Source: Flavobacterium sp. N1994 (GTDB lineage Bacteria; Bacteroidota; Bacteroidia; Flavobacteriales; Flavobacteriaceae). Taken from it: a stretch of 64,000 bases of DNA. Made by a program: the position numbers and the translations under genes. Location of the stretch: the NCBI RefSeq assembly GCF_025947145.1, contig NZ_CP109999.1, positions 2,232,001 through 2,296,000 on the forward strand, in the 5' to 3' direction. Shown here one piece after another: positions 1 through 64,000 of the stretch (position 1 is the first letter of the stretch; every line of letters begins with the position of its first letter). The notes below the pieces were generated by a model. The model had not been told where the DNA came from. It searched no databases and saw only the letters and a program-made list of their open reading frames with translations.

Positions 1-184
1 CATTACCCTTGATGAAAATGAAAAAATAATCTATGATTATCTTCAAAAGAACGGAAAACAATTATTGGATATTATTGCTCTTGAATGCCAATTCCCTATT
101 TTCAGAATTTCATCACTTTTATTAAACATGGAATTAAAGGGCGTGGTTAGACCTTTGCCAGGTAAATTATTTGAGGCTGTTTAA
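1..184 (+). CDS. dprA: DNA-processing protein DprA, C-terminal fragment
   Basis: Only the last 60 codons are inside the window; the reading frame enters at base 2 and stops with TAA at 182-184. The peptide has the look of the winged-helix domain that ends DprA/Smf proteins: an acidic start (LDENEKIIYDYL), a central hydrophobic helix and the closing LLNMELKGVVRPLPGKLFE. DprA loads RecA onto incoming single-stranded DNA during natural transformation. The gene is convergent with trpS, two bases beyond its stop. The call rests on this short tail only, so the rest of the protein cannot be judged. Confidence 0.8.
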   Translation, partial: ITLDENEKIIYDYLQKNGKQLLDIIALECQFPIFRISSLLLNMELKGVVRPLPGKLFEAV

Positions 185-186
185 AT

Positions 187-1164
187 TTACTCAAATCCCA
201 ATTTTGTTCTGACTTTCTGCAAAACACCATTAGCAATTGTTCCTGCTTTTGTTGCTCCTTGTTTAAGTAGGGCATCAACTTCTGGAAGGTTACTCATGTA
301 GTAATTGTATTTCTCTCTTTCTGTTTTGAAATTAGCGATGATTAACTCAAACAATTCTTGTTTGGCATGACCATAACCAAAATCTCGGTTGATATTGGCA
401 TATTTAGTTCTCATTTCAGCGATTTGATCTGAATTGGCAATCAATTTATAAAGACCAAATATTTTACAAGTATCTGGATTTTTAGGTTCTTCCAATGGAG
501 TACTATCCGTTTCTATACTCATGATTTGCTTACGCAAAGCTTTATCCTCAAGGAAAATATTGATGATGTTTCCACGAGATTTACTCATTTTTTGACCATC
601 GGTTCCTGGAACATACATAGTATCTTCTTGAATTTTTGCCTCAGGAATGACAAAGGTTTCTCCCATTTGATGATTAAAACGAGAAGCCACATCACGGGTG
701 ATTTCGATGTGTTGCAATTGGTCTTTACCAACAGGAACAAAATTGGCATCATATAGTAAAATATCAGCAGCCATAAGCATTGGATAGGAAAAGAGACCCG
801 CATTTACATCTTCTAATCTATCGGCTTTATCTTTGAAGGAATGCGCTAGAGTCAAACGTTGAAAAGGGAAAAAGCAGCTCAAATACCAAGACAATTCAGC
901 CGTTTGAGGCACATCGCTCTGACGATAAAAAATTACTTTATTAACATCTAACCCGCAAGCTAGCCAAACCGCTGCAGTGCTATAGGTGTTTTGACGAAGT
1001 TCATCACCGTTTTTTATTTGTGTAATCGAATGTAAATCAGCAATAAAAAGAAATGATTCGTTTGTTGGATTTTGAGATAGTTTTATGGCAGGTATAATTG
1101 CACCCAATAGATTTCCTAAATGAGGCGTTCCTGTGCTTTGAATTCCGGTTAATATTTTTGACAT
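187..1164 (-). CDS. trpS: Tryptophanyl-tRNA synthetase
   Basis: A 325-residue class I aminoacyl-tRNA synthetase that charges tRNA-Trp in the cytoplasm. The HIGH-type signature appears as PHLGN at residues 14-18 and the KMSKS loop is exact at residues 192-196 (KMSKSRGN); overall length fits bacterial TrpS. An open frame continues 25 codons upstream to 1239, but the ATG at 1164 puts the conserved start MSKILTGIQSTG first, and a TAACTTTG promoter element lies just upstream at 1192-1185, inside the longer frame. It is divergent from the acyltransferase at 1238 and convergent with dprA. Confidence 0.97.
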   Translation of the reverse strand: MSKILTGIQSTGTPHLGNLLGAIIPAIKLSQNPTNESFLFIADLHSITQIKNGDELRQNTYSTAAVWLACGLDVNKVIFYRQSDVPQTAELSWYLSCFFPFQRLTLAHSFKDKADRLEDVNAGLFSYPMLMAADILLYDANFVPVGKDQLQHIEITRDVASRFNHQMGETFVIPEAKIQEDTMYVPGTDGQKMSKSRGNIINIFLEDKALRKQIMSIETDSTPLEEPKNPDTCKIFGLYKLIANSDQIAEMRTKYANINRDFGYGHAKQELFELIIANFKTEREKYNYYMSNLPEVDALLKQGATKAGTIANGVLQKVRTKLGFE

Positions 1165-1184
1165 TTTCAACTTTTTTCTAATCG

Positions 1185-1192
1185 CAAAGTTA
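1185..1192 (-). promoter_or_regulatory. Candidate -7 box of trpS
   Basis: On the minus strand the bases read TAACTTTG, matching the Bacteroidota -7 consensus TAnnTTTG. Transcription would begin near 1178, about 14 bases before the trpS ATG. No good -33 TTTG is seen at the usual 19-base distance, so this is a moderate call. Confidence 0.45.
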
Positions 1193-1237
1193 AACCTTTG
1201 TATTAAAAATTGCATCCCTTTCATTACATTTGACAAC

Positions 1238-1978
1238 ATGAGAGTATTAAAAATTGTTTTTTGGACATTGTATCGTATTTGGTTTTACGTTTTGATGGCG
1301 ATTCCAATACTTATTATGTTTCCTTTTTTAGTTATTTCCATACTCAAAGAAACATGGTATCCTTACTTTTTTGCGATGGCTAGAATTTGGGCTAAAGTCA
1401 TATTGTTTGGCATGGGGTTTTACCCCAAAGTGGAAACAGAAGAAGAAATTAAAGAAGGCGAAAGTTATATGTTTGTCTCCAATCATACTTCTATGACAGA
1501 TATTATGTTGATGCTTTCGGTGGTTAAAAATCCATTTGTTTTTGTGGGTAAAAAAGAGTTGGCCAAAATTCCTCTTTTTGGATTTTTTTATAAAAGAACT
1601 TGCATCTTGGTCGACAGAAGCAGTTCAAAAAGCCGTATGGAGGTTTTTGAAAGGGCTCAAAAAAGATTAAATCAAGGATTCAGTATTTGTATTTTTCCAG
1701 AAGGAGGAGTTCCTGATGATGAATCAATTGTGTTGAGTGAATTTAAAGATGGTGCTTTCCGATTAGCTCTTGATCATCAAATACCAATTGTTCCAATAAC
1801 TTTCGCGGATAATAAAAAACGGTTTTCTTATACTTTTTTTAGCGGAAGTCCTGGACAAATGAGAGTAAAAATCCATCATTTTTTTGACACCAAGAATCAA
1901 AATCCTGATTATAAAAAAACACTCAAAGAGAACGTAAGGCAGGTTATTTTGAAACAACTTCAAAAGTTCAACCCATAA
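1238..1978 (+). CDS. 1-acyl-sn-glycerol-3-phosphate acyltransferase family protein
   Basis: A 246-residue PlsC-type membrane acyltransferase, expected to transfer an acyl chain to lysophosphatidic acid or a related lipid at the inner membrane. Visible: a hydrophobic N-terminal segment (about residues 8-35), the HX4D catalytic motif in NHTSMTD near residue 82, and the second acceptor-binding motif FPEGG near 155. Length is normal. A perfect terminator hairpin follows directly. A second paralogue of the family lies at 6018. A TAnnTTTG match sits only six bases before the ATG, which would leave almost no leader, so its role is doubtful. Confidence 0.9.
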   Translation: MRVLKIVFWTLYRIWFYVLMAIPILIMFPFLVISILKETWYPYFFAMARIWAKVILFGMGFYPKVETEEEIKEGESYMFVSNHTSMTDIMLMLSVVKNPFVFVGKKELAKIPLFGFFYKRTCILVDRSSSKSRMEVFERAQKRLNQGFSICIFPEGGVPDDESIVLSEFKDGAFRLALDHQIPIVPITFADNKKRFSYTFFSGSPGQMRVKIHHFFDTKNQNPDYKKTLKENVRQVILKQLQKFNP

Positions 1979-1980
1979 AA

Positions 1981-2009
1981 AAAAGAGTCTCGAATTTTGA
2001 GACTCTTTT
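1981..2009. terminator. Bidirectional Rho-independent terminator
   Basis: A perfect 11-bp stem (AAAAGAGTCTC / GAGACTCTTTT) with a 7-base loop begins three bases after the acyltransferase stop. A- and T-tracts on both sides make it usable for the rightward acyltransferase and for the leftward barrel gene ending at 2063. Confidence 0.9.
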
Positions 2010-2062
2010 CTGTTATTACTCGAAAGCAATAACCCCTTTAACTAATTTTAAAACTAACCTAA

Positions 2063-3646
2063 CTAGAATCGGTAGCTAATTCCGCTGTAAATCCCAAAGA
2101 GATAAGGTTTGAAATTACCGGCGTTTGAGCTGAATGTGTTTAACTGATATTTCACAGTTGGTTCAATATTGAATTCAAAAGATTTCATAAAAGTATATTT
2201 TAGTCCTAATCCAAGATTGGTGCTAAAATGGATATCATTTAAATTATTGGCTTGACCAAGAACGGTATCTCTATCGTCTGATAGAAGCGTTAACCTATTT
2301 TCTTGAAGAAAAAGGGTGCTAAAACCACCAATAATTTTGAAGCCAAATTTTTTATCCAAAATGGCGTAAGTCATTTCTACTGGCATTTCTATATAACCTA
2401 TTTCTTGTTTAAGAGAACCTTTATTTTCGTGTACAAATGAATTTTCAAAAGGTAATAATCCCGTTTCCGAAGCTGTATTAATAATAGTATTAGCGTCACT
2501 TTGTACATGTATCATAGCGCTTGATGACGTAGGGGTAACATTAGTAAGCATTTTGGCTTGAATACCAGTAAAGAAAACAATATCATTGGTATTGTAATTC
2601 ATTTTGAGTTTATTCAGACCTGTTCGGATTGAAAACTTTGAATTTACAGCATAACTTACACCAATACCAAAACCAACATTGGTGTTGTAGGATTTAGAAT
2701 TTTTAGAAAGTGTAGAATCAATAGGTGAGCCATTGGAAACAGAACCTAAAAAAATAGGGGCAACATTTGAGGTTAATTGCCACCTATTTCTTTTAGATTC
2801 CTGCTTTACTTTGCTTTCTTTTTCATTAAGCAATTCTTCCAACACATTGTTAGCAACACTGTTTTTCTTTACAGTGTCGTTTACTTTCTTTTCAATTTCT
2901 TTTGTTGCAATTTTTGAGATATTATTTTCTTTTAAATCATCAAGATTGATGGGTGCTTTTTTAATTGATTCTTTATTTTCTTCTTTGTTTTTGTTTACAG
3001 AAGCTTCTGTTTGAACTATTTGATTCTCTTGCTTGCTATTGTTTATGTCTTTCTCAGCAATTGATTGTTTGCGGTTTTTTGTATTATGCGCTATTTCTTG
3101 ATTGTAATTTTTTTCAAAAACAGATTTACTTGCTGGAATTTTATGTTGATTAGAATTGAATTTGTTTTTCAAAGAACGATCATTTGACATTCCTCCTTCT
3201 GCGACACTAGAAGTTGAATAGGGAACTGTTTTTTTAATAGTCTTTTTTTCTTCAGAAACGGTATTCTTTTTAATGTCGCCAGAAGACTCGTTGGACGAAT
3301 TTTGTACTGTAGGATTTGAATTAAGGTTAGATGAATTACTTTTTAATTCATCAGGTTGGGTTTTTTCTTTTTCAATATTTTGTGGGTTACTTGGATTAGA
3401 ATTTTTTCCATTTACAAGAGGGTTTTCCGTTTTAATTTCACCAGAAGAGAATGATTTCGAAAGCAAGAAACCAAGTAATAAAATTGCTGCTACTCCAGAT
3501 AATTTCCACCAAAAAGGAATAACTCTTCTTCGTTTTTTTTCATCGAGTTTTGCTTCAATGTTTGCCCAAACCTCTTCAGAAGGATTGGCTTCAAAATCTT
3601 TGAATTTCTCTTGAAATAATCTATCTATATTTTTTCTTTCACTCAT
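2063..3646 (-). CDS. Putative anti-sigma-like membrane protein with outer-membrane beta-barrel domain
   Basis: A 527-residue protein of unusual build. Residues 1-43 are charged and cytosolic-looking, with the EEVWANIEAKL pattern common in proteins paired with flavobacterial ECF sigma factors. Residues about 44-64 form one transmembrane helix. Residues about 65-290 are a Ser/Asn/Lys/Glu-rich disordered stretch. Residues about 291-527 alternate like an outer-membrane beta-barrel and end in the terminal Phe typical of barrel substrates. The start overlaps the sigma factor stop by four bases (ATGA), implying coupled translation. An anti-sigma role is inferred from position and layout; the barrel call is from pattern only. 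Confidence 0.72.
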   Translation of the reverse strand: MSERKNIDRLFQEKFKDFEANPSEEVWANIEAKLDEKKRRRVIPFWWKLSGVAAILLLGFLLSKSFSSGEIKTENPLVNGKNSNPSNPQNIEKEKTQPDELKSNSSNLNSNPTVQNSSNESSGDIKKNTVSEEKKTIKKTVPYSTSSVAEGGMSNDRSLKNKFNSNQHKIPASKSVFEKNYNQEIAHNTKNRKQSIAEKDINNSKQENQIVQTEASVNKNKEENKESIKKAPINLDDLKENNISKIATKEIEKKVNDTVKKNSVANNVLEELLNEKESKVKQESKRNRWQLTSNVAPIFLGSVSNGSPIDSTLSKNSKSYNTNVGFGIGVSYAVNSKFSIRTGLNKLKMNYNTNDIVFFTGIQAKMLTNVTPTSSSAMIHVQSDANTIINTASETGLLPFENSFVHENKGSLKQEIGYIEMPVEMTYAILDKKFGFKIIGGFSTLFLQENRLTLLSDDRDTVLGQANNLNDIHFSTNLGLGLKYTFMKSFEFNIEPTVKYQLNTFSSNAGNFKPYLFGIYSGISYRF

Positions 3647-4194
3647 TTTGCAGAAGGAAATCTTTCGTGTTCTTCGTTTTTATAGTGTTCTATTTTTTCT
3701 TTTAAAATCATTTTAGCTCGAAACAAATTTGATTTTGAGGTGCCAATATTGATGGATAGCATTTCAGCAATTTCAGCATGCGAATAATCATCGATAACAT
3801 AAAGGTTAAAAACCAACCGGTAACGATCGGGTAATTCCTGAATAATTTTTAACAAATAATCAAGCGATATTTCGTCGTTGTCAATTTCTATTTCAAACTC
3901 TTCTGTTACGTCTTCATTAACCAAGCTTAAAAAGGATTGATTTCTATAGTGTTGTAAAACATTATTAATCATCACGCGTTTTAACCAGCCGTCGAAAGAA
4001 CCTTTAAAAGAGTATTGTTCAATTTTATTAAAAATCAAAATAAAACCATCTTGTAAATTGTCTTGAGCCTCAGTATAATTGCGTGAATATTTTAAGCATA
4101 CGGCAAACAGTTTTGGCGAGTATAATCGGTATAACTGTTCTTGTGCTTTTCTATCCTTATTTTTGCAATCATTAATGAGTTGATTTAAATCCAA
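3643..4194 (-). CDS. ECF-type RNA polymerase sigma factor (sigma-70 family)
   Basis: A 183-residue two-domain sigma factor. The sigma-2 region spans about residues 20-90 (YSPKLFAVCLKY, then GWLKRVMINNVLQHYR), and the sigma-4 helix-turn-helix about 120-170 (LPDRYRLVFNLYVIDDYSHAEIAE). Region 3 is absent, as expected for ECF factors. It would direct RNA polymerase to a small regulon. It lies between a lipoprotein gene 21 bases upstream and a membrane/barrel protein overlapping its 3' end, suggesting a cell-envelope signalling operon. The target promoters are not evident. Confidence 0.92.
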   Translation of the reverse strand: MDLNQLINDCKNKDRKAQEQLYRLYSPKLFAVCLKYSRNYTEAQDNLQDGFILIFNKIEQYSFKGSFDGWLKRVMINNVLQHYRNQSFLSLVNEDVTEEFEIEIDNDEISLDYLLKIIQELPDRYRLVFNLYVIDDYSHAEIAEMLSINIGTSKSNLFRAKMILKEKIEHYKNEEHERFPSAK

Positions 4195-4215
4195 TTTTCA
4201 AAAATTGATCGTTAT

Positions 4216-4632
4216 TTAATTTGTCACGGGCACTTCATATTGTAAAAAAATAGCTTGACCGTTAGCATCTTGACCTTGGTAAAATTTAAAAATATACGAA
4301 CCATTACTAGTTACATAAAAATTAAAAGTGTAATCTGCAACCGCATCAGCAGTACTCAATTCATGACAATCGCTTCTTTGTGCTACGGCATTTTCAATGG
4401 CAACAGTTCTTACATTTAAATCTTTATCATAATACAACGAACTAAAGGAATAACAAGACGTTGGTTTTGTGTAATGAACCTTTATTGGATAAGTTTGACC
4501 TAAAATAAAATGGTCTGGAATATCAACACTTTCTATCGGTCGTAATTCGAATAAATAATTTGTGTCACTGTCTGGGGTACAAGAATTAAATAAAAAAAAT
4601 AGAGCTAAAAGAGATAGTATTCTTTTACTCAT
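4216..4632 (-). CDS. Hypothetical lipoprotein
   Basis: A 138-residue exported protein of unknown function. Starting at ATG 4632 gives a short basic N-terminus, a hydrophobic stretch (ILSLLALFFLF) and a lipobox NSC, so Cys18 should be lipidated; the longer frame to 4674 would bury the signal and was not used. The mature part is beta-rich with three further cysteines in the middle (TSCYSF and RSDCHE), possibly a disulfide. It is the first gene of the apparent operon with the ECF sigma factor, so it may take part in sensing. No family was recognised. Confidence 0.75.
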   Translation of the reverse strand: MSKRILSLLALFFLFNSCTPDSDTNYLFELRPIESVDIPDHFILGQTYPIKVHYTKPTSCYSFSSLYYDKDLNVRTVAIENAVAQRSDCHELSTADAVADYTFNFYVTSNGSYIFKFYQGQDANGQAIFLQYEVPVTN

Positions 4633-4738
4633 TGTATAATATTTTTTTTGGTATTCGTGAATCTGCGATTTCATGATTATAATTGATTTTGCTGTTAGGA
4701 TGTAATTTTAAAAAAATGGTTGCGTTAAGGTAATAAAA

Positions 4739-4760
4739 AAACCCGAAAATTTTCGGGTTT
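4739..4760 (-). terminator. Terminator of recA
   Basis: A perfect 22-base palindrome with arms AAACCCGAAAA and TTTTCGGGTTT begins just past the recA stop at 4767. A run of A on the plus strand at 4735-4741 supplies the U-tract for leftward transcripts. Confidence 0.88.
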
Positions 4761-4766
4761 GTAGTG

Positions 4767-5771
4767 TTAAGCATTGTTCTCTTTGATGAGGTCTTTTATT
4801 TTTTGTTCTAATTCGTCGGCTAATTCTGGATTATCTTTGATTAAAACTTTGACCGCATCCCGACCTTGACCTAATTTAGTGTCGCCATAGCTGAACCATG
4901 ATCCCGCTTTTTTGATAATTTCAAATTCAACGGCTAAATCTAGAATTTCACCAGTTTTAGAAACTCCTTCGCCATACATTATATCGAATTCAGCAGTTTT
5001 GAACGGTGGAGCTACTTTGTTTTTTACCACTTTCACTTTGGTTCTGTTTCCTATTACATTTTCACCATCTTTAATTTGAGAGGAACGGCGAATATCCAAA
5101 CGGACAGATGCATAAAATTTTAAAGCATTTCCTCCAGTTGTAGTTTCTGGATTCCCAAACATAACTCCGATTTTCTCTCTCAATTGGTTAATGAAGAAAA
5201 CAGTACAGTTAGTTTTACTAATAGTTCCAGTTAATTTTCTCAAAGCTTGAGACATCAAACGAGCATGTAATCCCATTTTGGAATCACCCATTTCTCCTTC
5301 TATTTCACTTTTTGGCGTTAAGGCAGCAACCGAGTCAATTACTACAATATCAATAGCTCCAGAGCGAATTAGGTTTTCGGCAATTTCTAGAGCTTGTTCT
5401 CCATTATCAGGTTGTGAAATGATCAAGTTTTCAATATCTACCCCTAATTTCTCAGCATAGTTTCTATCAAAAGCATGCTCAGCATCAATGAATGCAGCAA
5501 TACCTCCCGCTTTTTGCGCTTCGGCAATGGCGTGTAAAGTTAAAGTTGTTTTTCCTGAAGATTCAGGCCCATATATTTCAATCACTCTACCTTTTGGATA
5601 ACCATTTACCCCTAAAGCTAAATCTAAACCAAGAGATCCAGAAGGAATTACTTCAACTTCTTCTACGGCTTTGTCTCCCATTTTCATGACAGTTCCTTTT
5701 CCGTAAGCTTTGTCTAATTTATCGAGTGTTAGTTGTAATGCTTTTAATTTGGCTTCTTTTTCTGAACTCAT
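4767..5771 (-). CDS. recA: Recombinase RecA
   Basis: A 334-residue DNA strand-exchange ATPase for homologous recombination and SOS activation. The Walker A motif GPESSGKT is at residues 68-75, followed by the Walker B region ([10 protein letters not shown]) and the DNA-binding loop region with QALRKLT. Length and start ([13 protein letters not shown]) fit the family. The gene appears monocistronic: its own terminator follows and a 246-base intergenic stretch precedes the next gene. No convincing TAnnTTTG box or SOS operator was seen upstream. Confidence 0.98.
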
Positions 5772-5991
5772 TTTTTATAAATTTTGTGGCATAAAAATAA
5801 TGCTTTTTTTGATGTTATAGGATACAAAGTAGAGGAGTTTTGAACAAAATATTTTATTCTTTAAAATCTAAATTATTTTAATTTTAAAGATAGATAAGTT
5901 TGATTTTATATAGGTACACAAAAAGTGTATGTTTTAATATAACTTCAAATGTTTTTTGTTTCTTTTTTACATTTGATCCTTTGAATTTACT

Positions 5992-5999
5992 TATTTTTG
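5992..5999 (+). promoter_or_regulatory. Candidate -7 box of the acyltransferase-desaturase operon
   Basis: TATTTTTG matches TAnnTTTG and lies 18 bases before the ATG at 6018. A TTTG at 5972-5975 could be the -33 element, but the spacer is 16 rather than about 19 bases. The rest of the 246-base gap between recA and this gene is AT-rich with nothing else recognised. Confidence 0.45.
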
Positions 6000-6017
6000 A
6001 CCTCTATTCTTACTGTT

Positions 6018-6752
6018 ATGGAAAAACTTATTTCGTACCCTATTTCCGTTTTGTACTATCTGTGTTTCGGATTGACATTAGTTATTTTCCATCCTATTCA
6101 ATGGGTTTGTTTCAATGTTTTTGGATATCAGGCTCACAAAAAGAGTGTCGATTATTTGAATTTCTTTTTGACAAAATGTACTAACATTCTTGGAACAAGG
6201 TATACTTTTGAAAACAGAGACACCATACCAAAAAATGTACCTATAATTTTTGTGGCGAATCATCAAAGTTTGTATGATATCGTTGGAATTATTTGGTATT
6301 TGAGACGTTTTCATGCCAAATTTGTTAGTAAAAAAGAATTAGGAAAAGGTATCCCAAGTGTTTCCTATAACCTCAGACATGGTGGTTCTATTTTAATTGA
6401 TAGAAAAGACCCAAAACAAGCTATTCCATTGATTAAAGGGCTATCAGAATATATAGAAAAACACAACCGTTCAGCAGTCATTTTCCCAGAAGGGACAAGA
6501 AGCAAAAATGGTAAACCAAAAGAATTTGCTCAAAGTGGACTAAAAATCTTATGCAAATACGCTCCATCAGCATATGTTGTCCCAATTACTATTAATAATT
6601 CGTGGAAAATGGTTAAATTTGGCCCTTTTCCAATGGGTTTGGGAAATCATTTGCAATTTATAATTCATGAAGCCATTCCAGTAAGCGAATATTCATTTGA
6701 AGAAATAATGGAGAGAACAGAAAAAGCAGTAACCCAATCTATTAAAATTTAA
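6018..6752 (+). CDS. 1-acyl-sn-glycerol-3-phosphate acyltransferase (PlsC family)
   Basis: A 244-residue membrane acyltransferase of glycerophospholipid synthesis. An N-terminal hydrophobic segment (about residues 8-35) precedes NHQSLYD, the HX4D catalytic motif, near residue 80, and FPEGTRSKNG near 155. The frame opens at a TTG (5997), but that TTG is part of a TATTTTTG promoter element, so the ATG at 6018 (MEKLISYP) is chosen. It is followed after 10 bases by an acyl-ACP desaturase, which suggests a small membrane-lipid operon. It is more canonical than the paralogue at 1238. Confidence 0.92.
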   Translation: MEKLISYPISVLYYLCFGLTLVIFHPIQWVCFNVFGYQAHKKSVDYLNFFLTKCTNILGTRYTFENRDTIPKNVPIIFVANHQSLYDIVGIIWYLRRFHAKFVSKKELGKGIPSVSYNLRHGGSILIDRKDPKQAIPLIKGLSEYIEKHNRSAVIFPEGTRSKNGKPKEFAQSGLKILCKYAPSAYVVPITINNSWKMVKFGPFPMGLGNHLQFIIHEAIPVSEYSFEEIMERTEKAVTQSIKI

Positions 6753-6762
6753 TTTAGATATA

Positions 6763-7752
6763 ATGTCAATAAAAAATATACGTCTAGAAGTGATGCAGTT
6801 TCTAGAAAATAAAGTAGAAGGCTTCATTGACGAGTTTTTGATTCCTGTTGATAAAATTTGGCAACCATCAGACCTAATTCCAGATGCTCAAAGTGAAACT
6901 TTTTTTGAAGAGGTTAAGGAACTACAAGAAATTGCCAAAGATATACCCTATGATTTTTGGGTGGCTATGGTTGGTGATACGATAACAGAAGAAGCTCTTC
7001 CTACCTATGAATCATGGCTTATGGAAGTTGAAGGTGTTGATAACGATGGTAGAAACGCTTGGTCTAAATGGGTTCGCCATTGGACTGGTGAAGAAAATCG
7101 CCATGGAGATTTATTAAACAAATATCTTTACCTATCAGGAAGAATTAACATGCGTGAAGTTGAAATTACAACACAACATTTAATCAATGATGGTTTTGAT
7201 ATCGGCACCGGTAAAGATCCCTACAAGAATTTTGTGTATACTAGCTTTCAAGAACTAGCAACTTACGTTTCACACAATAGAGTGTCGCAATTAGCCAAAG
7301 AGTATGGCGATAAAAAATTAGCCAAAGCTTGTAAATTAATTGCAGGAGATGAAATGCGTCATCACACAGCTTACAGCGAATTTGTAAATGAAATTTTTAA
7401 GGTTGATCCTTCAGAAATGATGTTGGCGTTTCAATATATGATGAAGCAAAAAATAACTATGCCAGCTCATTTCTTGAGAGAATCTGGGGAAAAAATCGGC
7501 AAAGCATTTGAAGAATTTTCCAATTCAGCTCAAAAACTTGGGGTTTATACTGCCAATGATTATGTGGATATTCTTCAAAAATTGATTGACAAATGGGAAA
7601 TAGACAAAATAGGCGGACTTACAGACGAAGCTGAAAAAGCTAGAGATTATTTGATGAAATTACCAGCTCGAATGGCAAAAGTTTCTGAGCGATTGGTATT
7701 GCCAGATGAGACTTATGTTTTTAAATGGGTACAACCTGCTTTGATAAAATAA
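6763..7752 (+). CDS. Acyl-ACP desaturase
   Basis: A 329-residue soluble di-iron desaturase of the plant stearoyl-ACP desaturase (FAB2) type, which introduces a double bond into acyl-ACP using O2 and reduced ferredoxin. Both iron-ligand motifs are intact: EENRHG near residue 110 and DEMRHH near 201, with further Glu ligands in FWVAMVGDTITEEALPTY. It starts 10 bases after the acyltransferase and ends in a terminator, so desaturation and incorporation of fatty acids are probably co-expressed. Electron donors are not adjacent. Confidence 0.94.
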   Translation: MSIKNIRLEVMQFLENKVEGFIDEFLIPVDKIWQPSDLIPDAQSETFFEEVKELQEIAKDIPYDFWVAMVGDTITEEALPTYESWLMEVEGVDNDGRNAWSKWVRHWTGEENRHGDLLNKYLYLSGRINMREVEITTQHLINDGFDIGTGKDPYKNFVYTSFQELATYVSHNRVSQLAKEYGDKKLAKACKLIAGDEMRHHTAYSEFVNEIFKVDPSEMMLAFQYMMKQKITMPAHFLRESGEKIGKAFEEFSNSAQKLGVYTANDYVDILQKLIDKWEIDKIGGLTDEAEKARDYLMKLPARMAKVSERLVLPDETYVFKWVQPALIK

Positions 7753-7757
7753 CATAG

Positions 7758-7785
7758 AAATCCTTTCATTTTGAAGGGATTTTTT
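7758..7785 (+). terminator. Terminator of the desaturase
   Basis: AAATCCTTTC pairs with GAAGGGATTT (one G-U pair) around a 5-base loop, followed by a T-run. It begins six bases after the desaturase stop and overlaps the apparent 5' extension of the next reading frame, one reason for choosing a later start there. Confidence 0.75.
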
Positions 7786-7797
7786 AATTCTGAAATA

Positions 7798-8442
7798 ATG
7801 ACTTTACTAGATAAAACGAAACTTTTTGTAAAACAAGAATTAGAAAATGCCGAAGGAGGCCATGACTGGTTTCACATCGAACGCGTTTACAAGAATTCGC
7901 TTTTAATTGCCCAAAATGAAGAGTGTAATTTGGAGGTTGTTCAATTAGGTGCCCTACTTCATGATATTGCAGATGCAAAATTTCATGATGGGGATGAAAC
8001 CATTGGTCCTAAGATTGCCCGAACTTTTTTAGAGAATGAAAATGTTAATGAAACCACTATTCAGCATGTGATTAATATCATCGAAAACATTTCGTTCAAA
8101 GGCGGAAATTTCGAAAAGAAATTTAATTCCAAAGAATTAGAAATTGTTCAAGATGCAGATCGATTGGATGCTCTTGGAGCTATCGGAATTGCTAGAACAT
8201 TCAATTATGGCGGATTTAAAAACCGCGCATTATACAATCCTGAAATTGTGCCAAATTTGAATATGACCAGGGAAGAATACAAAAATTCGGAAGCACCAAC
8301 CTTGAATCATTTCTCCGAAAAACTTCTTTTGTTAAAAGATAAAATGAATACCGAAACTGGAAAAAAAATTGCACTAGAACGTCATCTATATATGGAAAAT
8401 TTCCTTTCGCAGTTTTATGCGGAGTGGGATGGGGAACGATAA
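7798..8442 (+). CDS. HD domain-containing phosphohydrolase
   Basis: A 214-residue soluble metal-dependent hydrolase of the HD superfamily, YedJ-like. The ligand set is visible: H in GGHDWFHIERV near residue 21, the HD pair in LGALLHDIADAKF near 53, and a later Asp in VQDADRLDALGA near 120. The substrate is unknown; relatives hydrolyse nucleotides or phosphate esters. ATG 7798 is preferred over 7771 because the nine extra residues are encoded by the terminator of the preceding gene. It is convergent with the enoyl-CoA hydratase gene, three bases away, with no terminator between. Confidence 0.85.
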   Translation: MTLLDKTKLFVKQELENAEGGHDWFHIERVYKNSLLIAQNEECNLEVVQLGALLHDIADAKFHDGDETIGPKIARTFLENENVNETTIQHVINIIENISFKGGNFEKKFNSKELEIVQDADRLDALGAIGIARTFNYGGFKNRALYNPEIVPNLNMTREEYKNSEAPTLNHFSEKLLLLKDKMNTETGKKIALERHLYMENFLSQFYAEWDGER

Positions 8443-8445
8443 AAT

Positions 8446-9228
8446 TTATTTTCCTTTAAACTCTGGTTTTCTTTTTTCTAAAAAAGCGGTTGTTCCTTCT
8501 TTAAAATCTTCGGTGCCGAAGCATTTTCCAAAATTTCGAATCTCGGTTTCATATCCATTGACACCATCTTTGAAGTTAGCATTAATGGCCTTTATAGCTC
8601 TACTAATCGCAAAAGGCGAGTTTCTCATAATGCGAGTTGCAATGTTTTTGGTGAAGTCTAAAAGCTCTGCTTGTGGTACAACATGGTTTACTAATCCGGC
8701 ACGAAATGCTTCTTCAGCTGAAATCATTCCTGCAGTCATAATCATTTCCATGGCGCGACCTTTTCCAATCAATTGAGGTAATCGTTGCGTTCCACCATAA
8801 CCTGGAATCACTCCGAGAGAAACTTCAGGCAAGCCCATTTTGGCATTATCAGAAGCAATTCGGAAATGACATGCCATGGCTAATTCTAATCCACCACCAA
8901 GTGCAAAACCGTTTACAGCGGCAATCGTTGGAGTTTTTAAATTTTCGATAAAATCAAAAAGTAATTCATGACCTTGAGCTGCCATTTGAGCCCCTTCTTC
9001 AACAGAAAAATTAGCAAATTCCGAAATATCTGCGCCTGCAACAAAAGCCTTTTCTCCTTCGCCAGTAATGATAATTACTCTTACATCATTATTATTTTCT
9101 AAACTTTCGAATGCATTGTGAAGCTCATTGATAGTGGCAACATTGAGAGCATTTAATTTTGATGGACGGTTAATAGTGATTTGTCCAATGCTGTTTTCGA
9201 TAGTTACTAGTATGTTTTCAAAGTTCAT
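8446..9228 (-). CDS. Enoyl-CoA hydratase/isomerase family protein (crotonase)
   Basis: A 260-residue crotonase. The oxyanion-hole regions are clear (KAFVAGADISEF and ALGGGLELAMAC), and both catalytic glutamates of true hydratases appear present (GGGLE and GLPEV before PGYGGTQRL), so hydration of 2-enoyl-CoA is likely. It starts 11 bases after the stop of the histidine kinase gene and is probably the last gene of the leftward hemH-hemJ-kinase transcript. Whether it serves fatty-acid oxidation or another CoA pathway cannot be told from the context. Confidence 0.92.
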   Translation of the reverse strand: MNFENILVTIENSIGQITINRPSKLNALNVATINELHNAFESLENNNDVRVIIITGEGEKAFVAGADISEFANFSVEEGAQMAAQGHELLFDFIENLKTPTIAAVNGFALGGGLELAMACHFRIASDNAKMGLPEVSLGVIPGYGGTQRLPQLIGKGRAMEMIMTAGMISAEEAFRAGLVNHVVPQAELLDFTKNIATRIMRNSPFAISRAIKAINANFKDGVNGYETEIRNFGKCFGTEDFKEGTTAFLEKRKPEFKGK

Positions 9229-9239
9229 ATGAAGTAGTT

Positions 9240-10709
9240 TTATTTAACAATAGGAAGTGACACAAAAAAAGTGGTTCCTTTTCCGATTTCTGTTTCAAAA
9301 GTAATGGTTCCTTTATAATTTTCTATAATGTTTTTTATAATTCCTAAGCCTAATCCCATTCCGCTTGTTTTGGTAGTAAATTTTGGTTCAAAAACATGCT
9401 CAATATTATCCGATTCAATACCAATTCCGTTGTCTTCAACCGTGATGATAACATCGTTTTCAATTTCATTTACTAAAACCAAAACTCGCTTTTCTACTTG
9501 TTCCTCAGGTATGGATTGAATAGCATTTTTAACCAAATTGGTTATGATACGAATCAATTGTGTTCGGTCTAATTTGGAAATGATATATTCTTTATTGCTT
9601 TCAAAAACTATAAAATCTTCGTTGAAAATATCCAAAGCTAATTCTACCACTTGCACCACATTGAGTGTTTCGTTTTGCTGTGCCGGCATCGATGCAAAGT
9701 TAGAAAAGGCAGAAGCTACAGCACTCATAGTATCAATTTGTTGGATTAAAGTTTTGGAATAATCATTCAGTTTTTGTTTCAATTCGGGATCATTCGGGTC
9801 AAATTTTCTTTGGAAACTTTGTACTGTCAAACGCATTGGTGTCAATGGATTTTTAATTTCATGAGCTACTTGTTTTGCCATTTCACGCCAAGCCTGTTCC
9901 CGTTCGCTTTGTGCTAATTTGACTGCACTTTCTTCTAGTTTATCCACCATTCGATTATAAGCATTGATCAACGAATTGATTTCTTTACTATTGGCTTCAA
10001 TGACAATTTTCTCGTTCTTTTGGTTCAAACTTGTTTCATTGATTTTATCCGAAATGGTTTTCAAGGATTTAGTAATATAACTCGAAAGGAAATAGGCCAA
10101 AGCAAAAGCAATAACTAACATAAAGGAATAAACTTGACTCAATCGTATTAAAAATTGACGCAATTCCCTTTCATAAAACCCATCGTCTTCCACATAAGGA
10201 ATGTTTAAAATTCCAAGAGGTTTGAATTTGTCATCCTTAATCTGGCTATAAGAGGAGCGGTTTTTAACCCCGTTTACATTTTTAATATCTACGTATCTTT
10301 TCTCGACTGAAGATTGAACGAGTTTCAGAACATAATTTGGAATCGGTTGCGCTACTTTATCAACTGAAAATGAGGATTTAGAAGATTTCAATAATTTCCC
10401 ATTCAAACCATATATGTTGATTTCGAGATTATGAATATCAGCTAATTCATGGATTTTATCTTTGAAAATCAGAGGTAGATTTCTTTCCGTGAGCGGATAG
10501 GTTGTATTGGCAAGAACATAATTAATGTGTTCTTTTATTGCAAATTCTTTTTGGTCTAATCTTTTTTGATGGTAATCTTTAGCTTCATTTTTAAACTGAA
10601 TAATAGAAATCGAAGCCATCAAAATGGAGGCAATTAATATCAATATAATCATCGATAGGAAAATCCTAATTCGGAGGGACAACATTGACATTTTAAATCC
10701 GTTGAACAT
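9240..10709 (-). CDS. Sensor histidine kinase, NtrY-like
   Basis: A 489-residue inner-membrane kinase. One helix near residues 10-32 and another near 187-210 enclose a periplasmic sensor of about 150 residues; a HAMP-like segment follows, then the H box HEIKNPLTP, N box NLVKNAIQS, G1 DNGIGIE and G2 GMGLGLGI. The HEIKNPLTP form and arrangement resemble NtrY. No response regulator is adjacent, so it is an orphan here. It begins three bases after the hemJ stop. Met7 or Met9 are alternative starts. The ligand is unknown. Confidence 0.88.
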   Translation of the reverse strand: MFNGFKMSMLSLRIRIFLSMIILILIASILMASISIIQFKNEAKDYHQKRLDQKEFAIKEHINYVLANTTYPLTERNLPLIFKDKIHELADIHNLEINIYGLNGKLLKSSKSSFSVDKVAQPIPNYVLKLVQSSVEKRYVDIKNVNGVKNRSSYSQIKDDKFKPLGILNIPYVEDDGFYERELRQFLIRLSQVYSFMLVIAFALAYFLSSYITKSLKTISDKINETSLNQKNEKIVIEANSKEINSLINAYNRMVDKLEESAVKLAQSEREQAWREMAKQVAHEIKNPLTPMRLTVQSFQRKFDPNDPELKQKLNDYSKTLIQQIDTMSAVASAFSNFASMPAQQNETLNVVQVVELALDIFNEDFIVFESNKEYIISKLDRTQLIRIITNLVKNAIQSIPEEQVEKRVLVLVNEIENDVIITVEDNGIGIESDNIEHVFEPKFTTKTSGMGLGLGIIKNIIENYKGTITFETEIGKGTTFFVSLPIVK

Positions 10710-10712
10710 GGT

Positions 10713-11258
10713 TTAGGATTTGTTTTTTTCTCTTATTCGTTTGTAAAATTTGAAGCCCAACATAATTAAAACCGAAAATAAAATAATTCCAATTACGCCA
10801 TAAATCCAATTGAAAGCATTCTTTAAAATTACTAAAAACACAACAGCAAAAAGAATGATAGTTGCCCCCTCGTTCCATAATCGCATGAAGTTGGAAGAAT
10901 AATTGAATACATCATTTTGTAATTCTTTATAAATCAAATGACATTTAATTTGGTAAGCTATCAATAAAACCACAAACCCAAGTTTGACATGCATCCAGGG
11001 CATTTGCAACCAAGCGGGCATTAAATGCAATAATAGTAATGCAAAAATAATAGCCAAAACCGCACTAGGCCAAGTAATGATGTACCACAAACGATACGTC
11101 ATTATTTTGTATTGCTTTTGCAGAATTTCTCTCTCTGGAGATGGTTTTTCGTTGGCTTCAATTTGATAAACAAATAAGCGAACAATGTAAAACAAACCCG
11201 CAAACCAAGTGATTACAAAAATGAGATGTAATGATTTTATGTAGTTGTAGTATTCCAT
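10713..11258 (-). CDS. hemJ: Protoporphyrinogen IX oxidase HemJ / CopD-like membrane protein
   Basis: A 181-residue membrane protein with four to five helices. It begins with the HemJ-type pattern YIKSLHLIFVITWFAGLFY, whose His is a likely heme ligand; further motifs are MTYRLWYIITWP and WMHVKLG. HemJ converts protoporphyrinogen IX to protoporphyrin IX, the substrate of ferrochelatase. Its gene lies five bases after hemH and opposite the other heme genes, which favours HemJ over a copper-resistance CopD role. No hemG or hemY is present in the window. Confidence 0.87.
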   Translation of the reverse strand: MEYYNYIKSLHLIFVITWFAGLFYIVRLFVYQIEANEKPSPEREILQKQYKIMTYRLWYIITWPSAVLAIIFALLLLHLMPAWLQMPWMHVKLGFVVLLIAYQIKCHLIYKELQNDVFNYSSNFMRLWNEGATIILFAVVFLVILKNAFNWIYGVIGIILFSVLIMLGFKFYKRIREKNKS

Positions 11259-11263
11259 ACTAT

Positions 11264-12277
11264 TTATTTACTCCAATCGGTAATCCAATTCGCAACTACA
11301 CCACACCATTCGTCTTCATCATTCATACAGGGAACAGCCATAAATTCTTCACCACCATGATGTAAAAACTGTTCGTTGGCTTCCATGGCAATTTCTTCTA
11401 AAGTTTCAAGACAATCAGCAACAAATGCTGGAGTGACAACCGCTAATTTTTTAATCCCTTGTTCGGGCATTTTATTGATTTCAACATCGGTGTAAGGAGT
11501 TAGCCATTTATCACCTGCTAGTCGAGATTGGAATGTTTGACTGTATTTGCCTTCTGGAATTCCTAATAATTTCACGACTTGTTTTGTGGTTTCATAACAT
11601 TGATGACGATAGCAAAACTCATGTGCTGGAGAAGGGGTGTTGCAACAAGACCCATCAATTTTACAATGAGATTTAGTTACATCCGTTTTACGAATATGGC
11701 GTTTCGGAATTCCGTGATACGAAAATAACAAATGGTCGTAATCAAATCCATCCAAATGCTTTTTTATCGAATTAGCTAATGCTTGAATGTAGTCGGGTTT
11801 GTTGTAAAACGCAGGCACATTGGTAAAAGTCATTTCCGGGAAGTGCTTTTGACGCAATTCTTCAGCTAAAACAACGATAGTTGTGGTTGAAGCCATAGCA
11901 TGTTGAGGATACAAAGGCAAAAGCATTACTTCGGTAACGCCTTTATCTTTCAATTCTTGTAATCCTTTTTGAATAGTTATCGTGCCATAACGCATCGCTA
12001 GAGCTACAGGAATATCAACTTTTGCCGCAACTTTTTTATGCATTTTTTTCGAAATCACTATCAAAGGAGAACCTTCACTAGTCCAAATTCTCGAATAAGC
12101 TTCTGCCGATTTTTTAGGTCGAGTTTGTAAAATGATGCCACGAACTAATAAAGCTCGTAATAGAAATGGTACGTCAATCACGTATTTATCCATTAAAAAT
12201 TCATCTAAATAAGGCTTTACATCTTTTGCTGTTGGACTTTCGGGTGAACCTAAATTAACTAATAATACTCCTTTCAT
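11264..12277 (-). CDS. hemH: Ferrochelatase
   Basis: A 337-residue enzyme that inserts ferrous iron into protoporphyrin IX, the last step of protoheme synthesis. ATG 12277 gives the typical start MKGVLLVNLGSPESP; the longer frame to 12361 adds 28 atypical residues. The catalytic His is in LFSYHGIPKRH, and a cysteine cluster (CKIDGSCCNTP, CYRHQCYET) is of the kind seen in many bacterial ferrochelatases with long inserts. It is followed closely by hemJ, so the last two pathway steps are coupled. It lies 98 bases downstream of the AraC-type regulator and may be read through from it. Confidence 0.96.
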   Translation of the reverse strand: MKGVLLVNLGSPESPTAKDVKPYLDEFLMDKYVIDVPFLLRALLVRGIILQTRPKKSAEAYSRIWTSEGSPLIVISKKMHKKVAAKVDIPVALAMRYGTITIQKGLQELKDKGVTEVMLLPLYPQHAMASTTTIVVLAEELRQKHFPEMTFTNVPAFYNKPDYIQALANSIKKHLDGFDYDHLLFSYHGIPKRHIRKTDVTKSHCKIDGSCCNTPSPAHEFCYRHQCYETTKQVVKLLGIPEGKYSQTFQSRLAGDKWLTPYTDVEINKMPEQGIKKLAVVTPAFVADCLETLEEIAMEANEQFLHHGGEEFMAVPCMNDEDEWCGVVANWITDWSK

Positions 12278-12375
12278 TTTGGCAATTTTAATTTTTGATA
12301 AAAGTAATGAAACTTCTTTTTTGGCTTGATTTGTACTTACATTTTTTATTGATAACCGCATATACGAGATTGATG

Positions 12376-13308
12376 CTATGCTGTATTTTGATTGATGGAC
12401 ATTAAATATTTTTTGGGAGTGGTGGCAAACTTTTTCTTGAAGGCCGCAATAAAATGACTTCCTGTACTGTAACCAATTTTTAATCCAACTTCATTAACAT
12501 TATAAGAGCCTGAATCTAACAATCTTCGGGCATAATCCATTTTGTAATCAAATAGAAATCCGTAAACGGTGTCGCCATAAATTTGTTTGAAACCCATTTT
12601 TAGTTTTTTCAAACTTAGGCCAACTTGTTCGGAAAGTTCTTCTAATCCAGGGGGTTCAGCCATATTGGCAATCATGATTTCTTTGGCTTTTTTGATTTTC
12701 ATCACATTATCTTCGTCTATTAAAAACGGACATTGCTCAGCGTTTGGATCTTCATTTCGATTAAAATACAAACTCAATAATTCATATCCTTTTCCTTTAT
12801 AATATAAATTTTTAATGGAAGGATTCAGTGTGTAATGAAACATTTGGCTCAAAACAATAGCCATAGACGGACTGATATTTTCCTCTTTATAGTATTTTTT
12901 ATCGTTGTTTTCTGCACTTAAGAACGGAATATGGTCTGCTTCAGAAGAAAATAAAGAATGGAATTTTTGTATAGAAATTATGACCGAAATCACCCAAGAA
13001 TTAGGCGCCAATTCTAAATCCAAAGGCAATTCTTTTTGTGGATTGTAGAATAACAAAGACTTTTCTTCTTTCAAATCTAAAGCATAATTTCCTTGATTGA
13101 AGACAAATTTTGCCTTGCCTTTGATGCCAAAATGAAATTGAATTAGCCCTTGCTGTATATGTTTTTTCACGTGAAAGTTTTCATTTTCATCGTTTTGAAA
13201 CCGGATTAGGGTAAAGTCGTTTTCAATTGTTATTATTTCTTGAGAACCCATAGCGATATTTTTTCGTATATGATTGGGAAGCCAAGTAAAAATCTTATTT
13301 AGAATCAA
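12376..13308 (-). CDS. AraC family transcriptional regulator of the heme cluster
   Basis: A 310-residue regulator. An N-terminal beta-rich sensor (about 20-190, PchR-like in feel) precedes a C-terminal AraC DNA-binding domain with two helix-turn-helices: LEELSEQVGLSLKKLKMGFKQ near 230 and VNEVGLKIGYSTGSHFIAAF near 275. It is divergent from hemA and directly upstream of hemH, so control of heme synthesis is the natural inference. Met21 (13248) is an alternative start; 13308 is kept because a TAAATTTG element lies about 37 bases upstream. The effector is unknown; heme, iron or a porphyrin would be plausible. Confidence 0.88.
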   Translation of the reverse strand: MILNKIFTWLPNHIRKNIAMGSQEIITIENDFTLIRFQNDENENFHVKKHIQQGLIQFHFGIKGKAKFVFNQGNYALDLKEEKSLLFYNPQKELPLDLELAPNSWVISVIISIQKFHSLFSSEADHIPFLSAENNDKKYYKEENISPSMAIVLSQMFHYTLNPSIKNLYYKGKGYELLSLYFNRNEDPNAEQCPFLIDEDNVMKIKKAKEIMIANMAEPPGLEELSEQVGLSLKKLKMGFKQIYGDTVYGFLFDYKMDYARRLLDSGSYNVNEVGLKIGYSTGSHFIAAFKKKFATTPKKYLMSINQNTA

Positions 13309-13344
13309 TCTACATAGGGATTTTGTTAAGACTTGATTTCATTA

Positions 13345-13352
13345 CAAATTTA
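13345..13352 (-). promoter_or_regulatory. Candidate -7 box of the AraC-type regulator gene
   Basis: The minus strand reads TAAATTTG (TAnnTTTG) 37 bases upstream of the ATG at 13308. A TAACGCT box at 13360-13366 lies immediately upstream, where a repressor would interfere with RNA polymerase. Confidence 0.5.
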
Positions 13353-13397
13353 TGATAAATAACGCTAAAAAGATATTTTGTTTACTAAATATCTCAT

Positions 13398-13425
13398 AGC
13401 GATACAAAAAGTCCCTTGAGCGTTA
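13398..13425 (+). promoter_or_regulatory. Candidate AraC-type operator: two direct half-sites 21 bp apart
   Basis: AGCGATA at 13398-13404 and AGCGTTA at 13419-13425 are direct repeats exactly 21 bp apart, two helical turns, the spacing at which AraC proteins contact paired half-sites. A third, inverted copy (TAACGCT) lies at 13360-13366 by the regulator promoter. The pair is 22 bases upstream of the hemA -7 box. Assignment to the neighbouring regulator is inference. Confidence 0.45.
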
Positions 13426-13446
13426 CTTTTATAAATTGTATAATGA

Positions 13447-13454
13447 TAATTTTG
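13447..13454 (+). promoter_or_regulatory. Candidate -7 box of the hemA operon
   Basis: TAATTTTG matches TAnnTTTG and places the transcription start near 13461, about 20 bases before the hemA ATG. The -33 region lacks a good TTTG (TTAC is present), consistent with an activator-dependent promoter. Confidence 0.55.
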
Positions 13455-13479
13455 TTTAACTTTTTAAGGAAAGTAGTTT

Positions 13480-14739
13480 ATGGAAAATTTTAATATGACG
13501 AAACACACCTCTTTTTACGCCGTTGGATTAAGTTATAAAAAAGCAGATGCTGAAATTAGAGGGAAGTTCAGTCTAGATGCTAAAGCGAAATCAACTTTAC
13601 TGATGCAAGCCGAAGCAGAAGGTATTGAAGCCTTAATAGTTACATCAACTTGTAACCGTACCGAAATATATGGCTTTGCTAAGCATCCTTATGAGTTAAT
13701 TAAACTACTTTGTGAAAACAGTCAAGGTTCAGTTCCGGAATTCCAGGAAGTGGCCTATATCTATAAAAATCAAGAAGCTATTAATCATATGTTCCGTGTA
13801 GGAACTGGTTTAGATAGTCAAATTCTTGGGGACTTTGAAATCATTAGTCAAATCAAAATAGCTTTTAACGAGAGTAAATCAAACGGACTCGTAAATTCTT
13901 TCATGGAAAGATTAGTAAATTCTGTAATTCAAGCTAGTAAAAAAATCAAAACAGATACTGAAATTTCTTCTGGAGCAACTTCGGTTTCATTTGCTTCAGT
14001 TCAATACATTATCAAAAACGTTGAAGATATTGCCAATAAAAATATTCTTCTTTTTGGCACCGGCAAAATAGGAAGAAACACTTGTGAAAATTTAGTAAAA
14101 CATACCAAACACGAGCAAATCACCTTAATCAACAGAACTAAAGATAAAGCTGAAAAATTGGCTCAGAAATTAGATTTAGTGGTAAAAGATTATGCCGATC
14201 TACAGTTAGAATTGCAAAAAGCGGATGTGGTCGTTGTTGCTACTGGGGCTCAAAATCCAACTATCGACAAAACGATTTTAAACCTGAAAAAACCTTTGCT
14301 GATTTTAGATTTATCAATTCCAAAAAATGTAAATGAAAATGTTCAGGAAATGGATGGAGTAACTTTGATTCATTTAGACCATCTATCTCAAATCACAGAT
14401 GAGACATTAGAAAACAGAAAATTGCATATTCCAGCCGCTGAAGCCATCATTGAAGATATCAAAGAAGAGTTCATGGCTTGGACTAAAAACAGAAAATTTG
14501 CTCCAACCATTCAAGCACTAAAGGAGAAATTAAATTCAATTAAAGAAGGTGAATTAAATGTTCAAAGAAAAAAATTATCCAACTTTGACGAAGAGCAAGC
14601 TGAATTAATCAGCAATAGAATCATCCAAAAAATCACGAATCATTTTGTCAATCATCTGAAAGATGGCGACTCTATTGATGAAGGCATTGAATGGATTGAA
14701 AAAGTATTCCAATTAGAACAAGAAAAATCATTCTTTTAA
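13480..14739 (+). CDS. hemA: Glutamyl-tRNA reductase
   Basis: A 419-residue NADPH-dependent enzyme that reduces Glu-tRNA to glutamate-1-semialdehyde, the entry step of C5-pathway heme synthesis. The nucleophilic Cys is in TSTCNRTEIYG (Cys58). The NADPH-binding domain follows (LLFGTGKIGRNT near 190) and the C-terminal dimerisation domain closes the protein. It is the first gene of the rightward operon and faces an AraC-type regulator. Met6 is an alternative start. The next pathway enzyme, HemL, is not in the window. Confidence 0.97.
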   Translation: MENFNMTKHTSFYAVGLSYKKADAEIRGKFSLDAKAKSTLLMQAEAEGIEALIVTSTCNRTEIYGFAKHPYELIKLLCENSQGSVPEFQEVAYIYKNQEAINHMFRVGTGLDSQILGDFEIISQIKIAFNESKSNGLVNSFMERLVNSVIQASKKIKTDTEISSGATSVSFASVQYIIKNVEDIANKNILLFGTGKIGRNTCENLVKHTKHEQITLINRTKDKAEKLAQKLDLVVKDYADLQLELQKADVVVVATGAQNPTIDKTILNLKKPLLILDLSIPKNVNENVQEMDGVTLIHLDHLSQITDETLENRKLHIPAAEAIIEDIKEEFMAWTKNRKFAPTIQALKEKLNSIKEGELNVQRKKLSNFDEEQAELISNRIIQKITNHFVNHLKDGDSIDEGIEWIEKVFQLEQEKSFF

Positions 14740-14772
14740 TTGCTGATTACTACAAAATAAACCCAAAACAAA

Positions 14773-15699
14773 GTGGCAGATAAAACCATACGCATAGGAA
14801 CCCGCGATAGCGAATTGGCACTTTGGCAAGCACATACGGTTCAAAAGAAACTTCAAGATTTAGGATACAAAACGGAAATTATCGCTGTTAAATCAGATGG
14901 TGATATTATTTTGGACAAGCCACTTTACGAACTCGGAATCACCGGAATTTTTACAAAGACTTTAGATATTGCTATGATCAGCGGAAAAGTTGATATAGCG
15001 GTACATTCCATGAAAGATGTTCCTACAGCATTGCCAAAAGGAATTGTTCAAGCTGCCGTTTTAGAACGCGCCAATGTCTTGGATATTTTAGTTCACAAAG
15101 GAATAACTGATTTCCTCAATTCCGAAGCAACCATCGCTACCGGAAGTTTACGTCGTCAGGCACAATGGTGGCATAAATACCCAAACCATACGGTTGTCGA
15201 TTTACGTGGAAACGTGAATACCCGAATGCAAAAACTGAAAGATAACGATTGGAAAGGAGCCGTTTTTGCTGCTGCTGGTTTGGAAAGAATTAACCTGAAA
15301 CCAGATAGTTTTATCAATTTAGATTGGATGATACCAGCACCTGCCCAAGGAGCAATGGTTATTGTTGCTATGGAAAACGATACGTTTACCATCGATGCTG
15401 TTTCGCAACTTAATGATATTGAAACTGAAATTTGCACTTACATTGAGCGGCAGTTTTTAAGAATACTTGAAGGTGGATGTACAGCGCCTATCGGAGCATT
15501 AGCAAAATATAACGAAGAGGAAGATACGATAGATTTTAAAGGAGTTTTGTTATCCATTGACGGAAAACAAAAATTGGAAGTAGATAAAAAAGTGGATATT
15601 ACTGAGTGGAAAAAATTAGGATTTAATTCGGCTCAGGAAATTTTAGAAAACGGAGGTGCCGAGTTGATGACAAAAATCAAAAATGAATTGAAAAAGTAA
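14773..15699 (+). CDS. hemC: Porphobilinogen deaminase (hydroxymethylbilane synthase)
   Basis: A 308-residue enzyme that joins four porphobilinogens into hydroxymethylbilane. The cysteine that carries the dipyrromethane cofactor is visible in LEGGCTAPIG (Cys236), and the N-terminal GTRDSELALWQA and HSMKDVPT motifs are typical. The start is a GTG at 14773, 33 bases after hemA; no in-frame ATG is nearby and the protein begins correctly with this codon. Its stop overlaps the hemD start by one base (TAATG), indicating translational coupling. Confidence 0.97.
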   Translation: MADKTIRIGTRDSELALWQAHTVQKKLQDLGYKTEIIAVKSDGDIILDKPLYELGITGIFTKTLDIAMISGKVDIAVHSMKDVPTALPKGIVQAAVLERANVLDILVHKGITDFLNSEATIATGSLRRQAQWWHKYPNHTVVDLRGNVNTRMQKLKDNDWKGAVFAAAGLERINLKPDSFINLDWMIPAPAQGAMVIVAMENDTFTIDAVSQLNDIETEICTYIERQFLRILEGGCTAPIGALAKYNEEEDTIDFKGVLLSIDGKQKLEVDKKVDITEWKKLGFNSAQEILENGGAELMTKIKNELKK

Positions 15700-16367
15700 T
15701 GCAAAATCCAATTCGCATAGTGTCAACAAAAAAGCTTTCTGATAAACAAAAGCAACAATTGTTGAGTGCGAATTTTTCCGTATCGGATGAGGATTTTATC
15801 AGTATTCAAAACAAGGATTTCGAAATAGATTCAATTAATGAGTATTTAATTTTCACTAGTCAAAATGCAGTTGAAAGCGTTCTTAGAAATGAAAAAATAA
15901 CAGACATTAAAACAAAAAAATGTTTTTGTGTTGGCGAAAAAACAAAAGGATTATTAGAGCAAAATAATTTTGAAGTTCTAGTATATTCCGATTATGCATC
16001 TGAATTGGCATCAATAATTTGTAACCAATATTCAAAAAATAGTTTTACATTTTTTTGTGGAAACATTCGAAGAGATGTTTTGCCTGACGCTTTGCAATTA
16101 GCCCAGATAAAGTTGGATGAAGTTATGGTTTATGAAACAATTTTGACTTCACATAAAATCGATTTTTTAGTTAATGGGATTTTGTTTTTCAGTCCATCTG
16201 GAGTAGAAAGTTATTTAGAAAAAAATAAAATGGATGATGAAATATGCTTTTGCATTGGTAACACAACAGCTGAAGCTTTAAAATATGTAACCCCCAATAT
16301 TATCATTGCCAACCAACCAACAGCGGAAAGTAATGTAATGAAATGTATAGAATATTATAGACAATAA
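15699..16367 (+). CDS. hemD: Uroporphyrinogen-III synthase
   Basis: A 222-residue protein at the hemD position, expected to cyclise hydroxymethylbilane with inversion of ring D. The family is poorly conserved, and recognition rests on the recurring landmarks [11 protein letters not shown] near residue 50, [10 protein letters not shown] near 70, [13 protein letters not shown] near 165 and [10 protein letters not shown] near 185, plus location between hemC and hemE. It begins inside the hemC stop codon (TAATG) and ends two bases before hemE. Confidence 0.93.
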
Positions 16368-16369
16368 CA

Positions 16370-17395
16370 ATGATTAAAAACGACCTTTTTTTAAGAGCCT
16401 TAAATAACGAAACGGTAGAACGTCCTCCAGTGTGGATGATGCGTCAAGCTGGAAGATATTTACCTGAATTTAGAGCTTTACGCGACAAATATGATTTCTT
16501 CACCCGTTGTGAAACCCCAGAATTAGCAGCAGAAATTACAGTGCAACCCATCCGAATTGTAAAACCAGATGCAGCTATTTTATTTTCGGATATTTTGGTT
16601 GTACCTCGTGCCATGGGAATTCACGTAGAATTAAAAGACAATTTGGGACCTATTATTCCCAATCCAATTCGTACTATGGAACAAGTCAATCAGGTTTTTG
16701 TTCCCGATGTTAATGAAACTTTAGGCTACGTTTTTGATGCTATCAAATTAACCAAGGAAATGCTCAACGATGAGGTTCCGCTTATTGGTTTTGCTGGTTC
16801 GCCATGGACGATTTTTTGTTACGCTGTAGAAGGGAAGGGTTCTAAAAGTTTTGATACCGCCAAAGGATTTTGTTTTTCTAATCCAGTTGCAGCGCATACT
16901 TTATTACAAAAAATCACTGATACCACTATTTTATATTTAAAAGAAAAAGTAAAAGCAGGTTGCAATGCAATACAGATTTTTGACTCTTGGGGAGGAATGC
17001 TTTCGCCAGTAGATTATCAAGAATTTTCATGGAAATACATCAATCAAATTGTAGATGCCTTAGCGGAAGACACTAAAGTAATCGTATTCGGAAAAGGATG
17101 TTGGTTTGCCTTGAATGATATGGCCAAATCAAAAGCTTCTGCATTAGGAGTGGATTGGACTTGTTCAGCAAGAAATGCTCGTTATTTATCTGGAGGAAGA
17201 ATCACTTTACAAGGAAATTTCGACCCAAGTCGTTTGCTTTCTCCAATTCCAACCATCAAAAAAATGGTACACGAAATGATAGACGAATTCGGGAAAGATA
17301 GCTATATAGTAAATCTTGGCCACGGAATTTTACCTAACATTCCTGTGGATCACGCCAAAGCTTTTGTGGAAGCAGTGAAAGAATATAATCAGTAG
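16370..17395 (+). CDS. hemE: Uroporphyrinogen decarboxylase
   Basis: A 341-residue enzyme that removes four carboxyl groups from uroporphyrinogen III to give coproporphyrinogen III. The N-terminal signature [17 protein letters not shown] is exact, with the later motifs [16 protein letters not shown] and GHGILPN, and length is normal. It lies two bases downstream of hemD. A small hairpin is encoded between its stop and the hemF start. Confidence 0.98.
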
Positions 17396-17403
17396 CGGAG
17401 AAA

Positions 17404-17418
17404 GAGGATTTGATCCTC
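17404..17418 (+). promoter_or_regulatory. Small hairpin just before the hemF start
   Basis: GAGGAT-TTG-ATCCTC is a perfect 6-bp stem with a 3-base loop ending nine bases before the hemF ATG, so the purine-rich ribosome-binding region would be paired in the mRNA. There is no T-run, so it is not a terminator. Any effect on hemF translation is inference. Confidence 0.35.
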
Positions 17419-17427
17419 CGAAGAATC

Positions 17428-18330
17428 ATGAAAGACAAGTTTTATAAATACATACTACAACTACAAGACCAAATCACTTCCAAACTAGAAGCAGTTGATG
17501 GCGTGGCTAAATTTCGTGAAGATATTTGGGAACGACCTGAAGGTGGCGGAGGAAGAACGCGCGTTATCGAAAACGGAAAAGTTTTTGAAAAAGGAGGCGT
17601 AAACATTTCAGCGGTTCACGGAAAATTACCCGAAGCTATGCAGAAAATGTTCAACGTTGGCGAAGCTGATTTTTTTGCGTGTGGATTAAGCTTGGTCATT
17701 CATCCTAAAAGCCCAATGGTGCCAACGGTTCATGCCAACTGGCGTTACTTTGAAATGTATGATGACGCTGGAAATGTAATCAATTCGTGGTTTGGCGGTG
17801 GACAAGATTTAACGCCCTACTATTTGTTTGAAGAAGATGCCATTCACTTTCATCAAACCTGCAAGACAGCATGTGACAAGCATAATTCTGAGTTTTATCC
17901 AAAATATAAAAAACAATGCGATGGATATTTCTGGAATGCACATCGCAATGAAGCCCGTGGAATAGGTGGATTGTTTTTTGATTATTGCAAAGAAACCGAA
18001 ACCATGAAAATGGAAGATTGGTTCAATTTTATAACGGAAGTTGGTAATAGTTTTTGTGATGCATATGTTCCCATTGTAGAAAAAAGAAAAGAACTCACTT
18101 ATACCGAAGGTCAAAGAACTTGGCAGGAAATCCGAAGAGGACGTTACGTCGAATTTAATTTGGTACACGATAAAGGCACTTTATTCGGATTAAAAACTAA
18201 TGGAAGAATTGAATCCATTTTGATGAGTTTACCACCACACGTGCAATGGGTTTATGACCATCATGCAGAACCAAATAGCGAAGAAGAAAAATTAATTAAA
18301 GTCTTAGAAAAACCAATGGAATGGATATAA
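17428..18330 (+). CDS. hemF: Oxygen-dependent coproporphyrinogen III oxidase
   Basis: A 300-residue enzyme converting coproporphyrinogen III to protoporphyrinogen IX with O2, which points to an aerobic lifestyle. Family landmarks are GGGRTRVIENGKVFEKGGVN, PTVHANWRYFE, GGGQDLTPYYLFEEDA and YVEFNLVHDKGT. The frame opens at a TTG (17410), but ATG 17428 gives the usual N-terminus (MKDKFYKYILQLQ). Its last ten bases overlap the start of the next gene, so the following beta-barrel-like protein is translated from the same message. Confidence 0.97.
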   Translation: MKDKFYKYILQLQDQITSKLEAVDGVAKFREDIWERPEGGGGRTRVIENGKVFEKGGVNISAVHGKLPEAMQKMFNVGEADFFACGLSLVIHPKSPMVPTVHANWRYFEMYDDAGNVINSWFGGGQDLTPYYLFEEDAIHFHQTCKTACDKHNSEFYPKYKKQCDGYFWNAHRNEARGIGGLFFDYCKETETMKMEDWFNFITEVGNSFCDAYVPIVEKRKELTYTEGQRTWQEIRRGRYVEFNLVHDKGTLFGLKTNGRIESILMSLPPHVQWVYDHHAEPNSEEEKLIKVLEKPMEWI

Positions 18331-19262
18331 AATATAGCCATATTATATTTTATTTTACCTTTTTTAATGGATGGGCGCAAAACGATTCTATTAGTAATTC
18401 TTATTTCAAATCTTATGATGACAAAGTAACAAGTAGTTTATATTACTTAAATACATCTAATAGTTTTGATGCTGAATTTACCTCTAACGGGACACAAAAT
18501 AGATTCGAGTTCAAACCTAATACAAGACAACAACTAGGGGTCAATATTAGTTACAAATTTATTGATATCAGCTACGGATTTTCTCCTAGATTTTTTTCTG
18601 AAAACAAAGACAACTCAGGTTCAAAATTAATGAGCTTAAATACAAGAATAGTATTTAAAAAGTGGATGCAATCCTTTACATTTATTAATCAGACCGGTTT
18701 TTATGTTAAAGAAGGGAACACCGAAGTATCTTTCCCTAATCTTAGAACAACAAAAATAGGAGGAACAACATCGTATGTTTTTAATGATCATTTTTCGTTT
18801 AAAACACTATCCAATCAAAAAGAATGGCAAACTAAAAGCGCAGGAAGTTTTATTCCTTCTTTTACCATTTATTATACAAACTTTGATTTAAATGATGATA
18901 ATACCGCAACCCAAAGTGATATTTTTCTTTTTTCATTAGCACCATCTTATTATTATAATTTTGTGATAAAGAAAAACTTTTTGTTAGCAACTGGTCTTTC
19001 TTTTGGTTTAGGATTAAATGACATTGATGGAACCGTTTCTTCAATATATGAAGTAGATTCTAGTCTGAAGCTAGGGTACAATAATGATTCTTTTTTTGCT
19101 TTTGTTAATTATAACTACAACAACTTCATACAAAACAAGACTAGTAGTATCCAAATAAACGATAATATTTCCACGGTTAAGTTTATACTTGGTTATCGGT
19201 TTAACCCACCTAAAAAAGTGAAAGAACTCTACAACAGAGTCAGTAAAAAAATAGGTTTTTAA
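18321..19262 (+). CDS. DUF4421-like predicted outer-membrane protein
   Basis: A 313-residue protein with an N-terminal hydrophobic signal ending near GWAQ (about residue 19). The remainder alternates aromatic and polar residues in many beta-strand-like stretches, with patterns that resemble DUF4421 (YFKSYDDKVTSSLYYL, FEFKPNTRQQLGVNISYKF). This suggests an outer-membrane barrel. No function is known. Its start overlaps hemF by ten bases and hemB begins 19 bases after its stop, so it is a full member of the heme operon. Codon use looks like its neighbours. Confidence 0.72.
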   Translation: MDIKYSHIIFYFTFFNGWAQNDSISNSYFKSYDDKVTSSLYYLNTSNSFDAEFTSNGTQNRFEFKPNTRQQLGVNISYKFIDISYGFSPRFFSENKDNSGSKLMSLNTRIVFKKWMQSFTFINQTGFYVKEGNTEVSFPNLRTTKIGGTTSYVFNDHFSFKTLSNQKEWQTKSAGSFIPSFTIYYTNFDLNDDNTATQSDIFLFSLAPSYYYNFVIKKNFLLATGLSFGLGLNDIDGTVSSIYEVDSSLKLGYNNDSFFAFVNYNYNNFIQNKTSSIQINDNISTVKFILGYRFNPPKKVKELYNRVSKKIGF

Positions 19263-19281
19263 TATTTAAAACAAAACGATT

Positions 19282-20277
19282 ATGTTTCCATTACAAAGAG
19301 GTAGAAGATTAAGAGTAAACGAAAGCATTCGTTCCCTAGTACGCGAAACCACATTAAGTCCAAGTGATTTTATGTTCCCAATGTTCATTGCAGAAGGCGA
19401 AAACTATAAATCCGAAATCCCATCCATGCCCGGAATTTTCCGTCGCTCGATTGATTTAACGGTTGAAGAAGTAAAAGAACTTTTTGCTCTAGGAATTCGC
19501 GCCGTAAACATTTATGTAAAAGTGGACGAAAGCCTAAAAGACAACACAGGAAAAGAAGCGTGGAATCCTAACGGACTAATGCAACGGGCCATCAAATCAA
19601 TCAAAACCGCTTGCCCAGAAATGATTGTAATGCCCGATGTGGCTCTAGATCCATATTCCATTTACGGTCATGACGGTATCATTGAAAATGGAGATATTGC
19701 TAACGATGCCACCAACGAAGCTTTAGTAAAAATGGCCGTTTCTCACGCTCAAGCTGGAGCCGATTTTGTAGCACCAAGTGATATGATGGATGGAAGAGTT
19801 TTAAGATTGCGCCAAGGTTTAGATGCCGCGGGTTTTTCAAACGTTGGAATTATGAGTTACTCCGCTAAATATGCCTCTGCATTTTACGGTCCGTTCCGCG
19901 ATGCCCTAGACAGTGCTCCAAGAGAAGCTGACATAGAAGTTCCAAAAGACAAAAAAACCTATCAAATGGATTACGCCAACCGCCTAGAAGCCATCAAAGA
20001 AGCGCTTATGGATGTAGAAGAAGGTGCCGATATGGTCATGGTAAAACCCGGAATTGCTTATCTAGATATCGTTCGAGAAGTAAAAAATGCGGTAAGTGTT
20101 CCCGTGACGGTTTTCCATGTTTCTGGTGAATATGCCATGATTAAAGCCGCTTCAGAAAGAGGTTGGCTCGACCATGACAAGATTATGATGGAGCAATTAA
20201 TGTGTATTAAGCGTGCCGGAGCCAGTTTGATTTCAACTTATTTTGCCAAAGAAGCAGCAATTCTTCTCAATAAATAA
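19282..20277 (+). CDS. hemB: Delta-aminolevulinic acid dehydratase (porphobilinogen synthase)
   Basis: A 331-residue enzyme condensing two 5-aminolevulinates to porphobilinogen. The two Schiff-base lysines of the family are in SAKYASAFYGPFR (near 197) and MVKPGIAYLD (near 249). The metal site region reads PDVALDPYSIYGHDG rather than the Cys-rich zinc form, so it is probably a magnesium-dependent HemB. It is the last gene of the rightward operon although it acts second in the pathway. A GC-richer repeat follows. Confidence 0.97.
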   Translation: MFPLQRGRRLRVNESIRSLVRETTLSPSDFMFPMFIAEGENYKSEIPSMPGIFRRSIDLTVEEVKELFALGIRAVNIYVKVDESLKDNTGKEAWNPNGLMQRAIKSIKTACPEMIVMPDVALDPYSIYGHDGIIENGDIANDATNEALVKMAVSHAQAGADFVAPSDMMDGRVLRLRQGLDAAGFSNVGIMSYSAKYASAFYGPFRDALDSAPREADIEVPKDKKTYQMDYANRLEAIKEALMDVEEGADMVMVKPGIAYLDIVREVKNAVSVPVTVFHVSGEYAMIKAASERGWLDHDKIMMEQLMCIKRAGASLISTYFAKEAAILLNK

Positions 20278-20279
20278 TT

Positions 20280-20397
20280 TCATCTCGAGCGCAGTCGAAG
20301 GGAGGAGCGATAGGTTCGGGCTTTGTCAGTGGTCCCTATTCCCGCTGTTCGCACTACAGGGTAGTCACTTCCATCGGGGCTAAAGAGTGATGGCATT
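20280..20397. repeat. GC-richer intergenic repeat-like element
   Basis: Directly after the hemB stop lies about 118 bp whose composition differs sharply from the AT-rich surroundings. It has a near-palindromic segment (TCGAGCGCAGTCGA), a short hairpin (CTGT-TCGCACT-ACAG) and the phrase CACTTCCATCGGGGCTA. Wording of this kind recurs between genes in flavobacterial chromosomes as a dispersed element, as far as I recall; only one copy is in this window, so the repeat nature is inferred. No ORF in it is credible. Confidence 0.5.
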
Positions 20398-20475
20398 GTG
20401 TACTTGGCATCTGATAAAAATCATATTTTAACAACCATTTCAAAACTACCTTTGAACAACTTCAAGGATATTAAA

Positions 20476-20877
20476 ATGAAAACTACAATAAAACTATTAG
20501 CATTTGCTGTCTTTGCTCTTATTTTAGGAAGTTGCGGCAAAAAAGAAGATCAGGATTTCAATAAAAGCACACCTGAAAAAGCAGCTACCACAACACTTTC
20601 TCCAACAGAAAAAGGCAAAGAAATTTTTGAAGGCAAAGGAACTTGTGCCACTTGCCATAAACCAGATGTAAAAGTTATTGGGCCAAGTCTGATAGATATC
20701 AGCAAAATTTACAAAGAGAAAAACGCTAGTATTGCCACTTTCTTAAAAGGAGATGAAAAACCGTTGGTCGACCCAACTCAATTTGAAGTAATGAAAGCCA
20801 ATTTCGCTTTAACTAAAACCTTCACCGACGAAGAAAGAGAATCTTTAGAAGCATATATCCATAGCTTTTCAAAATAA
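20476..20877 (+). CDS. Class I c-type cytochrome lipoprotein
   Basis: A 133-residue exported electron carrier. ATG 20476 gives a lipoprotein signal (KLLAFAVFALILGSC, lipidated Cys near residue 19); an upstream in-frame extension to 20398 lacks signal features and enters the intergenic repeat. The heme c site is CATCH at residues 57-61, with downstream PSLIDISKIY and a candidate distal Met in FEVMKANF. It is probably anchored to a membrane and faces the periplasm. It follows the heme operon but is separated from it by the repeat element, so co-transcription is uncertain. Confidence 0.9.
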   Translation: MKTTIKLLAFAVFALILGSCGKKEDQDFNKSTPEKAATTTLSPTEKGKEIFEGKGTCATCHKPDVKVIGPSLIDISKIYKEKNASIATFLKGDEKPLVDPTQFEVMKANFALTKTFTDEERESLEAYIHSFSK

Positions 20878-20895
20878 TATTTCTAACTTTATCGG

Positions 20896-21366
20896 ATGGA
20901 AACAGCCTTCATCCAAACACCTCTAGGCATTACCAAAATTGTTGGTGATGAAAACGGTATTTCAGTAATATCGATTTTAAGTGAAGGAAAGATTACCACA
21001 AAAATCCCAAAAAATCTTAAAGAGTGCGTTTCCCAACTCAATGAATATTTTGAAGGACAGCGATACCATTTTGAATTTAAAATGAATCCTCAGGGAACCG
21101 ATTTTCAACAAAAAGTGTGGCAGGAATTATTGAATATCCCTTTTGGAAAAACCATGTCTTACCTTGATTTATCTAAAAAACTCGGCGACGTAAAAGCCAT
21201 AAGAGCCGTGGCTTCTGCTAATGGGAGAAACCCACTTTGGATTGTAGTTCCTTGTCATCGTGTAATAGGATCCGATGGTTCTTTAACAGGATATGCAGGT
21301 GGACTTTGGCGCAAGAAATGGTTATTAGAACATGAAAGCCCTTCAAAGCAACAATCACTTTTTTAA
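20896..21366 (+). CDS. ogt: Methylated-DNA--protein-cysteine methyltransferase
   Basis: A 156-residue suicide repair protein that takes the alkyl group from O6-alkylguanine onto its own cysteine. The active-site motif PCHRVIG is exact, with acceptor Cys120; the preceding helix-turn-helix reads FGKTMSYLDLSKKLG and the Asn hinge is in ASANGRNP. It follows the cytochrome gene by 18 bases. It lacks the Ada regulatory domain, so it is a stand-alone Ogt/AGT. Confidence 0.95.
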   Translation: METAFIQTPLGITKIVGDENGISVISILSEGKITTKIPKNLKECVSQLNEYFEGQRYHFEFKMNPQGTDFQQKVWQELLNIPFGKTMSYLDLSKKLGDVKAIRAVASANGRNPLWIVVPCHRVIGSDGSLTGYAGGLWRKKWLLEHESPSKQQSLF

Positions 21367-21432
21367 AATTTTTCTTTCATATTTCGATTAGATTATTTAA
21401 TTTTAAGTCGGTAAATTCCTAAATTTATAACA

Positions 21433-22146
21433 ATGATTGAAAAGATAAATCTCAATAACATCCTTTTTTTTGATATTGAAACCGTTCCTGAAACGGAAAA
21501 CTTCAACGAATTGGACACGGATATGAAAGAGCTTTGGGAACAAAAAACGCAATACCAAAGACGCGATGAATATACTCCTGAAGATTTTTACGAACGCGCG
21601 GGGATTTGGGCCGAGTTTGGAAAAATTGTTTGTATTTCAGTAGGCTATTTTGTCAATAAAGGAGATATTCGAAACTTTAGAGTAACTTCATTTTTTGGAG
21701 ATGAGAAGAAGATTTTAAAAGATTTCTCAAGTTTATTAGATACTCATTTTAATCAGGCACAGCATGTTTTGTGTGGACATAATGCGAAAGAATTTGACAT
21801 TCCGTTCATCGCGCGCCGAATGATTATCAATCAAATTGCTATACCCCATAAACTCAATTTATTTGGGAAAAAACCATGGGAAATTCCACATTTAGATACT
21901 TTAGAATTATGGAAATTTGGTGACTATAAGCATTTCACCTCTTTAAAATTATTGACCAAAATTCTTGGCGTTCCTTCTCCAAAGGGAGACATTGATGGAA
22001 GCCAAGTTGCCCAGGTTTATTATATAGAAAAAGATATAGACCGAATTGTAATCTATTGTGAAAAAGATGTGATTGCAGTAGCGCAAATTTTTCTCCGATT
22101 TAGAAGAGAAGATTTGTTAATTGACGATGAAATTATTCATGTATAA
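21433..22146 (+). CDS. 3'-5' exonuclease, PolB-like (DEDD family)
   Basis: A 237-residue predicted DNA exonuclease with an RNase H fold. The DEDD acidic residues are visible in order: FFDIETVPE near residue 14, LCGHNAKEFDIPF near 120, and YCEKDVIAVAQIF near 215 for Exo III. The central HLDTLELWKFGDYKHFTSLKLLTKILG segment is characteristic of this PolB-like exonuclease family. No polymerase domain is attached. It is probably monocistronic, with a terminator directly after. The biological substrate is not known from context. Confidence 0.87.
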   Translation: MIEKINLNNILFFDIETVPETENFNELDTDMKELWEQKTQYQRRDEYTPEDFYERAGIWAEFGKIVCISVGYFVNKGDIRNFRVTSFFGDEKKILKDFSSLLDTHFNQAQHVLCGHNAKEFDIPFIARRMIINQIAIPHKLNLFGKKPWEIPHLDTLELWKFGDYKHFTSLKLLTKILGVPSPKGDIDGSQVAQVYYIEKDIDRIVIYCEKDVIAVAQIFLRFRREDLLIDDEIIHV

Positions 22147-22175
22147 AAAAGTCCCGATTTAATCGGGACTTTTTT
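22145..22175. terminator. Bidirectional terminator
   Basis: AAAAAAGTCCCGATT and AATCGGGACTTTTTT form a near-perfect 15-bp stem around a tiny loop. It separates the exonuclease gene (rightward) from the S8 protease gene (leftward, stop at 22180) and can serve both. Confidence 0.9.
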
Positions 22176-22179
22176 ATGT

Positions 22180-25125
22180 TTAGTTTCTTCTTAAGACTAT
22201 CTTTTTAGTAATCGAATCTTTATCGTTTTCAATGTGGACTAAATAGATTCCGTCTTGTAAATTTTCAATTCCAAAACTCGTAGTCACTTGATTAGTTTCT
22301 TTTGAAATAATTTGTCGGCCTTGAATATCGTACAATTTTATGATTGCAGTTTCAGTAAGCGAAGGGATAAAAACATTTACAATACCTTTAGTTGGGTTTG
22401 GATAAACACTACTATTTAAAATAGGATTTGTAGCTACAGCCAATGCATTTCCAATTCTACATAAATCAATACTAAATGAATTGATTGTTCCGCCATCACC
22501 GTTGTAGGGATCATCAACTAAAAGGGTCCATTCTCCATCTGCTGGTAGTGTATTAAGAGAACTTAAACTATCAAAAGGAGCAATAAGTCCACTAATAGCT
22601 GGATTTGTAGTACATGTTGGTACACCACCTGAATCATCCATGGTACAATTTATGTTAGGATTGGCACCACAAGGTTCTTTTAATAAAATAACTACAGGAC
22701 TTCCAATTGAAGCAGGACCTTGTAAAGAAATAGTCATATCTTGAACATAGGTATGCGTTATGTCAATATTTACATTGATGTCTCCAATAGTGTACCCACC
22801 AGTAATAGTTAGCGGAACGCTTGCGCTAGAGTTAGCTACGGAAGCAATTGTGGCGTTTGAATAATCAGTTGCTGTAAAAGATTGATCACATGTTAAGACA
22901 CCTGTTGTAAATGTCGAAATAGTGGCATTTGATGCTATTCCAGCTCCACAATTATTTGAAGGAATCACTCTCCAAAAATATCTAGTGGTCTGGTTTAATC
23001 CGGTAAGATTATATTGATTGGTTGTTACTATATCATTTATAAAAAAAGTTGAAAAATCAGGAAATAATGAAACTTGCACAGTATAACTTTGAGCATTTGT
23101 TTGACTATTCCAAGTTAAGTCTGCCGAAGTAGATAACCCGGATTGCCCATTGGTTGGACTTTGTAGAGCAATGGTTTGGAATGTTCCATTATAAACTCTT
23201 AGTGATTTATATCTAGTCTCTGTATCTGTTGAACTTGTTCCTTTTATTCCAACAAAATATTCATTAGGAGCCACATTGTTTAATCCAGAAACCGTCATGG
23301 TAACCACTCCATTTGCATTCAAAGTTGCAGGAGAAAAGGAAGCGGAAGCTCCAGCTGGTAAATCAACAGCAGAAAAGATTGTTGTTCCTGATCCAGATTG
23401 AGTATAGTTAAAGGTATATACAGCATTTTGACTGGAACAAACAGTTAAGTTATCAGAAGTTGAATTAATGGCAAAAGGAGAAGTTATTCCAGTAATTATT
23501 AAAGAGTATTTTTGACTTCCATTTACTAAATTTCCTTTGTGACTAACAGTAATTGTATATGAACCTGCTGTAGGGTTATCAATTTTAACTTGTTCAACAT
23601 TATCTACAGCATTATCGCCAATTCTTGTTGCTGGAAGACTTGGGTCAGAAGTTAGTTTCCATGGGAAATAAGTGGTGCTATTTCGTGTAACTCTAATATC
23701 TAAATCATTCACTAATGCCGCAGTTGGATCATTAGCTGGAAGACCACCAGAGTTTATTGGTCCTGGAACATCTGTCCAACTTATAGAAGCCATTAAGGGT
23801 GTTGTTCCATTTGAATTTACTGTCATGGTGAAAACCTGACGGTTATTTAAATTTTCTTCAGAAACCCAAGAAGTTAAGCCGTTATTTGTTAGTGTTTCTG
23901 CCGCTTTTTTTGCATTTAATAAACCCCAGCCATATTTAGGATCAGGCCCAACATTTCCGCCATCGTCGGCAGTATGACAAGCTAATCCTTTTAGAGTTGC
24001 TGCACGCATAAAACTATTGCTCAAGTTTTTATAGTGTTGTTGTAATAAAAGTAAAGTTCCGGCCACATTTGGCGAAGCCATTGAGGTACCCGACATCCCT
24101 GTAGTTGAGGTATTGGAGGTATTATTTGTTGAGGTTAAATTTTCTCCATTTCCTGTGATGTCTGGTTTTATCCTAAAATCATCTGTTGGTCCTTGACTAC
24201 TAAAAGAACTAATATTAATGTTTGATGAGGTTACAGTACCATCAGCTGCCGCATTTACATCTGCGCAACTTGCAACAATTAAATTGTTTTTGGCCGTTTT
24301 ATTTCCGACCAATTTATCATAACCTGGTGCAATTGGTTCTGGATTATCTGTACTTTGGCCTTCGTTCCCTGCGGACATTACTGGCAAATAATAAGGAGCA
24401 TTAAAGGCAATATCATCCCAAACAAAAGCATCGTAGGAATAAGAACCAATCAACCATGATGGTAAAGTTGTACCATTTGAAGTTATTGGAACCCCGTAGG
24501 AGTGATTTGAAATTAACATTCCATTTTGTGCTTCTGCTATGGCTTCAGCATTATCATCTGTCCAATTAAAGGTTCTTGCATTGGCTTGATAGGCCATTCC
24601 TTTTACTGCAGCTGGTGTAGCACTTGCCACCAAAGTTCCGCAAACGTGAGTCGAATGTGAAACCGTTGTGGTATTGGAGGGATCATCTACTACAGTTACT
24701 CTACCACCAAAAGCATTATGTGTAGCTCTAACATTTCCGCCGTCCCATTCTCTAATGGTCATTCCTTGTCCATTTAAGTTTAATCCCAAAGTACCACCCG
24801 TATTTAAATGATTGGCTCTTGTTGATTTTGCAGCGTTTACATTTTGGGTTGAATAGTAAATAGGCAATCCTTCAGGAGTGAGTTTCATTAACTCAGAAAT
24901 ACTACCATCCTCTTTTGTAATAAGAATTGGCCAATGCTTAGCTAAGGCAGTTGAAATGGCTTTTGATTTTTCTATCCTTGATTTTTTACCATAAAAAAGT
25001 TCTTTTTCTTTAAGCTTTGCGATATCGTAATCTGCAGTTATTTTTTTTATGTCTTCTTTTGTTTGAGCTATCAGGGAACACGTTACAAATAGGAAAGATA
25101 ACAAAGACAAGTATTTCTTTTTCAT
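22180..25125 (-). CDS. S8 family serine peptidase with T9SS type A sorting domain
   Basis: A 981-residue secreted subtilisin-like protease. A signal peptide (residues 1-20, ending LIAQ) is followed by a short propeptide and the S8 domain with Asp in REWDGGNV, His in SHSTHVCG and Ser in GTSMASPNVAG (about residues 110-360). A fibronectin III-like domain (about 655-745) and a proprotein-convertase P-like domain (about 755-895) come next, and the C-terminal T9SS sorting domain begins SVYPNPTKG. It should cross the outer membrane by the type IX system and act outside the cell. It stands alone, with a terminator after it. Confidence 0.94.
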   Translation of the reverse strand: MKKKYLSLLSFLFVTCSLIAQTKEDIKKITADYDIAKLKEKELFYGKKSRIEKSKAISTALAKHWPILITKEDGSISELMKLTPEGLPIYYSTQNVNAAKSTRANHLNTGGTLGLNLNGQGMTIREWDGGNVRATHNAFGGRVTVVDDPSNTTTVSHSTHVCGTLVASATPAAVKGMAYQANARTFNWTDDNAEAIAEAQNGMLISNHSYGVPITSNGTTLPSWLIGSYSYDAFVWDDIAFNAPYYLPVMSAGNEGQSTDNPEPIAPGYDKLVGNKTAKNNLIVASCADVNAAADGTVTSSNINISSFSSQGPTDDFRIKPDITGNGENLTSTNNTSNTSTTGMSGTSMASPNVAGTLLLLQQHYKNLSNSFMRAATLKGLACHTADDGGNVGPDPKYGWGLLNAKKAAETLTNNGLTSWVSEENLNNRQVFTMTVNSNGTTPLMASISWTDVPGPINSGGLPANDPTAALVNDLDIRVTRNSTTYFPWKLTSDPSLPATRIGDNAVDNVEQVKIDNPTAGSYTITVSHKGNLVNGSQKYSLIITGITSPFAINSTSDNLTVCSSQNAVYTFNYTQSGSGTTIFSAVDLPAGASASFSPATLNANGVVTMTVSGLNNVAPNEYFVGIKGTSSTDTETRYKSLRVYNGTFQTIALQSPTNGQSGLSTSADLTWNSQTNAQSYTVQVSLFPDFSTFFINDIVTTNQYNLTGLNQTTRYFWRVIPSNNCGAGIASNATISTFTTGVLTCDQSFTATDYSNATIASVANSSASVPLTITGGYTIGDINVNIDITHTYVQDMTISLQGPASIGSPVVILLKEPCGANPNINCTMDDSGGVPTCTTNPAISGLIAPFDSLSSLNTLPADGEWTLLVDDPYNGDGGTINSFSIDLCRIGNALAVATNPILNSSVYPNPTKGIVNVFIPSLTETAIIKLYDIQGRQIISKETNQVTTSFGIENLQDGIYLVHIENDKDSITKKIVLRRN

Positions 25126-25322
25126 AATTATAGGATAGAAATGGTTTTTTTATAGTTAAAAGTTAGCAAATATATAAACACTGAATTAATTTAGATATTT
25201 AATTAACAAATAATCACAAAAAATTAGATATTGTTTACTTATTGACAAATACAGTAAATAAAAATTAAGTTTATTCTTTTATTTCAAAATCGAGAAATGT
25301 TATATTTACCAAAAAACAGATT

Positions 25323-26762
25323 ATGGTTTTAAGTAGATTTTGGCTAGCTATCTTTGTTTCTTCCATTGCATTTGTTGTGTTCAGTTTATGTGTAGGAGGC
25401 AACTATACTATCGATAATATTTTAAATGGAAAAAAAGACGATCCTATTCTGATATCGGAAAAATATTTAGAACAAGTACCAGTTTTTGTAAAGGATAGTA
25501 TTAAAAAAGCACCAGAGCAAACTATGATTATCAATAGAGATACGCTCAATGCAGATACTACTTATGTATACAAAGCTAAAACGGTAAAAATTTATTCAGG
25601 AGTTCAAAAATCAGATGGATTATTGCCTACTTGCAAAAACAGTTTACTCGATTTAATCATTCCGCTAATTGCTTATTTAGCTTTTTTCTGTGGACTAATG
25701 CAGTTACTAATTGATTCTGGAGCTTCCGAAAAATTAGCCCGAAAATTAAGTCCAGTTTTCTCAAAAATCTTTCCAACAATTCCCAAAAATCACGAATCGA
25801 TTTCTTATATGACTTTGAATTTCGCAGCTAACTTTTTAGGTTTGGATTCAGCGGCAACTCCTTTTGGATTAAAAGCTATGCAAAGTCTGCAGGAACTCAA
25901 TCCCGAAAAAGACAAAGCCAGTGATGCCCAAATCATGTTTTTATGTTTGCATGCTGCGGGATTAACATTGATTCCAACATCCATAATTGGATATAGAGCA
26001 GCAGAAAACGCCAGTAATCCAGCCGATGTAATGTTGCCTTGCATTATTACTTCTTTCATAGGAACTATTGCTGCTTTTTTAATTGTAGGTATCCGACAAA
26101 GGATTAATTTCAAAAGTGCCTCATTACTCGTGGCATTGATGACAATAATTGCCGCTATTATTGGATTGTTGTTTTATATTAATACTTTAGATTTAATAGG
26201 AAAAAATGCATTTACTTCCAATCTTTCTGGTTTAATGTTAGTTGCCATAATTGCTTTTACCCTTATATTTTCATTTATTCATGAGAAAAAATTTGTAGAA
26301 AAAGACACGACCATTTTTGATGCATTTGTTACTGGTGCCAACAACGGTCTACAAACAGGTGTTAAAATATTTCCATACGTATTGGGAATGTTAGTAGCCA
26401 TATCCTTCTTTAGAAATAGTGGGTTATTTGAAATTATTAGTAATGGAATTTCCTTTGTATTTGCCAATATTGGCGTAAGTAAGCAAGTTACAGATTCTTT
26501 ACCAGTAGCCATGCTTAGACCTTTCAGCTCTGGTGGTTCACGTGGATTTATGATAGATTCGATGCGAACTTTTGGACCAGACTCCTTTACGGGAAGATTG
26601 AGTTGTATTTTTCAATGCAGTGCCGAGACTACGTTTTATGTAATAGCGGTTTACTTTGGAAGCATCAATGTTAAAAATACTCGTTACACCTTAGGAACTA
26701 TGCTTTTGGTAGATTTAGTTTGTGTGATTACCGCTATTTTTGTGGCGAGTTGGTTTTTTTAA
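25323..26762 (+). CDS. Nucleoside recognition (Gate) domain membrane protein, SpmA-SpmB-like
   Basis: A 479-residue inner-membrane protein with about nine helices. It holds two halves that resemble the spore maturation proteins SpmA and SpmB joined in one chain: N-terminal half with LLPTCKNSLLDLIIPLIAYLAFF and NFAANFLGLDSAATPFGLKAM, C-terminal half with FVTGANNGLQTGVKIFPYVLGMLVA and PFSSGGSRGF. Residues about 30-100 form a periplasmic loop after the first helix. The family is often called nucleoside recognition, but transport substrate is unproven. The next gene starts 19 bases downstream. Confidence 0.88.
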   Translation: MVLSRFWLAIFVSSIAFVVFSLCVGGNYTIDNILNGKKDDPILISEKYLEQVPVFVKDSIKKAPEQTMIINRDTLNADTTYVYKAKTVKIYSGVQKSDGLLPTCKNSLLDLIIPLIAYLAFFCGLMQLLIDSGASEKLARKLSPVFSKIFPTIPKNHESISYMTLNFAANFLGLDSAATPFGLKAMQSLQELNPEKDKASDAQIMFLCLHAAGLTLIPTSIIGYRAAENASNPADVMLPCIITSFIGTIAAFLIVGIRQRINFKSASLLVALMTIIAAIIGLLFYINTLDLIGKNAFTSNLSGLMLVAIIAFTLIFSFIHEKKFVEKDTTIFDAFVTGANNGLQTGVKIFPYVLGMLVAISFFRNSGLFEIISNGISFVFANIGVSKQVTDSLPVAMLRPFSSGGSRGFMIDSMRTFGPDSFTGRLSCIFQCSAETTFYVIAVYFGSINVKNTRYTLGTMLLVDLVCVITAIFVASWFF

Positions 26763-26781
26763 ACTATAAAAAATAATTTCA

Positions 26782-27177
26782 ATGTCTTTTACCGAATCCT
26801 TTACCGAGTTTTATAACCAAGTCAAAGCTAGTTTAGCCGATGGAACTTTTGCTAAATTAACCATGGCGAAAACTATTGGGAATACCGATTTGATGAATAT
26901 TTATGTTCGCCCGATAGTAGAAGATGGGATTTTAAAAATGGAACTCAACTATAAATTTCAGCAAGAAGAACAAGTTGAAATTCATTCTATTGATAATGCT
27001 AGAGATACTTTGGTAAACTATATTAATAACCCGTTTATGTCTGCCATATTATTTACAACAGCATTTGATTTGACTTATAAATTAAATAAAAAAAGAGCAG
27101 TAAGTTTGAAAGAGCAATTCCCAAGTTTTACTCATGCATCTCCTGTTATAGTTTCCTATTTAGAAACCAAGAAATAA
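26782..27177 (+). CDS. Conserved hypothetical protein
   Basis: A 131-residue soluble protein without signal or membrane segment. The phrase FAKLTMAKTIGNTDLMNIYVRPI, then NPFMSAILFTTAFDLTYKLNKKRAV, recalls (from memory) an N-terminal domain that precedes a SAM-dependent methyltransferase in some Bacteroidota proteins; here it ends after 131 residues with no methyltransferase. It may be a stand-alone version of that domain or a remnant. It follows the Gate-domain gene by 19 bases and is closed by a strong terminator, so the two form an operon. No function is assigned. Confidence 0.7.
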   Translation: MSFTESFTEFYNQVKASLADGTFAKLTMAKTIGNTDLMNIYVRPIVEDGILKMELNYKFQQEEQVEIHSIDNARDTLVNYINNPFMSAILFTTAFDLTYKLNKKRAVSLKEQFPSFTHASPVIVSYLETKK

Positions 27178-27195
27178 GTAACCATCCCAAAAACA

Positions 27196-27228
27196 AAAAT
27201 GCCTCACTTATTAGCGAGGCATTTTTTT
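27196..27228. terminator. Bidirectional terminator
   Basis: AAAAATGCCTC pairs with GAGGCATTTTT around a 9-base loop, followed by a T-run. It lies between two convergent genes (stops at 27177 and 27247) and can end both transcripts. Confidence 0.9.
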
Positions 27229-27246
27229 ATCTAATAAATAAATGAA

Positions 27247-30200
27247 TTATTTCTTGATGAATTTTTTAGAAACAGATTGTTGTTTGCTGCTTACTTTTAA
27301 GAAATAAACTCCAGAGTTCAATTCGCTTACATCTATTCCTTCTTGACTAAGTTTTCCTTTTTTAATTGCTTGCCCAAGGAAGTTAATGATTTCATATGTT
27401 GCATTTTCATCAGTCAATGAAACATTTAAACGACTTTCTGTAGGGTTTGGATACAAATTAAAATCTAATGTTTCAGCAGAAGAATTTGTTAGAGTCTCAT
27501 CTATTAAACCTGCAGCAGTAAGAGTAATATTTACAGTGTAATCTTCCACTTGACCATAGGTAAATGAACCACAAGCCGTAGGAGTTGCATTGTATTTCAT
27601 TACAACTCTCATTCTTGTAGAGCCTAATGTAGCGGTAGTTGGAATGGTGAACGTACCAATTACTGGAGTTGTAGTTGAAGCTGCTTTTATCCAAACGGTT
27701 TCGCCAGCATCGGTAAACAATCCATTTTGGTTGTAATCAATGAAAACAGCATATCCTTCAGGATATACAGTGCTGGCCCAAGCTGGAGTGATTGTTATTG
27801 AATTTGCAGTTCCTCTAACAGCATTAGTTGAAAGTGAAGTGAAGTTTTCGTAACCAGCTGTTCCAGTTGAAGTATTGCTAATGGTTCCGAAAACAACTTT
27901 GCCAATTTTTTCGTCTACAGTATTGGTTGATGTTGCAGTACAATAAGTTAAAGTCGTTGCAGAAGTTGTAACAGAAACTGTATTACTAGTTGGAGAAACA
28001 TTACCTGCTGCATCTTTAGCTATTACATAAAAAGTGTAAGTTATTGAAGCAGTTAATCCAGTTACAGCATATGATGTAGAGGTAACACTTGCTTTTAAAG
28101 TAGTTCCTTGATACACGTCATAACCTGTTACGCCTACATTATCTGTTGCGCCCGTCCAAGACAAGTTGGTTGATGTAGTTGTCGTACCTGTTGCAGATAA
28201 AGTTGCAGCAGTTGGAGCGGTTGTATCTGGCACTGGAGTTAAAGTTGTTACATTTACTACATTACTTGAAGGCGATAAATTTCCAGCTGCATCTTTAGCT
28301 TTTACAGAAAATGAGTAAGTAGTTGCACCCGTTAAACCTGTTACATTATAAGAAGTTGTAGTAGAAGTACCTAATAGCGTTGTGCCTTGATAAACATTAT
28401 ATCCAGTTACAGCAACGTTATCAGTTGAAGCTGACCAGGATAAAGAAGTAGTAGTTGTGGTTGTTCCTGAAGCTGCCAATGTTGTTGGAGCAGTTGGAGC
28501 AATAGTATCGGCTGGACCAGCATAAGCGGTTCCAATTCCTACAGCGTAAAATGCATTTGTAGTAGCAATAACTTCAGCTGAATTGGCACCATATAAATCG
28601 GTGGCAGCTTGAATTCCATAGGTTCTTGCATTAGCATAGGTTGAGTTAGCGGTTAAATAAACACTTTCAGTACGGAAAGCAATTTTAGCAGCTTTGTCAA
28701 TTCCTATACCAGTTACACTATAAGAACTTCCAATATCGTTAGTTCCTGTCTTACCTTCGGTTAAGATATAAAACCAGTGATTTAACACGCCACTATTGGT
28801 GTGAACGCCACAGTAATCGTTAGTAGAAGTAGGAGTACAACTTACCGTTTTCCAGTAAGTGCCACCATAAGTATCAGGTTGTAATTCAGTTTTAGGGTTA
28901 CTCATAGATCGAAGAGATAAGTGACCGGCTCTTCTTTCAATATCTTCACCTATTAACCAACGTTGTTTGTTTGGAGCGGCAAAATATTCGATACAAGCTC
29001 CCCAAATATCAGAAAACGCTTCGTTCATTGCCCCTGATTCTTTTTGATAAGCTAGATTGGCAGTATTAGTACAAACAGCATGTCCAATTTCGTGGCCTGC
29101 TACATCAATTGAAGTTAAAATGTCGAAGTAAGTTCCGCTACCATCACCATAAGTCATTACACTTCCATTCCAATAGGCATTATCATAAGCTGTGCTGTAA
29201 TGAACGTAACTTTTTATAGCGGCTCCGGCATTATTATAACTGTTTCTTCCGTGAACCGTTGACCAATAATCATATGTTTTTTCAGCTCCCCAGTGCGCGT
29301 CTAGAGCGCCATTATCTTTATTAGTGTTGGCATATTCTACAGATGTCCAGTTGTTATCAGCATCTGTAAAATTAACAGCAGCAGTGTAACTAGTCCCCTT
29401 TTTCATATTGTAGGTGTTGATGCCCAAACCTCTTGTGGCATCTGCTAAAATATAAGAACTCCCACTTAATGTAGTTTGAATAGATTGCGTGCCGCTATAT
29501 CTTGTATCGGCATTTGCTGCAACTAGCATAGAGTTCGTTTTAGTCAAAATATTTTCTTCATTTGATTTTGAACCTCCATTGCTGTATTCTCCTAAATGTT
29601 TGATGGTGGCATTATAAAACAAAGCATTTCCAGTGACAGCATCTATATATAAATCACCACGACTTACAGGATTTGTAGCATAAATATCAAATTTGTAAGC
29701 TAATCTTAAAGTTACTATGTCATTGTTAGAAACGGGTAGTAAAACCAATTCCCCATCGGGTTTTGTGTAACTGAAAGCAGCAGCTTCGGTTGGATTATCC
29801 CATAAATACGATTTAGCATCAATCTGATTTAATGCTTTAGTAAAAGCTTGTTGAGTAGATAGCGTTGGAATAGTATTGATGTTTTCTAACGGATATGTTT
29901 CTCCGGACATAGAAACCAATGAACCGTTTTTAGAATGAAGGGTATAAGATGCAAATTCGACTTTTACTCCTTTATGGAATAATTGAAATTTTTCGTGTAC
30001 ATACCCTTTTTGATCAGTTTCAGTTGAGGTTTTTTGAAAACTAGAATTGTTTTTTAATTTAAGTTGATCCTTAAAAACTTGGTTAAAATCTCCCGATTTA
30101 TAAGAAGATTTTTCATTGAATGTTATTAGAGAGATGTTCCCTTTTTCATCCATAATTTTTTGTTTTACATTTTTATCCCCTTCTTGAGCATATGACGAAA

Positions 30201-30258
30201 AGGTGAATAAAGAAACTAAAACAATTAATCTTAAATAGTTTTGTGAATTTTTAATCAT
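27247..30258 (-). CDS. M4 family (thermolysin-like) metallopeptidase with T9SS sorting domain
   Basis: A 1003-residue secreted protease. ATG 30258 puts a signal peptide first (YLRLIVLVSLFTFSSYAQ); the frame open to 30345 is not used. An FTP/PepSY-type propeptide (about 30-220) precedes the M4 domain (about 260-590) with zinc motif HEIGH at 389-393 and the third ligand in MNEAFSDIWGA. Two fibronectin III domains of similar sequence (both with WTG/WSASTDNVGVTGY-type cores), a GEVED-like domain and the T9SS sorting domain (LYPNPTESRLNVS) follow. It is expected to be released or surface-bound through the type IX system. Confidence 0.95.
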   Translation of the reverse strand: MIKNSQNYLRLIVLVSLFTFSSYAQEGDKNVKQKIMDEKGNISLITFNEKSSYKSGDFNQVFKDQLKLKNNSSFQKTSTETDQKGYVHEKFQLFHKGVKVEFASYTLHSKNGSLVSMSGETYPLENINTIPTLSTQQAFTKALNQIDAKSYLWDNPTEAAAFSYTKPDGELVLLPVSNNDIVTLRLAYKFDIYATNPVSRGDLYIDAVTGNALFYNATIKHLGEYSNGGSKSNEENILTKTNSMLVAANADTRYSGTQSIQTTLSGSSYILADATRGLGINTYNMKKGTSYTAAVNFTDADNNWTSVEYANTNKDNGALDAHWGAEKTYDYWSTVHGRNSYNNAGAAIKSYVHYSTAYDNAYWNGSVMTYGDGSGTYFDILTSIDVAGHEIGHAVCTNTANLAYQKESGAMNEAFSDIWGACIEYFAAPNKQRWLIGEDIERRAGHLSLRSMSNPKTELQPDTYGGTYWKTVSCTPTSTNDYCGVHTNSGVLNHWFYILTEGKTGTNDIGSSYSVTGIGIDKAAKIAFRTESVYLTANSTYANARTYGIQAATDLYGANSAEVIATTNAFYAVGIGTAYAGPADTIAPTAPTTLAASGTTTTTTSLSWSASTDNVAVTGYNVYQGTTLLGTSTTTSYNVTGLTGATTYSFSVKAKDAAGNLSPSSNVVNVTTLTPVPDTTAPTAATLSATGTTTTSTNLSWTGATDNVGVTGYDVYQGTTLKASVTSTSYAVTGLTASITYTFYVIAKDAAGNVSPTSNTVSVTTSATTLTYCTATSTNTVDEKIGKVVFGTISNTSTGTAGYENFTSLSTNAVRGTANSITITPAWASTVYPEGYAVFIDYNQNGLFTDAGETVWIKAASTTTPVIGTFTIPTTATLGSTRMRVVMKYNATPTACGSFTYGQVEDYTVNITLTAAGLIDETLTNSSAETLDFNLYPNPTESRLNVSLTDENATYEIINFLGQAIKKGKLSQEGIDVSELNSGVYFLKVSSKQQSVSKKFIKK

Positions 30259-30416
30259 TTGGTAAAGTTTAGGTTTGTTAATGCTATACAATATTAACAT
30301 AAAACTTATTATAATTTTAACAAAACTTACAAATATGATTAACAATCGTTTTTTTTTGATAAGTAATTAGATTTGATGATTTACTTTCTTATCAAATTAA
30401 AAATATTTCTTATAAA

Positions 30417-31073
30417 TTAATCAATAATCATCTCCGGAATTTCTCCTTCAATAATTAAATCGGCTTCGGTTGAAGCTATGATGTGTTCTACTGAAACTCC
30501 TGGAGCACGTTCTAACAGTTTGAAGCCTTTTGGAGTAATTTCTAAAACCGCTAATTCCGTTACTACTTTTTTAACGCAGCCAACACCTGTTAAAGGCAAA
30601 GTACATTTTTTCAGAATCTTACTTTCACCTGCTTTGTTCACGTGCATCATCGCAACGATTATGTTTTCGGCAGATGCTACTAAATCCATAGCGCCTCCCA
30701 TTCCTTTTACCATTTTTCCTGGAATTTTCCAGTTGGCAATATCTCCGTTTTCGGCTACTTCCATCGCACCAAGAATTGTTAAATCTACTTTTTGACTTCG
30801 GATCATTCCAAAGCTAAAAGCAGAATCAAAAAAACTAGCACCAGGCAAAGTAGTTATAGTTTGTTTTCCTGCATTAATCACATCAGCATCTTCTTCTCCT
30901 TCAAAAGGGAAAGGTCCCATTCCGAGTACCCCATTTTCGCTTTGAAATTCTACAGAAATATCGTTTCGAACATAGTTAGCTACCAAGGTTGGAATTCCGA
31001 TACCTAAGTTTACATAATAGCGATCTTTGACTTCTTTAGCTATACGTTTTGCAATTTCTTCTTTTCCTAACAT
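30417..31073 (-). CDS. scoB: 3-oxoacid CoA-transferase, subunit B
   Basis: A 218-residue beta subunit of succinyl-CoA:3-ketoacid CoA-transferase, which activates acetoacetate using succinyl-CoA. The catalytic glutamate lies in SENGVLGMGPFP near residue 47, and the N-terminal GIGIPTLVANYV motif is typical. It begins two bases after the subunit A stop, so the two subunits are made from one message. It serves ketone-body or branched-chain degradation. Confidence 0.95.
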   Translation of the reverse strand: MLGKEEIAKRIAKEVKDRYYVNLGIGIPTLVANYVRNDISVEFQSENGVLGMGPFPFEGEEDADVINAGKQTITTLPGASFFDSAFSFGMIRSQKVDLTILGAMEVAENGDIANWKIPGKMVKGMGGAMDLVASAENIIVAMMHVNKAGESKILKKCTLPLTGVGCVKKVVTELAVLEITPKGFKLLERAPGVSVEHIIASTEADLIIEGEIPEMIID

Positions 31074-31075
31074 GA

Positions 31076-31777
31076 CTAACTTCTTTTTCTAACAGTTCGT
31101 TGTTCAATTCTTTTCTCAAATTTTTCGCCTTTAAAAATGCGTTGAACTAAAATACCAGGAATGTGTATTTGATTTGGGTCGAGTGAACCAACAGGTAATA
31201 ATTCTTCTACTTCGGCAATGGTAATTTTTCCGGCACCAGCCATACAAGCATTGAAATTTCTAGCCGTTCCTTTAAAAACGAGGTTTCCAGCTTCATCGCC
31301 TTTCCAAGCTTTTACAATAGCGAAATCCGCTTTATAGGCCAATTCCATTACATGCATTTTTCCGTTGAATTCTCTAGTTTCTTTTCCTTCGGCTACTTCG
31401 GTTCCGTAACCTGCTGGAGTGTAAAAAGCAGGAATTCCAGCTTGAGCAGCTCGGCATTTTTCTGCTAAAGTTCCTTGTGGTGTTAACTCAACATCTAATT
31501 CACCAGAAAGCATTTGACGTTCAAATTCGGCGTTTTCTCCAACATAGGAAGAAATCATTTTTTTGATTTGTCTTTTTTGAAGTAATAAACCTAATCCAAA
31601 ATCATCAACTCCTGCATTATTGGAAATACAAGTTAGTCCTGTAGTTTCTTTTTTTACTAATTCAGCAATACTATTTTCGGGAATGCCACAAAGGCCAAAA
31701 CCTCCAAGCATTATGGTCATATTATCTTCAATGCCTTGAAGCGCTTCTTGTACCGAATTTACTTTTTTGTTAATCAT
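31076..31777 (-). CDS. scoA: 3-oxoacid CoA-transferase, subunit A
   Basis: A 233-residue alpha subunit of the same transferase. The CoA-transferase family I signature is seen in [15 protein letters not shown] near residue 22, along with [29 protein letters not shown]. It is directly upstream of subunit B (two-base gap) and 15 bases downstream of the PBP1A gene, so it may share the leftward PSP1-gldH-PBP1A transcript. Confidence 0.95.
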
Positions 31778-31792
31778 AATTATCTTAAACGA

Positions 31793-34099
31793 TTATAATC
31801 CGAATTCATCTGTGTTTTGTTCCTCTGTTGGGACGGCAGTCGAGTCTACTTCTACCTTTCTTGGAGCGTAACAATCTACTTTTATGGAAAGATTTTCAGG
31901 GCGTTCAAAAGGGTCTTTCGAAATGAGCAAATCTTTATCTTCATAACATTTTTTCATCATATAACCCCAAATTGGTAACGCAGCTGTTGCTCCTTGTCCG
32001 TAGGTAATTCCTTTGAAACGAGCGGAACGATCTTCACAACCTACCCAAACCCCAGTTACTAAATTAGGCACCATTCCAATAAACCAACCATCCGATTGAT
32101 TTTGAGATGTTCCTGTTTTTCCAGCAATTGGATTGGTAAACATATACGGATAACCAGTCCAACGATTATCTCCACTTCCACCACCTTGAGTTCTCAATCG
32201 TACTCCAGAACCTTCTTCGGTTACCCCTTCTAAAAGTTTAATAACAGCATAGGCAATATCTTTGTTCAAAACATCATGTGTTTCAGGAACAGGCTCGTAA
32301 AGAACAACGCCATTTTTATCTTCAATTCTGCTAATAAATTGGGGTTTGATATAGACTCCTTGATTGGCAAAAGTACTGTAGGCTGCCACCATATCTTCCA
32401 CGGTAATTTCCACGGCTCCAAGTGCAATTGAAGGCTGAACAGGAATATCTGATTTTACGCCTAATTTTTTAGTTAAAGCCACAACAGCTTCCGGACCTAC
32501 TTTGTCCATCAATTTTGCAGAAACCGTATTGATAGAATTCGCTAAAGCTTTTTTCAAAGTAACCATTCCACGATATTTATTATCAGAGTTTTTTGGAGTC
32601 CAATCAGCTGTAACATGGTGTCTTCCGACAGGAATTGTAAATGGGGAATCAATAATTGAATCACAAGGAGACATTCCTAATTGCTCAATAGCAGTAGCAT
32701 AAACAAAAGGTTTGAAAGTTGAACCAACCTGTCTTGCTCCTTGCCCCACGTGGTCATATTGAAAATATTTATAATCGATTCCTCCCACCCAAGCTTTGAT
32801 ATGACCTGTTTGTGGTTCCATCGACATTACTCCAGTTTGTAGAAAATGTTTGTAATAACGAATCGAATCCATAGGTGTCATCAAAGTATCAATTTCACCA
32901 TTCCAAGAAAAGATTTTCATTTTTGCCTTAACATTAAATGAAGCAACAATTTCTTCTTCGGATTTATCCAAATCTTTCATAACACGCCAACGCTCAGATG
33001 ATTTCATGGCTTTGTCCATGATTCTTTTGGTTTCTTCGGGTGTAATATTTAAAAACGGAGCGTTTTTATTGTCTTTTTGTTGAGCAAAAAATTCCTTTTG
33101 TAGATTCTTCATATGAGCAGCAACTGCTTCTTCTGCATGTTCTTGAATTTTAGAATCGATGGTGGTATAAATTTTCAAACCATCACTATAAATGTCCCAA
33201 TCGCTTCCATCCGGTTTTTTGTTTTCCTTTGCCCAATTTTTCATGTATTCGCGAAGATATTCTCTGAAATAGGTTGCGGTTCCTTCTTTGTGACTTTCTG
33301 GATGAAAATGTAAAACGATAGGTTGACTTGCCAATTTATCTTTAGTTTGTGCATCAATGATATGATTACGTACCATTTGTCCCAACACCGTATTTCTACG
33401 TTGTCTTACTTTTTCTAAACGACGTAAAGGATTATACAGAGAAGGATTTTTTAACATCCCGACAAACATAGCGGCTTCGTCAACGGTTAAATCACGGGGT
33501 TCTTTACCAAAATATACTTTAGAAGCTGAGCGAATTCCAACAGCAGTATTCACAAAATCTGCGGTATTAAAATACATAGCAATGATTTCGTTTTTGGTGT
33601 ATTGACGTTCTAGTTTAATAGCAATAATCCATTCTTTGACTTTTTGTATCATACGGTAAACGAAAAATTTGGATCCTTCACCATGAAATAATTGTTTTGC
33701 TAATTGTTGGGTTAATGTACTTGCCCCACCATTTCTACCTAATTTTAATGCCGCACCAAAAGTTCTTTTGGCATCAATTCCCGAGTGTTCGTAAAAACGT
33801 TCATCTTCTGTGGCAATTAGAGCTTTTACCAAACTAGGCGGTAAATCTTCAAATTTGATAGGAGTTCTGTTTTCGTTATAAAATTTTCCTAGTGTCACAC
33901 CATCTGAAGAAATAATTTCGGTAGCCAAGTTAGATTCTGGATTTTCTAAATCTTCAAAGGAAGGCATGCTACCAAAAAACCCCCAAGAGGCCAAAATAAA
34001 AAATAGCCCCATCACACCCAAACCATAAAATAACAACTTCCAAAATTTATTTTTGTAGTAGTTAATGTCTTTGACAGTAGTATTATTTTTTTGTGCCAT
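31793..34099 (-). CDS. Penicillin-binding protein 1A (bifunctional glycosyltransferase/transpeptidase)
   Basis: A 768-residue class A PBP that polymerises and cross-links peptidoglycan at the outer face of the inner membrane. One N-terminal helix (about 19-42) anchors it. The GT51 domain shows ALIATEDERFYEHSGID and GASTLTQQLAKQL (about 85-150). The transpeptidase domain has the nucleophile in STFKPFVYATA near 460, the SIN triad element and KTGTSQNQSDGWF near 655. It lies four bases after gldH, which matches a gene order familiar from Flavobacterium. Confidence 0.95.
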   Translation of the reverse strand: MAQKNNTTVKDINYYKNKFWKLLFYGLGVMGLFFILASWGFFGSMPSFEDLENPESNLATEIISSDGVTLGKFYNENRTPIKFEDLPPSLVKALIATEDERFYEHSGIDAKRTFGAALKLGRNGGASTLTQQLAKQLFHGEGSKFFVYRMIQKVKEWIIAIKLERQYTKNEIIAMYFNTADFVNTAVGIRSASKVYFGKEPRDLTVDEAAMFVGMLKNPSLYNPLRRLEKVRQRRNTVLGQMVRNHIIDAQTKDKLASQPIVLHFHPESHKEGTATYFREYLREYMKNWAKENKKPDGSDWDIYSDGLKIYTTIDSKIQEHAEEAVAAHMKNLQKEFFAQQKDNKNAPFLNITPEETKRIMDKAMKSSERWRVMKDLDKSEEEIVASFNVKAKMKIFSWNGEIDTLMTPMDSIRYYKHFLQTGVMSMEPQTGHIKAWVGGIDYKYFQYDHVGQGARQVGSTFKPFVYATAIEQLGMSPCDSIIDSPFTIPVGRHHVTADWTPKNSDNKYRGMVTLKKALANSINTVSAKLMDKVGPEAVVALTKKLGVKSDIPVQPSIALGAVEITVEDMVAAYSTFANQGVYIKPQFISRIEDKNGVVLYEPVPETHDVLNKDIAYAVIKLLEGVTEEGSGVRLRTQGGGSGDNRWTGYPYMFTNPIAGKTGTSQNQSDGWFIGMVPNLVTGVWVGCEDRSARFKGITYGQGATAALPIWGYMMKKCYEDKDLLISKDPFERPENLSIKVDCYAPRKVEVDSTAVPTEEQNTDEFGL

Positions 34100-34103
34100 A
34101 ATC

Positions 34104-34589
34104 TTATTCTGTAGATTCTATTCTGAAACCAACATCTGAAATTCCTGGAAGCGAAGTTACTCCTTCAATTTTTCCAGTTTGTCTGTTAGCATGTTTAATG
34201 TGAACTTTATAAATTCCTTTTTGGGTGAAAGCTGCTTTGCCTTTATAAAAAAGCTTACTTTCTTTAATGTCCGAAAAACCATCTCCAAGCAATGTACCAT
34301 CTGGATTGGTCATTTGGTATTCAAGAGTGTCTACTTTAGTTTGTCTATTGGGTTGTTCCAAGGAAACAATCAAGAACAAATTATTAAAAGGATAGTCATC
34401 ATTATCTCTTACATTGACATATAGATTAAAAGACTTTTTAGGATCTAATTTTGGTAAGTCAAACGATACAATGCTGTCTTTATGCCAAGTATTTCCAACC
34501 GATTTATACTCGTCAAAAACTCTTTTTTTGTCACAAGAAATAATCAAAAAAAGCACAAAAACAAAAAGGATGCTATGCTTTATTTTCAT
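34104..34589 (-). CDS. gldH: Gliding motility lipoprotein GldH
   Basis: A 161-residue lipoprotein needed for gliding motility in Flavobacterium johnsoniae. A short signal ends in the lipobox IISC (Cys19), followed by DKKRVFDEYKSVGN-TWHKD and the family pattern YVNVRDNDDYPFNNLFLIV. It is expected in the envelope with the T9SS-linked gliding machinery. Its first 17 bases overlap the 3' end of the PSP1 gene, and PBP1A follows by four bases. Together with three T9SS-sorted proteases it indicates a gliding, T9SS-positive host. Confidence 0.95.
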   Translation of the reverse strand: MKIKHSILFVFVLFLIISCDKKRVFDEYKSVGNTWHKDSIVSFDLPKLDPKKSFNLYVNVRDNDDYPFNNLFLIVSLEQPNRQTKVDTLEYQMTNPDGTLLGDGFSDIKESKLFYKGKAAFTQKGIYKVHIKHANRQTGKIEGVTSLPGISDVGFRIESTE

Positions 34590-35850
34590 TCTTTTTTATA
34601 ATTATTGGTTTTTTGTTTTGTTGGTTTTGTTTTGGTTTCTGATTTTGACCTTGACCTTGACTTTGATTTTGATTTTGTCCCTGCACCTGTCCTTGATTTT
34701 GGTTTGGATTTGAGACTTTATTCTTGTTTCTATTTTTGTTTCTGTTTTTGCTCTTTTTAGGTTGGTCAAATCGAGTTAAACTCTCTTGTCCCATAGCGTT
34801 GTTGAAATCTTTTTCAGGCTCAATAACCGTTTCGATGGCAAAATCCTCAAGCGAACTAACTTTTTTGTTTTGCTTATTTTCAGCAATGATTTCTCTAACT
34901 TGTTCTATGTTTAGCACATGCCAATTAGCAAAATTATCGGTGTAAGCAAACCACATTAAGCCTTTAAAAATATCTTGCTTTTGGCAAATAGCATCTCCTT
35001 TTTCTGTTTTTAATTTGGTTTCAAAATCAGGAAAATCTTTAAGAGCATCCATATAAGTATCGAGCTCATAATTAAGACAGCATTTTAATTTACCACACTG
35101 TCCCGCTAATTTTTGTGGATTCAATGACAATTGTTGATAACGAGCAGCAGAGGTATTTACACTTCTGAAGTCGGTCAACCAAGTAGAACAGCACAACTCT
35201 CTACCACAAGAACCTATTCCTCCCAAACGAGAAGCTTCCTGACGGAAACCTACTTGCTTCATTTCGATACGAGTATTGAAAACACGAGAATAATCTTTGA
35301 TTAACAATCTAAAATCGACCCTGTCGTTTGCCGTATAATAGAAGGTTACTTTAGAACCATCACCTTGATATTCAATGTCGGATATTTTCATTTCCAATTT
35401 ATGAGTAATAGCTAATTCACGTGCTTTTACTTTCATTGGTTCCTCTTTGTCTCGAGATTCACTCCAAATATCAATGTCTTTTTGAGATGCTTTTCTATAA
35501 ATTTTTGCAATTTCTGGACTGGTGTGATTAACCCCTTTTTTCTTCATTTGAATTTTTACTAATTCTCCTGTAAGGGTTACAATTCCAACATCGTGACCAG
35601 GTGAAGCTTCAGTAGCTACTACATCGCCAATGCTTAAAGTCAGTTTTTCAGTATTGCGATAAAAGTCTTTTCTGCCGTTTTTAAAACGCACTTCTACACA
35701 GTCAAACGGAGTTTCGCCACTAGGCAAACTCATGTTGGCTAACCAATCGAAAACTGTTAATTTGTTGCAGCTATCGGTGCCGCAAGTCCCATTATTTTTG
35801 CATCCTTTAGGCGCACCGCCATCAGATGTTGAACAACTTGTACAAGCCAT
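34573..35850 (-). CDS. PSP1 domain protein (RicT/YaaT-like) with Asn/Gln-rich tail
   Basis: A 425-residue cytoplasmic protein. ATG 35850 (MACTSCST) is chosen; an 11-codon extension is less likely. A Cys-rich N-terminus (CTSC, CKNNGTCGTDSC) precedes a PSP1 core with GSCGRELCCSTWL and KLAGQCGKLKCCLNYEL near 220-260, cysteines that in RicT relatives bind Fe-S clusters. The last 55 residues are a low-complexity Asn/Gln/Lys/Gly tail (NRNKNRNKN, then QGQNQNQSQGQGQNQ) that looks disordered and repeat-prone. The gldH start lies inside this tail region. RicT proteins affect RNA processing in Bacillus; the role here is unknown. Confidence 0.88.
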   Translation of the reverse strand: MACTSCSTSDGGAPKGCKNNGTCGTDSCNKLTVFDWLANMSLPSGETPFDCVEVRFKNGRKDFYRNTEKLTLSIGDVVATEASPGHDVGIVTLTGELVKIQMKKKGVNHTSPEIAKIYRKASQKDIDIWSESRDKEEPMKVKARELAITHKLEMKISDIEYQGDGSKVTFYYTANDRVDFRLLIKDYSRVFNTRIEMKQVGFRQEASRLGGIGSCGRELCCSTWLTDFRSVNTSAARYQQLSLNPQKLAGQCGKLKCCLNYELDTYMDALKDFPDFETKLKTEKGDAICQKQDIFKGLMWFAYTDNFANWHVLNIEQVREIIAENKQNKKVSSLEDFAIETVIEPEKDFNNAMGQESLTRFDQPKKSKNRNKNRNKNKVSNPNQNQGQVQGQNQNQSQGQGQNQKPKQNQQNKKPIIIKKNENKA

Positions 35851-35948
35851 AATTTGAGTATATATTGATCGTGACCACGTCACTACTAGTCATAAACGTT
35901 AAAAGTGTAAAGATATTGTTTTTTCGGATAAAAAAGGAAGCAAAATTT

Positions 35949-36179
35949 TTAAGTTTCCTTAACGCTGATAATGTTTACAGGACAAGCTTTTACAGCCAAT
36001 TCACAATTTTCAACGATTGTATGGTCAGCCGATTTTAAAGTATAAAAACCTTTAGCATTGACCGATTTCAGCAATACTGATTTTCCATCTTTCTTCGACA
36101 TTTGAAATTGCCTTGGAGCCATTTCTACACAGTAATTACAGCCAATACATTTATCTCTTTGTAACGTAACAATGACCAT
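35949..36179 (-). CDS. Single-cluster 4Fe-4S ferredoxin
   Basis: A 76-residue electron carrier. Ligands are CIGCNYC at residues 11-17 and the C-terminal CP pair (Cys66-Pro67), which together hold one 4Fe-4S cluster; Cys59 is an extra. Its ATG follows the TrhP stop with no spacing, and TrhP in turn overlaps TrhO, so the ferredoxin is the third member of a very compact operon. TrhP-type proteins need Fe-S chemistry, so this ferredoxin is a reasonable electron or cluster partner; that is inference. Confidence 0.92.
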   Translation of the reverse strand: MVIVTLQRDKCIGCNYCVEMAPRQFQMSKKDGKSVLLKSVNAKGFYTLKSADHTIVENCELAVKACPVNIISVKET

Positions 36180-37421
36180 CTAGTTTTCTACAATTTTATA
36201 CATTTTGTCTGAAAGACGGATTCGGAAAGGCACTTTCAAGGTACAATTATCGCCTTTAGTAGCTTTTTCAGAATCTACGTCATTAACGAAGAGTTCTTCT
36301 AAAACCATTTCTTGAGCTCCAGTACTTGGTCCTGTGATTAAAATTTTATCGCCTTTTTTGATGTCGTAAGCTTCAATTTTGAATTCGGCAATACTGGCTT
36401 TTTGGAAATAGTGAACGCCCTTCCCAACATACACTTTCTTTTGAGTAGCACTCGAACCAGGATTGTCACTCCATTCGCCAAGTTTTTGCCCTAAATAATA
36501 ACCACTCCAAAAACCTCGATTGTAAACGGTAGACAAAGCCTCCATCCAAGTGTTGATTTTTTCTTTGGTAAATGTTCCTTCGTAGTAGGAGTCGATAGCA
36601 TCACGATAAGTTTTAATAACGGTTGCTACATAATCGGCAGCACGACCGCGACCTTCTATTTTCAAAACTTTAATTCCTGAATCGATAACTTGATCTAAAA
36701 AATCTAACGTGCATAAATCTTTGGGTGACATTAAATATTCGTTATCAACTTCTATTTCGAAACCACTTTCTTGGTCGATTACCGTATATTTTTTGCGACA
36801 GTTTTGCTTACACGCTCCTCGATTAGCAGAAGAATTATGCGAATGTAAACTCAAATAACATTTTCCTGAAACGGCCATACATAATGCACCATGACCAAAG
36901 ATTTCGATTTCAACTAAATTCCCACTAGGGCCTTTGTTTTGTTCTTTCTCAATAGCATCGGTGATTTTTTTCACTTGACGTAAACTCAACTCACGAGACA
37001 ATACGATGGTATCCGCAAACATGGCATAGAATTTTACTGTTTCGATGTTGGTTACATTCAATTGGGTTGAAATATGCACTTCTATCCCCATCGTTTTAGC
37101 AGTCATAATTACGGCTTGATCAGAAGCGATGACAGCTGTTATTCCAGCTTCTTTGGCTTTGCTCAAAAGTGTTTTTACAATCGACAAATCGTGGTCGTAA
37201 ATGATGGTATTTAATGTGAGATAGGTTCTAACCTTTTTTTCTTGGCATCTTCGAGCAATTTCAGGTAAATCGTCTAAAACAAAATTCACTGTGGCACGAG
37301 CGCGCATATTTAATTGTTCAACACCAAAATAAATGGAATCACAACCATTGTTTAAAGCGGCTTGCAATGATTCGAAATTTCCAGCCGGAGCCATAAGTTC
37401 AATTCTTCCTGAAGTTGTCAT
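36180..37421 (-). CDS. trhP: Peptidase U32 family protein, TrhP-like tRNA hydroxylation protein
   Basis: A 413-residue U32 protein. The N-terminal barrel begins IELMAPAGNFESLQAALNNG, the family cysteines occur in GALCMAVSGKCYLS and NRGACKQNCRKKY, and a C-terminal beta domain covers about 331-413. In E. coli and Bacillus the family members TrhP form 5-hydroxyuridine at tRNA position 34 using prephenate and Fe-S chemistry. Other U32 proteins act on 23S rRNA or ubiquinone, but the neighbouring TrhO supports tRNA. Its start overlaps the TrhO stop by one base (TAATG). Its C-terminal domain closely resembles that of TrhO next door. Confidence 0.88.
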   Translation of the reverse strand: MTTSGRIELMAPAGNFESLQAALNNGCDSIYFGVEQLNMRARATVNFVLDDLPEIARRCQEKKVRTYLTLNTIIYDHDLSIVKTLLSKAKEAGITAVIASDQAVIMTAKTMGIEVHISTQLNVTNIETVKFYAMFADTIVLSRELSLRQVKKITDAIEKEQNKGPSGNLVEIEIFGHGALCMAVSGKCYLSLHSHNSSANRGACKQNCRKKYTVIDQESGFEIEVDNEYLMSPKDLCTLDFLDQVIDSGIKVLKIEGRGRAADYVATVIKTYRDAIDSYYEGTFTKEKINTWMEALSTVYNRGFWSGYYLGQKLGEWSDNPGSSATQKKVYVGKGVHYFQKASIAEFKIEAYDIKKGDKILITGPSTGAQEMVLEELFVNDVDSEKATKGDNCTLKVPFRIRLSDKMYKIVEN

Positions 37422-38779
37422 TAGCTTATGATTTTGAATAATTTATCAGATAAACGAACTCTGAAAGGCACTTCAAAAGTTACTTTATCTCCAATTTTTG
37501 CTGAAGTATTTTCTTTTCCGTTTACCAACATTTTGTCTAAAACTAATTCCTCATTTCCAGTAGTTGGTCCCGAGATAAGTATTTTATCGCCAACATTTAA
37601 TTCTTGATTTTCGATGCTAAAAAGGCCAACACCAGCTTTAACAAAGTAATGCTCCACTTTACCAATCAAGACTTTTTTGATTTTTATCTTTTGACGAATG
37701 TCTTTTGTTTTTTGGGCTTTCGCCAAAGCATTGTCTGACAATTCACCGGAATGTTTGAATAACAATTTTTCAGATTTTCCTTTTCTAAAAACTTTATTGC
37801 CTACTTGTTTGCCGCTTCTTAATTTTACTTGTTCGGCCAATGGAAGATGTGTGATTTCTAAACATTCGGTTGAACAACAATTTTCCATGGCAGCTTTGCA
37901 GTCGTCACATTGAATAAACAACAAATGACAACCGTCGTTTAAGCAATTAGTATGATTATCACAAGGTTTTCCACATTGATGACATTGCGAAACGATATCA
38001 TCTGTAATTCTTTCACCAAGGCGATGATCGAAAACAAAATTTTTACCGATGAATTTGCTTTCTATATTTTCTTCCTTAATTTGTTTAGCATAATTGATAA
38101 TGCCCCCTTCTAACTGAAATACATTCTTGAATCCTTGGTGCTTGAAATATGCCGAGGCTTTCTCGCAACGAATACCTCCGGTGCAATACATGACCAAGTT
38201 TTTATCTTCTTTAAAGTCTTTTAATTGCTCGTTGATAATGGGCAAACTTTCTCTGAACGTCTCTACATCGGGAGTTATTGCGCCTTTGAAATGACCAATT
38301 TCACTTTCGTAATGATTTCTGAAATCAACAACGATTGTATTTGGGTCTTCTAAAATTTGGTTGAATTCTTTGGCTTTTAAATGCACACCAATATTGGTAA
38401 CATCAAAGGTTTCGTCATTCAATCCGTCGGCTACAATTTTGTCACGGACTTTAACGGTCAATTTTAAAAAGGAATGATCATCGTGTTCAACAGCAACATT
38501 TAGGCGGATGTTTTTCATGAAATCATAGGCTTCTAAAGTATCGCGAAACGCTTCCATGTTTTCGGCGGGGATACTCATTTGAGCATTGATTCCTTCTTTG
38601 GCAACATAGGTTCTACCAAGAGCATCAAGTTGGTTCCATTGGATAAATAAATCGTCGCGAAATTTTTTTGGGTCTTCAATTTTGGCATACGCATAGAAAG
38701 ACAAAGTAAGTCTTTGTTTGCCGGCTTGGTCAATCAGCTCGGCTCTTTCTTCTGCGCTTAAGGTGTTATACAGTTGCAT
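37421..38779 (-). CDS. trhO: Rhodanese-type tRNA hydroxylase TrhO with extra C-terminal domain
   Basis: A 452-residue protein of the YceA/UPF0176 family, whose E. coli member (about 350 residues) makes 5-hydroxyuridine at tRNA position 34 with O2. An N-terminal ferredoxin-like domain (about 25-120) precedes the rhodanese domain with catalytic loop CTGGIRCEKA (Cys199), then a Cys-rich segment (CHQCGKPC, CLNDGC, CDDC, CCSTEC; about 270-310). The last 80 residues (about 371-452) go beyond the usual family end and are about half identical to the C-terminus of the adjacent TrhP. The gene heads the operon with trhP and ferredoxin. Confidence 0.9.
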   Translation of the reverse strand: MQLYNTLSAEERAELIDQAGKQRLTLSFYAYAKIEDPKKFRDDLFIQWNQLDALGRTYVAKEGINAQMSIPAENMEAFRDTLEAYDFMKNIRLNVAVEHDDHSFLKLTVKVRDKIVADGLNDETFDVTNIGVHLKAKEFNQILEDPNTIVVDFRNHYESEIGHFKGAITPDVETFRESLPIINEQLKDFKEDKNLVMYCTGGIRCEKASAYFKHQGFKNVFQLEGGIINYAKQIKEENIESKFIGKNFVFDHRLGERITDDIVSQCHQCGKPCDNHTNCLNDGCHLLFIQCDDCKAAMENCCSTECLEITHLPLAEQVKLRSGKQVGNKVFRKGKSEKLLFKHSGELSDNALAKAQKTKDIRQKIKIKKVLIGKVEHYFVKAGVGLFSIENQELNVGDKILISGPTTGNEELVLDKMLVNGKENTSAKIGDKVTFEVPFRVRLSDKLFKIIS

Positions 38780-38862
38780 GCTATAAACGTTTAAGTGAGA
38801 AATAGGTTGTGAACTCTAAATGGAAGAATTCGTCGCAAATTTACAACTTTTTGCAAATAAAA

Positions 38863-38886
38863 AAACCACGAGGGAATTCGTGGTTT
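38863..38886 (-). terminator. Terminator of the bacilliredoxin gene
   Basis: AAACCACGA pairs with TCGTGGTTT around a 6-base loop; the A-run at 38858-38865 gives the U-tract for leftward transcripts. It lies 23 bases after the bacilliredoxin stop, separating it from trhO. Confidence 0.85.
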
Positions 38887-38908
38887 CAGTTTTAAAAATA
38901 TTTTTTGT

Positions 38909-39319
38909 TTAACAGAATTCTGCGTAAGCATCTTTTAAGTTTTCTGCAATCATTTCAGCTGGGCGTCCTTCAATGTGGTGACGTTCTAACATGTGAACCA
39001 ATTCTCCGTTTTTGAATAAAGCCATACTTGGTGACGATGGAGGAAAAGGGAACATGTGTTGACGAGCTGCATCAACAGCTTCTTTATCAACACCTGCAAA
39101 AACCGTTACTAAATGATCTGGTTTTTTGGTGCCATCTAAACTCATTTTCGCTCCTGGACGCGCATTACGAGCTGCACAACCGCAAACAGAATTTACTACT
39201 ACAAGTGTTGTTCCGTCTGCTTTAAGAGCATTTTCTACGTCATGTGCAGTATGTAATTCTTGAAAACCAGCTTGCGAAAGTTCGGCTTTCATAGGTAATA
39301 CCATTTCTTCTGGATACAT
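38909..39319 (-). CDS. BrxA/BrxB family bacilliredoxin
   Basis: A 136-residue thioredoxin-fold protein. The family active site Cys-Gly-Cys is at residues 46-48 ([19 protein letters not shown]), with [27 protein letters not shown] further on. In Bacillus these proteins remove bacillithiol from oxidised thiols; the low-molecular-weight thiol used here is not known. It appears to be a single-gene unit with its own promoter element (39374-39381) and terminator. Confidence 0.93.
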
Positions 39320-39351
39320 ATTTTTTTATTTTAGATTTTAATAATTGATAT

Positions 39352-39370
39352 TAGATTTTCTAAAAATCTA
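39352..39370. promoter_or_regulatory. Inverted repeat at the bacilliredoxin transcription start
   Basis: TAGATTTT-CTA-AAAATCTA is a perfect inverted repeat with 8-bp arms, covering the predicted transcription start (about 39367). A further TAGATTTT lies at 39332-39339, 20 bp from the next copy. The arrangement suits an operator; the regulator is unknown. Confidence 0.35.
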
Positions 39371-39373
39371 CTG

Positions 39374-39381
39374 CAAAGATA
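39374..39381 (-). promoter_or_regulatory. Candidate -7 box of the bacilliredoxin gene
   Basis: The minus strand reads TATCTTTG (TAnnTTTG), giving a leader of about 48 bases before the ATG at 39319. No clear -33 TTTG is present at the expected distance. Confidence 0.45.
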
Positions 39382-39445
39382 ATGAGATTTCTATTTTTAA
39401 ATTTTAAAGAAATCATAAAGAATTATTATGGTTGAATAGTTCTTG

Positions 39446-40588
39446 TTAAAACCTGAAAATTCTAGTTATCAAGGCTTGAATGAAAAGTCCTTTTGGGCAT
39501 TTCCAAATCACTTGTAAATCTTCCCAAAACGTGGTTTCTTCATCAAGAAATTTAAAGATTACTGTCGAGTTTCCTTTTCGAAACATAGAGGAAAAAATGG
39601 TAGAACCTACTTCATTTTTCTTGTCTAGAATATCCAAAAGTAACAAGTCATAAAACCAGAATTTGTTGGTTTTGTGCAACTTTCTCAAGTCGGTTTCTTT
39701 GGAAAGAAATTGAACTAATGCTTTTGATTTTTTGGTAGCATTCTTAAAGGTATAACCTGTACTTGCTTTTGTCCAACCTCCAGCAGAGCCAATGTTAATG
39801 ATGTTTTTCGAATTGTGTTTCCAAAACGGATAACAAGTCATTGGAATGTTTCCCTGTTCTTTTTCGATGATTTCGTAATCCGTTATTCCTAGTTTTTGAA
39901 TGTAGTTTTGGATTTCGGTTTCGTATTCTTTTCTAGGTAATAATTCTTTGGAGAATAAAGTGTATTCCAATAAAGCTTCGGTTTCGGAAGTTGGTAAAAC
40001 GTACATGAATCTTGTGTTGCCTTTTTGTTTCACAGAAAAATCCATGAAAGTGGCACAATCCGGATTAAAAACAGCTTCCTTACTTTTGATAAACCAACCA
40101 ATAAAATGCTGATGCAAAAAAGGATATTTTGATTGACTCTTTACTAATTCAGGATTGAAAACAGAATTAAAAACTTGATTACAAGTATAACTTTCCACTT
40201 CTGTTTTAACGACACAATGATTGCCTAATTCTTTAAAATCTAGTACTTTTTGATTGACAAACTGAATGTTCGATTCTTTAGTGATAACTTCAAAAACCAA
40301 ATTGTAGAAGTCCAATCCCTTTATCATTTTGTATAGATATGGAGCTAATTGTAGTTCTCTTTCAAAGCTTTTATCTTTAAACCAAGCAGAGTGCCATTTG
40401 GCGAAAGCCATAGTATCATACAACCCCTTTTCATCCCAAAAACACCAAGTACGGTCATTGGTTTTCTTTGGATTTTCATCAATTAGCAGTATGTTTTTAT
40501 CTTTAAATTTTCCTGAAATTACCATTTCATATACCGTCATCAAAGCGGATAATCCTGAGCCAGTGAAAATGTAATGGTAGTGTTTCAT
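39446..40588 (-). CDS. crtY: Lycopene beta-cyclase family protein
   Basis: A 380-residue FAD/NAD-dependent cyclase that closes the ends of lycopene into beta-ionone rings on the way to beta-carotene or zeaxanthin. Near the N-terminus YIFTGSGLSALMTVYEM is the dinucleotide-binding fold, with LLIDENPKKTNDRTWCFW after it, a combination typical of bacterial lycopene cyclases; INIGSAGGWTKASTGYTF lies in the C-terminal half. No other carotenoid gene is in the window. Its ATG follows the stop of the upstream outer-membrane protein with no spacing, so the two are co-transcribed from the divergent promoter near mntH. Confidence 0.9.
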   Translation of the reverse strand: MKHYHYIFTGSGLSALMTVYEMVISGKFKDKNILLIDENPKKTNDRTWCFWDEKGLYDTMAFAKWHSAWFKDKSFERELQLAPYLYKMIKGLDFYNLVFEVITKESNIQFVNQKVLDFKELGNHCVVKTEVESYTCNQVFNSVFNPELVKSQSKYPFLHQHFIGWFIKSKEAVFNPDCATFMDFSVKQKGNTRFMYVLPTSETEALLEYTLFSKELLPRKEYETEIQNYIQKLGITDYEIIEKEQGNIPMTCYPFWKHNSKNIINIGSAGGWTKASTGYTFKNATKKSKALVQFLSKETDLRKLHKTNKFWFYDLLLLDILDKKNEVGSTIFSSMFRKGNSTVIFKFLDEETTFWEDLQVIWKCPKGLFIQALITRIFRF

Positions 40589-41332
40589 TTATATTCGGAA
40601 AGATAAACCGAGAGCAAGATAATGGTCTGGTGCATTATCGGTAATGCCAATTCCTGAAGACAAATCTACCATAAAATTGTTGTTTATCAAATAGGTAAAT
40701 CCGCCATCAAGATTGTGATTGGGGTTGTCATTTTGTGGAGCAAAGCCAAACATTTCTGCGTAACATCCTAACTGATTGTTTATAGAAAACCCAGTGGTTA
40801 AGGTATAAATAAAAGTTTTGTCAAGAGAAAATCCATCCCATTCACAGCCTAAATTATAACCCAATGAAAATTTTTCTGAAAGGGTATGTTGCATAGTAAA
40901 CCGAAATTCGGGTGCGATGTAATCGGTTTTATATCTTGTTGAGGCTAGTTTTGGAATAGAAATATGTCCAATCAAAGAAGTTTTTGGAATTATCCCTTTT
41001 TCTTCACAAAGGTTAACTTTAAAACCGACATAAATTGGCGTAAATCCAGTAACGGTTTCGTTATTGATTTCTTCAGAAATGAATTCCGTAATCAATCTCA
41101 ACTCTAAATTTTTTATTAGACCATATTTCCACAAGACGGAGGGTAAACTATTACTATTGCCCGTTTCTTTATCCTTTTGAAAAGTGAAACCCATTTCTGC
41201 CTGAAGCATTCTTTTGGGAACAATAGCTGGAGTTTCGGTTTGGTCAGGTCTATCAGCTTCAAGGGGATCTATAGTTTGTGCCAAAACGGGAAACCATCCC
41301 AGAACGCAAAAAAGCAGTATTATTTTATTCAT
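40589..41332 (-). CDS. Transporter-like outer-membrane protein (phenol MetA-pathway family)
   Basis: A 247-residue exported protein. The ATG at 41332 gives a signal peptide MNKIILLFCVLGWFPVLAQ; the 15-codon upstream extension runs through the predicted promoter and is rejected. The mature start DPLEADRPDQTETPAIVPK and MLQAEMGFTF are typical of the Phenol_MetA_deg/transporter outer-membrane barrels common in Bacteroidota, and the chain ends ALGLSFRI. Substrate unknown. It is the promoter-proximal gene of a pair with lycopene cyclase and lies divergent from the metal transporter. Confidence 0.82.
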   Translation of the reverse strand: MNKIILLFCVLGWFPVLAQTIDPLEADRPDQTETPAIVPKRMLQAEMGFTFQKDKETGNSNSLPSVLWKYGLIKNLELRLITEFISEEINNETVTGFTPIYVGFKVNLCEEKGIIPKTSLIGHISIPKLASTRYKTDYIAPEFRFTMQHTLSEKFSLGYNLGCEWDGFSLDKTFIYTLTTGFSINNQLGCYAEMFGFAPQNDNPNHNLDGGFTYLINNNFMVDLSSGIGITDNAPDHYLALGLSFRI

Positions 41333-41340
41333 CAAATAAA

Positions 41341-41358
41341 TTTTAGACAAATCTAAAA
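41341..41358. promoter_or_regulatory. Candidate operator: inverted repeat TTTTAGA-N4-TCTAAAA
   Basis: A perfect inverted repeat with 7-bp arms around CAAA. It overlaps the leftward -7 box (41348-41355) and ends six bases before the rightward -33 element. Size and symmetry suit a DtxR/MntR-type dimer, and such a regulator is encoded 2 kb downstream. The assignment is inference. Confidence 0.5.
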
Positions 41359-41378
41359 AAATATTTACCCTAATCAAA
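41348..41378 (-). promoter_or_regulatory. Leftward promoter (outer-membrane protein and lycopene cyclase)
   Basis: On the minus strand TTTG at 41378-41375 and TAGATTTG at 41355-41348 are separated by exactly 19 bases, a full match to the Bacteroidota promoter TTTG-N19-TAnnTTTG. Transcription would begin near 41341, leaving a leader of about nine bases before the ATG at 41332. Confidence 0.65.
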
Positions 41379-41394
41379 TATCTTTTTATATTTG
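41364..41394 (+). promoter_or_regulatory. Rightward promoter of mntH, face-to-face with the leftward one
   Basis: TTTA at 41364-41367 and TATATTTG at 41387-41394 are 19 bases apart, one mismatch from consensus. The start would be near 41401, about ten bases before the ATG. The -33 boxes of both promoters interleave, so only one polymerase can bind at a time. A perfect palindrome ATTTGTACAAAT covers 41390-41401. Confidence 0.65.
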
Positions 41395-41410
41395 TACAAA
41401 TGTTTTAAAC

Positions 41411-43282
41411 ATGAGTAAGTCATTAGAAGAAGTAAATCAATCAATTCCCACCGAAAACAAGAAGACTGGTTTTAGAAAAATTTTAGCTTTTCTTGGTCCG
41501 GCGTATCTAATTAGCGTTGGTTATATGGATCCAGGAAATTGGGCAACCGATATTGCTGGAGGAAGCCAATTTGGGTATACTTTGATTTGGGTTTTGTTGA
41601 TGAGTAATCTCATGGCTTTGTTATTGCAAAGTTTGAGTGCGCGTCTTGGAATTGTTACCCAACGCGATTTAGCGCAAGCTTCAAGAGAAACGTATTCTCC
41701 TTTTATCAATTACATTCTCTATTTTTTAGCCGAAATTGCTATAGCTGCCTGCGACTTAGCCGAAGTTCTCGGAATGGCAATTGGATTGAATTTGCTGTTT
41801 GGCATTTCTCTGATTCAAGGGGTAATGATTACGGTTTTGGATACTTTTTTATTGTTGTTTCTAATCAATAAAGGCATCCGAAAAATGGAAGCTTTCATCA
41901 TTGCCTTAGTGATGATTATTGGGTTTTCTTTTTTGTTTGAAATGATATTTGCACAACCAGAAGTGGGACAAGTGATTAAAGGGTTGATACCAAGTATTCC
42001 AAACAATGCAGCGCTTTATATTGCCATCGGGATTATTGGTGCAACCGTAATGCCACACAATTTGTATTTGCATTCGTCCTTGGTGCAAACTCGAAAATTT
42101 GACAGAAGTGAATCTGGAATTAAACAAGCTTTGAAGTACAATTTTATTGATTCTACCATTGCTTTGAATTTGGCTTTTTTTGTCAATGCGGCGATATTGA
42201 TTTTAGCAGCAGCCACCTTTTATAAAAACGGCTTGTTTCAAATTGCTGAAATACAAGATGCTCACCAACTCTTAGCCCCTCTTTTAGGAAGTAAATGGGC
42301 TCCCATTTTATTTGCTGTTGCCTTGATAGCTGCGGGACAAAGTTCTACGATAACAGGTACTTTAGCGGGACAAATTATTATGGAAGGCTACTTGAATTTG
42401 AGAATTCAACCTTGGGTTAGACGTATTATTACTCGGTTGATTGCCATTGTTCCAGCGGTGATTGTTATTTCTGTTTTTGGCGAAGGGATAACCGGAAAAA
42501 TGTTGATTTTGAGTCAAGTCATTTTGAGTTTGCAATTAGGATTTGCTATTATTCCATTGATTCACTTTGTTAGTGATAAAACAAAAATGAAAGGTTTTGA
42601 AATTTCGAAAACAACTCAAATTGCCTCTTGGATTGTAGCCTTGATTATTGTTTCTTTAAATGCCAAATTGGTTTTTGATGAAATTAAAGGTTGGATACAA
42701 ACTTCCGAAAACCCAATGGTATTATGGGTTACGGTTGTTCCTTTGGCAATAGGATTTTTGATTTTGTTGTTGTATATCGTTTTCAAACCATTCATCACAA
42801 AAGCCAAACATGAAATACAAAATCATTTACCTCATAATTTCGAATTGAATTTTTCACAAGCAGAAACGTATAATAAAAAACATATTGCGGTTTCGGTTGA
42901 CTTTTCAGATGCTGATGAAATTGCCATTAACAGCGCTTTTGAGTTGGGCGGAAAAGGAGCCAAGTATACTTTAATTCATGTTGTTGAAACGGTAGGCGCT
43001 ATGTTTTATGGGGGCAATATTGATGATCACGAAACCACTATTGATGAAAAATTATTGTTGGAGTATAAAGAGATTTTGAACAATAAAGGGTTTAAAGTAG
43101 AGGTTAAGTTGGGATTTGGGAAACCAAATAAAGCTATCCCGAAAATTGTTAACGATGGGGATTTCGATATTTTAGTAATGGGAACCCACGGGCATACTGG
43201 ATTAAAAGATATTTTATTTGGCACAACCGTAGATAAATTGCGTCATAAAATTTCGATACCCTTATTTATTGTAAAAAATTAA
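41411..43282 (+). CDS. mntH: Nramp divalent metal transporter fused to a UspA domain
   Basis: A 623-residue protein. Residues about 25-460 are an Nramp transporter of around 11 helices that imports Mn2+ or Fe2+ with protons; the metal-binding motifs are intact (DPGN at 40-43, MPH at 214-216). Residues about 490-623 form a cytoplasmic universal stress protein domain (HIAVSVDFSDADE to the end) with a complete ATP-binding signature G-x2-G-x9-G-T in GTHGHTGLKDILFGTT. Ordinary MntH ends after the transporter, so this is a fusion. A DtxR-type regulator follows three bases later. Confidence 0.94.
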   Translation: MSKSLEEVNQSIPTENKKTGFRKILAFLGPAYLISVGYMDPGNWATDIAGGSQFGYTLIWVLLMSNLMALLLQSLSARLGIVTQRDLAQASRETYSPFINYILYFLAEIAIAACDLAEVLGMAIGLNLLFGISLIQGVMITVLDTFLLLFLINKGIRKMEAFIIALVMIIGFSFLFEMIFAQPEVGQVIKGLIPSIPNNAALYIAIGIIGATVMPHNLYLHSSLVQTRKFDRSESGIKQALKYNFIDSTIALNLAFFVNAAILILAAATFYKNGLFQIAEIQDAHQLLAPLLGSKWAPILFAVALIAAGQSSTITGTLAGQIIMEGYLNLRIQPWVRRIITRLIAIVPAVIVISVFGEGITGKMLILSQVILSLQLGFAIIPLIHFVSDKTKMKGFEISKTTQIASWIVALIIVSLNAKLVFDEIKGWIQTSENPMVLWVTVVPLAIGFLILLLYIVFKPFITKAKHEIQNHLPHNFELNFSQAETYNKKHIAVSVDFSDADEIAINSAFELGGKGAKYTLIHVVETVGAMFYGGNIDDHETTIDEKLLLEYKEILNNKGFKVEVKLGFGKPNKAIPKIVNDGDFDILVMGTHGHTGLKDILFGTTVDKLRHKISIPLFIVKN

Positions 43283-43285
43283 AAA

Positions 43286-43939
43286 ATGACTTTTTCAGAA
43301 GAAAATTACTTAAAAACAATATATCACATTACTGCTTTATCGGGAGTTGAGGTAAGTACCAATGCCATTGCTGAGAAAATGGAAACCAAAGCTTCATCAG
43401 TTACCGATATGTTGAAAAAACTAGCTGATAAAGAATTGATTGTTTACAAAAAATACCAAGGCGTTTTATTAACAGAGAAAGGGAAATTATCCGCTAAAAT
43501 GATCGTTAGAAAACATCGACTATGGGAAGTTTTTTTAGTAGATAAATTACAATTTTCATGGGATGAGGTTCATGATATTGCCGAACAATTAGAACACATT
43601 AAATCAGAGAAACTGATTAATAAACTAGACGATTTTCTAGGCAATCCAACCGAAGACCCTCATGGAGACCCAATACCTGATGTGAATGGGAAGATTATTA
43701 AAATAGAGAAGTTATTACTTTCAGAACTTAAAGAAAATCAAATCGGAATTTGTGTAGGTGTCAAAGATTCTTCAGCAGAATTTTTAAAATATTTAGACAA
43801 GAACAAAATCGCTTTGGGAGTTAGTATCAAGGTTAATTCGATAGAGGAATTTGATTTATCGCTTAACGTAAAAGTAAACGAAAGTGATTTGTTGATAACC
43901 CATAAAATTGCCGGAAATATTTTTGTGAAAGTAGCTTAG
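43286..43939 (+). CDS. DtxR/MntR family metal-dependent transcriptional regulator
   Basis: A 217-residue repressor of metal uptake genes. An N-terminal winged helix (FSEENYLKTIYHITALSG, then TKASSVTDMLKKLADKELI) precedes the dimerisation and metal-binding helices (HRLWEVFLVDKLQFSWDEVHDIAEQLEH, NPTEDPHGDPIPD) and a C-terminal FeoA/SH3-like domain (about 140-217). Whether it senses Mn or Fe cannot be told by eye. It is translated with mntH (three-base gap) and would probably act on the inverted repeats upstream of mntH. Its stop overlaps the convergent FeoB-associated gene by four bases. Confidence 0.93.
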   Translation: MTFSEENYLKTIYHITALSGVEVSTNAIAEKMETKASSVTDMLKKLADKELIVYKKYQGVLLTEKGKLSAKMIVRKHRLWEVFLVDKLQFSWDEVHDIAEQLEHIKSEKLINKLDDFLGNPTEDPHGDPIPDVNGKIIKIEKLLLSELKENQIGICVGVKDSSAEFLKYLDKNKIALGVSIKVNSIEEFDLSLNVKVNESDLLITHKIAGNIFVKVA

Positions 43940-44061
43940 TTACATCCACAATCATCATTGCCACAGTCCTTCTTTGCTTTCTTTTTTCCAAAAAACTTTC
44001 GGATTAAAAAAATCAAAGCAGCTGCAAATGCCAAGTAAACCAAGAGTTGTTGCACTTCCAT
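43936..44061 (-). CDS. FeoB-associated Cys-rich membrane protein
   Basis: A 41-residue protein too short for many gene finders. It has one membrane helix (QQLLVYLAFAAALIFLI), a basic stretch (RKFFGKKKAKK) and a Cys-rich end (DCGNDDCGCN), the layout of the FeoB_associated family. The ATG at 44061 overlaps the feoB stop by one base (TAATG); a longer frame to 44139 runs inside feoB and is not needed. It probably assists ferrous iron uptake by FeoB. Confidence 0.88.
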   Translation of the reverse strand: MEVQQLLVYLAFAAALIFLIRKFFGKKKAKKDCGNDDCGCN

Positions 44062-46163
44062 TATTTCAAGAATTGATACGCAATTAGCGCTGTTAGATAT
44101 GCAAATCCGCTCATTAAAAGCAATTGTATCATTGGCCATTTCCAGGAATTGGTTTCTTTTTTAGTTATGGCAAGCGTACTCGCACATTGCATAGCAAAAG
44201 CATAAAACAGCAACAAAGAAATGCCAGTTGCAAAACTAAATACTTTACTACCATCAGGATGAACATCGGCTTTCATTTTATTTTTTATAGTACTATCATC
44301 GTTGCTGTTTCCGACGCTATAAATAGTTGCCAAGGTTCCCACAAAAACTTCACGAGCTGCAAAGGATGACACTACAGCAATCCCAATTTTCCAATCATAA
44401 CCTAACGGTTTTATCACAGGTTCAATAGATTTTCCGATAGTTCCGATATACGAATGCTCTAATTTGTATTCACTAATTTGATTGTCAACAATAGTAGAAT
44501 TGATTTCTTTTGTTTCGCTGTGAATTTTTTCAGTAACAATTTCACGAGCATTATCAAAGTCTTTTCCAGGACCATGTGAACCTAAAAACCAAAGAATTAT
44601 AGAGATGGCCAAAATGATTTTTCCAGCACCAAAAACGAAGGATTTTGTTTTTTCAATGACATTAATGGCAACATTTTTAAAAAGAGGAAGTTTGTAATTG
44701 GGCATTTCCACGACGAAATACGATTTCGATTTCAACTTAAGAATCTTATTTAAAATGAAAGCTGAAAAAATAGCCATACCAAATCCTAATAGATACAAAA
44801 TCATCAAAGTGGCACCTTGTAAACTGAATATTCCTAAAACTCTTTTTTCTGGAATGATTAAAGAAATTAAGATGGCATAAACGGGTAATCGCGCGGAACA
44901 AGTTATAAAAGGAGTAACCAAAATGGTAATCAATCGTTCTTTCCAATTTTCTATATTTCGGGCACTCATGATGGCAGGAATAGCACAAGCTGTACCTGAA
45001 ATTAAAGGCACTACACTTTTTCCCGAAAGGCCATAACGGCGCATGATTTTATCCATTAAAAAAACCACTCGACTCATGTAACCGCTTTCTTCGAGAACCG
45101 AAATAAACAGAAAAAGAAAAGCAATTTGTGGAATAAAAATGACAATACCTCCAATTCCTGGAATGATTCCCTCGCTGATTAAATTCGTAAATTCTCCAGA
45201 AGGAAGATGCGTTTTAGCATAATTCGCCAAATTGGCAAAAGTAGTATCAATAAAATCCATAGGAACGCTTGACCAATCAAAAATGGATTGAAAAATCAAG
45301 AGTAAAATCCCAAAGAAAATGGCATAGCCAAAGATTTTATGCGTCAGAACTTTGTCTAATTTGGAACGTAAATCAGTCGCGTTTTTCGTGTCAATAGTTT
45401 GCCCAATTTTCAGTGTATCATTAATAAATTGGTAACGCTTGATGGTTTCTTTTTGCTGTAAACGTTTTAATTCGGAATGTGTTTTTGTGAAAGGACTATC
45501 AACTTCATCACGCTCCAAATTCAAAAAATTTACGTCTTGTGTGATGACTAACCAAAGTTTGTAAAGCAGTTGATTAGGAAACGCTTTTCTAAGTTTATCA
45601 AAATAATCAAAATCGATACTTGAAGCATTTAAACAGGGCTCAGTAGATAATGATTTGTAATCGACAATTTGGTTTTTTAATGCTTCAATCCCAATTCCTT
45701 TTCGAGTACTGACTAAAACTATCTTGGTTTTTAGTTGTTTTTCAAGATAAGGAATATCAAGCGAAATCCCTTTGGGTTTCATTCGGTCCGTCATATTGAT
45801 GACCAAAATAGTTGGGATTTCTAAATCTTTGATTTGAGTAAAAAGCAACAAATTTCGTTTCAGATTTTCAACATCAGAGATTACAACCGCAACATCAGGA
45901 TAGAGTTTGTCGTTTTTATTGAGCATCAATTCAATAACCACATTTTCATCAATAGAACTCGCGTTTAAGCTGTAAGTTCCGGGTAAATCGAGAATGTTAG
46001 CTTTGATGTTATTAGGAAGTTTACAAAATCCTAATTTTTTTTCTACTGTAATTCCAGGATAATTCCCTACTTGTTGGTTTAATCCTGTCAATTGATTGAA
46101 CACCGAGGTCTTCCCGGTATTTGGATTTCCAATCAGCGCTACAGTAATGTTTTGATTGCTCAT
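44061..46163 (-). CDS. feoB: Ferrous iron transport protein B
   Basis: A 700-residue inner-membrane Fe2+ transporter. The cytosolic N-terminal G domain has the P-loop GNPNTGKTSVFNQLTG near residues 12-27 and LDLPGTYSL (G3). The membrane part contains the two Gate regions, including SGTACAIPAIMSARNI and ITPFITCSARLPVYAIL-like sequence with the conserved Cys. It lies two bases after feoA and is coupled to the Cys-rich partner, giving a complete feoA-feoB-partner operon. Confidence 0.97.
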   Translation of the reverse strand: MSNQNITVALIGNPNTGKTSVFNQLTGLNQQVGNYPGITVEKKLGFCKLPNNIKANILDLPGTYSLNASSIDENVVIELMLNKNDKLYPDVAVVISDVENLKRNLLLFTQIKDLEIPTILVINMTDRMKPKGISLDIPYLEKQLKTKIVLVSTRKGIGIEALKNQIVDYKSLSTEPCLNASSIDFDYFDKLRKAFPNQLLYKLWLVITQDVNFLNLERDEVDSPFTKTHSELKRLQQKETIKRYQFINDTLKIGQTIDTKNATDLRSKLDKVLTHKIFGYAIFFGILLLIFQSIFDWSSVPMDFIDTTFANLANYAKTHLPSGEFTNLISEGIIPGIGGIVIFIPQIAFLFLFISVLEESGYMSRVVFLMDKIMRRYGLSGKSVVPLISGTACAIPAIMSARNIENWKERLITILVTPFITCSARLPVYAILISLIIPEKRVLGIFSLQGATLMILYLLGFGMAIFSAFILNKILKLKSKSYFVVEMPNYKLPLFKNVAINVIEKTKSFVFGAGKIILAISIILWFLGSHGPGKDFDNAREIVTEKIHSETKEINSTIVDNQISEYKLEHSYIGTIGKSIEPVIKPLGYDWKIGIAVVSSFAAREVFVGTLATIYSVGNSNDDSTIKNKMKADVHPDGSKVFSFATGISLLLFYAFAMQCASTLAITKKETNSWKWPMIQLLLMSGFAYLTALIAYQFLK

Positions 46164-46165
46164 TG

Positions 46166-46405
46166 TTATTTTTTCTCGTGGAGTTCAACTTCAATCTCAC
46201 GAGCGGTTTCTTTTCGGATGGCCAAATGTGAACCATTGTTTACATTCAAATACATAGGATCTCCAAGAGGCGCAATTTGAATAATTTCCAAATCGTTATC
46301 TGGCAAACATCCCATTTCTAAAAGCTTTAGCGGAATTTTGTCCATGTTAACGTAGGTGATGATTGCTTTGTCTCCTATTTTTAGTAAATCAACAGTAGTT
46401 TTCAA
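46166..46405 (-). CDS. feoA: Ferrous iron transport protein A
   Basis: A 79-residue cytoplasmic SH3-like protein that supports FeoB. The pattern LLKIGDKAIITYVNMDKIPLKLLEMGCLPDNDLEIIQIAPLGDP, read in pieces, is that of FeoA, with the terminal IRKETAREIEVEL. It is the first gene of the feo operon and two bases upstream of feoB. Confidence 0.95.
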   Translation of the reverse strand: MKTTVDLLKIGDKAIITYVNMDKIPLKLLEMGCLPDNDLEIIQIAPLGDPMYLNVNNGSHLAIRKETAREIEVELHEKK

Positions 46406-46431
46406 TGCTTATTTAGATTGAATTAAGATTA

Positions 46432-46439
46432 CAAAAGTA
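46432..46439 (-). promoter_or_regulatory. Candidate -7 box of the feoAB operon
   Basis: The minus strand reads TACTTTTG (TAnnTTTG) 27 bases before the feoA ATG. The stretch 46411-46428 over the predicted start shares 11 of 18 positions, counted by hand, with the inverted repeat upstream of mntH, a weak hint of common metal control. Confidence 0.42.
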
Positions 46440-46479
46440 AGGATAAAATGAGAAAAGAAGATGATAAATATCAGTTTAA

Positions 46480-47154
46480 CTAATTTTTGTCATTTTCACG
46501 CAACCAATTGATATCTTTAATCAAGCGTTTGATTTCTTCTTTCTTGGTCCCGTCGTAAAATCCACGAACTCTTCTTTGAGCATCCACTAAAACAAAATTT
46601 TCAGTATGAACCATATCGTAAAGTTCTTCAGGCTTGCCCAACTTTACAGCCAAATAAGATTTTCTGGCCATGCTATAAATGTCCTTTTTATCACCAGTTA
46701 CTAAGTTCCATTTGGCATCTACAACTCCTTTTTCAATAGCATATTTTTTCAAAACAGGGACACTATCAATATCGGGAGTCACTGTGTGAGAAAGCAACAT
46801 TACTTTTGGATTATTTAGAATGGCTTTTTGAACATCTACCATATTAGTAGTCATAATAGGGCAAATCGATTGACACGTAGTAAAGAAAAAATCGGCTACA
46901 TAAATTTTACCCTCGTAGTCTTTTTGAGTAATTGTTTTCCCGTTTTGATTAGTAAATGAAAAGTCGGCAATTCTATGTGCTTTAGCAATATACTGTACGG
47001 TAGAATCTACTAATTCCGGATTAACATCAGCCGGATTGTATATAGGTAATGTTTTTTGGGGCTTTAGAACATTATAAAATAACGAGATGGTTATTATGGA
47101 AAAAATGAGAAATGTTCCAAAGAAGATTCTATATTTTTTTATAAATGCAAGCAT
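46480..47154 (-). CDS. SCO1/SenC family copper chaperone
   Basis: A 224-residue membrane-anchored thioredoxin-like protein for copper delivery to cytochrome oxidase CuA. An N-terminal helix (about 8-28) anchors it. The copper site is present: CQSIC in FFFTTCQSICPIM near residue 110 and the His in LLSHTVTPDIDSV. Its neighbour upstream is the divergent M13 protease. A TACTTTTG box on the minus strand (47173-47166) lies close to the ATG. Confidence 0.93.
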   Translation of the reverse strand: MLAFIKKYRIFFGTFLIFSIITISLFYNVLKPQKTLPIYNPADVNPELVDSTVQYIAKAHRIADFSFTNQNGKTITQKDYEGKIYVADFFFTTCQSICPIMTTNMVDVQKAILNNPKVMLLSHTVTPDIDSVPVLKKYAIEKGVVDAKWNLVTGDKKDIYSMARKSYLAVKLGKPEELYDMVHTENFVLVDAQRRVRGFYDGTKKEEIKRLIKDINWLRENDKN

Positions 47155-47220
47155 TATTTTTTTTGCAAAAGTACAAAAGCAACTGTTTGTTTGTAACTTT
47201 TTAAAAGCAATAAAGACTTA

Positions 47221-47228
47221 TATTTTTG
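47221..47228 (+). promoter_or_regulatory. Candidate -7 box of the M13 protease gene
   Basis: TATTTTTG matches TAnnTTTG 66 bases upstream of the ATG at 47294. It lies inside the longer open frame beginning at 47087, which supports the later start. No -33 TTTG is found at 19 bases. Confidence 0.42.
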
Positions 47229-47293
47229 TTAAAAAAAGATTTCTTACAGTAGAATCGATAAATTTGCATCAACTAATAAAAAACCAACTATTT

Positions 47294-49348
47294 ATGAAGT
47301 TTAGTACTTTCTCAAAAACATTGTTAACAGCAGTTGTATTTACAACAGTTTTTCAAAGCAATGCTCAGCAAAAAGCCCCAGGAATTGATGTGTCTTTAAT
47401 GGACAAATCAGTAAGCCCAAAAGACAATTTCTTTCAATTTGTGAACGGAACTTGGTTAAAGAATACCGAAATTCCTGCAGATAAAACCCGTTGGGGAAGT
47501 TTTGATGAATTACGTCAAAACACAGATAAAGATGCATTAGCTATCTTGAAAACAGCAGCAAAAAACTCAAAATACAATTCGAAGACTGACCAAGGGAAAG
47601 CGATTAATATTTACAAAGCCGCTATGGATACCGTAGCAAGAAACAAACAAGGGATTAATCCAATAAAACCGTATTTGGCAAAAATTGATGCCGTTAAGAA
47701 CATCAAAGATTTAGAAAAGTTGATGATTTATGCTGAATCTAAAGGTGGCGGTGTTGGGTTCTTTGGATTTGGAATTGGAGCTGATGATAAAAACAGTAAC
47801 AGAAACGTAGTAAATCTTGGTGTTGGAGGATTAGGATTGCCTGACAGAGACTATTATGTTTCCGATGACAAAGATTCTAAAGAAAAGAGAGAAAAATATC
47901 AAGCGCATGTTGCAAGAATGTTATCATTTTTAGGAACAAGTCCAGCGCAAGCAAAGACAGATGCTGAAAAAATACTAGCTTTAGAAATAGCGATGTCAAA
48001 ACCAAGATTAGACAGAGTTGAGAGAAGAGATGCTAGAAAACAATACAATCCAACAGCTATCGGAGATTTACAAAAAATGACACCCGTTATTGATTGGAAC
48101 TCTTATCTAAAGGGTATTGGAATTACAAAAATTGACACTGTTATTGTTTCTCAACCAAGATATATGGCTGCTTTGCAAACCATTTTTACTGAAAATAAAG
48201 TAGAAGATTGGAAAGCCTACATGCGTTGGATGTTGCTAAGAGGTTCAGCAAGTCAATTGTCAACAAATATTGAAACCGCTAACTGGGAATTTTACGGAAA
48301 GACTTTAACAGGTGCTTTGAAACAAAGACCACGTCACGAAAAAGCACTTCAGGTAGTTAATGGAACTGTTGGAGAAGCATTAGGAAAATTATATGTAGAA
48401 AAAATGTTCCCAGCTGAAGCTAAAGCTAAAGCAGAGAAAATGATTAAAAATGTAATTCGTGCTTTTGAAGGTCGAATCAACAACTTAACATGGATGTCTG
48501 CTGAAACCAAGAAAAAAGCAATTCAAAAATTGAATACTATTACCATTAAAATTGGTTACCCAGACAAATGGAAAGACTACTCCGCTTTAACAGTTAAAAG
48601 TCCAAAAGAAGGAGGAAGTTATTTTGAAGACCTTAAAAATGTTGCTGAATGGAATTGGAAAAAAGATTTAGATAAACTAGGAAAACCAGTTGACAAAACA
48701 GAATGGGGAATGTCTCCTCAAACGGTTAATGCTTATTACAATCCATCTTATAATGAAATTGTTTTCCCAGCAGCTATTTTGCAACCACCTTTTTATAATT
48801 ATAAAGCAGATGAAGCTGTTAATTATGGCGGAATTGGAGCCGTTATCGGTCACGAAATTTCACATGGTTTTGATGATGAAGGATCAAGATATAATGCAGA
48901 AGGTAATCTAGTAGATTGGTGGACCGCAGATGATTTGACAAAATTCACAGCATTAGGAACAGCTTTAGCTGATCAATATTCTGCTTTAGAACCATTACCT
49001 GGAATTCATGTAGATGGTAAATTTACTTTGGGAGAAAATATTGGAGATTTGGGCGGAATCAATGCAGCTTACGATGGGTTACAATTGTATTTAAAAGAAA
49101 ATGGTAATCCAGGATTAATTGATGGATACACACCAGAACAACGATTATTCATTTCTTGGGCTACTATCTGGAGAAGCAAAATGCGTGACGAAGCTATAAA
49201 GAATCAAGTGAAAACAGATCCACATTCACCAGGAATGTTCAGAGCTTATGTTCCTTTATTAAACTTAGATACCTTCCATGCAGCCTTCGATATCAAACAA
49301 GGAGACGGAATGTATGTAGAGCCAAGTAAACGAGTTAAAATTTGGTAA
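47294..49348 (+). CDS. M13 family metallopeptidase (neprilysin/PepO-like)
   Basis: A 684-residue exported zinc endopeptidase. The ATG at 47294 gives a signal peptide (MKFSTFSKTLLTAVVFTTVFQSNAQ in outline); the frame extends 69 codons further up but overlaps the SCO gene and a promoter element. The zinc motif HEISH is at 520-524 with the following FDDEG, and the third ligand is in ENIGDLGGINAAYD. VNAYYNPSYNEIVFPAAILQ is the family substrate-binding stretch, and the C-terminus ends in KIW. There is no T9SS sorting domain, so it probably stays in the periplasm or envelope. Confidence 0.96.
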   Translation: MKFSTFSKTLLTAVVFTTVFQSNAQQKAPGIDVSLMDKSVSPKDNFFQFVNGTWLKNTEIPADKTRWGSFDELRQNTDKDALAILKTAAKNSKYNSKTDQGKAINIYKAAMDTVARNKQGINPIKPYLAKIDAVKNIKDLEKLMIYAESKGGGVGFFGFGIGADDKNSNRNVVNLGVGGLGLPDRDYYVSDDKDSKEKREKYQAHVARMLSFLGTSPAQAKTDAEKILALEIAMSKPRLDRVERRDARKQYNPTAIGDLQKMTPVIDWNSYLKGIGITKIDTVIVSQPRYMAALQTIFTENKVEDWKAYMRWMLLRGSASQLSTNIETANWEFYGKTLTGALKQRPRHEKALQVVNGTVGEALGKLYVEKMFPAEAKAKAEKMIKNVIRAFEGRINNLTWMSAETKKKAIQKLNTITIKIGYPDKWKDYSALTVKSPKEGGSYFEDLKNVAEWNWKKDLDKLGKPVDKTEWGMSPQTVNAYYNPSYNEIVFPAAILQPPFYNYKADEAVNYGGIGAVIGHEISHGFDDEGSRYNAEGNLVDWWTADDLTKFTALGTALADQYSALEPLPGIHVDGKFTLGENIGDLGGINAAYDGLQLYLKENGNPGLIDGYTPEQRLFISWATIWRSKMRDEAIKNQVKTDPHSPGMFRAYVPLLNLDTFHAAFDIKQGDGMYVEPSKRVKIW

Positions 49349-49370
49349 TCAGATTAATTCATAACTATAA

Positions 49371-49398
49371 AACCTCAAGTTATTCTTGAGGTTTTTTT
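49371..49398 (+). terminator. Terminator of the M13 protease gene
   Basis: AACCTCAAG pairs with CTTGAGGTT around a 5-base loop and is followed by a T-run. The last codons and the stop of the convergent small membrane protein gene (stop at 49380-49382) are encoded by this same hairpin. Confidence 0.87.
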
Positions 49399-49625
49399 AT
49401 GCTTTTTAGTAAAGCAATGATGCTGATGATTGACCATGTTCCTTCAAGAATTACAAAGGGCCAAAACCTAATTAAATAGGAAGAAAAACAAGCAATGGCG
49501 CCACCTAAAATATTCAAAATATAGAACAGTATTCCTTCTTTTTTTATCAGTGAAAAAATATTCAGAAAATAGGCAATTAATATTAAGCTCACGCCTATGG
49601 TTCCTATTATATCATTGGTATTCAT
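49380..49625 (-). CDS. CBU_0592-like small membrane protein
   Basis: An 81-residue protein with three predicted helices (residues about 8-26, 31-50 and 54-72). The pattern IGTIGVSLILIAYFLN and NILGGAIACFSSYLIRFWPFVILEGTWS matches the CBU_0592-like family of unknown function. It overlaps the upstream SDR gene by four bases and closes the four-gene operon. Its stop codon sits in the loop of the terminator of the convergent gene. Confidence 0.8.
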   Translation of the reverse strand: MNTNDIIGTIGVSLILIAYFLNIFSLIKKEGILFYILNILGGAIACFSSYLIRFWPFVILEGTWSIISIIALLKSIKKPQE

Positions 49626-50425
49626 AAGGTCGTGTTTTGAAATGTATACTGTAAAACGGTTTCGGTTTTTGTACTCAAAATAGTTTTTCCAATAGAGGAT
49701 TTGTTTTCTTCAAATTGAGGTAATGGCAAATGCAATGTAATGGCTTTTTGTGTATAATATTCCTTCCGTGTCGGATGAAAAGGAGCTACAGCGTTAAAGG
49801 TTTCTTCAAAACAATCGTGTTCAATGATTTTCTGAATAACACCAATACAATCCGTTTGATGAATTAAATTAATGGGTGCCTCAGGATTTTCAAGATGTTG
49901 TCTTCCTGCTAAGAAGTGAATTGGATGACGATTTTCTCCAATCAATCCGCCAAACCGAAGTACAGTTGTTTTGAAATTAGGATTGTTCTGCAAAAGAACT
50001 TCAACTGATAGCAATTGCTTTCCACTTTCACTATCTGGATGAGGTTTTGTGTTTTCTGTGATAATAGCATTGTCATCGGAATAAACCGAAGTAGAACTTA
50101 TAAAAAGCACTTTTTGTATTTCTGATTTTTCTATAAACGGAATCAGGGTTTCTATTTTTTTGACAAAATTCTCATTTGAATTGCTTCGTAACTTTGGAGG
50201 AATATCAATAATCAGGATTTCAGATTCGTTGAAAAAAGATATAATTTCTCCTTTGATTTCCTGTTCTAAAAGTTCTATCTGAAAAGCCTCAATTCCAAGG
50301 TCATTTAAAACCGAAAGCTTCCCGACAGATGTTGTTGAACCTTTAACTGAAAATCCTTTTTCTAATAATGATTTTGCTAAAGGCAAACCCAACCAACCGC
50401 AACCTAAAATAGAGATTTGTTTCAT
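49622..50425 (-). CDS. NAD(P)-dependent epimerase/dehydratase (SDR family, YeeZ-like)
   Basis: A 267-residue Rossmann-fold protein. The dinucleotide-binding motif GCGWLGLPLA is at residues 8-17. The catalytic Ser-Tyr-Lys region of extended SDRs appears only in part: VLFISSTSVYSDD near 110 has Ser and Tyr, but no YxxxK. FRFGGLIGENRHPIHFLAG then matches YeeZ-like proteins. Function is unknown; it may bind NAD(P) without classical epimerase activity. It overlaps its neighbours on both sides by four bases, so it is translated in series with the M28 peptidase. Confidence 0.85.
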   Translation of the reverse strand: MKQISILGCGWLGLPLAKSLLEKGFSVKGSTTSVGKLSVLNDLGIEAFQIELLEQEIKGEIISFFNESEILIIDIPPKLRSNSNENFVKKIETLIPFIEKSEIQKVLFISSTSVYSDDNAIITENTKPHPDSESGKQLLSVEVLLQNNPNFKTTVLRFGGLIGENRHPIHFLAGRQHLENPEAPINLIHQTDCIGVIQKIIEHDCFEETFNAVAPFHPTRKEYYTQKAITLHLPLPQFEENKSSIGKTILSTKTETVLQYTFQNTTL

Positions 50426-52809
50426 CGTTTTAGGCTGTCAATAGTAACATTCATAGTATCTCTATTTAATGAACTCCTTCTGAAAGTTGGTTTTTCTTCA
50501 ACTACTTTTGGGGAAGGTTTTATTTTTTCTTTTATTACTACGGCATCATTCAAAACAAAAGGTGTTGGAATCATCCAAGATTTTCTTTTGGCAACCGTAA
50601 ATAGTGGATTATTTAATAAATCAAATGAACTCTCCATCAATTCCAAATCGAGTTTTTTGGATGATGAAATTGAAAACTCTAGTTCTAAAGGAATATTTTC
50701 AACAACATAATATGTTAATAATTTTCCATAAGTAGTTGAAGCTATAGTGCTTTTAAAATCTATTGATTTAACCCCATTGGCTTTGAGATTATTAATTTGA
50801 ACAGCGTTGTTTACAAATATATCATAGCGATTAACAACTCGGTTTGGCGTAATTTTTATTTTATACAAATGCTGATTTCCTTGGATAGTATCTCGAAGAA
50901 ATTCGATAGTTGGCTTGGCTATGTTTTTTACTGGAGCATCAGTCATAAAGGTGAATTCTGAACCGTATTTGCTATATATTTTAGTGGTGTTTAATGGGGA
51001 GCCATTTATTGGTTTTTCGCTTAAATAGGCTTTAGTCCATTCGTCAAGATTGTTGTCATAGGTTGTCCAAAAGGCCTTATTGGAATCGGCATTTAGGATA
51101 TAAACTAAACTGTTCGGTTTTGCTTTTTCATTAGAATAACTAGAATTTTGATGGGCTTTGACAAAGAAACCAATTGAAACTAAAACAAAAAAGATAGCCC
51201 ATATTCCTTTTTTGGCAAACGAACCAAAAACAGGTAAGAGTAATGTAAAACCTAAAACAACCAAGAGACAACTTACAAAAAGAATTTTCAATCCTAATCC
51301 AATAGGGAACATTACTATGAATGGCACCAAAATTATCAAAGCTGGAATGGCTAATAAACAATTCAAAATCCAACTCGATTTTTGAGTAAGCACATAAAAA
51401 CCTAGCATTAGGGAACTGGTTATTACGGGAATTATCAAAAATCCAGCACCCTGTAATTTAAGAGCAATTCCTAGATTTATTAGCAACCAAATAAATAAAG
51501 GAGCTATCATTTGACTCATCTCTGGATTTCGTTTTCCATTATTTTGGTAAAACAAGAAGCAAATAGCCAGCGCTAAACTCACAAAAGCATAAATATAATC
51601 GTGACCATTATAAGTAAAACCGTGAAGAATGTCATTGTATTGAGGGTAAAAGTTGAGCAACAATTTCCAACCTATATAAGCCACCAAAACAGCCGTTACT
51701 AGTGAACCAAAAAACGGAATAAAACCTTTGATAATTTCATCCAAACGTAAGGCACGTTTGCCCAAACCAACAAAAACAAATAAGAGAAACAATCCAAAAG
51801 CAATAATTAACATTGGAAAAATCCATGAAAAGGGATAACTCACAAAACCAAAAGGAACATTAAAATAAACTTCATCTTTGTTCGAATTCAAATTGCTCAA
51901 ATCAGCATTAGCAAAATAATTCAGTAATGGAAACAAATAACAACCTTGATGTGCTACTGTTTTTGGGTCTAGATTCCCATAACTATCTTGAGCAGTATGA
52001 TAATTATAATGACTATCTATAAATGCAAAATTAAACCCTTGAATTTTCCCTTGTTCTCTAAAAACGGTCAAATCAGTGTCGTTAGGCAACATTTTATAAA
52101 TGCTATACATTAATGAATTAGAAACAGGATAAGTTACATTTCCTGCTTTGAAAGCATCTACCATTTTGGCATTACCATCATTAGTTTCCATCAACATATA
52201 ACTTGGACCAGAACTTCCTCTTGCTTCAAAATTCAAGACCAAACCAACTTGTTTTGCCAATTGATGTTCAGTCACAAAAAATGCTGCGCCATTTAAACCC
52301 AGTTCTTCTGCATCGGTAAAAAGAATGATGATATCATTTTTGTGAGGTGTTTTATTATGCAAAAAAGCACGAACACTTTCTAGAATTGTAGCTACTCCCG
52401 AAGCATCATCGCTGGCGCCTTTTGAGAAAGAATGGGGTGCCGAATCATAATGAGAAAGCAGCAACAAAGCTTTGGAGTTTTTAGCCCCTTTTATTGTAGC
52501 TATAATATTTTTCGATTTGACCAAAGTGCCTTTTTCTGTCATAGAGAAGCCTTCTTGTATTGAAGTTTCTAAACCTAAGTTTTGCAATTCCTTTTGTAGA
52601 TAATCAGCAACAATTTCATGATTTTTAGAACCTACAAAATGAGGCTTTTTTGAAATTTCTTTTACTGTTTCTAAAGCTCGTTTGGTAGAAAATTCAGAAA
52701 GAGGTGCTTCGGTTTCGTCATAACTTTGCGGCATCATGAAGAAGAAAATACCAAATAATATCGTTACGAGCACTAGTAGGGAATAAATGGGAGTGTAGTT
52801 TTTTCTCAT
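50422..52809 (-). CDS. M28 family peptidase with C-terminal membrane domain
   Basis: A 795-residue membrane aminopeptidase. After one N-terminal helix (about 9-27) the M28 zinc domain covers about 40-310: LLLLSHYDSAPHSFSKGASDDASG holds the first His and bridging Asp, and LFTDAEELGLNGA the catalytic Glu pair. Some eight helices follow (about 325-560), then a soluble C-terminal beta region (about 570-795). The layout resembles the FXNA/ER-type M28 peptidases. It starts 11 bases after the zinc-ribbon gene. Confidence 0.92.
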   Translation of the reverse strand: MRKNYTPIYSLLVLVTILFGIFFFMMPQSYDETEAPLSEFSTKRALETVKEISKKPHFVGSKNHEIVADYLQKELQNLGLETSIQEGFSMTEKGTLVKSKNIIATIKGAKNSKALLLLSHYDSAPHSFSKGASDDASGVATILESVRAFLHNKTPHKNDIIILFTDAEELGLNGAAFFVTEHQLAKQVGLVLNFEARGSSGPSYMLMETNDGNAKMVDAFKAGNVTYPVSNSLMYSIYKMLPNDTDLTVFREQGKIQGFNFAFIDSHYNYHTAQDSYGNLDPKTVAHQGCYLFPLLNYFANADLSNLNSNKDEVYFNVPFGFVSYPFSWIFPMLIIAFGLFLLFVFVGLGKRALRLDEIIKGFIPFFGSLVTAVLVAYIGWKLLLNFYPQYNDILHGFTYNGHDYIYAFVSLALAICFLFYQNNGKRNPEMSQMIAPLFIWLLINLGIALKLQGAGFLIIPVITSSLMLGFYVLTQKSSWILNCLLAIPALIILVPFIVMFPIGLGLKILFVSCLLVVLGFTLLLPVFGSFAKKGIWAIFFVLVSIGFFVKAHQNSSYSNEKAKPNSLVYILNADSNKAFWTTYDNNLDEWTKAYLSEKPINGSPLNTTKIYSKYGSEFTFMTDAPVKNIAKPTIEFLRDTIQGNQHLYKIKITPNRVVNRYDIFVNNAVQINNLKANGVKSIDFKSTIASTTYGKLLTYYVVENIPLELEFSISSSKKLDLELMESSFDLLNNPLFTVAKRKSWMIPTPFVLNDAVVIKEKIKPSPKVVEEKPTFRRSSLNRDTMNVTIDSLKR

Positions 52810-52820
52810 TTGAGTTGGGC

Positions 52821-53171
52821 TTAAATGTCTTTTTTAACTAACATATAAAAATCGTTATCCAAAAGCATATAGCCTTGGTCATAAACAAAATAATACGTAT
52901 TTCCAGATTTGGTATGTAAAACATTAGTCATAAAATCAAAATCAAATCCCTTACTGAGTAGTTTGGTTTTAGTTGTTTTTGATTTTCCATCAACATTAAG
53001 TTCAGACAAAACTCGGTAATTTTTGCGCAACTTGTTGTTGATGTTTCGCATATAATTGGTGCTGTCCTTGTTGATTTTGTTGTTATAGGCATTGCGGCAA
53101 CCATCACTACAGAATTTTTTGTCTTCGCGACCCACAATTATTTCACCACATTCTAAACAGGTTTTACTCAT
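52821..53171 (-). CDS. Zinc-ribbon protein of unknown function
   Basis: A 116-residue cytoplasmic protein. The N-terminal ribbon has CLECGEII and CSDGCRNAYNNK, a four-cysteine site of the DUF2116-like type. The remaining 85 residues (KLRKNYRVLSELN, LSKGFDFDFMTNVLH, YDQGYMLLDNDFYMLV) form a conserved-looking but unnamed domain. ATG 53171 is chosen over 53192 because it starts MSKTCLECG. It heads the operon with the M28 peptidase and is divergent from ssb. Confidence 0.8.
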   Translation of the reverse strand: MSKTCLECGEIIVGREDKKFCSDGCRNAYNNKINKDSTNYMRNINNKLRKNYRVLSELNVDGKSKTTKTKLLSKGFDFDFMTNVLHTKSGNTYYFVYDQGYMLLDNDFYMLVKKDI

Positions 53172-53193
53172 GAGTAATTCTTTTAAAATCAAT

Positions 53194-53201
53194 CAAATAT
53201 A
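53194..53201 (-). promoter_or_regulatory. Candidate -7 box of the zinc-ribbon/M28 operon
   Basis: The minus strand reads TATATTTG (TAnnTTTG), 22 bases upstream of the ATG at 53171. A TTTG on the minus strand at 53223-53220 lies 18 bases upstream, a near-ideal -33 element. Confidence 0.55.
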
Positions 53202-53213
53202 GATAAAATTTTC

Positions 53214-53255
53214 CGTTTACAAACGTTTACAAGCAATTACAACCGAAAGTAAACG
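53214..53255. repeat. CGTTTAC boxes between the zinc-ribbon operon and ssb
   Basis: CGTTTAC occurs at 53214-53220 and 53224-53230, ten bases apart (one helical turn), and inverted as GTAAACG at 53249-53255. The first two overlap the -33 region of the leftward promoter. A 6-bp hairpin (ACTACC / GGTAGT) follows at about 53260-53282. The rest of the 196-base gap shows nothing recognised. Confidence 0.4.
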
Positions 53256-53367
53256 TATAACTACCGAATAATTTTTGGTAGTCACTCCAACTTTGCCTCG
53301 TTGATTTGAAACAACAAACTCAAACAACAAAAATAATTTTAACAATAACATTTAAATTTTAAACGCC

Positions 53368-53700
53368 ATGAATGCAATGAAAAACAAAGTACAATTAATC
53401 GGTCACGTAGGACAAGAACCAGAAATCAAAACGTTTGATGGAGGGAAAAAAGTAGCTAATATTACTATCGCTACTAATGATTATTACATCAACGACAAAG
53501 GAGAAAAAGTAGAACAAACCGAATGGCATCGAGTAACCGCTTGGGGTAAAGTAGCTGACATCATTGAAAAATTTGTTGAGAAAGGAAAAGAAGTTGCTAT
53601 AGAAGGAAAACTAACTCATAGAAGTTATGATGACAAAGACGGAAACAAACGCTATGTTACCGAAGTAATTGTAAATGATATTTTATTGTTAGGGAAATAA
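53368..53700 (+). CDS. ssb: Single-stranded DNA-binding protein, short form
   Basis: A 110-residue OB-fold protein: MKNKVQLIGHVGQEPEIK, then ANITIATNDYYIN, TEWHRVTAWGKVADI and YVTEVIVNDILLLG. It coats single-stranded DNA during replication and repair. It stops right after the OB fold and lacks the usual disordered linker and acidic DDxIPF-like tip that recruits partner proteins, so it may be a secondary SSB. Met4 is an alternative start. An HRDC protein follows after 16 bases, so a DNA-transaction pair is likely. Confidence 0.95.
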   Translation: MNAMKNKVQLIGHVGQEPEIKTFDGGKKVANITIATNDYYINDKGEKVEQTEWHRVTAWGKVADIIEKFVEKGKEVAIEGKLTHRSYDDKDGNKRYVTEVIVNDILLLGK

Positions 53701-53716
53701 TTATTGAATTGAAATC

Positions 53717-54157
53717 ATGAATATCAAAGTTTTTACTATTCGGCTTTCCAAAGAATTTTGTCAAAAAGATGAAGACCGAATGAATGAATTCCTAGATTCG
53801 GTAGAAGTAAAACTAAGCTCCACTAATTTTGTTACTACTGGAACCAATGATTTTTGGTCTGCTGCCATTTTTTATGTGCCTAAAGTATCCAAAAATGAAA
53901 AGGCGGAAACTAAGTTTTCGGAAGAAGATTTGTTACCAAATGAGCGTAAATTGTTTAATGCATTGCGGCATTGGAGAAATGATTTTGCCGAAAAACTAAA
54001 TTGGTCTTCCTTCAGAATTTGTCATAATTCGCATTTAATTGCCATTGCTAAAGTTAATCCTCAAACGTTAGATGATTTAGAAAAGGTTCCGGGTTTTGGC
54101 AAAACAAGAACCGAAAAATATGGAGATGATATTTTAGCAGTATTGAACGTTCTTTAA
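53717..54157 (+). CDS. HRDC domain-containing protein
   Basis: A 146-residue protein. The C-terminal half is an HRDC domain (LRHWRNDFAEKLNWSSFRICHNSHLIAIAKVNPQTLDDL in outline, then VPGFGKTRTEKYGDDI), a nucleic-acid-binding module otherwise attached to RecQ helicases and RNase D. The N-terminal 70 residues (IKVFTIRLSKEF, DFWSAAIFYVPK) are of unknown fold. It is paired with the short SSB upstream and closed by a terminator. A role in DNA repair or recombination is inferred from the domain and the neighbour. Confidence 0.88.
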   Translation: MNIKVFTIRLSKEFCQKDEDRMNEFLDSVEVKLSSTNFVTTGTNDFWSAAIFYVPKVSKNEKAETKFSEEDLLPNERKLFNALRHWRNDFAEKLNWSSFRICHNSHLIAIAKVNPQTLDDLEKVPGFGKTRTEKYGDDILAVLNVL

Positions 54158-54174
54158 AAATAACCTCTAGGATT

Positions 54175-54207
54175 AAAAGCGGCAAAGTGAAAATTTTGCC
54201 GCTTTTT
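54175..54207 (+). terminator. Terminator of the ssb-HRDC operon
   Basis: AAAGCGGCAAA pairs exactly with TTTGCCGCTTT around an 8-base loop, followed by T5. It begins 18 bases after the HRDC stop. Confidence 0.9.
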
Positions 54208-54257
54208 ATTTGTCAATGTTGTAATAAATTAACGTAAAACAAGGTAAGTTGTCAACA

Positions 54258-54271
54258 CGAAAACGTTTTCG
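54258..54271. promoter_or_regulatory. Perfect 14-bp palindrome CGAAAACGTTTTCG
   Basis: A 14-base perfect palindrome with a central CG, 77 bases upstream of the secreted protein gene at 54348. Palindromes of this form (AACGTT core) are typical operators of LacI/GalR-family regulators; no such regulator is in the window, so its identity is open. Confidence 0.4.
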
Positions 54272-54347
54272 GTTCTTGTTTGAAAATCTAGCCTTAACAT
54301 TTGTACAACTATTTGATTACATTTAAAATGTCAAACAAAACAAAACC

Positions 54348-54782
54348 ATGAACAAATTAAAATTAATATTGATTTTAATAGTAGTCTTCTGTACTGCCAA
54401 TTTTGGTTTTGCCCAAGTGGGAATAAATACCACAACACCTTTAAGTACTCTTGATATTAATGGGAATTTATCCGTGAAAACCATAACATTAACTGGAAGT
54501 AGTTCTGCGACTCTAATTAATGATGGGGTTTATATTTCTGTAAATCCACAGGCAACGGATCAGGAGTTTCAATTGCCAAGCCCAATTACCTATCCAGGAA
54601 GAGTGTATATGATAAGAAATATCAATAATACGATTACGGCTAAACTAACAACGGCTGCTGCTAATTTCTTTTTTAAAGGATTGACTTCCGGAGGAGTTAA
54701 CTCAATTTACATGTATGACAACCATTACAGAACGCTACTCATTGTAAGTGATGGTTCTAACTGGACCGTTTTTGAATATTAG
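54348..54782 (+). CDS. Small secreted protein of unknown function
   Basis: A 144-residue exported protein. A signal peptide (KLILILIVVFCTANFGFAQ) is followed by VGINTTTPLSTLDINGNLSV, a phrase common at the start of large flavobacterial surface proteins and phage tail-fibre-like proteins. The remainder is beta-rich (GVYISVNPQATDQEFQLPSP, SNWTVFEY). There is no T9SS sorting domain. It is convergent with the HAD hydrolase gene, one base apart, with no terminator between. It may be a trimmed relative of tail-fibre-like surface proteins; this is a guess. Confidence 0.7.
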   Translation: MNKLKLILILIVVFCTANFGFAQVGINTTTPLSTLDINGNLSVKTITLTGSSSATLINDGVYISVNPQATDQEFQLPSPITYPGRVYMIRNINNTITAKLTTAAANFFFKGLTSGGVNSIYMYDNHYRTLLIVSDGSNWTVFEY

Positions 54783-54783
54783 T

Positions 54784-55470
54784 CTATAGTAAAATCTCTA
54801 ACACATCCGATATTTTTTCTAGTGTTCTAAAATTAGGATGCTCTACTTTGTGACTTATTTTTTCATGCTCCCAAGTGGTGTGATAGGGAATGTGTACGGC
54901 ATAACCACCAATTCCTAAAACCGGTAAAACATCTGATTTAAGCGAATTACCAATCATGAAAAATTCTTTCGGTTCAATTTCTAAACGTTTTAAAAGCTTT
55001 TCGTAATTGACTTCTTGTTTGTCCGCCATTACTTCAATATGGTGAAAATAAGGGCCCAAACCAGAACGGTGAAGTTTGCTTTGTTGATCTTTCAAATCTC
55101 CTTTGGTCGCTACAATCAATTTGTATTTTCCTTGAAGTGCTTTTAATGTTTCTTCAACACCATCCAATAATTCAATAGGTTTTTGAAGCAATTCTTTTCC
55201 GAATCCAATAATTTTTTCAATAGCTTCAACAGATAATGTATTGTTAGAAATTCTCATTGCGGCTTCAATCATAGAAAGTGTATAACCCTTAATACCATAA
55301 CCATACAAGTCTAAGTTGTCAATTTCAGTTTTAAACAATTCCTGAGAAAGCGAATGATGAGATAAATACGCCGACATCAGCTCACAGAATTTTTCTTCCG
55401 TTTCTTGAAAATAGGGTTCGTTGACAAACAAGGTGTCATCAGCGTCAAAAGCAATTACTTTTAGGTTCAT
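54784..55470 (-). CDS. HAD family hydrolase
   Basis: A 228-residue phosphatase-like protein. Motif I is DADDTLF at residues 9-15 with the nucleophilic Asp; motif II is VATKG near 120; motif III/IV is seen in FMIGNSLKSDVLPVLGIG near 172. A helical cap domain lies between motifs I and II. Substrate unknown. It starts 12 bases after metG and is probably co-transcribed with it. Confidence 0.92.
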   Translation of the reverse strand: MNLKVIAFDADDTLFVNEPYFQETEEKFCELMSAYLSHHSLSQELFKTEIDNLDLYGYGIKGYTLSMIEAAMRISNNTLSVEAIEKIIGFGKELLQKPIELLDGVEETLKALQGKYKLIVATKGDLKDQQSKLHRSGLGPYFHHIEVMADKQEVNYEKLLKRLEIEPKEFFMIGNSLKSDVLPVLGIGGYAVHIPYHTTWEHEKISHKVEHPNFRTLEKISDVLEILL

Positions 55471-55482
55471 AATTTACATCAC

Positions 55483-57540
55483 TTAACTAATCAAAGCGCC
55501 ATTATCTACTCCATCTCCATCTGGATTTACAAAAACTAATTTTCCTTCTGCATTGTTAGTCATCAAAATCATTCCTTCACTTTCTACACCGCGCAAGGCT
55601 CTTGGAGCTAAATTGATTAAAACAGTAACGCGTTTTCCAATAACTTCTTCTGGTGAAAAATGTTCTGCAATACCAGAAACAATAGTTCTTATATCTAAAC
55701 CAGTATCTACTTTCAATACTAAAAGTTTGTTCGCTTTGGGCATTTTTTCAGCTGCTACAATTGTTCCTACTCTCAAATCTAATTTAGCAAAATCTTCAAA
55801 TGTAGCAGTTGCTTTTTGAGGCTCAGTTACTTTATTCTCCATCGCGTTAGCATTTTTAGTGGCTTCCAATTTATCTATTTGTTTTTGGATTTCGGCATCT
55901 TCTATTTGAGCAAATAAAATCTGTGCTTCTCCAATCTGATGTCCAGCAGGCAATAAATCTGATGAATCTGAAACGGAATGCCATGATAATGTATCACTAT
56001 TTAAAATAGTTGCCAGTTTGTTAGCGGTAAACGGTAAAAATGGTTCTGCTAAAACTCGTAATGCTGCAGCAATTTGCAATGCAATATACATTTGTGTTTG
56101 TACTCGAGCTGGGTCAGTTTTTACCATTTTCCATGGCTCTTCATCGGCAAGATATTTATTTCCTAATCGAGCCACATTCATTAATTCGCCTTGGGCTTCT
56201 CTAAATCTGTATCTTTCAATAGAAGAAGAAATAACCGCTGGATAAGCTTTCAACTCGGCTAAGGTTTGTTCATCAACTTCTGAAAAGGTATTAGGTGATG
56301 GAACAATTCCGTTATAATATTTGTTAGTCAAAACAACTACTCTGTTAATGAAATTCCCAAAAACAGCCGCTAGTTCGTTATTGTTTCTCGCCTGAAAATC
56401 TTTCCAAGTAAAGTCGTTGTCTTTCGTTTCAGGAGCATTAGCTGTCAAAGCATAACGTAAGACATCTTGCTTATCTGGGAAATCTTGTAAATATTCGTGC
56501 AACCAAACGGCCCAGTTTTTAGATGTCGAAAGTTTGTTCCCTTCTAAATTCAAGAACTCATTAGCAGGGACATTGTCAGGTAAAATAAAACTTCCTTCGG
56601 CTTTCAACATGGCTGGAAAAATAATGCAATGAAACACAATGTTATCTTTCCCGATAAAGTGTACGAGTTTGGTATCGTCTTTTTTCCAATACTCTTCCCA
56701 GTTTTTTCCTTCTCGAGCAGCCCATTCTTTGGTAGCCGAAATATAGCCAATTGGGGCATCAAACCACACATATAGTTTCTTCCCTTCAGCACCGTCAACG
56801 GGAACATCAATTCCCCAATCTAAATCACGCGTCACTGCACGAGGTTTTAATCCGTCATCTAACCATGATTTTACCTGACCCAAAACATTTACTTTCCAAT
56901 CTTTAGCATGGTCAACTAAAATCCATTGCGTTAAAAAATCCTGATATCTATCCAAAGGTAAAAACCAATGTTTAGTTGATTTCAAAATCGGAGTTTCTCC
57001 CGTTATAGTAGATTTTGGATTAATTAAATCAGTTGCATTTAATGTAGAACCACAACGTTCACATTGATCACCATAAGCTTCTGGATTGTCACATTTTGGA
57101 CAAGTTCCAGTAACAAAACGGTCAGCCAAAAACTGATCGGCTTTAGCATCATACAATTGCTCAGTCACTTCTTCAATAAAATCACCTTTGTCATATAGTT
57201 TTCTAAAAAATTCTTGAGCGGTATCATGATGAACTTTAGAAGAAGTCCTAGAATAATTATCAAATGAAATTCCAAAATCTAAAAACGACTGGCGAATAAT
57301 TCCGTCGTATTTGTCAATCACTTGTTGTGGAGTGATACCTTCTTTTTTAGCTTTCATCGAAATAGCAACTCCGTGTTCATCGCTTCCGCAAATGAAGGCC
57401 ACATCTTTTCCTTGCAATCGTAAATAACGAGCATAAATATCGGAGGGCACATAAACACCAGCCAAATGACCAATATGTATAGGGCCATTAGTGTAAGGCA
57501 ATGCGGCGGTGATAGTATATCTTTTTGGATTTTCTGACAT
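55483..57540 (-). CDS. metG: Methionyl-tRNA synthetase
   Basis: A 685-residue class I synthetase that charges tRNA-Met. The HIGH motif is in [14 protein letters not shown] (near 21), the zinc knuckles are [18 protein letters not shown] (near 143-160), and the KMSKS loop has the form KLSTSKNW near 340. The C-terminal domain ([20 protein letters not shown] onward, about 580-685) is the Trbp111/EMAP-type tRNA-binding domain that dimerises many bacterial MetRS. The HAD hydrolase follows closely. Confidence 0.97.
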
Positions 57541-57633
57541 TGTAATTTTTTTAATTATCCTGAGACTAGCCCAAAGTAAGTTGCAAAAATAACTTTTTTA
57601 CCCGCTATTTTACGAATTTATTGTTGATTTGTT

Positions 57634-57641
57634 TACTTTTG
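57634..57641 (+). promoter_or_regulatory. Candidate -7 box of the LD-carboxypeptidase gene
   Basis: TACTTTTG matches TAnnTTTG and places the start near 57648, about 28 bases before the ATG at 57676. No -33 TTTG at the standard distance. Confidence 0.42.
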
Positions 57642-57675
57642 AAAGATGCTTTTTTAGTTATTTACAAACGGATAA

Positions 57676-58632
57676 ATGCGAAAAATTTACATTCTATTTT
57701 TTCTACTTTCAATTTCCTCTTATTCTCAACAAAAGATGATTAGACCTCCTTATTTACAAAAAGGCGATACCATTGCCATCGTTTCTACTGCAAGAAAAAA
57801 CATTGAAGACAATTTAAAACCTACTCTTGATTTACTAGAAGGTTGGGGTTTAAATGTAAAGTTAGGAAAAACAATAGGCTTAGATTATTACCAATTGGCA
57901 GGAACTGATGACCAACGTGCAGCCGACTTTCAGGAGCAAATGGACAATCCTAACATCAAAGCGATTTGGTGTGTTCGTGGCGGTTATGGTACGGTGAAAA
58001 TCATCGATAAATTGGATTTTACTAAATTCAAACAAAGTCCCAAATGGATAATTGGTTTTAGTGATGTAACAGTATTGCATAGTCAATTGAACCGAATGGG
58101 AATAGAATCCATACACGCCACCATGCCAGTAGCCATTCCTAGAGCTACCGATGAAGCTAAGAATTCCTTGTGTGCAGCTTTGTTTGGCGACACTTTGCAA
58201 TATACTTTAGATTGTGATGCCTTGAATCATTTAGGCAAAGCTAAAGGAGAATTGGTTGGAGGGAATTTGTCTATTTTATACAGCTTATTAGGATCTGAAT
58301 CAGCGGTTGATTGTACTAATAAAATTCTTTTTATCGAAGACTTAGACGAATACTTATACCACGTTGACCGAATGATGGTCAACTTAAAACGCAACGGCTG
58401 TTTACAAAACCTAAAAGGAATCATTGTTGGTGCCATTACCGAAATGAAAGACAACGAAATTCCCTGGGGAAGAAACGCTTTAGAAATTATTGAAGACAAC
58501 GTTAAAGGATTAAACATTCCTATTATTTACAATTTCCCTGCTGGACATATTAGAGACAATCGCGCTTTGATTTTTGGCAGACAAGTTTCTATGGAAGTCA
58601 ATGCAGAACAAAGCAAAGTAGTTTTTGAATAA
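57676..58632 (+). CDS. LD-carboxypeptidase (peptidase S66 family)
   Basis: A 318-residue enzyme that removes the terminal D-Ala from muropeptide tetrapeptides in cell-wall recycling. An N-terminal signal peptide (IYILFFLLSISSYSQ) is unusual for LdcA, which is cytoplasmic in E. coli, so this copy is probably periplasmic. The nucleophilic Ser is in IGFSDVTVLH near 122, the catalytic Glu in LFIEDLDEYLY near 220 and the His in FPAGHIRDN near 287. Its stop overlaps the yraN start by one base. Confidence 0.93.
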   Translation: MRKIYILFFLLSISSYSQQKMIRPPYLQKGDTIAIVSTARKNIEDNLKPTLDLLEGWGLNVKLGKTIGLDYYQLAGTDDQRAADFQEQMDNPNIKAIWCVRGGYGTVKIIDKLDFTKFKQSPKWIIGFSDVTVLHSQLNRMGIESIHATMPVAIPRATDEAKNSLCAALFGDTLQYTLDCDALNHLGKAKGELVGGNLSILYSLLGSESAVDCTNKILFIEDLDEYLYHVDRMMVNLKRNGCLQNLKGIIVGAITEMKDNEIPWGRNALEIIEDNVKGLNIPIIYNFPAGHIRDNRALIFGRQVSMEVNAEQSKVVFE

Positions 58633-58991
58633 TGGCAGAACACAACGAACTTGGTAAAATAGGAGAAGAATTGGCTGTAGACTATCTGCAGAAAAACGGC
58701 TATGACATTCTGGAAACGAACTGGACTTTCCAAAAAGCAGAAATCGATATCATCGCTCAAAAAGAAAACATTCTTGCCGTGATTGAAGTAAAGACTCGTT
58801 CCTCTATTGCCTTTGGTTTGCCCCAAGATTTTGTAAAACCAAAGAAAATCCAATTACTAGTTAAGGCTATAAACGAATATATATTGGCTAATGATTTAGA
58901 TACCGAAGTTCGGTTTGATATTATTGCTATACACAGGAAAGAAAAGGAGTATACTATTGAACATATAGAGGAAGCTTTTTACCATTTTTAA
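58632..58991 (+). CDS. YraN family (UPF0102) predicted endonuclease
   Basis: A 119-residue protein with a restriction-endonuclease-like fold. Conserved residues are in LGKIGEELAVDYLQKNGY, FQKAEIDIIAQK (Glu-Asp) and VIEVKTR (Glu-x-Lys), a complete PD-(D/E)XK pattern. The cellular role of the family is unsettled. It begins in the stop of the LD-carboxypeptidase gene (TAATG), so the two are translated together. Confidence 0.93.
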   Translation: MAEHNELGKIGEELAVDYLQKNGYDILETNWTFQKAEIDIIAQKENILAVIEVKTRSSIAFGLPQDFVKPKKIQLLVKAINEYILANDLDTEVRFDIIAIHRKEKEYTIEHIEEAFYHF

Positions 58992-59071
58992 ATAGAACAA
59001 GTCTTAAAATCTAATAGAACATTTAGTTGTAAGCTGAATTTCAATAACTTTACGAAAAAAATAAATATGCT

Positions 59072-61246
59072 ATGAAAAAATACTTACTATTTACAGCGCT
59101 ACTTTGCTTAACCCATTTGGTTGCTCAGAATAAGGTAGCCCAAAAAGTGGTGGAGTTGCAAAATTTAAATGCGAACTTCAAACCCATCTCGGTATTGGCT
59201 GTAAATCAAAATGGAATTGATAAAGAAATCAACAAAGTGGTGGAAGGCGCAACAGTAGCTAACATCAGATTGGACAAAATCAATGAAATAGTTTCCAATA
59301 AATACGATTATATCGAATTGGAAATTCCATATCAAAATCAAATGATTCCAGTGCTTTTGTACAAAGTAAATCCATTTGTTGAAGGGTTTCATCTAGATAC
59401 CAATAAAGGCAAAAATGTAGCTTACGAAAAAGGAGTTTACTACCGCGGATGCATAAAAGGAGAAACCAAATCAGTTTCAGCATTCAATTTTTTTAATGGG
59501 GAATTTAATGGAATCATTTCTAGTTCTGAAGTTGGGAATATTGTTGTTGGAAAGCAAAATAAACTTAATAATCAATCGGATTATATCGTTTATTCTGATG
59601 CTAAATTGAAAGTGCTAAATGAATTTGAATGTCACGCTAAAGACAAAGAACCTACTACTAATTCAGCAGGGAGTACTAATAGAAATATAAACAGTACTAG
59701 ATGTGTTAGCTTGTATTTTGAGATCGACAATAATTTATTCGTACAAAACGGAAGTGATACCACCACTACTACCAACTGGATGACCTCTGTTTTTAATGAG
59801 GTTCAAACCCTGTATAACAATGATGGTATTACGGTGGGTCTTAAATCAATATTTATTTGGACAGATGCAGATCCTTATGAAGGAATCGGTACAAGCTCAA
59901 GTGATTATTTGAATGCCTTTGCTACCAACACACCCGTTTTTGATGGAGATCTTGGACAATTGCTAGGCATTGATCCTGGAGGTCTTGGCGGAGTTGCTGT
60001 GGATATTAATGGTTTATGTACGCAACTAAATTATAGTTATTCCGATTTAAACTCTATTAATTATGCAATCGTTCCTACTTACTCTTGGACAGTACAAGTA
60101 ATTACTCATGAATTTGGACATCTCTTAGGATCACCTCACACCCATGGATGTTATTGGAATGGCAATAACACTGCTATTGATGGTTGTGGTCAACAAGCTG
60201 GGTATAGTGAAGGAAGTTGTGCTCAAGGGCCAATACCTACTGGTACCGGAGGAACAATTATGAGTTATTGTCATTTAGTAAGTGGTGTAGGGATTAATTT
60301 AGCCAATGGCTTTGGTCCACAACCAACTCAAGCTATTTTAAATGCAGTCAATGGAGGAACATGTCTAAGTTCTGATTGTACCAATAGCTGTCCAAACACT
60401 ATAACAGAATTAACGATAACCAATGTTACTCCAACTTCTGTTAGCGTAACATGGAATGAGATAGGTTCAGCAACTTCATGGCAAGTAGCGGTTACCCCAT
60501 TTTCATCATCAACACCAGTTTGGAATACAGTTAGTACAAACTCCTACACGGCAACTGGATTGAATTCTAATACTTATTATGTGGTAAGCGTTAGACCCTT
60601 TTGTAGCGGGTTAGAACCAGCAGCAAGAGATAGAATATTTGCTACTACAGTCACTAACGTTTGTTCTGGAGTTCCTTTTACGGATACTGGTGGAACATCA
60701 TCCAATTACACCAATATGGAATCATGGGTAAGAACCATGACACCTTATAATTCTGGATTAAAGTTAAGAGTTACGTTCACTAGTTTTAATCTTGAAAATA
60801 ATTATGACTACTTATATATTTACAACGGTCCTAATGAATTTAGTCCCGAGTTAACTTCTGGGGGTTTAACTGGCACTAGTAGCCCTGGAGTATTTAATTC
60901 AACTGCTTTTGATGGTTCGCTAACCTTCAAGTTTTATTCGGATCAAGGGGTCGTAGCATCAGGATGGAATGCAACATTAACGTGTACCGGCACCTTAGGA
61001 GTAGAAAGTAATGACTTCCTAGATTTTAGTTATTATCCAAATCCAACAACCGGAAAAGTAAGCATCAGTTCTAAAGATGCGATAAATGAGGTTATGGTTT
61101 ATAATGTACAAGGGCAATTATTGTTTAACCAAAAAATGAATGAGCTAAGCACTAATGTGGATATCTCACAGTTTGCCTCAGGAACGTATTTCTTCAAATT
61201 AAAAATCAACGATAAAGAAGCCAATTTCAAAATCTTGAAAATGTAA
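59072..61246 (+). CDS. M12-type zinc metalloprotease with T9SS sorting domain
   Basis: A 724-residue secreted protease. A signal peptide (LLFTALLCLTHLVAQ) and a propeptide (to about 200) precede the reprolysin-like catalytic domain with the metzincin motif HEFGHLLGSPHTHGC near residue 347 and the Met-turn in IMSYCH. A fibronectin III domain (about 445-530), a CUB-like domain (about 535-640, with YDYLYIYNGP) and the T9SS type A sorting domain starting SYYPNPTTGKV follow. It is the third T9SS-cargo protease in the window. Confidence 0.94.
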   Translation: MKKYLLFTALLCLTHLVAQNKVAQKVVELQNLNANFKPISVLAVNQNGIDKEINKVVEGATVANIRLDKINEIVSNKYDYIELEIPYQNQMIPVLLYKVNPFVEGFHLDTNKGKNVAYEKGVYYRGCIKGETKSVSAFNFFNGEFNGIISSSEVGNIVVGKQNKLNNQSDYIVYSDAKLKVLNEFECHAKDKEPTTNSAGSTNRNINSTRCVSLYFEIDNNLFVQNGSDTTTTTNWMTSVFNEVQTLYNNDGITVGLKSIFIWTDADPYEGIGTSSSDYLNAFATNTPVFDGDLGQLLGIDPGGLGGVAVDINGLCTQLNYSYSDLNSINYAIVPTYSWTVQVITHEFGHLLGSPHTHGCYWNGNNTAIDGCGQQAGYSEGSCAQGPIPTGTGGTIMSYCHLVSGVGINLANGFGPQPTQAILNAVNGGTCLSSDCTNSCPNTITELTITNVTPTSVSVTWNEIGSATSWQVAVTPFSSSTPVWNTVSTNSYTATGLNSNTYYVVSVRPFCSGLEPAARDRIFATTVTNVCSGVPFTDTGGTSSNYTNMESWVRTMTPYNSGLKLRVTFTSFNLENNYDYLYIYNGPNEFSPELTSGGLTGTSSPGVFNSTAFDGSLTFKFYSDQGVVASGWNATLTCTGTLGVESNDFLDFSYYPNPTTGKVSISSKDAINEVMVYNVQGQLLFNQKMNELSTNVDISQFASGTYFFKLKINDKEANFKILKM

Positions 61247-61265
61247 TTTTAAATGAATGTTCTAT

Positions 61266-61296
61266 AAAAAAGCCACTCGAGTAGAGTGGCTTTTTA
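61266..61296 (+). terminator. Terminator of the M12-type protease gene
   Basis: AAAAAAGCCACTC pairs with GAGTGGCTTTTT around a 5-base loop, with flanking A- and T-runs. It starts 20 bases after the stop and lies between the protease and the tandem array. Confidence 0.88.
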
Positions 61297-61337
61297 TTTA
61301 ACTAAAAGAAATGATAGGGGAACGGAATTACCCTAGT

Positions 61338-61658
61338 TTTTGTTTGCTAATGCACTATTGTTTTTGGCTCATGTACCAATGTTTTTCAGTTTTGCATTAC
61401 TGTTTTTGGCTTCTGCACTACTGTTTTTGAGTTTTACATCAATGTTTTTTGCTTTTGCACTACTATTTTTCCGTTTTCTGTTAATGTTTTTAGCTCATGC
61501 ACCAATGTTTTTGAGTTTTACATCAATGTTTTTTGCTTTTGCACTACTGTTTTACCCAATTTCTTAATGGTTTTTTCGAATTTCCTAAAGGTTTTGCGCC
61601 ATTTCCATAAGGTGAAAGAGTATTTCCTAAAGGTTTTTCAGGATTTCATTAAGGTCAT
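61338..61658. repeat. Tandem array of about 15 units with exact 21-bp period
   Basis: This array fills most of the 391-base gap between the M12 protease and mfd and runs over the last codons of mfd. Units start with TGTTTTT at 61359, 61380, 61401, 61422, 61443, 61464, 61485, 61506, 61527 and 61548, every step 21; degenerate units with GGTTTT or AAGG continue at about 61569, 61590, 61611, 61632 and 61653. Units differ in the second half. The 42 bases at 61422-61463 recur exactly at 61506-61547. On the mfd strand the period equals seven codons and units end Lys-Thr. A5-tracts repeat every two helical turns. Confidence 0.9.
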
Positions 61659-64000
61659 ATATTCCAAAGCTTTGGAAATTGACTTCACATTGTCAAAAGT
61701 GAGTAACAAACGCAAACCGTTTTTGGTTACTTTCTCTTTCATTTTACAAATGTTACCATGCTGCTGCACAAACTGTACCATGTGTCTAAATTGCTTCGAG
61801 TTATAGTAGGCCGATTGTTGATCGGAAACAAAATACCCAATCAATTTACCTTGCTTCATTACGATGCGTTCAATTCCCATTTGGGTCGCAATCCATTTGA
61901 TGCGGATGCTGTTCAATAAGGCTTTTGCTTCTTTAGGTAGCGCACCAAAACGGTCAATCAATTTATTTTCATAAGCAATTAAACCCGCTTCATCTTTGAT
62001 AGTACCCAATTCATTATACAAATTCAAACGTTCCGAAATGTTGTTGATGTATTCATCTGGGAAGAGCAATTCAAAGTCGGTGTCAATTTGTAACTCTTTG
62101 ACGTATTCTTTGTTTTCGTCTTCATCACCCTCATCATACAGGTCTTTGAATTCGTTTTCTTTCAATTCTTCTATGGCTTCATTCATGATTTTTTGATAGG
62201 TTTCAAAACCAATTTCATTAATGAAACCACTTTGCTCACCGCCTAATAAATCTCCCGCACCACGAATTTCCAAATCTTTCATGGCAATGTTAAAACCACT
62301 ACCTAATTCACTGAATTGTTCTAAAGCTTGAATTCTTTTTCGAGCATCATCTGTCATAGCAGAATAGGGCGGACAGATAAAATAACAGAACGCTTTCTTA
62401 TTACTACGACCTACACGACCTCGCATTTGGTGCAAATCGGACAACCCAAAATTATTAGCGTTATTGATGAAAATCGTATTGGCATTCGGTACATCTAAAC
62501 CACTTTCAATAATGGTGGTGGCTACTAACACATCAAAATCACCGTTCATAAAACCTAGCATCAACTCTTCTAGTTTAGTACCTTCCATTTGGCCATGACC
62601 AATACCCACACGAGCATCGGGAACGAGTCGTTGTATCATACCCGCAATCTCTTTGATGTTCTCAATTCGATTATTGATAAAGAATACTTGACCGTTTCTT
62701 TGAATTTCATACGAAATCGCATCGCGAATCAGTTCTTCATTAAAGCCCACCACTTGCGACTCGATAGGATAACGATTGGGCGGAGGTGTAGTAATAACAG
62801 ACAAATCGCGAGCAGCCATTAACGAAAACTGCAACGTTCTCGGAATAGGGGTGGCGGTTAATGTTAGTGTGTCAACATTAGCGGCAATCGTTTTCAGCTT
62901 GTCTTTTACATTAACGCCAAACTTTTGTTCTTCATCCACAATCAATAACCCTAAGTCTTTGAAGACTACATTTTTGTTGACTAGTTGGTGTGTACCAATG
63001 ATAATATCTAATTTACCAGAAGCTAATTCTTCTAAGGTTTGTGCTTTTTGTTTAGCCGTACGGAAACGGTTGAGGTAACCTACTTTCACTGGCATTTCCT
63101 TTAAACGTTCTGTAAAAGTTCTGTAATGTTGGTAAGCCAAAATAGTGGTGGGCACCAAAATAGCGACTTGCTTACTATTATCAACTGCTTTAAAAGCCGC
63201 ACGAATAGCAACTTCCGTTTTCCCGAAACCTACGTCTCCACAAACCAAGCGGTCCATCGGACGATCTTTCTCCATATCGGCTTTGACGTCTTGGGTCGCT
63301 GTGATTTGATCTGGAGTATCTTCGTAAATAAAGGAACTTTCTAATTCTTTTTGCAAATAACTATCGGGCGCAAATTGGAATCCTTTTTCCAATCTTCGTT
63401 TGGCATACAATTGAATTAAGTTAAAGGCAATATGCTTTACTCGCGCTTTAGTCTTTTGTTTTAAAACCTTCCAAGCGTTGGAGCCGAGTTTATAAATCTT
63501 AGGAGGCGTACCGTCTTTCCCGTTGTATTTGGAGATTTTATGTAAGGAATGAATGCTCACATACACAATATCGTTATCCGCATACACGAGTTTTATCGCT
63601 TCTTGTGTTTTGCCTTCTACTTGTATTTTCTGTAATCCACCAAACTTACCGATACCGTGATCAATATGCGTAACATAATCGCCAACGGACAATGAATTTA
63701 GTTCTTTTAGCGTTAGGGTTTGCTTTTTAGAGTAGCCGTTTTTGATGCTGAACTTATGGTAACGCTCAAAAATCTGATGGTCGGTATAACAAACTATTTG
63801 GTTTTCTTCATCTATGAAACCTTGGTATAACGAAGCTACAATAGTGTGGTATTGTTTCCGAACGTTCTCGTGATTTTCTTCATCAATAGATTCAAAAATA
63901 TCATGAAAACGATTCGCCTGCCCTTCATTGGAACAGAACAAATAATTGGTATACCCGTTAAAATGATTATCGCTCAAATTGTTCAATAACAAATCAAATT
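61638..64000 (-). CDS. mfd: Transcription-repair coupling factor, C-terminal two thirds
   Basis: The 5' part lies beyond the window; the frame is open to the last base, leaving about 787 of roughly 1100 residues. Mfd is an ATP-driven DNA translocase that removes stalled RNA polymerase and recruits UvrA. Visible: the RNA polymerase-interacting domain (LSVGDYVTHIDHGIGKFGGL), Walker A GDVGFGKTEVA, motif II VDEEQKFG, motif III LTATPIPRTL, motif VI MRGRVGRSNKKAF and a C-terminal TRCF domain. The final codons EYMTLMKS and the TGA stop coincide with the first units of the 21-bp array, so the protein tail seems to be shaped by it. Confidence 0.96.
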   Translation of the reverse strand, partial: FDLLLNNLSDNHFNGYTNYLFCSNEGQANRFHDIFESIDEENHENVRKQYHTIVASLYQGFIDEENQIVCYTDHQIFERYHKFSIKNGYSKKQTLTLKELNSLSVGDYVTHIDHGIGKFGGLQKIQVEGKTQEAIKLVYADNDIVYVSIHSLHKISKYNGKDGTPPKIYKLGSNAWKVLKQKTKARVKHIAFNLIQLYAKRRLEKGFQFAPDSYLQKELESSFIYEDTPDQITATQDVKADMEKDRPMDRLVCGDVGFGKTEVAIRAAFKAVDNSKQVAILVPTTILAYQHYRTFTERLKEMPVKVGYLNRFRTAKQKAQTLEELASGKLDIIIGTHQLVNKNVVFKDLGLLIVDEEQKFGVNVKDKLKTIAANVDTLTLTATPIPRTLQFSLMAARDLSVITTPPPNRYPIESQVVGFNEELIRDAISYEIQRNGQVFFINNRIENIKEIAGMIQRLVPDARVGIGHGQMEGTKLEELMLGFMNGDFDVLVATTIIESGLDVPNANTIFINNANNFGLSDLHQMRGRVGRSNKKAFCYFICPPYSAMTDDARKRIQALEQFSELGSGFNIAMKDLEIRGAGDLLGGEQSGFINEIGFETYQKIMNEAIEELKENEFKDLYDEGDEDENKEYVKELQIDTDFELLFPDEYINNISERLNLYNELGTIKDEAGLIAYENKLIDRFGALPKEAKALLNSIRIKWIATQMGIERIVMKQGKLIGYFVSDQQSAYYNSKQFRHMVQFVQQHGNICKMKEKVTKNGLRLLLTFDNVKSISKALEYMTLMKS

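Follow-up and report, generated by a model that had tools for sequence, protein, structure and literature searches.

How does a tRNA hydroxylase of the rhodanese type come to carry a domain like that of the unrelated enzyme encoded next to it, and what might the domain do there? The question arises from a stretch of 64,000 nucleotides of Flavobacterium sp. N1994 (contig NZ_CP109999.1, positions 2,232,001 to 2,296,000; hereafter the window), in which trhO overlaps the gene for a TrhP-like U32 hydroxylase by one base (Table 1). Neighbouring trhO and trhP genes in the loci that we compared mostly overlap or are separated by a few bases. In sections of Sakai et al. (2019, PMC6599085), TrhO (YceA) is described as an oxygen-dependent tRNA U34 hydroxylase with a CXGGXR active-site motif, and TrhP (YegQ) as a prephenate-dependent U32 hydroxylase, found mainly in gamma- and beta-proteobacteria, whose counterparts in B. 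subtilis are TrhP1 and TrhP2. According to the same sections the target tRNAs of TrhO in E. coli differ from those of TrhP, and E. coli TrhO binds tRNA-Ala1 and does not bind tRNA-Leu3 (PMC6599085).

Table 1. Positions of the genes and protein features discussed, numbered from the first letter of the window
Feature	Position	Strand	Description
trhO	37421..38779	-	452 aa, intact; predicted oxygen-dependent tRNA uridine-34 hydroxylase with extra C-terminal domain
TrhO active-site loop CTGGIR	38168..38185	-	residues 199-204, from translation
TrhO linker	37682..37816	-	residues 322-366; from low pLDDT and dN/dS
TrhO extra C-terminal domain	37424..37681	-	residues 367-452; predicted all-beta barrel
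trhP-like U32 hydroxylase	36180..37421	-	413 aa, intact; Pfam Peptidase_U32, 236 bits
TrhP four-cysteine motif C181-X6-C188-X15-C204-X3-C208	36798..36881	-	from aligned TrhP-like proteins
TrhP C-terminal domain	36189..36443	-	residues 327-411; homologue of TrhO tail
4Fe-4S ferredoxin gene	35949..36179	-	76 aa, after trhP; Pfam Fer4_13

The TrhO of the window has the core of YceA, with UPF0176_N, Rhodanese and Rhodanese_C domains that each score above the Pfam cut-off (the last of these stops at residue 306) and with CTGGIR as its version of the active-site motif. It also passes the NCBIfam TrhO model NF001133 (265.6 bits against a cut-off of 170). Unlike YceA it continues for about 100 further residues, comprising a linker, over which the block means of pLDDT in the full-length model fall to 55-71 (residues 321-370), and an extra barrel without Pfam annotation. 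The first-pass annotation had stated that TrhO is normally about 350 residues long and ends before this part, and this is borne out by the tail-less proteins of other Flavobacteriaceae genera among the loci that we read (343-359 residues) and by the solved chain 9j5o (352 residues). A TrhO with such a tail is not described in the literature that we searched, which consisted mostly of titles and abstracts and lay mostly outside subscription journals.

The neighbouring protein resembles YegQ and TrhP1/TrhP2 in its Peptidase_U32 domain, its C-terminal domain and its CX6CX15CX3C motif, which is invariant in 23 aligned TrhP-like proteins and is given as a motif of U32 oxidases in the consulted text of PMC11574389. 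It differs from them in the attached ferredoxin gene and in its score: TrhP is its best NCBIfam match, yet at 195.4 bits it does not pass the cut-off of 534, and its identity to E. coli TrhP is 27% over the aligned part. TrhP-like proteins occur in 24 of 25 Flavobacteriaceae genomes that lack TrhO (five of the 25 being classed as TrhO-less by absence among the matches listed), compared by Fisher test with 61 of 224 that possess it; the sole exception (G168) is a draft of 670 contigs with 8% contamination. Likewise, all 66 Weeksellaceae genomes lacking TrhO encode a TrhP-like protein (two of them in pieces), as do 12 of the 34 with TrhO. Such a complementary distribution is what would be expected if the TrhP-like protein makes ho5U34. 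One or other protein is found in 248 of 249 Flavobacteriaceae and 100 of 100 Weeksellaceae genomes sampled, and this near-universal presence suggests that U34 hydroxylation is not easily dispensed with. In one Weeksellaceae genome without TrhO (G577, L276:1274-2517, plus strand) trhP is split into two overlapping frames, through either a frameshift or a sequencing error. The 76-residue ferredoxin is likely to be the electron partner of TrhP: of the 67 different trhP loci read in Flavobacteriales, 64 include its gene, and of 22 more distant trhP loci 9 do so; at all 101 loci read with tail-bearing trhO and no trhP it was absent from the neighbourhood. The review of U32 oxidases PMC11574389 does not use the word ferredoxin in its main text.

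Homology between the two tails is clear. TrhO and TrhP find one another in BLASTP with an E value of 2e-26, and residues 367-451 of TrhO align without gaps to 327-411 of TrhP with 43 of 85 positions identical; 2000 shuffles of one side gave a mean of 6.2 and a maximum of 15 identities. The pairing that had been made by eye (TrhO 371-452 with TrhP 331-412) contains exactly the 40 identities in 82 positions counted then, although its TrhP end had been placed one residue too far, at 413. TrhP is the sole further match to the TrhO tail in this genome at E values up to 1. The matched tails agree at 156 of 255 nucleotides and agree least at third codon positions, which marks the copy as old. No sign of gene conversion between the tails was found, the TrhO tail being 51.3% identical to the TrhP tail of its own genome and 50.8% to those of other Flavobacterium (n=23).

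The predicted structure of the TrhO tail has the fold of the solved C-terminal domain of a putative U32 peptidase from Geobacillus thermoleovorans (PDB 4he5 and 4he6), which shares 22% identity with it and sits on a U32 protein instead of a rhodanese enzyme. The model also has the same barrel fold as EF-Tu domain 2 and IF2 C2, and its closest fold relatives outside U32 are the translation-factor barrels of IF2, eIF5B, EF1A and EF-Tu, from which TrhO differs in having no GTPase and in that its tail's contact with tRNA is putative. IF2 domain C2 and EF-Tu domain 2, which both contact the acceptor end of tRNA, are members of the fold family to which the U32_C domain belongs. Sequence profiles give fainter signals. 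The Pfam model Peptidase_U32_C (PF16325), against which the first-pass annotation had proposed checking both tails, matches neither window protein nor anything else in the genome; it weakly matches 45 of 98 related tails (best E 3.1e-4), and the unrelated family G5 matches 19 of the 98 (best 1.8e-4), so that Pfam signals for this domain are weak. A profile search of solved structures did not reach 4he5 or 4he6 and had EF-Tu as its top match (E 0.057), and hhalign against the E. coli TrhP tail gave a weak match (probability 34). Thus the Pfam models in their present form miss the U32_C-type domain here.

Tail-bearing TrhO has a restricted distribution. TrhO is encoded in 224 of 249 Flavobacteriaceae genomes (202 genera), and the tail alone, used as query on this set, matched 89 places in 87 genomes. 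TrhO tails make up four of these places, two in Flavobacterium (G000 and G021) and two in genus g105 (G156 and G339); the remaining 85 have open frames of 383-471 residues and are spread singly over the 85 genomes that encode a full TrhP. Among 150 Flavobacterium genomes 143 encode TrhO, and in 140 of these the match covers the tail to its end; the three exceptions are two contig ends (G391 and G458) and an in-frame fusion of TrhO to TrhP (G504). A sample of 118 genomes across the phylum contained tail-bearing TrhO in Flavobacterium and two Weeksellaceae genomes only. TrhO was found in 34 of 100 Weeksellaceae genomes, with the tail on 33 of these proteins, and the carriers among the matches listed include Chryseobacterium, Epilithonimonas, Elizabethkingia and Kaistella (80 loci kept of at least 575 encoding a relative). 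Each locus enters the locus counts and dN/dS estimates once, after removal of three duplicate pairs.

In a tree of the TrhO catalytic part (113 rows), all tail-bearing proteins and the fusion form one clade (support 100), within which the Weeksellaceae rows are nested in Flavobacterium (SH-aLRT 81-96 along the path). The TrhO tails likewise form one clade, with the same nesting, in a tree of 169 tails. The TrhP proteins that adjoin tail-bearing TrhO in Weeksellaceae fall with those of further Weeksellaceae and of some Flavobacteriaceae, and not with those of Flavobacterium, so the tail-bearing trhO probably passed from Flavobacterium to Weeksellaceae without its TrhP, as judged from these sequences. 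These three trees retain the duplicate rows (three locus pairs fetched twice), and both catalytic trees come from a short tree search. At 12 different Weeksellaceae loci (among L093-L172 and L241-L250) the tail-bearing trhO lies upstream of a resident trhP-ferredoxin pair. A separate observation concerns a distant Bacteroidota contig (L091, genome G092), whose TrhP-like protein groups inside those of Flavobacteriaceae, reflecting either transfer or contamination.

The first-pass annotation had held that the U32 C-terminal domain was copied onto, or captured by, the unrelated rhodanese enzyme, and that a phylogeny should show whether TrhO tails branch within TrhP tails. The homology, the fold and the single TrhO clade sustain the graft itself; as to a source in TrhP, the best trees do nest the TrhO tails in TrhP tails, but an arrangement with the TrhO tails outside all Flavobacteriales TrhP tails was not rejected by AU tests (p 0.097 with 66 rows, p 0.45 with 50 rows). 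Nor was a grouping with the TrhP tails of Flavobacterium and g105 alone (p 0.265, 50 rows). The 66 rows were chosen from the 169 by leaving out six long or odd rows and otherwise drawing evenly per group; the 50-row set omits seven loci, uses 5 of 22 distant rows and contains no g105 TrhO tail. Of 78 rows of TrhO tails (73 distinct), 59 have a Flavobacterium TrhP tail as their nearest, and slow evolution of the Flavobacterium TrhP tails could by itself attract TrhO tails to them. That the AU tests leave the root of the TrhO tails unfixed gives room for a source in another U32 protein, such as the paralogue of about 630 residues in other Flavobacterium, or in something more remote. Most matches to this paralogue end near TrhP residue 337, although two (G365 and G411) reach residue 381. 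We consider such a source improbable, given the proximity to Flavobacterium TrhP tails, the lack of any other tail match in this genome, which has no such paralogue at E up to 1, and the fact that every tail match in the 249 Flavobacteriaceae genomes is explained by a TrhO tail or a full trhP gene.

The tail does not depend on TrhP. A full TrhP is encoded in 59 of the 150 Flavobacterium genomes; a complete tail is present in 121 of the 124 with completeness of 90% or more and contamination of 5% or less, 56 with TrhP and 65 without, and 11 of the 33 tail-bearing Weeksellaceae genomes have TrhP. In Flavobacterium the dN/dS of the tail is 0.141 where trhP is adjacent (13 pairs) and 0.091 where it is not (6 pairs), and in Weeksellaceae 0.060 (18 pairs) and 0.077 (998 pairs) respectively, the pairs being non-independent throughout and few in three of the four groups. 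The catalytic part gives 0.029-0.057 in the same four groups, and linker residues 341-366 exceed the tail in three groups and equal it within 0.001 in the fourth. The tail is thus under purifying selection and similarly constrained without TrhP, which argues that it is kept to serve TrhO itself. The idea that the tail allows TrhO to replace TrhP is not supported: TrhP is absent from 161 of 220 tail-less Flavobacteriaceae and from 65 of 121 tail-bearing Flavobacterium (Fisher p 3e-4, a guide, as genomes are non-independent), and its more frequent absence from tail-less genomes indicates that the tail is not needed for this.

These results bear on two further explanations. The tail could be a functionless, neutral remnant of a gene fusion, as might be thought from a dN about 2.6 to 3.2 times that of the catalytic part and from relatives that live without it; with dN/dS between 0.06 and 0.14 in all four groups and no tail loss among Flavobacterium TrhO apart from the contig ends and the fusion, this reading is largely refuted and we find it barely credible. 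The first-pass annotation had also suggested a shared module for binding tRNA or a partner, and on the second of these options the tail might dock TrhO to TrhP or its ferredoxin in one complex, as adjacency of the genes would allow. A natural fusion of 776 residues points the same way (G504, L075:1606-3936, minus strand); in it the TrhO tail is missing and a whole TrhP, including its own tail, follows in frame. It is the only one in the 150 Flavobacterium genomes, and no further fusion was found among 26 proteins above threshold (8000 candidates scored). Docking nevertheless fails as the main role: many genomes that lack TrhP keep the tail, under similar constraint and with no such ferredoxin gene nearby, and in Weeksellaceae the tail-bearing TrhO adjoins a TrhP not of the Flavobacterium type or none. 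We regard docking as highly improbable.

Our preferred reading, to which we give a probability of roughly one half as a whole, is as follows. In a Flavobacterium ancestor the C-terminal U32_C barrel of TrhP would have been joined in frame, as a copy, to trhO at its 3' end; the probable route is that the adjacent trhP was duplicated and the enzyme body of the duplicate then deleted. Flavobacterium would have inherited the tail-bearing gene, and some Weeksellaceae would have received it later. The barrel would act in cis, tethered to the rhodanese hydroxylase by the linker of about 45 residues, and its likeliest task would be to grip the substrate tRNA at a point remote from the anticodon and thereby let U34 enter the CTGGIR site; in TrhP it presumably holds tRNA likewise. 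A tRNA-holding role in cis is favoured because both hosts are thought to act on tRNA U34 and the barrel has kin among translation factors, an analogy of fold and context that makes the role plausible. It seems, however, that TrhO without a tail is sufficient in most Flavobacteriaceae, which counts against such a role, and the near-zero mean net charge of TrhO tails (+0.45, against +2.12 for TrhP tails) is no argument for a strongly basic surface that would bind RNA.

It is also conceivable, if rather unlikely, that the tail works in cis on something other than tRNA, by promoting oligomers or stability or by docking another partner, for which a methyltransferase acting on ho5U34 or a translation factor may be candidates. 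Conservation of the tail without TrhP and its near-neutral charge agree with this, as does the single Methyltransf_3 protein of this genome, a Pfam family that we take to be that of TrmR; on the other hand, the same domain is found on TrhP, so that what its two hosts have in common is their presumed substrate, tRNA. More tentatively than tRNA holding itself, the U32_C barrel may be a portable tRNA-recognition module that moved between non-homologous ho5U34 hydroxylases and gave TrhO the recognition of TrhP.

No function is stated for the C-terminal domain of U32 RNA hydroxylases in the consulted text of PMC6599085 and PMC11574389. In one bacterial lineage a single accessory domain is common to two unrelated enzymes that presumably make the same change to the wobble base by different chemistry. 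The graft is a clean natural test of what this domain does, and also allows one to ask how TrhO selects its tRNAs.
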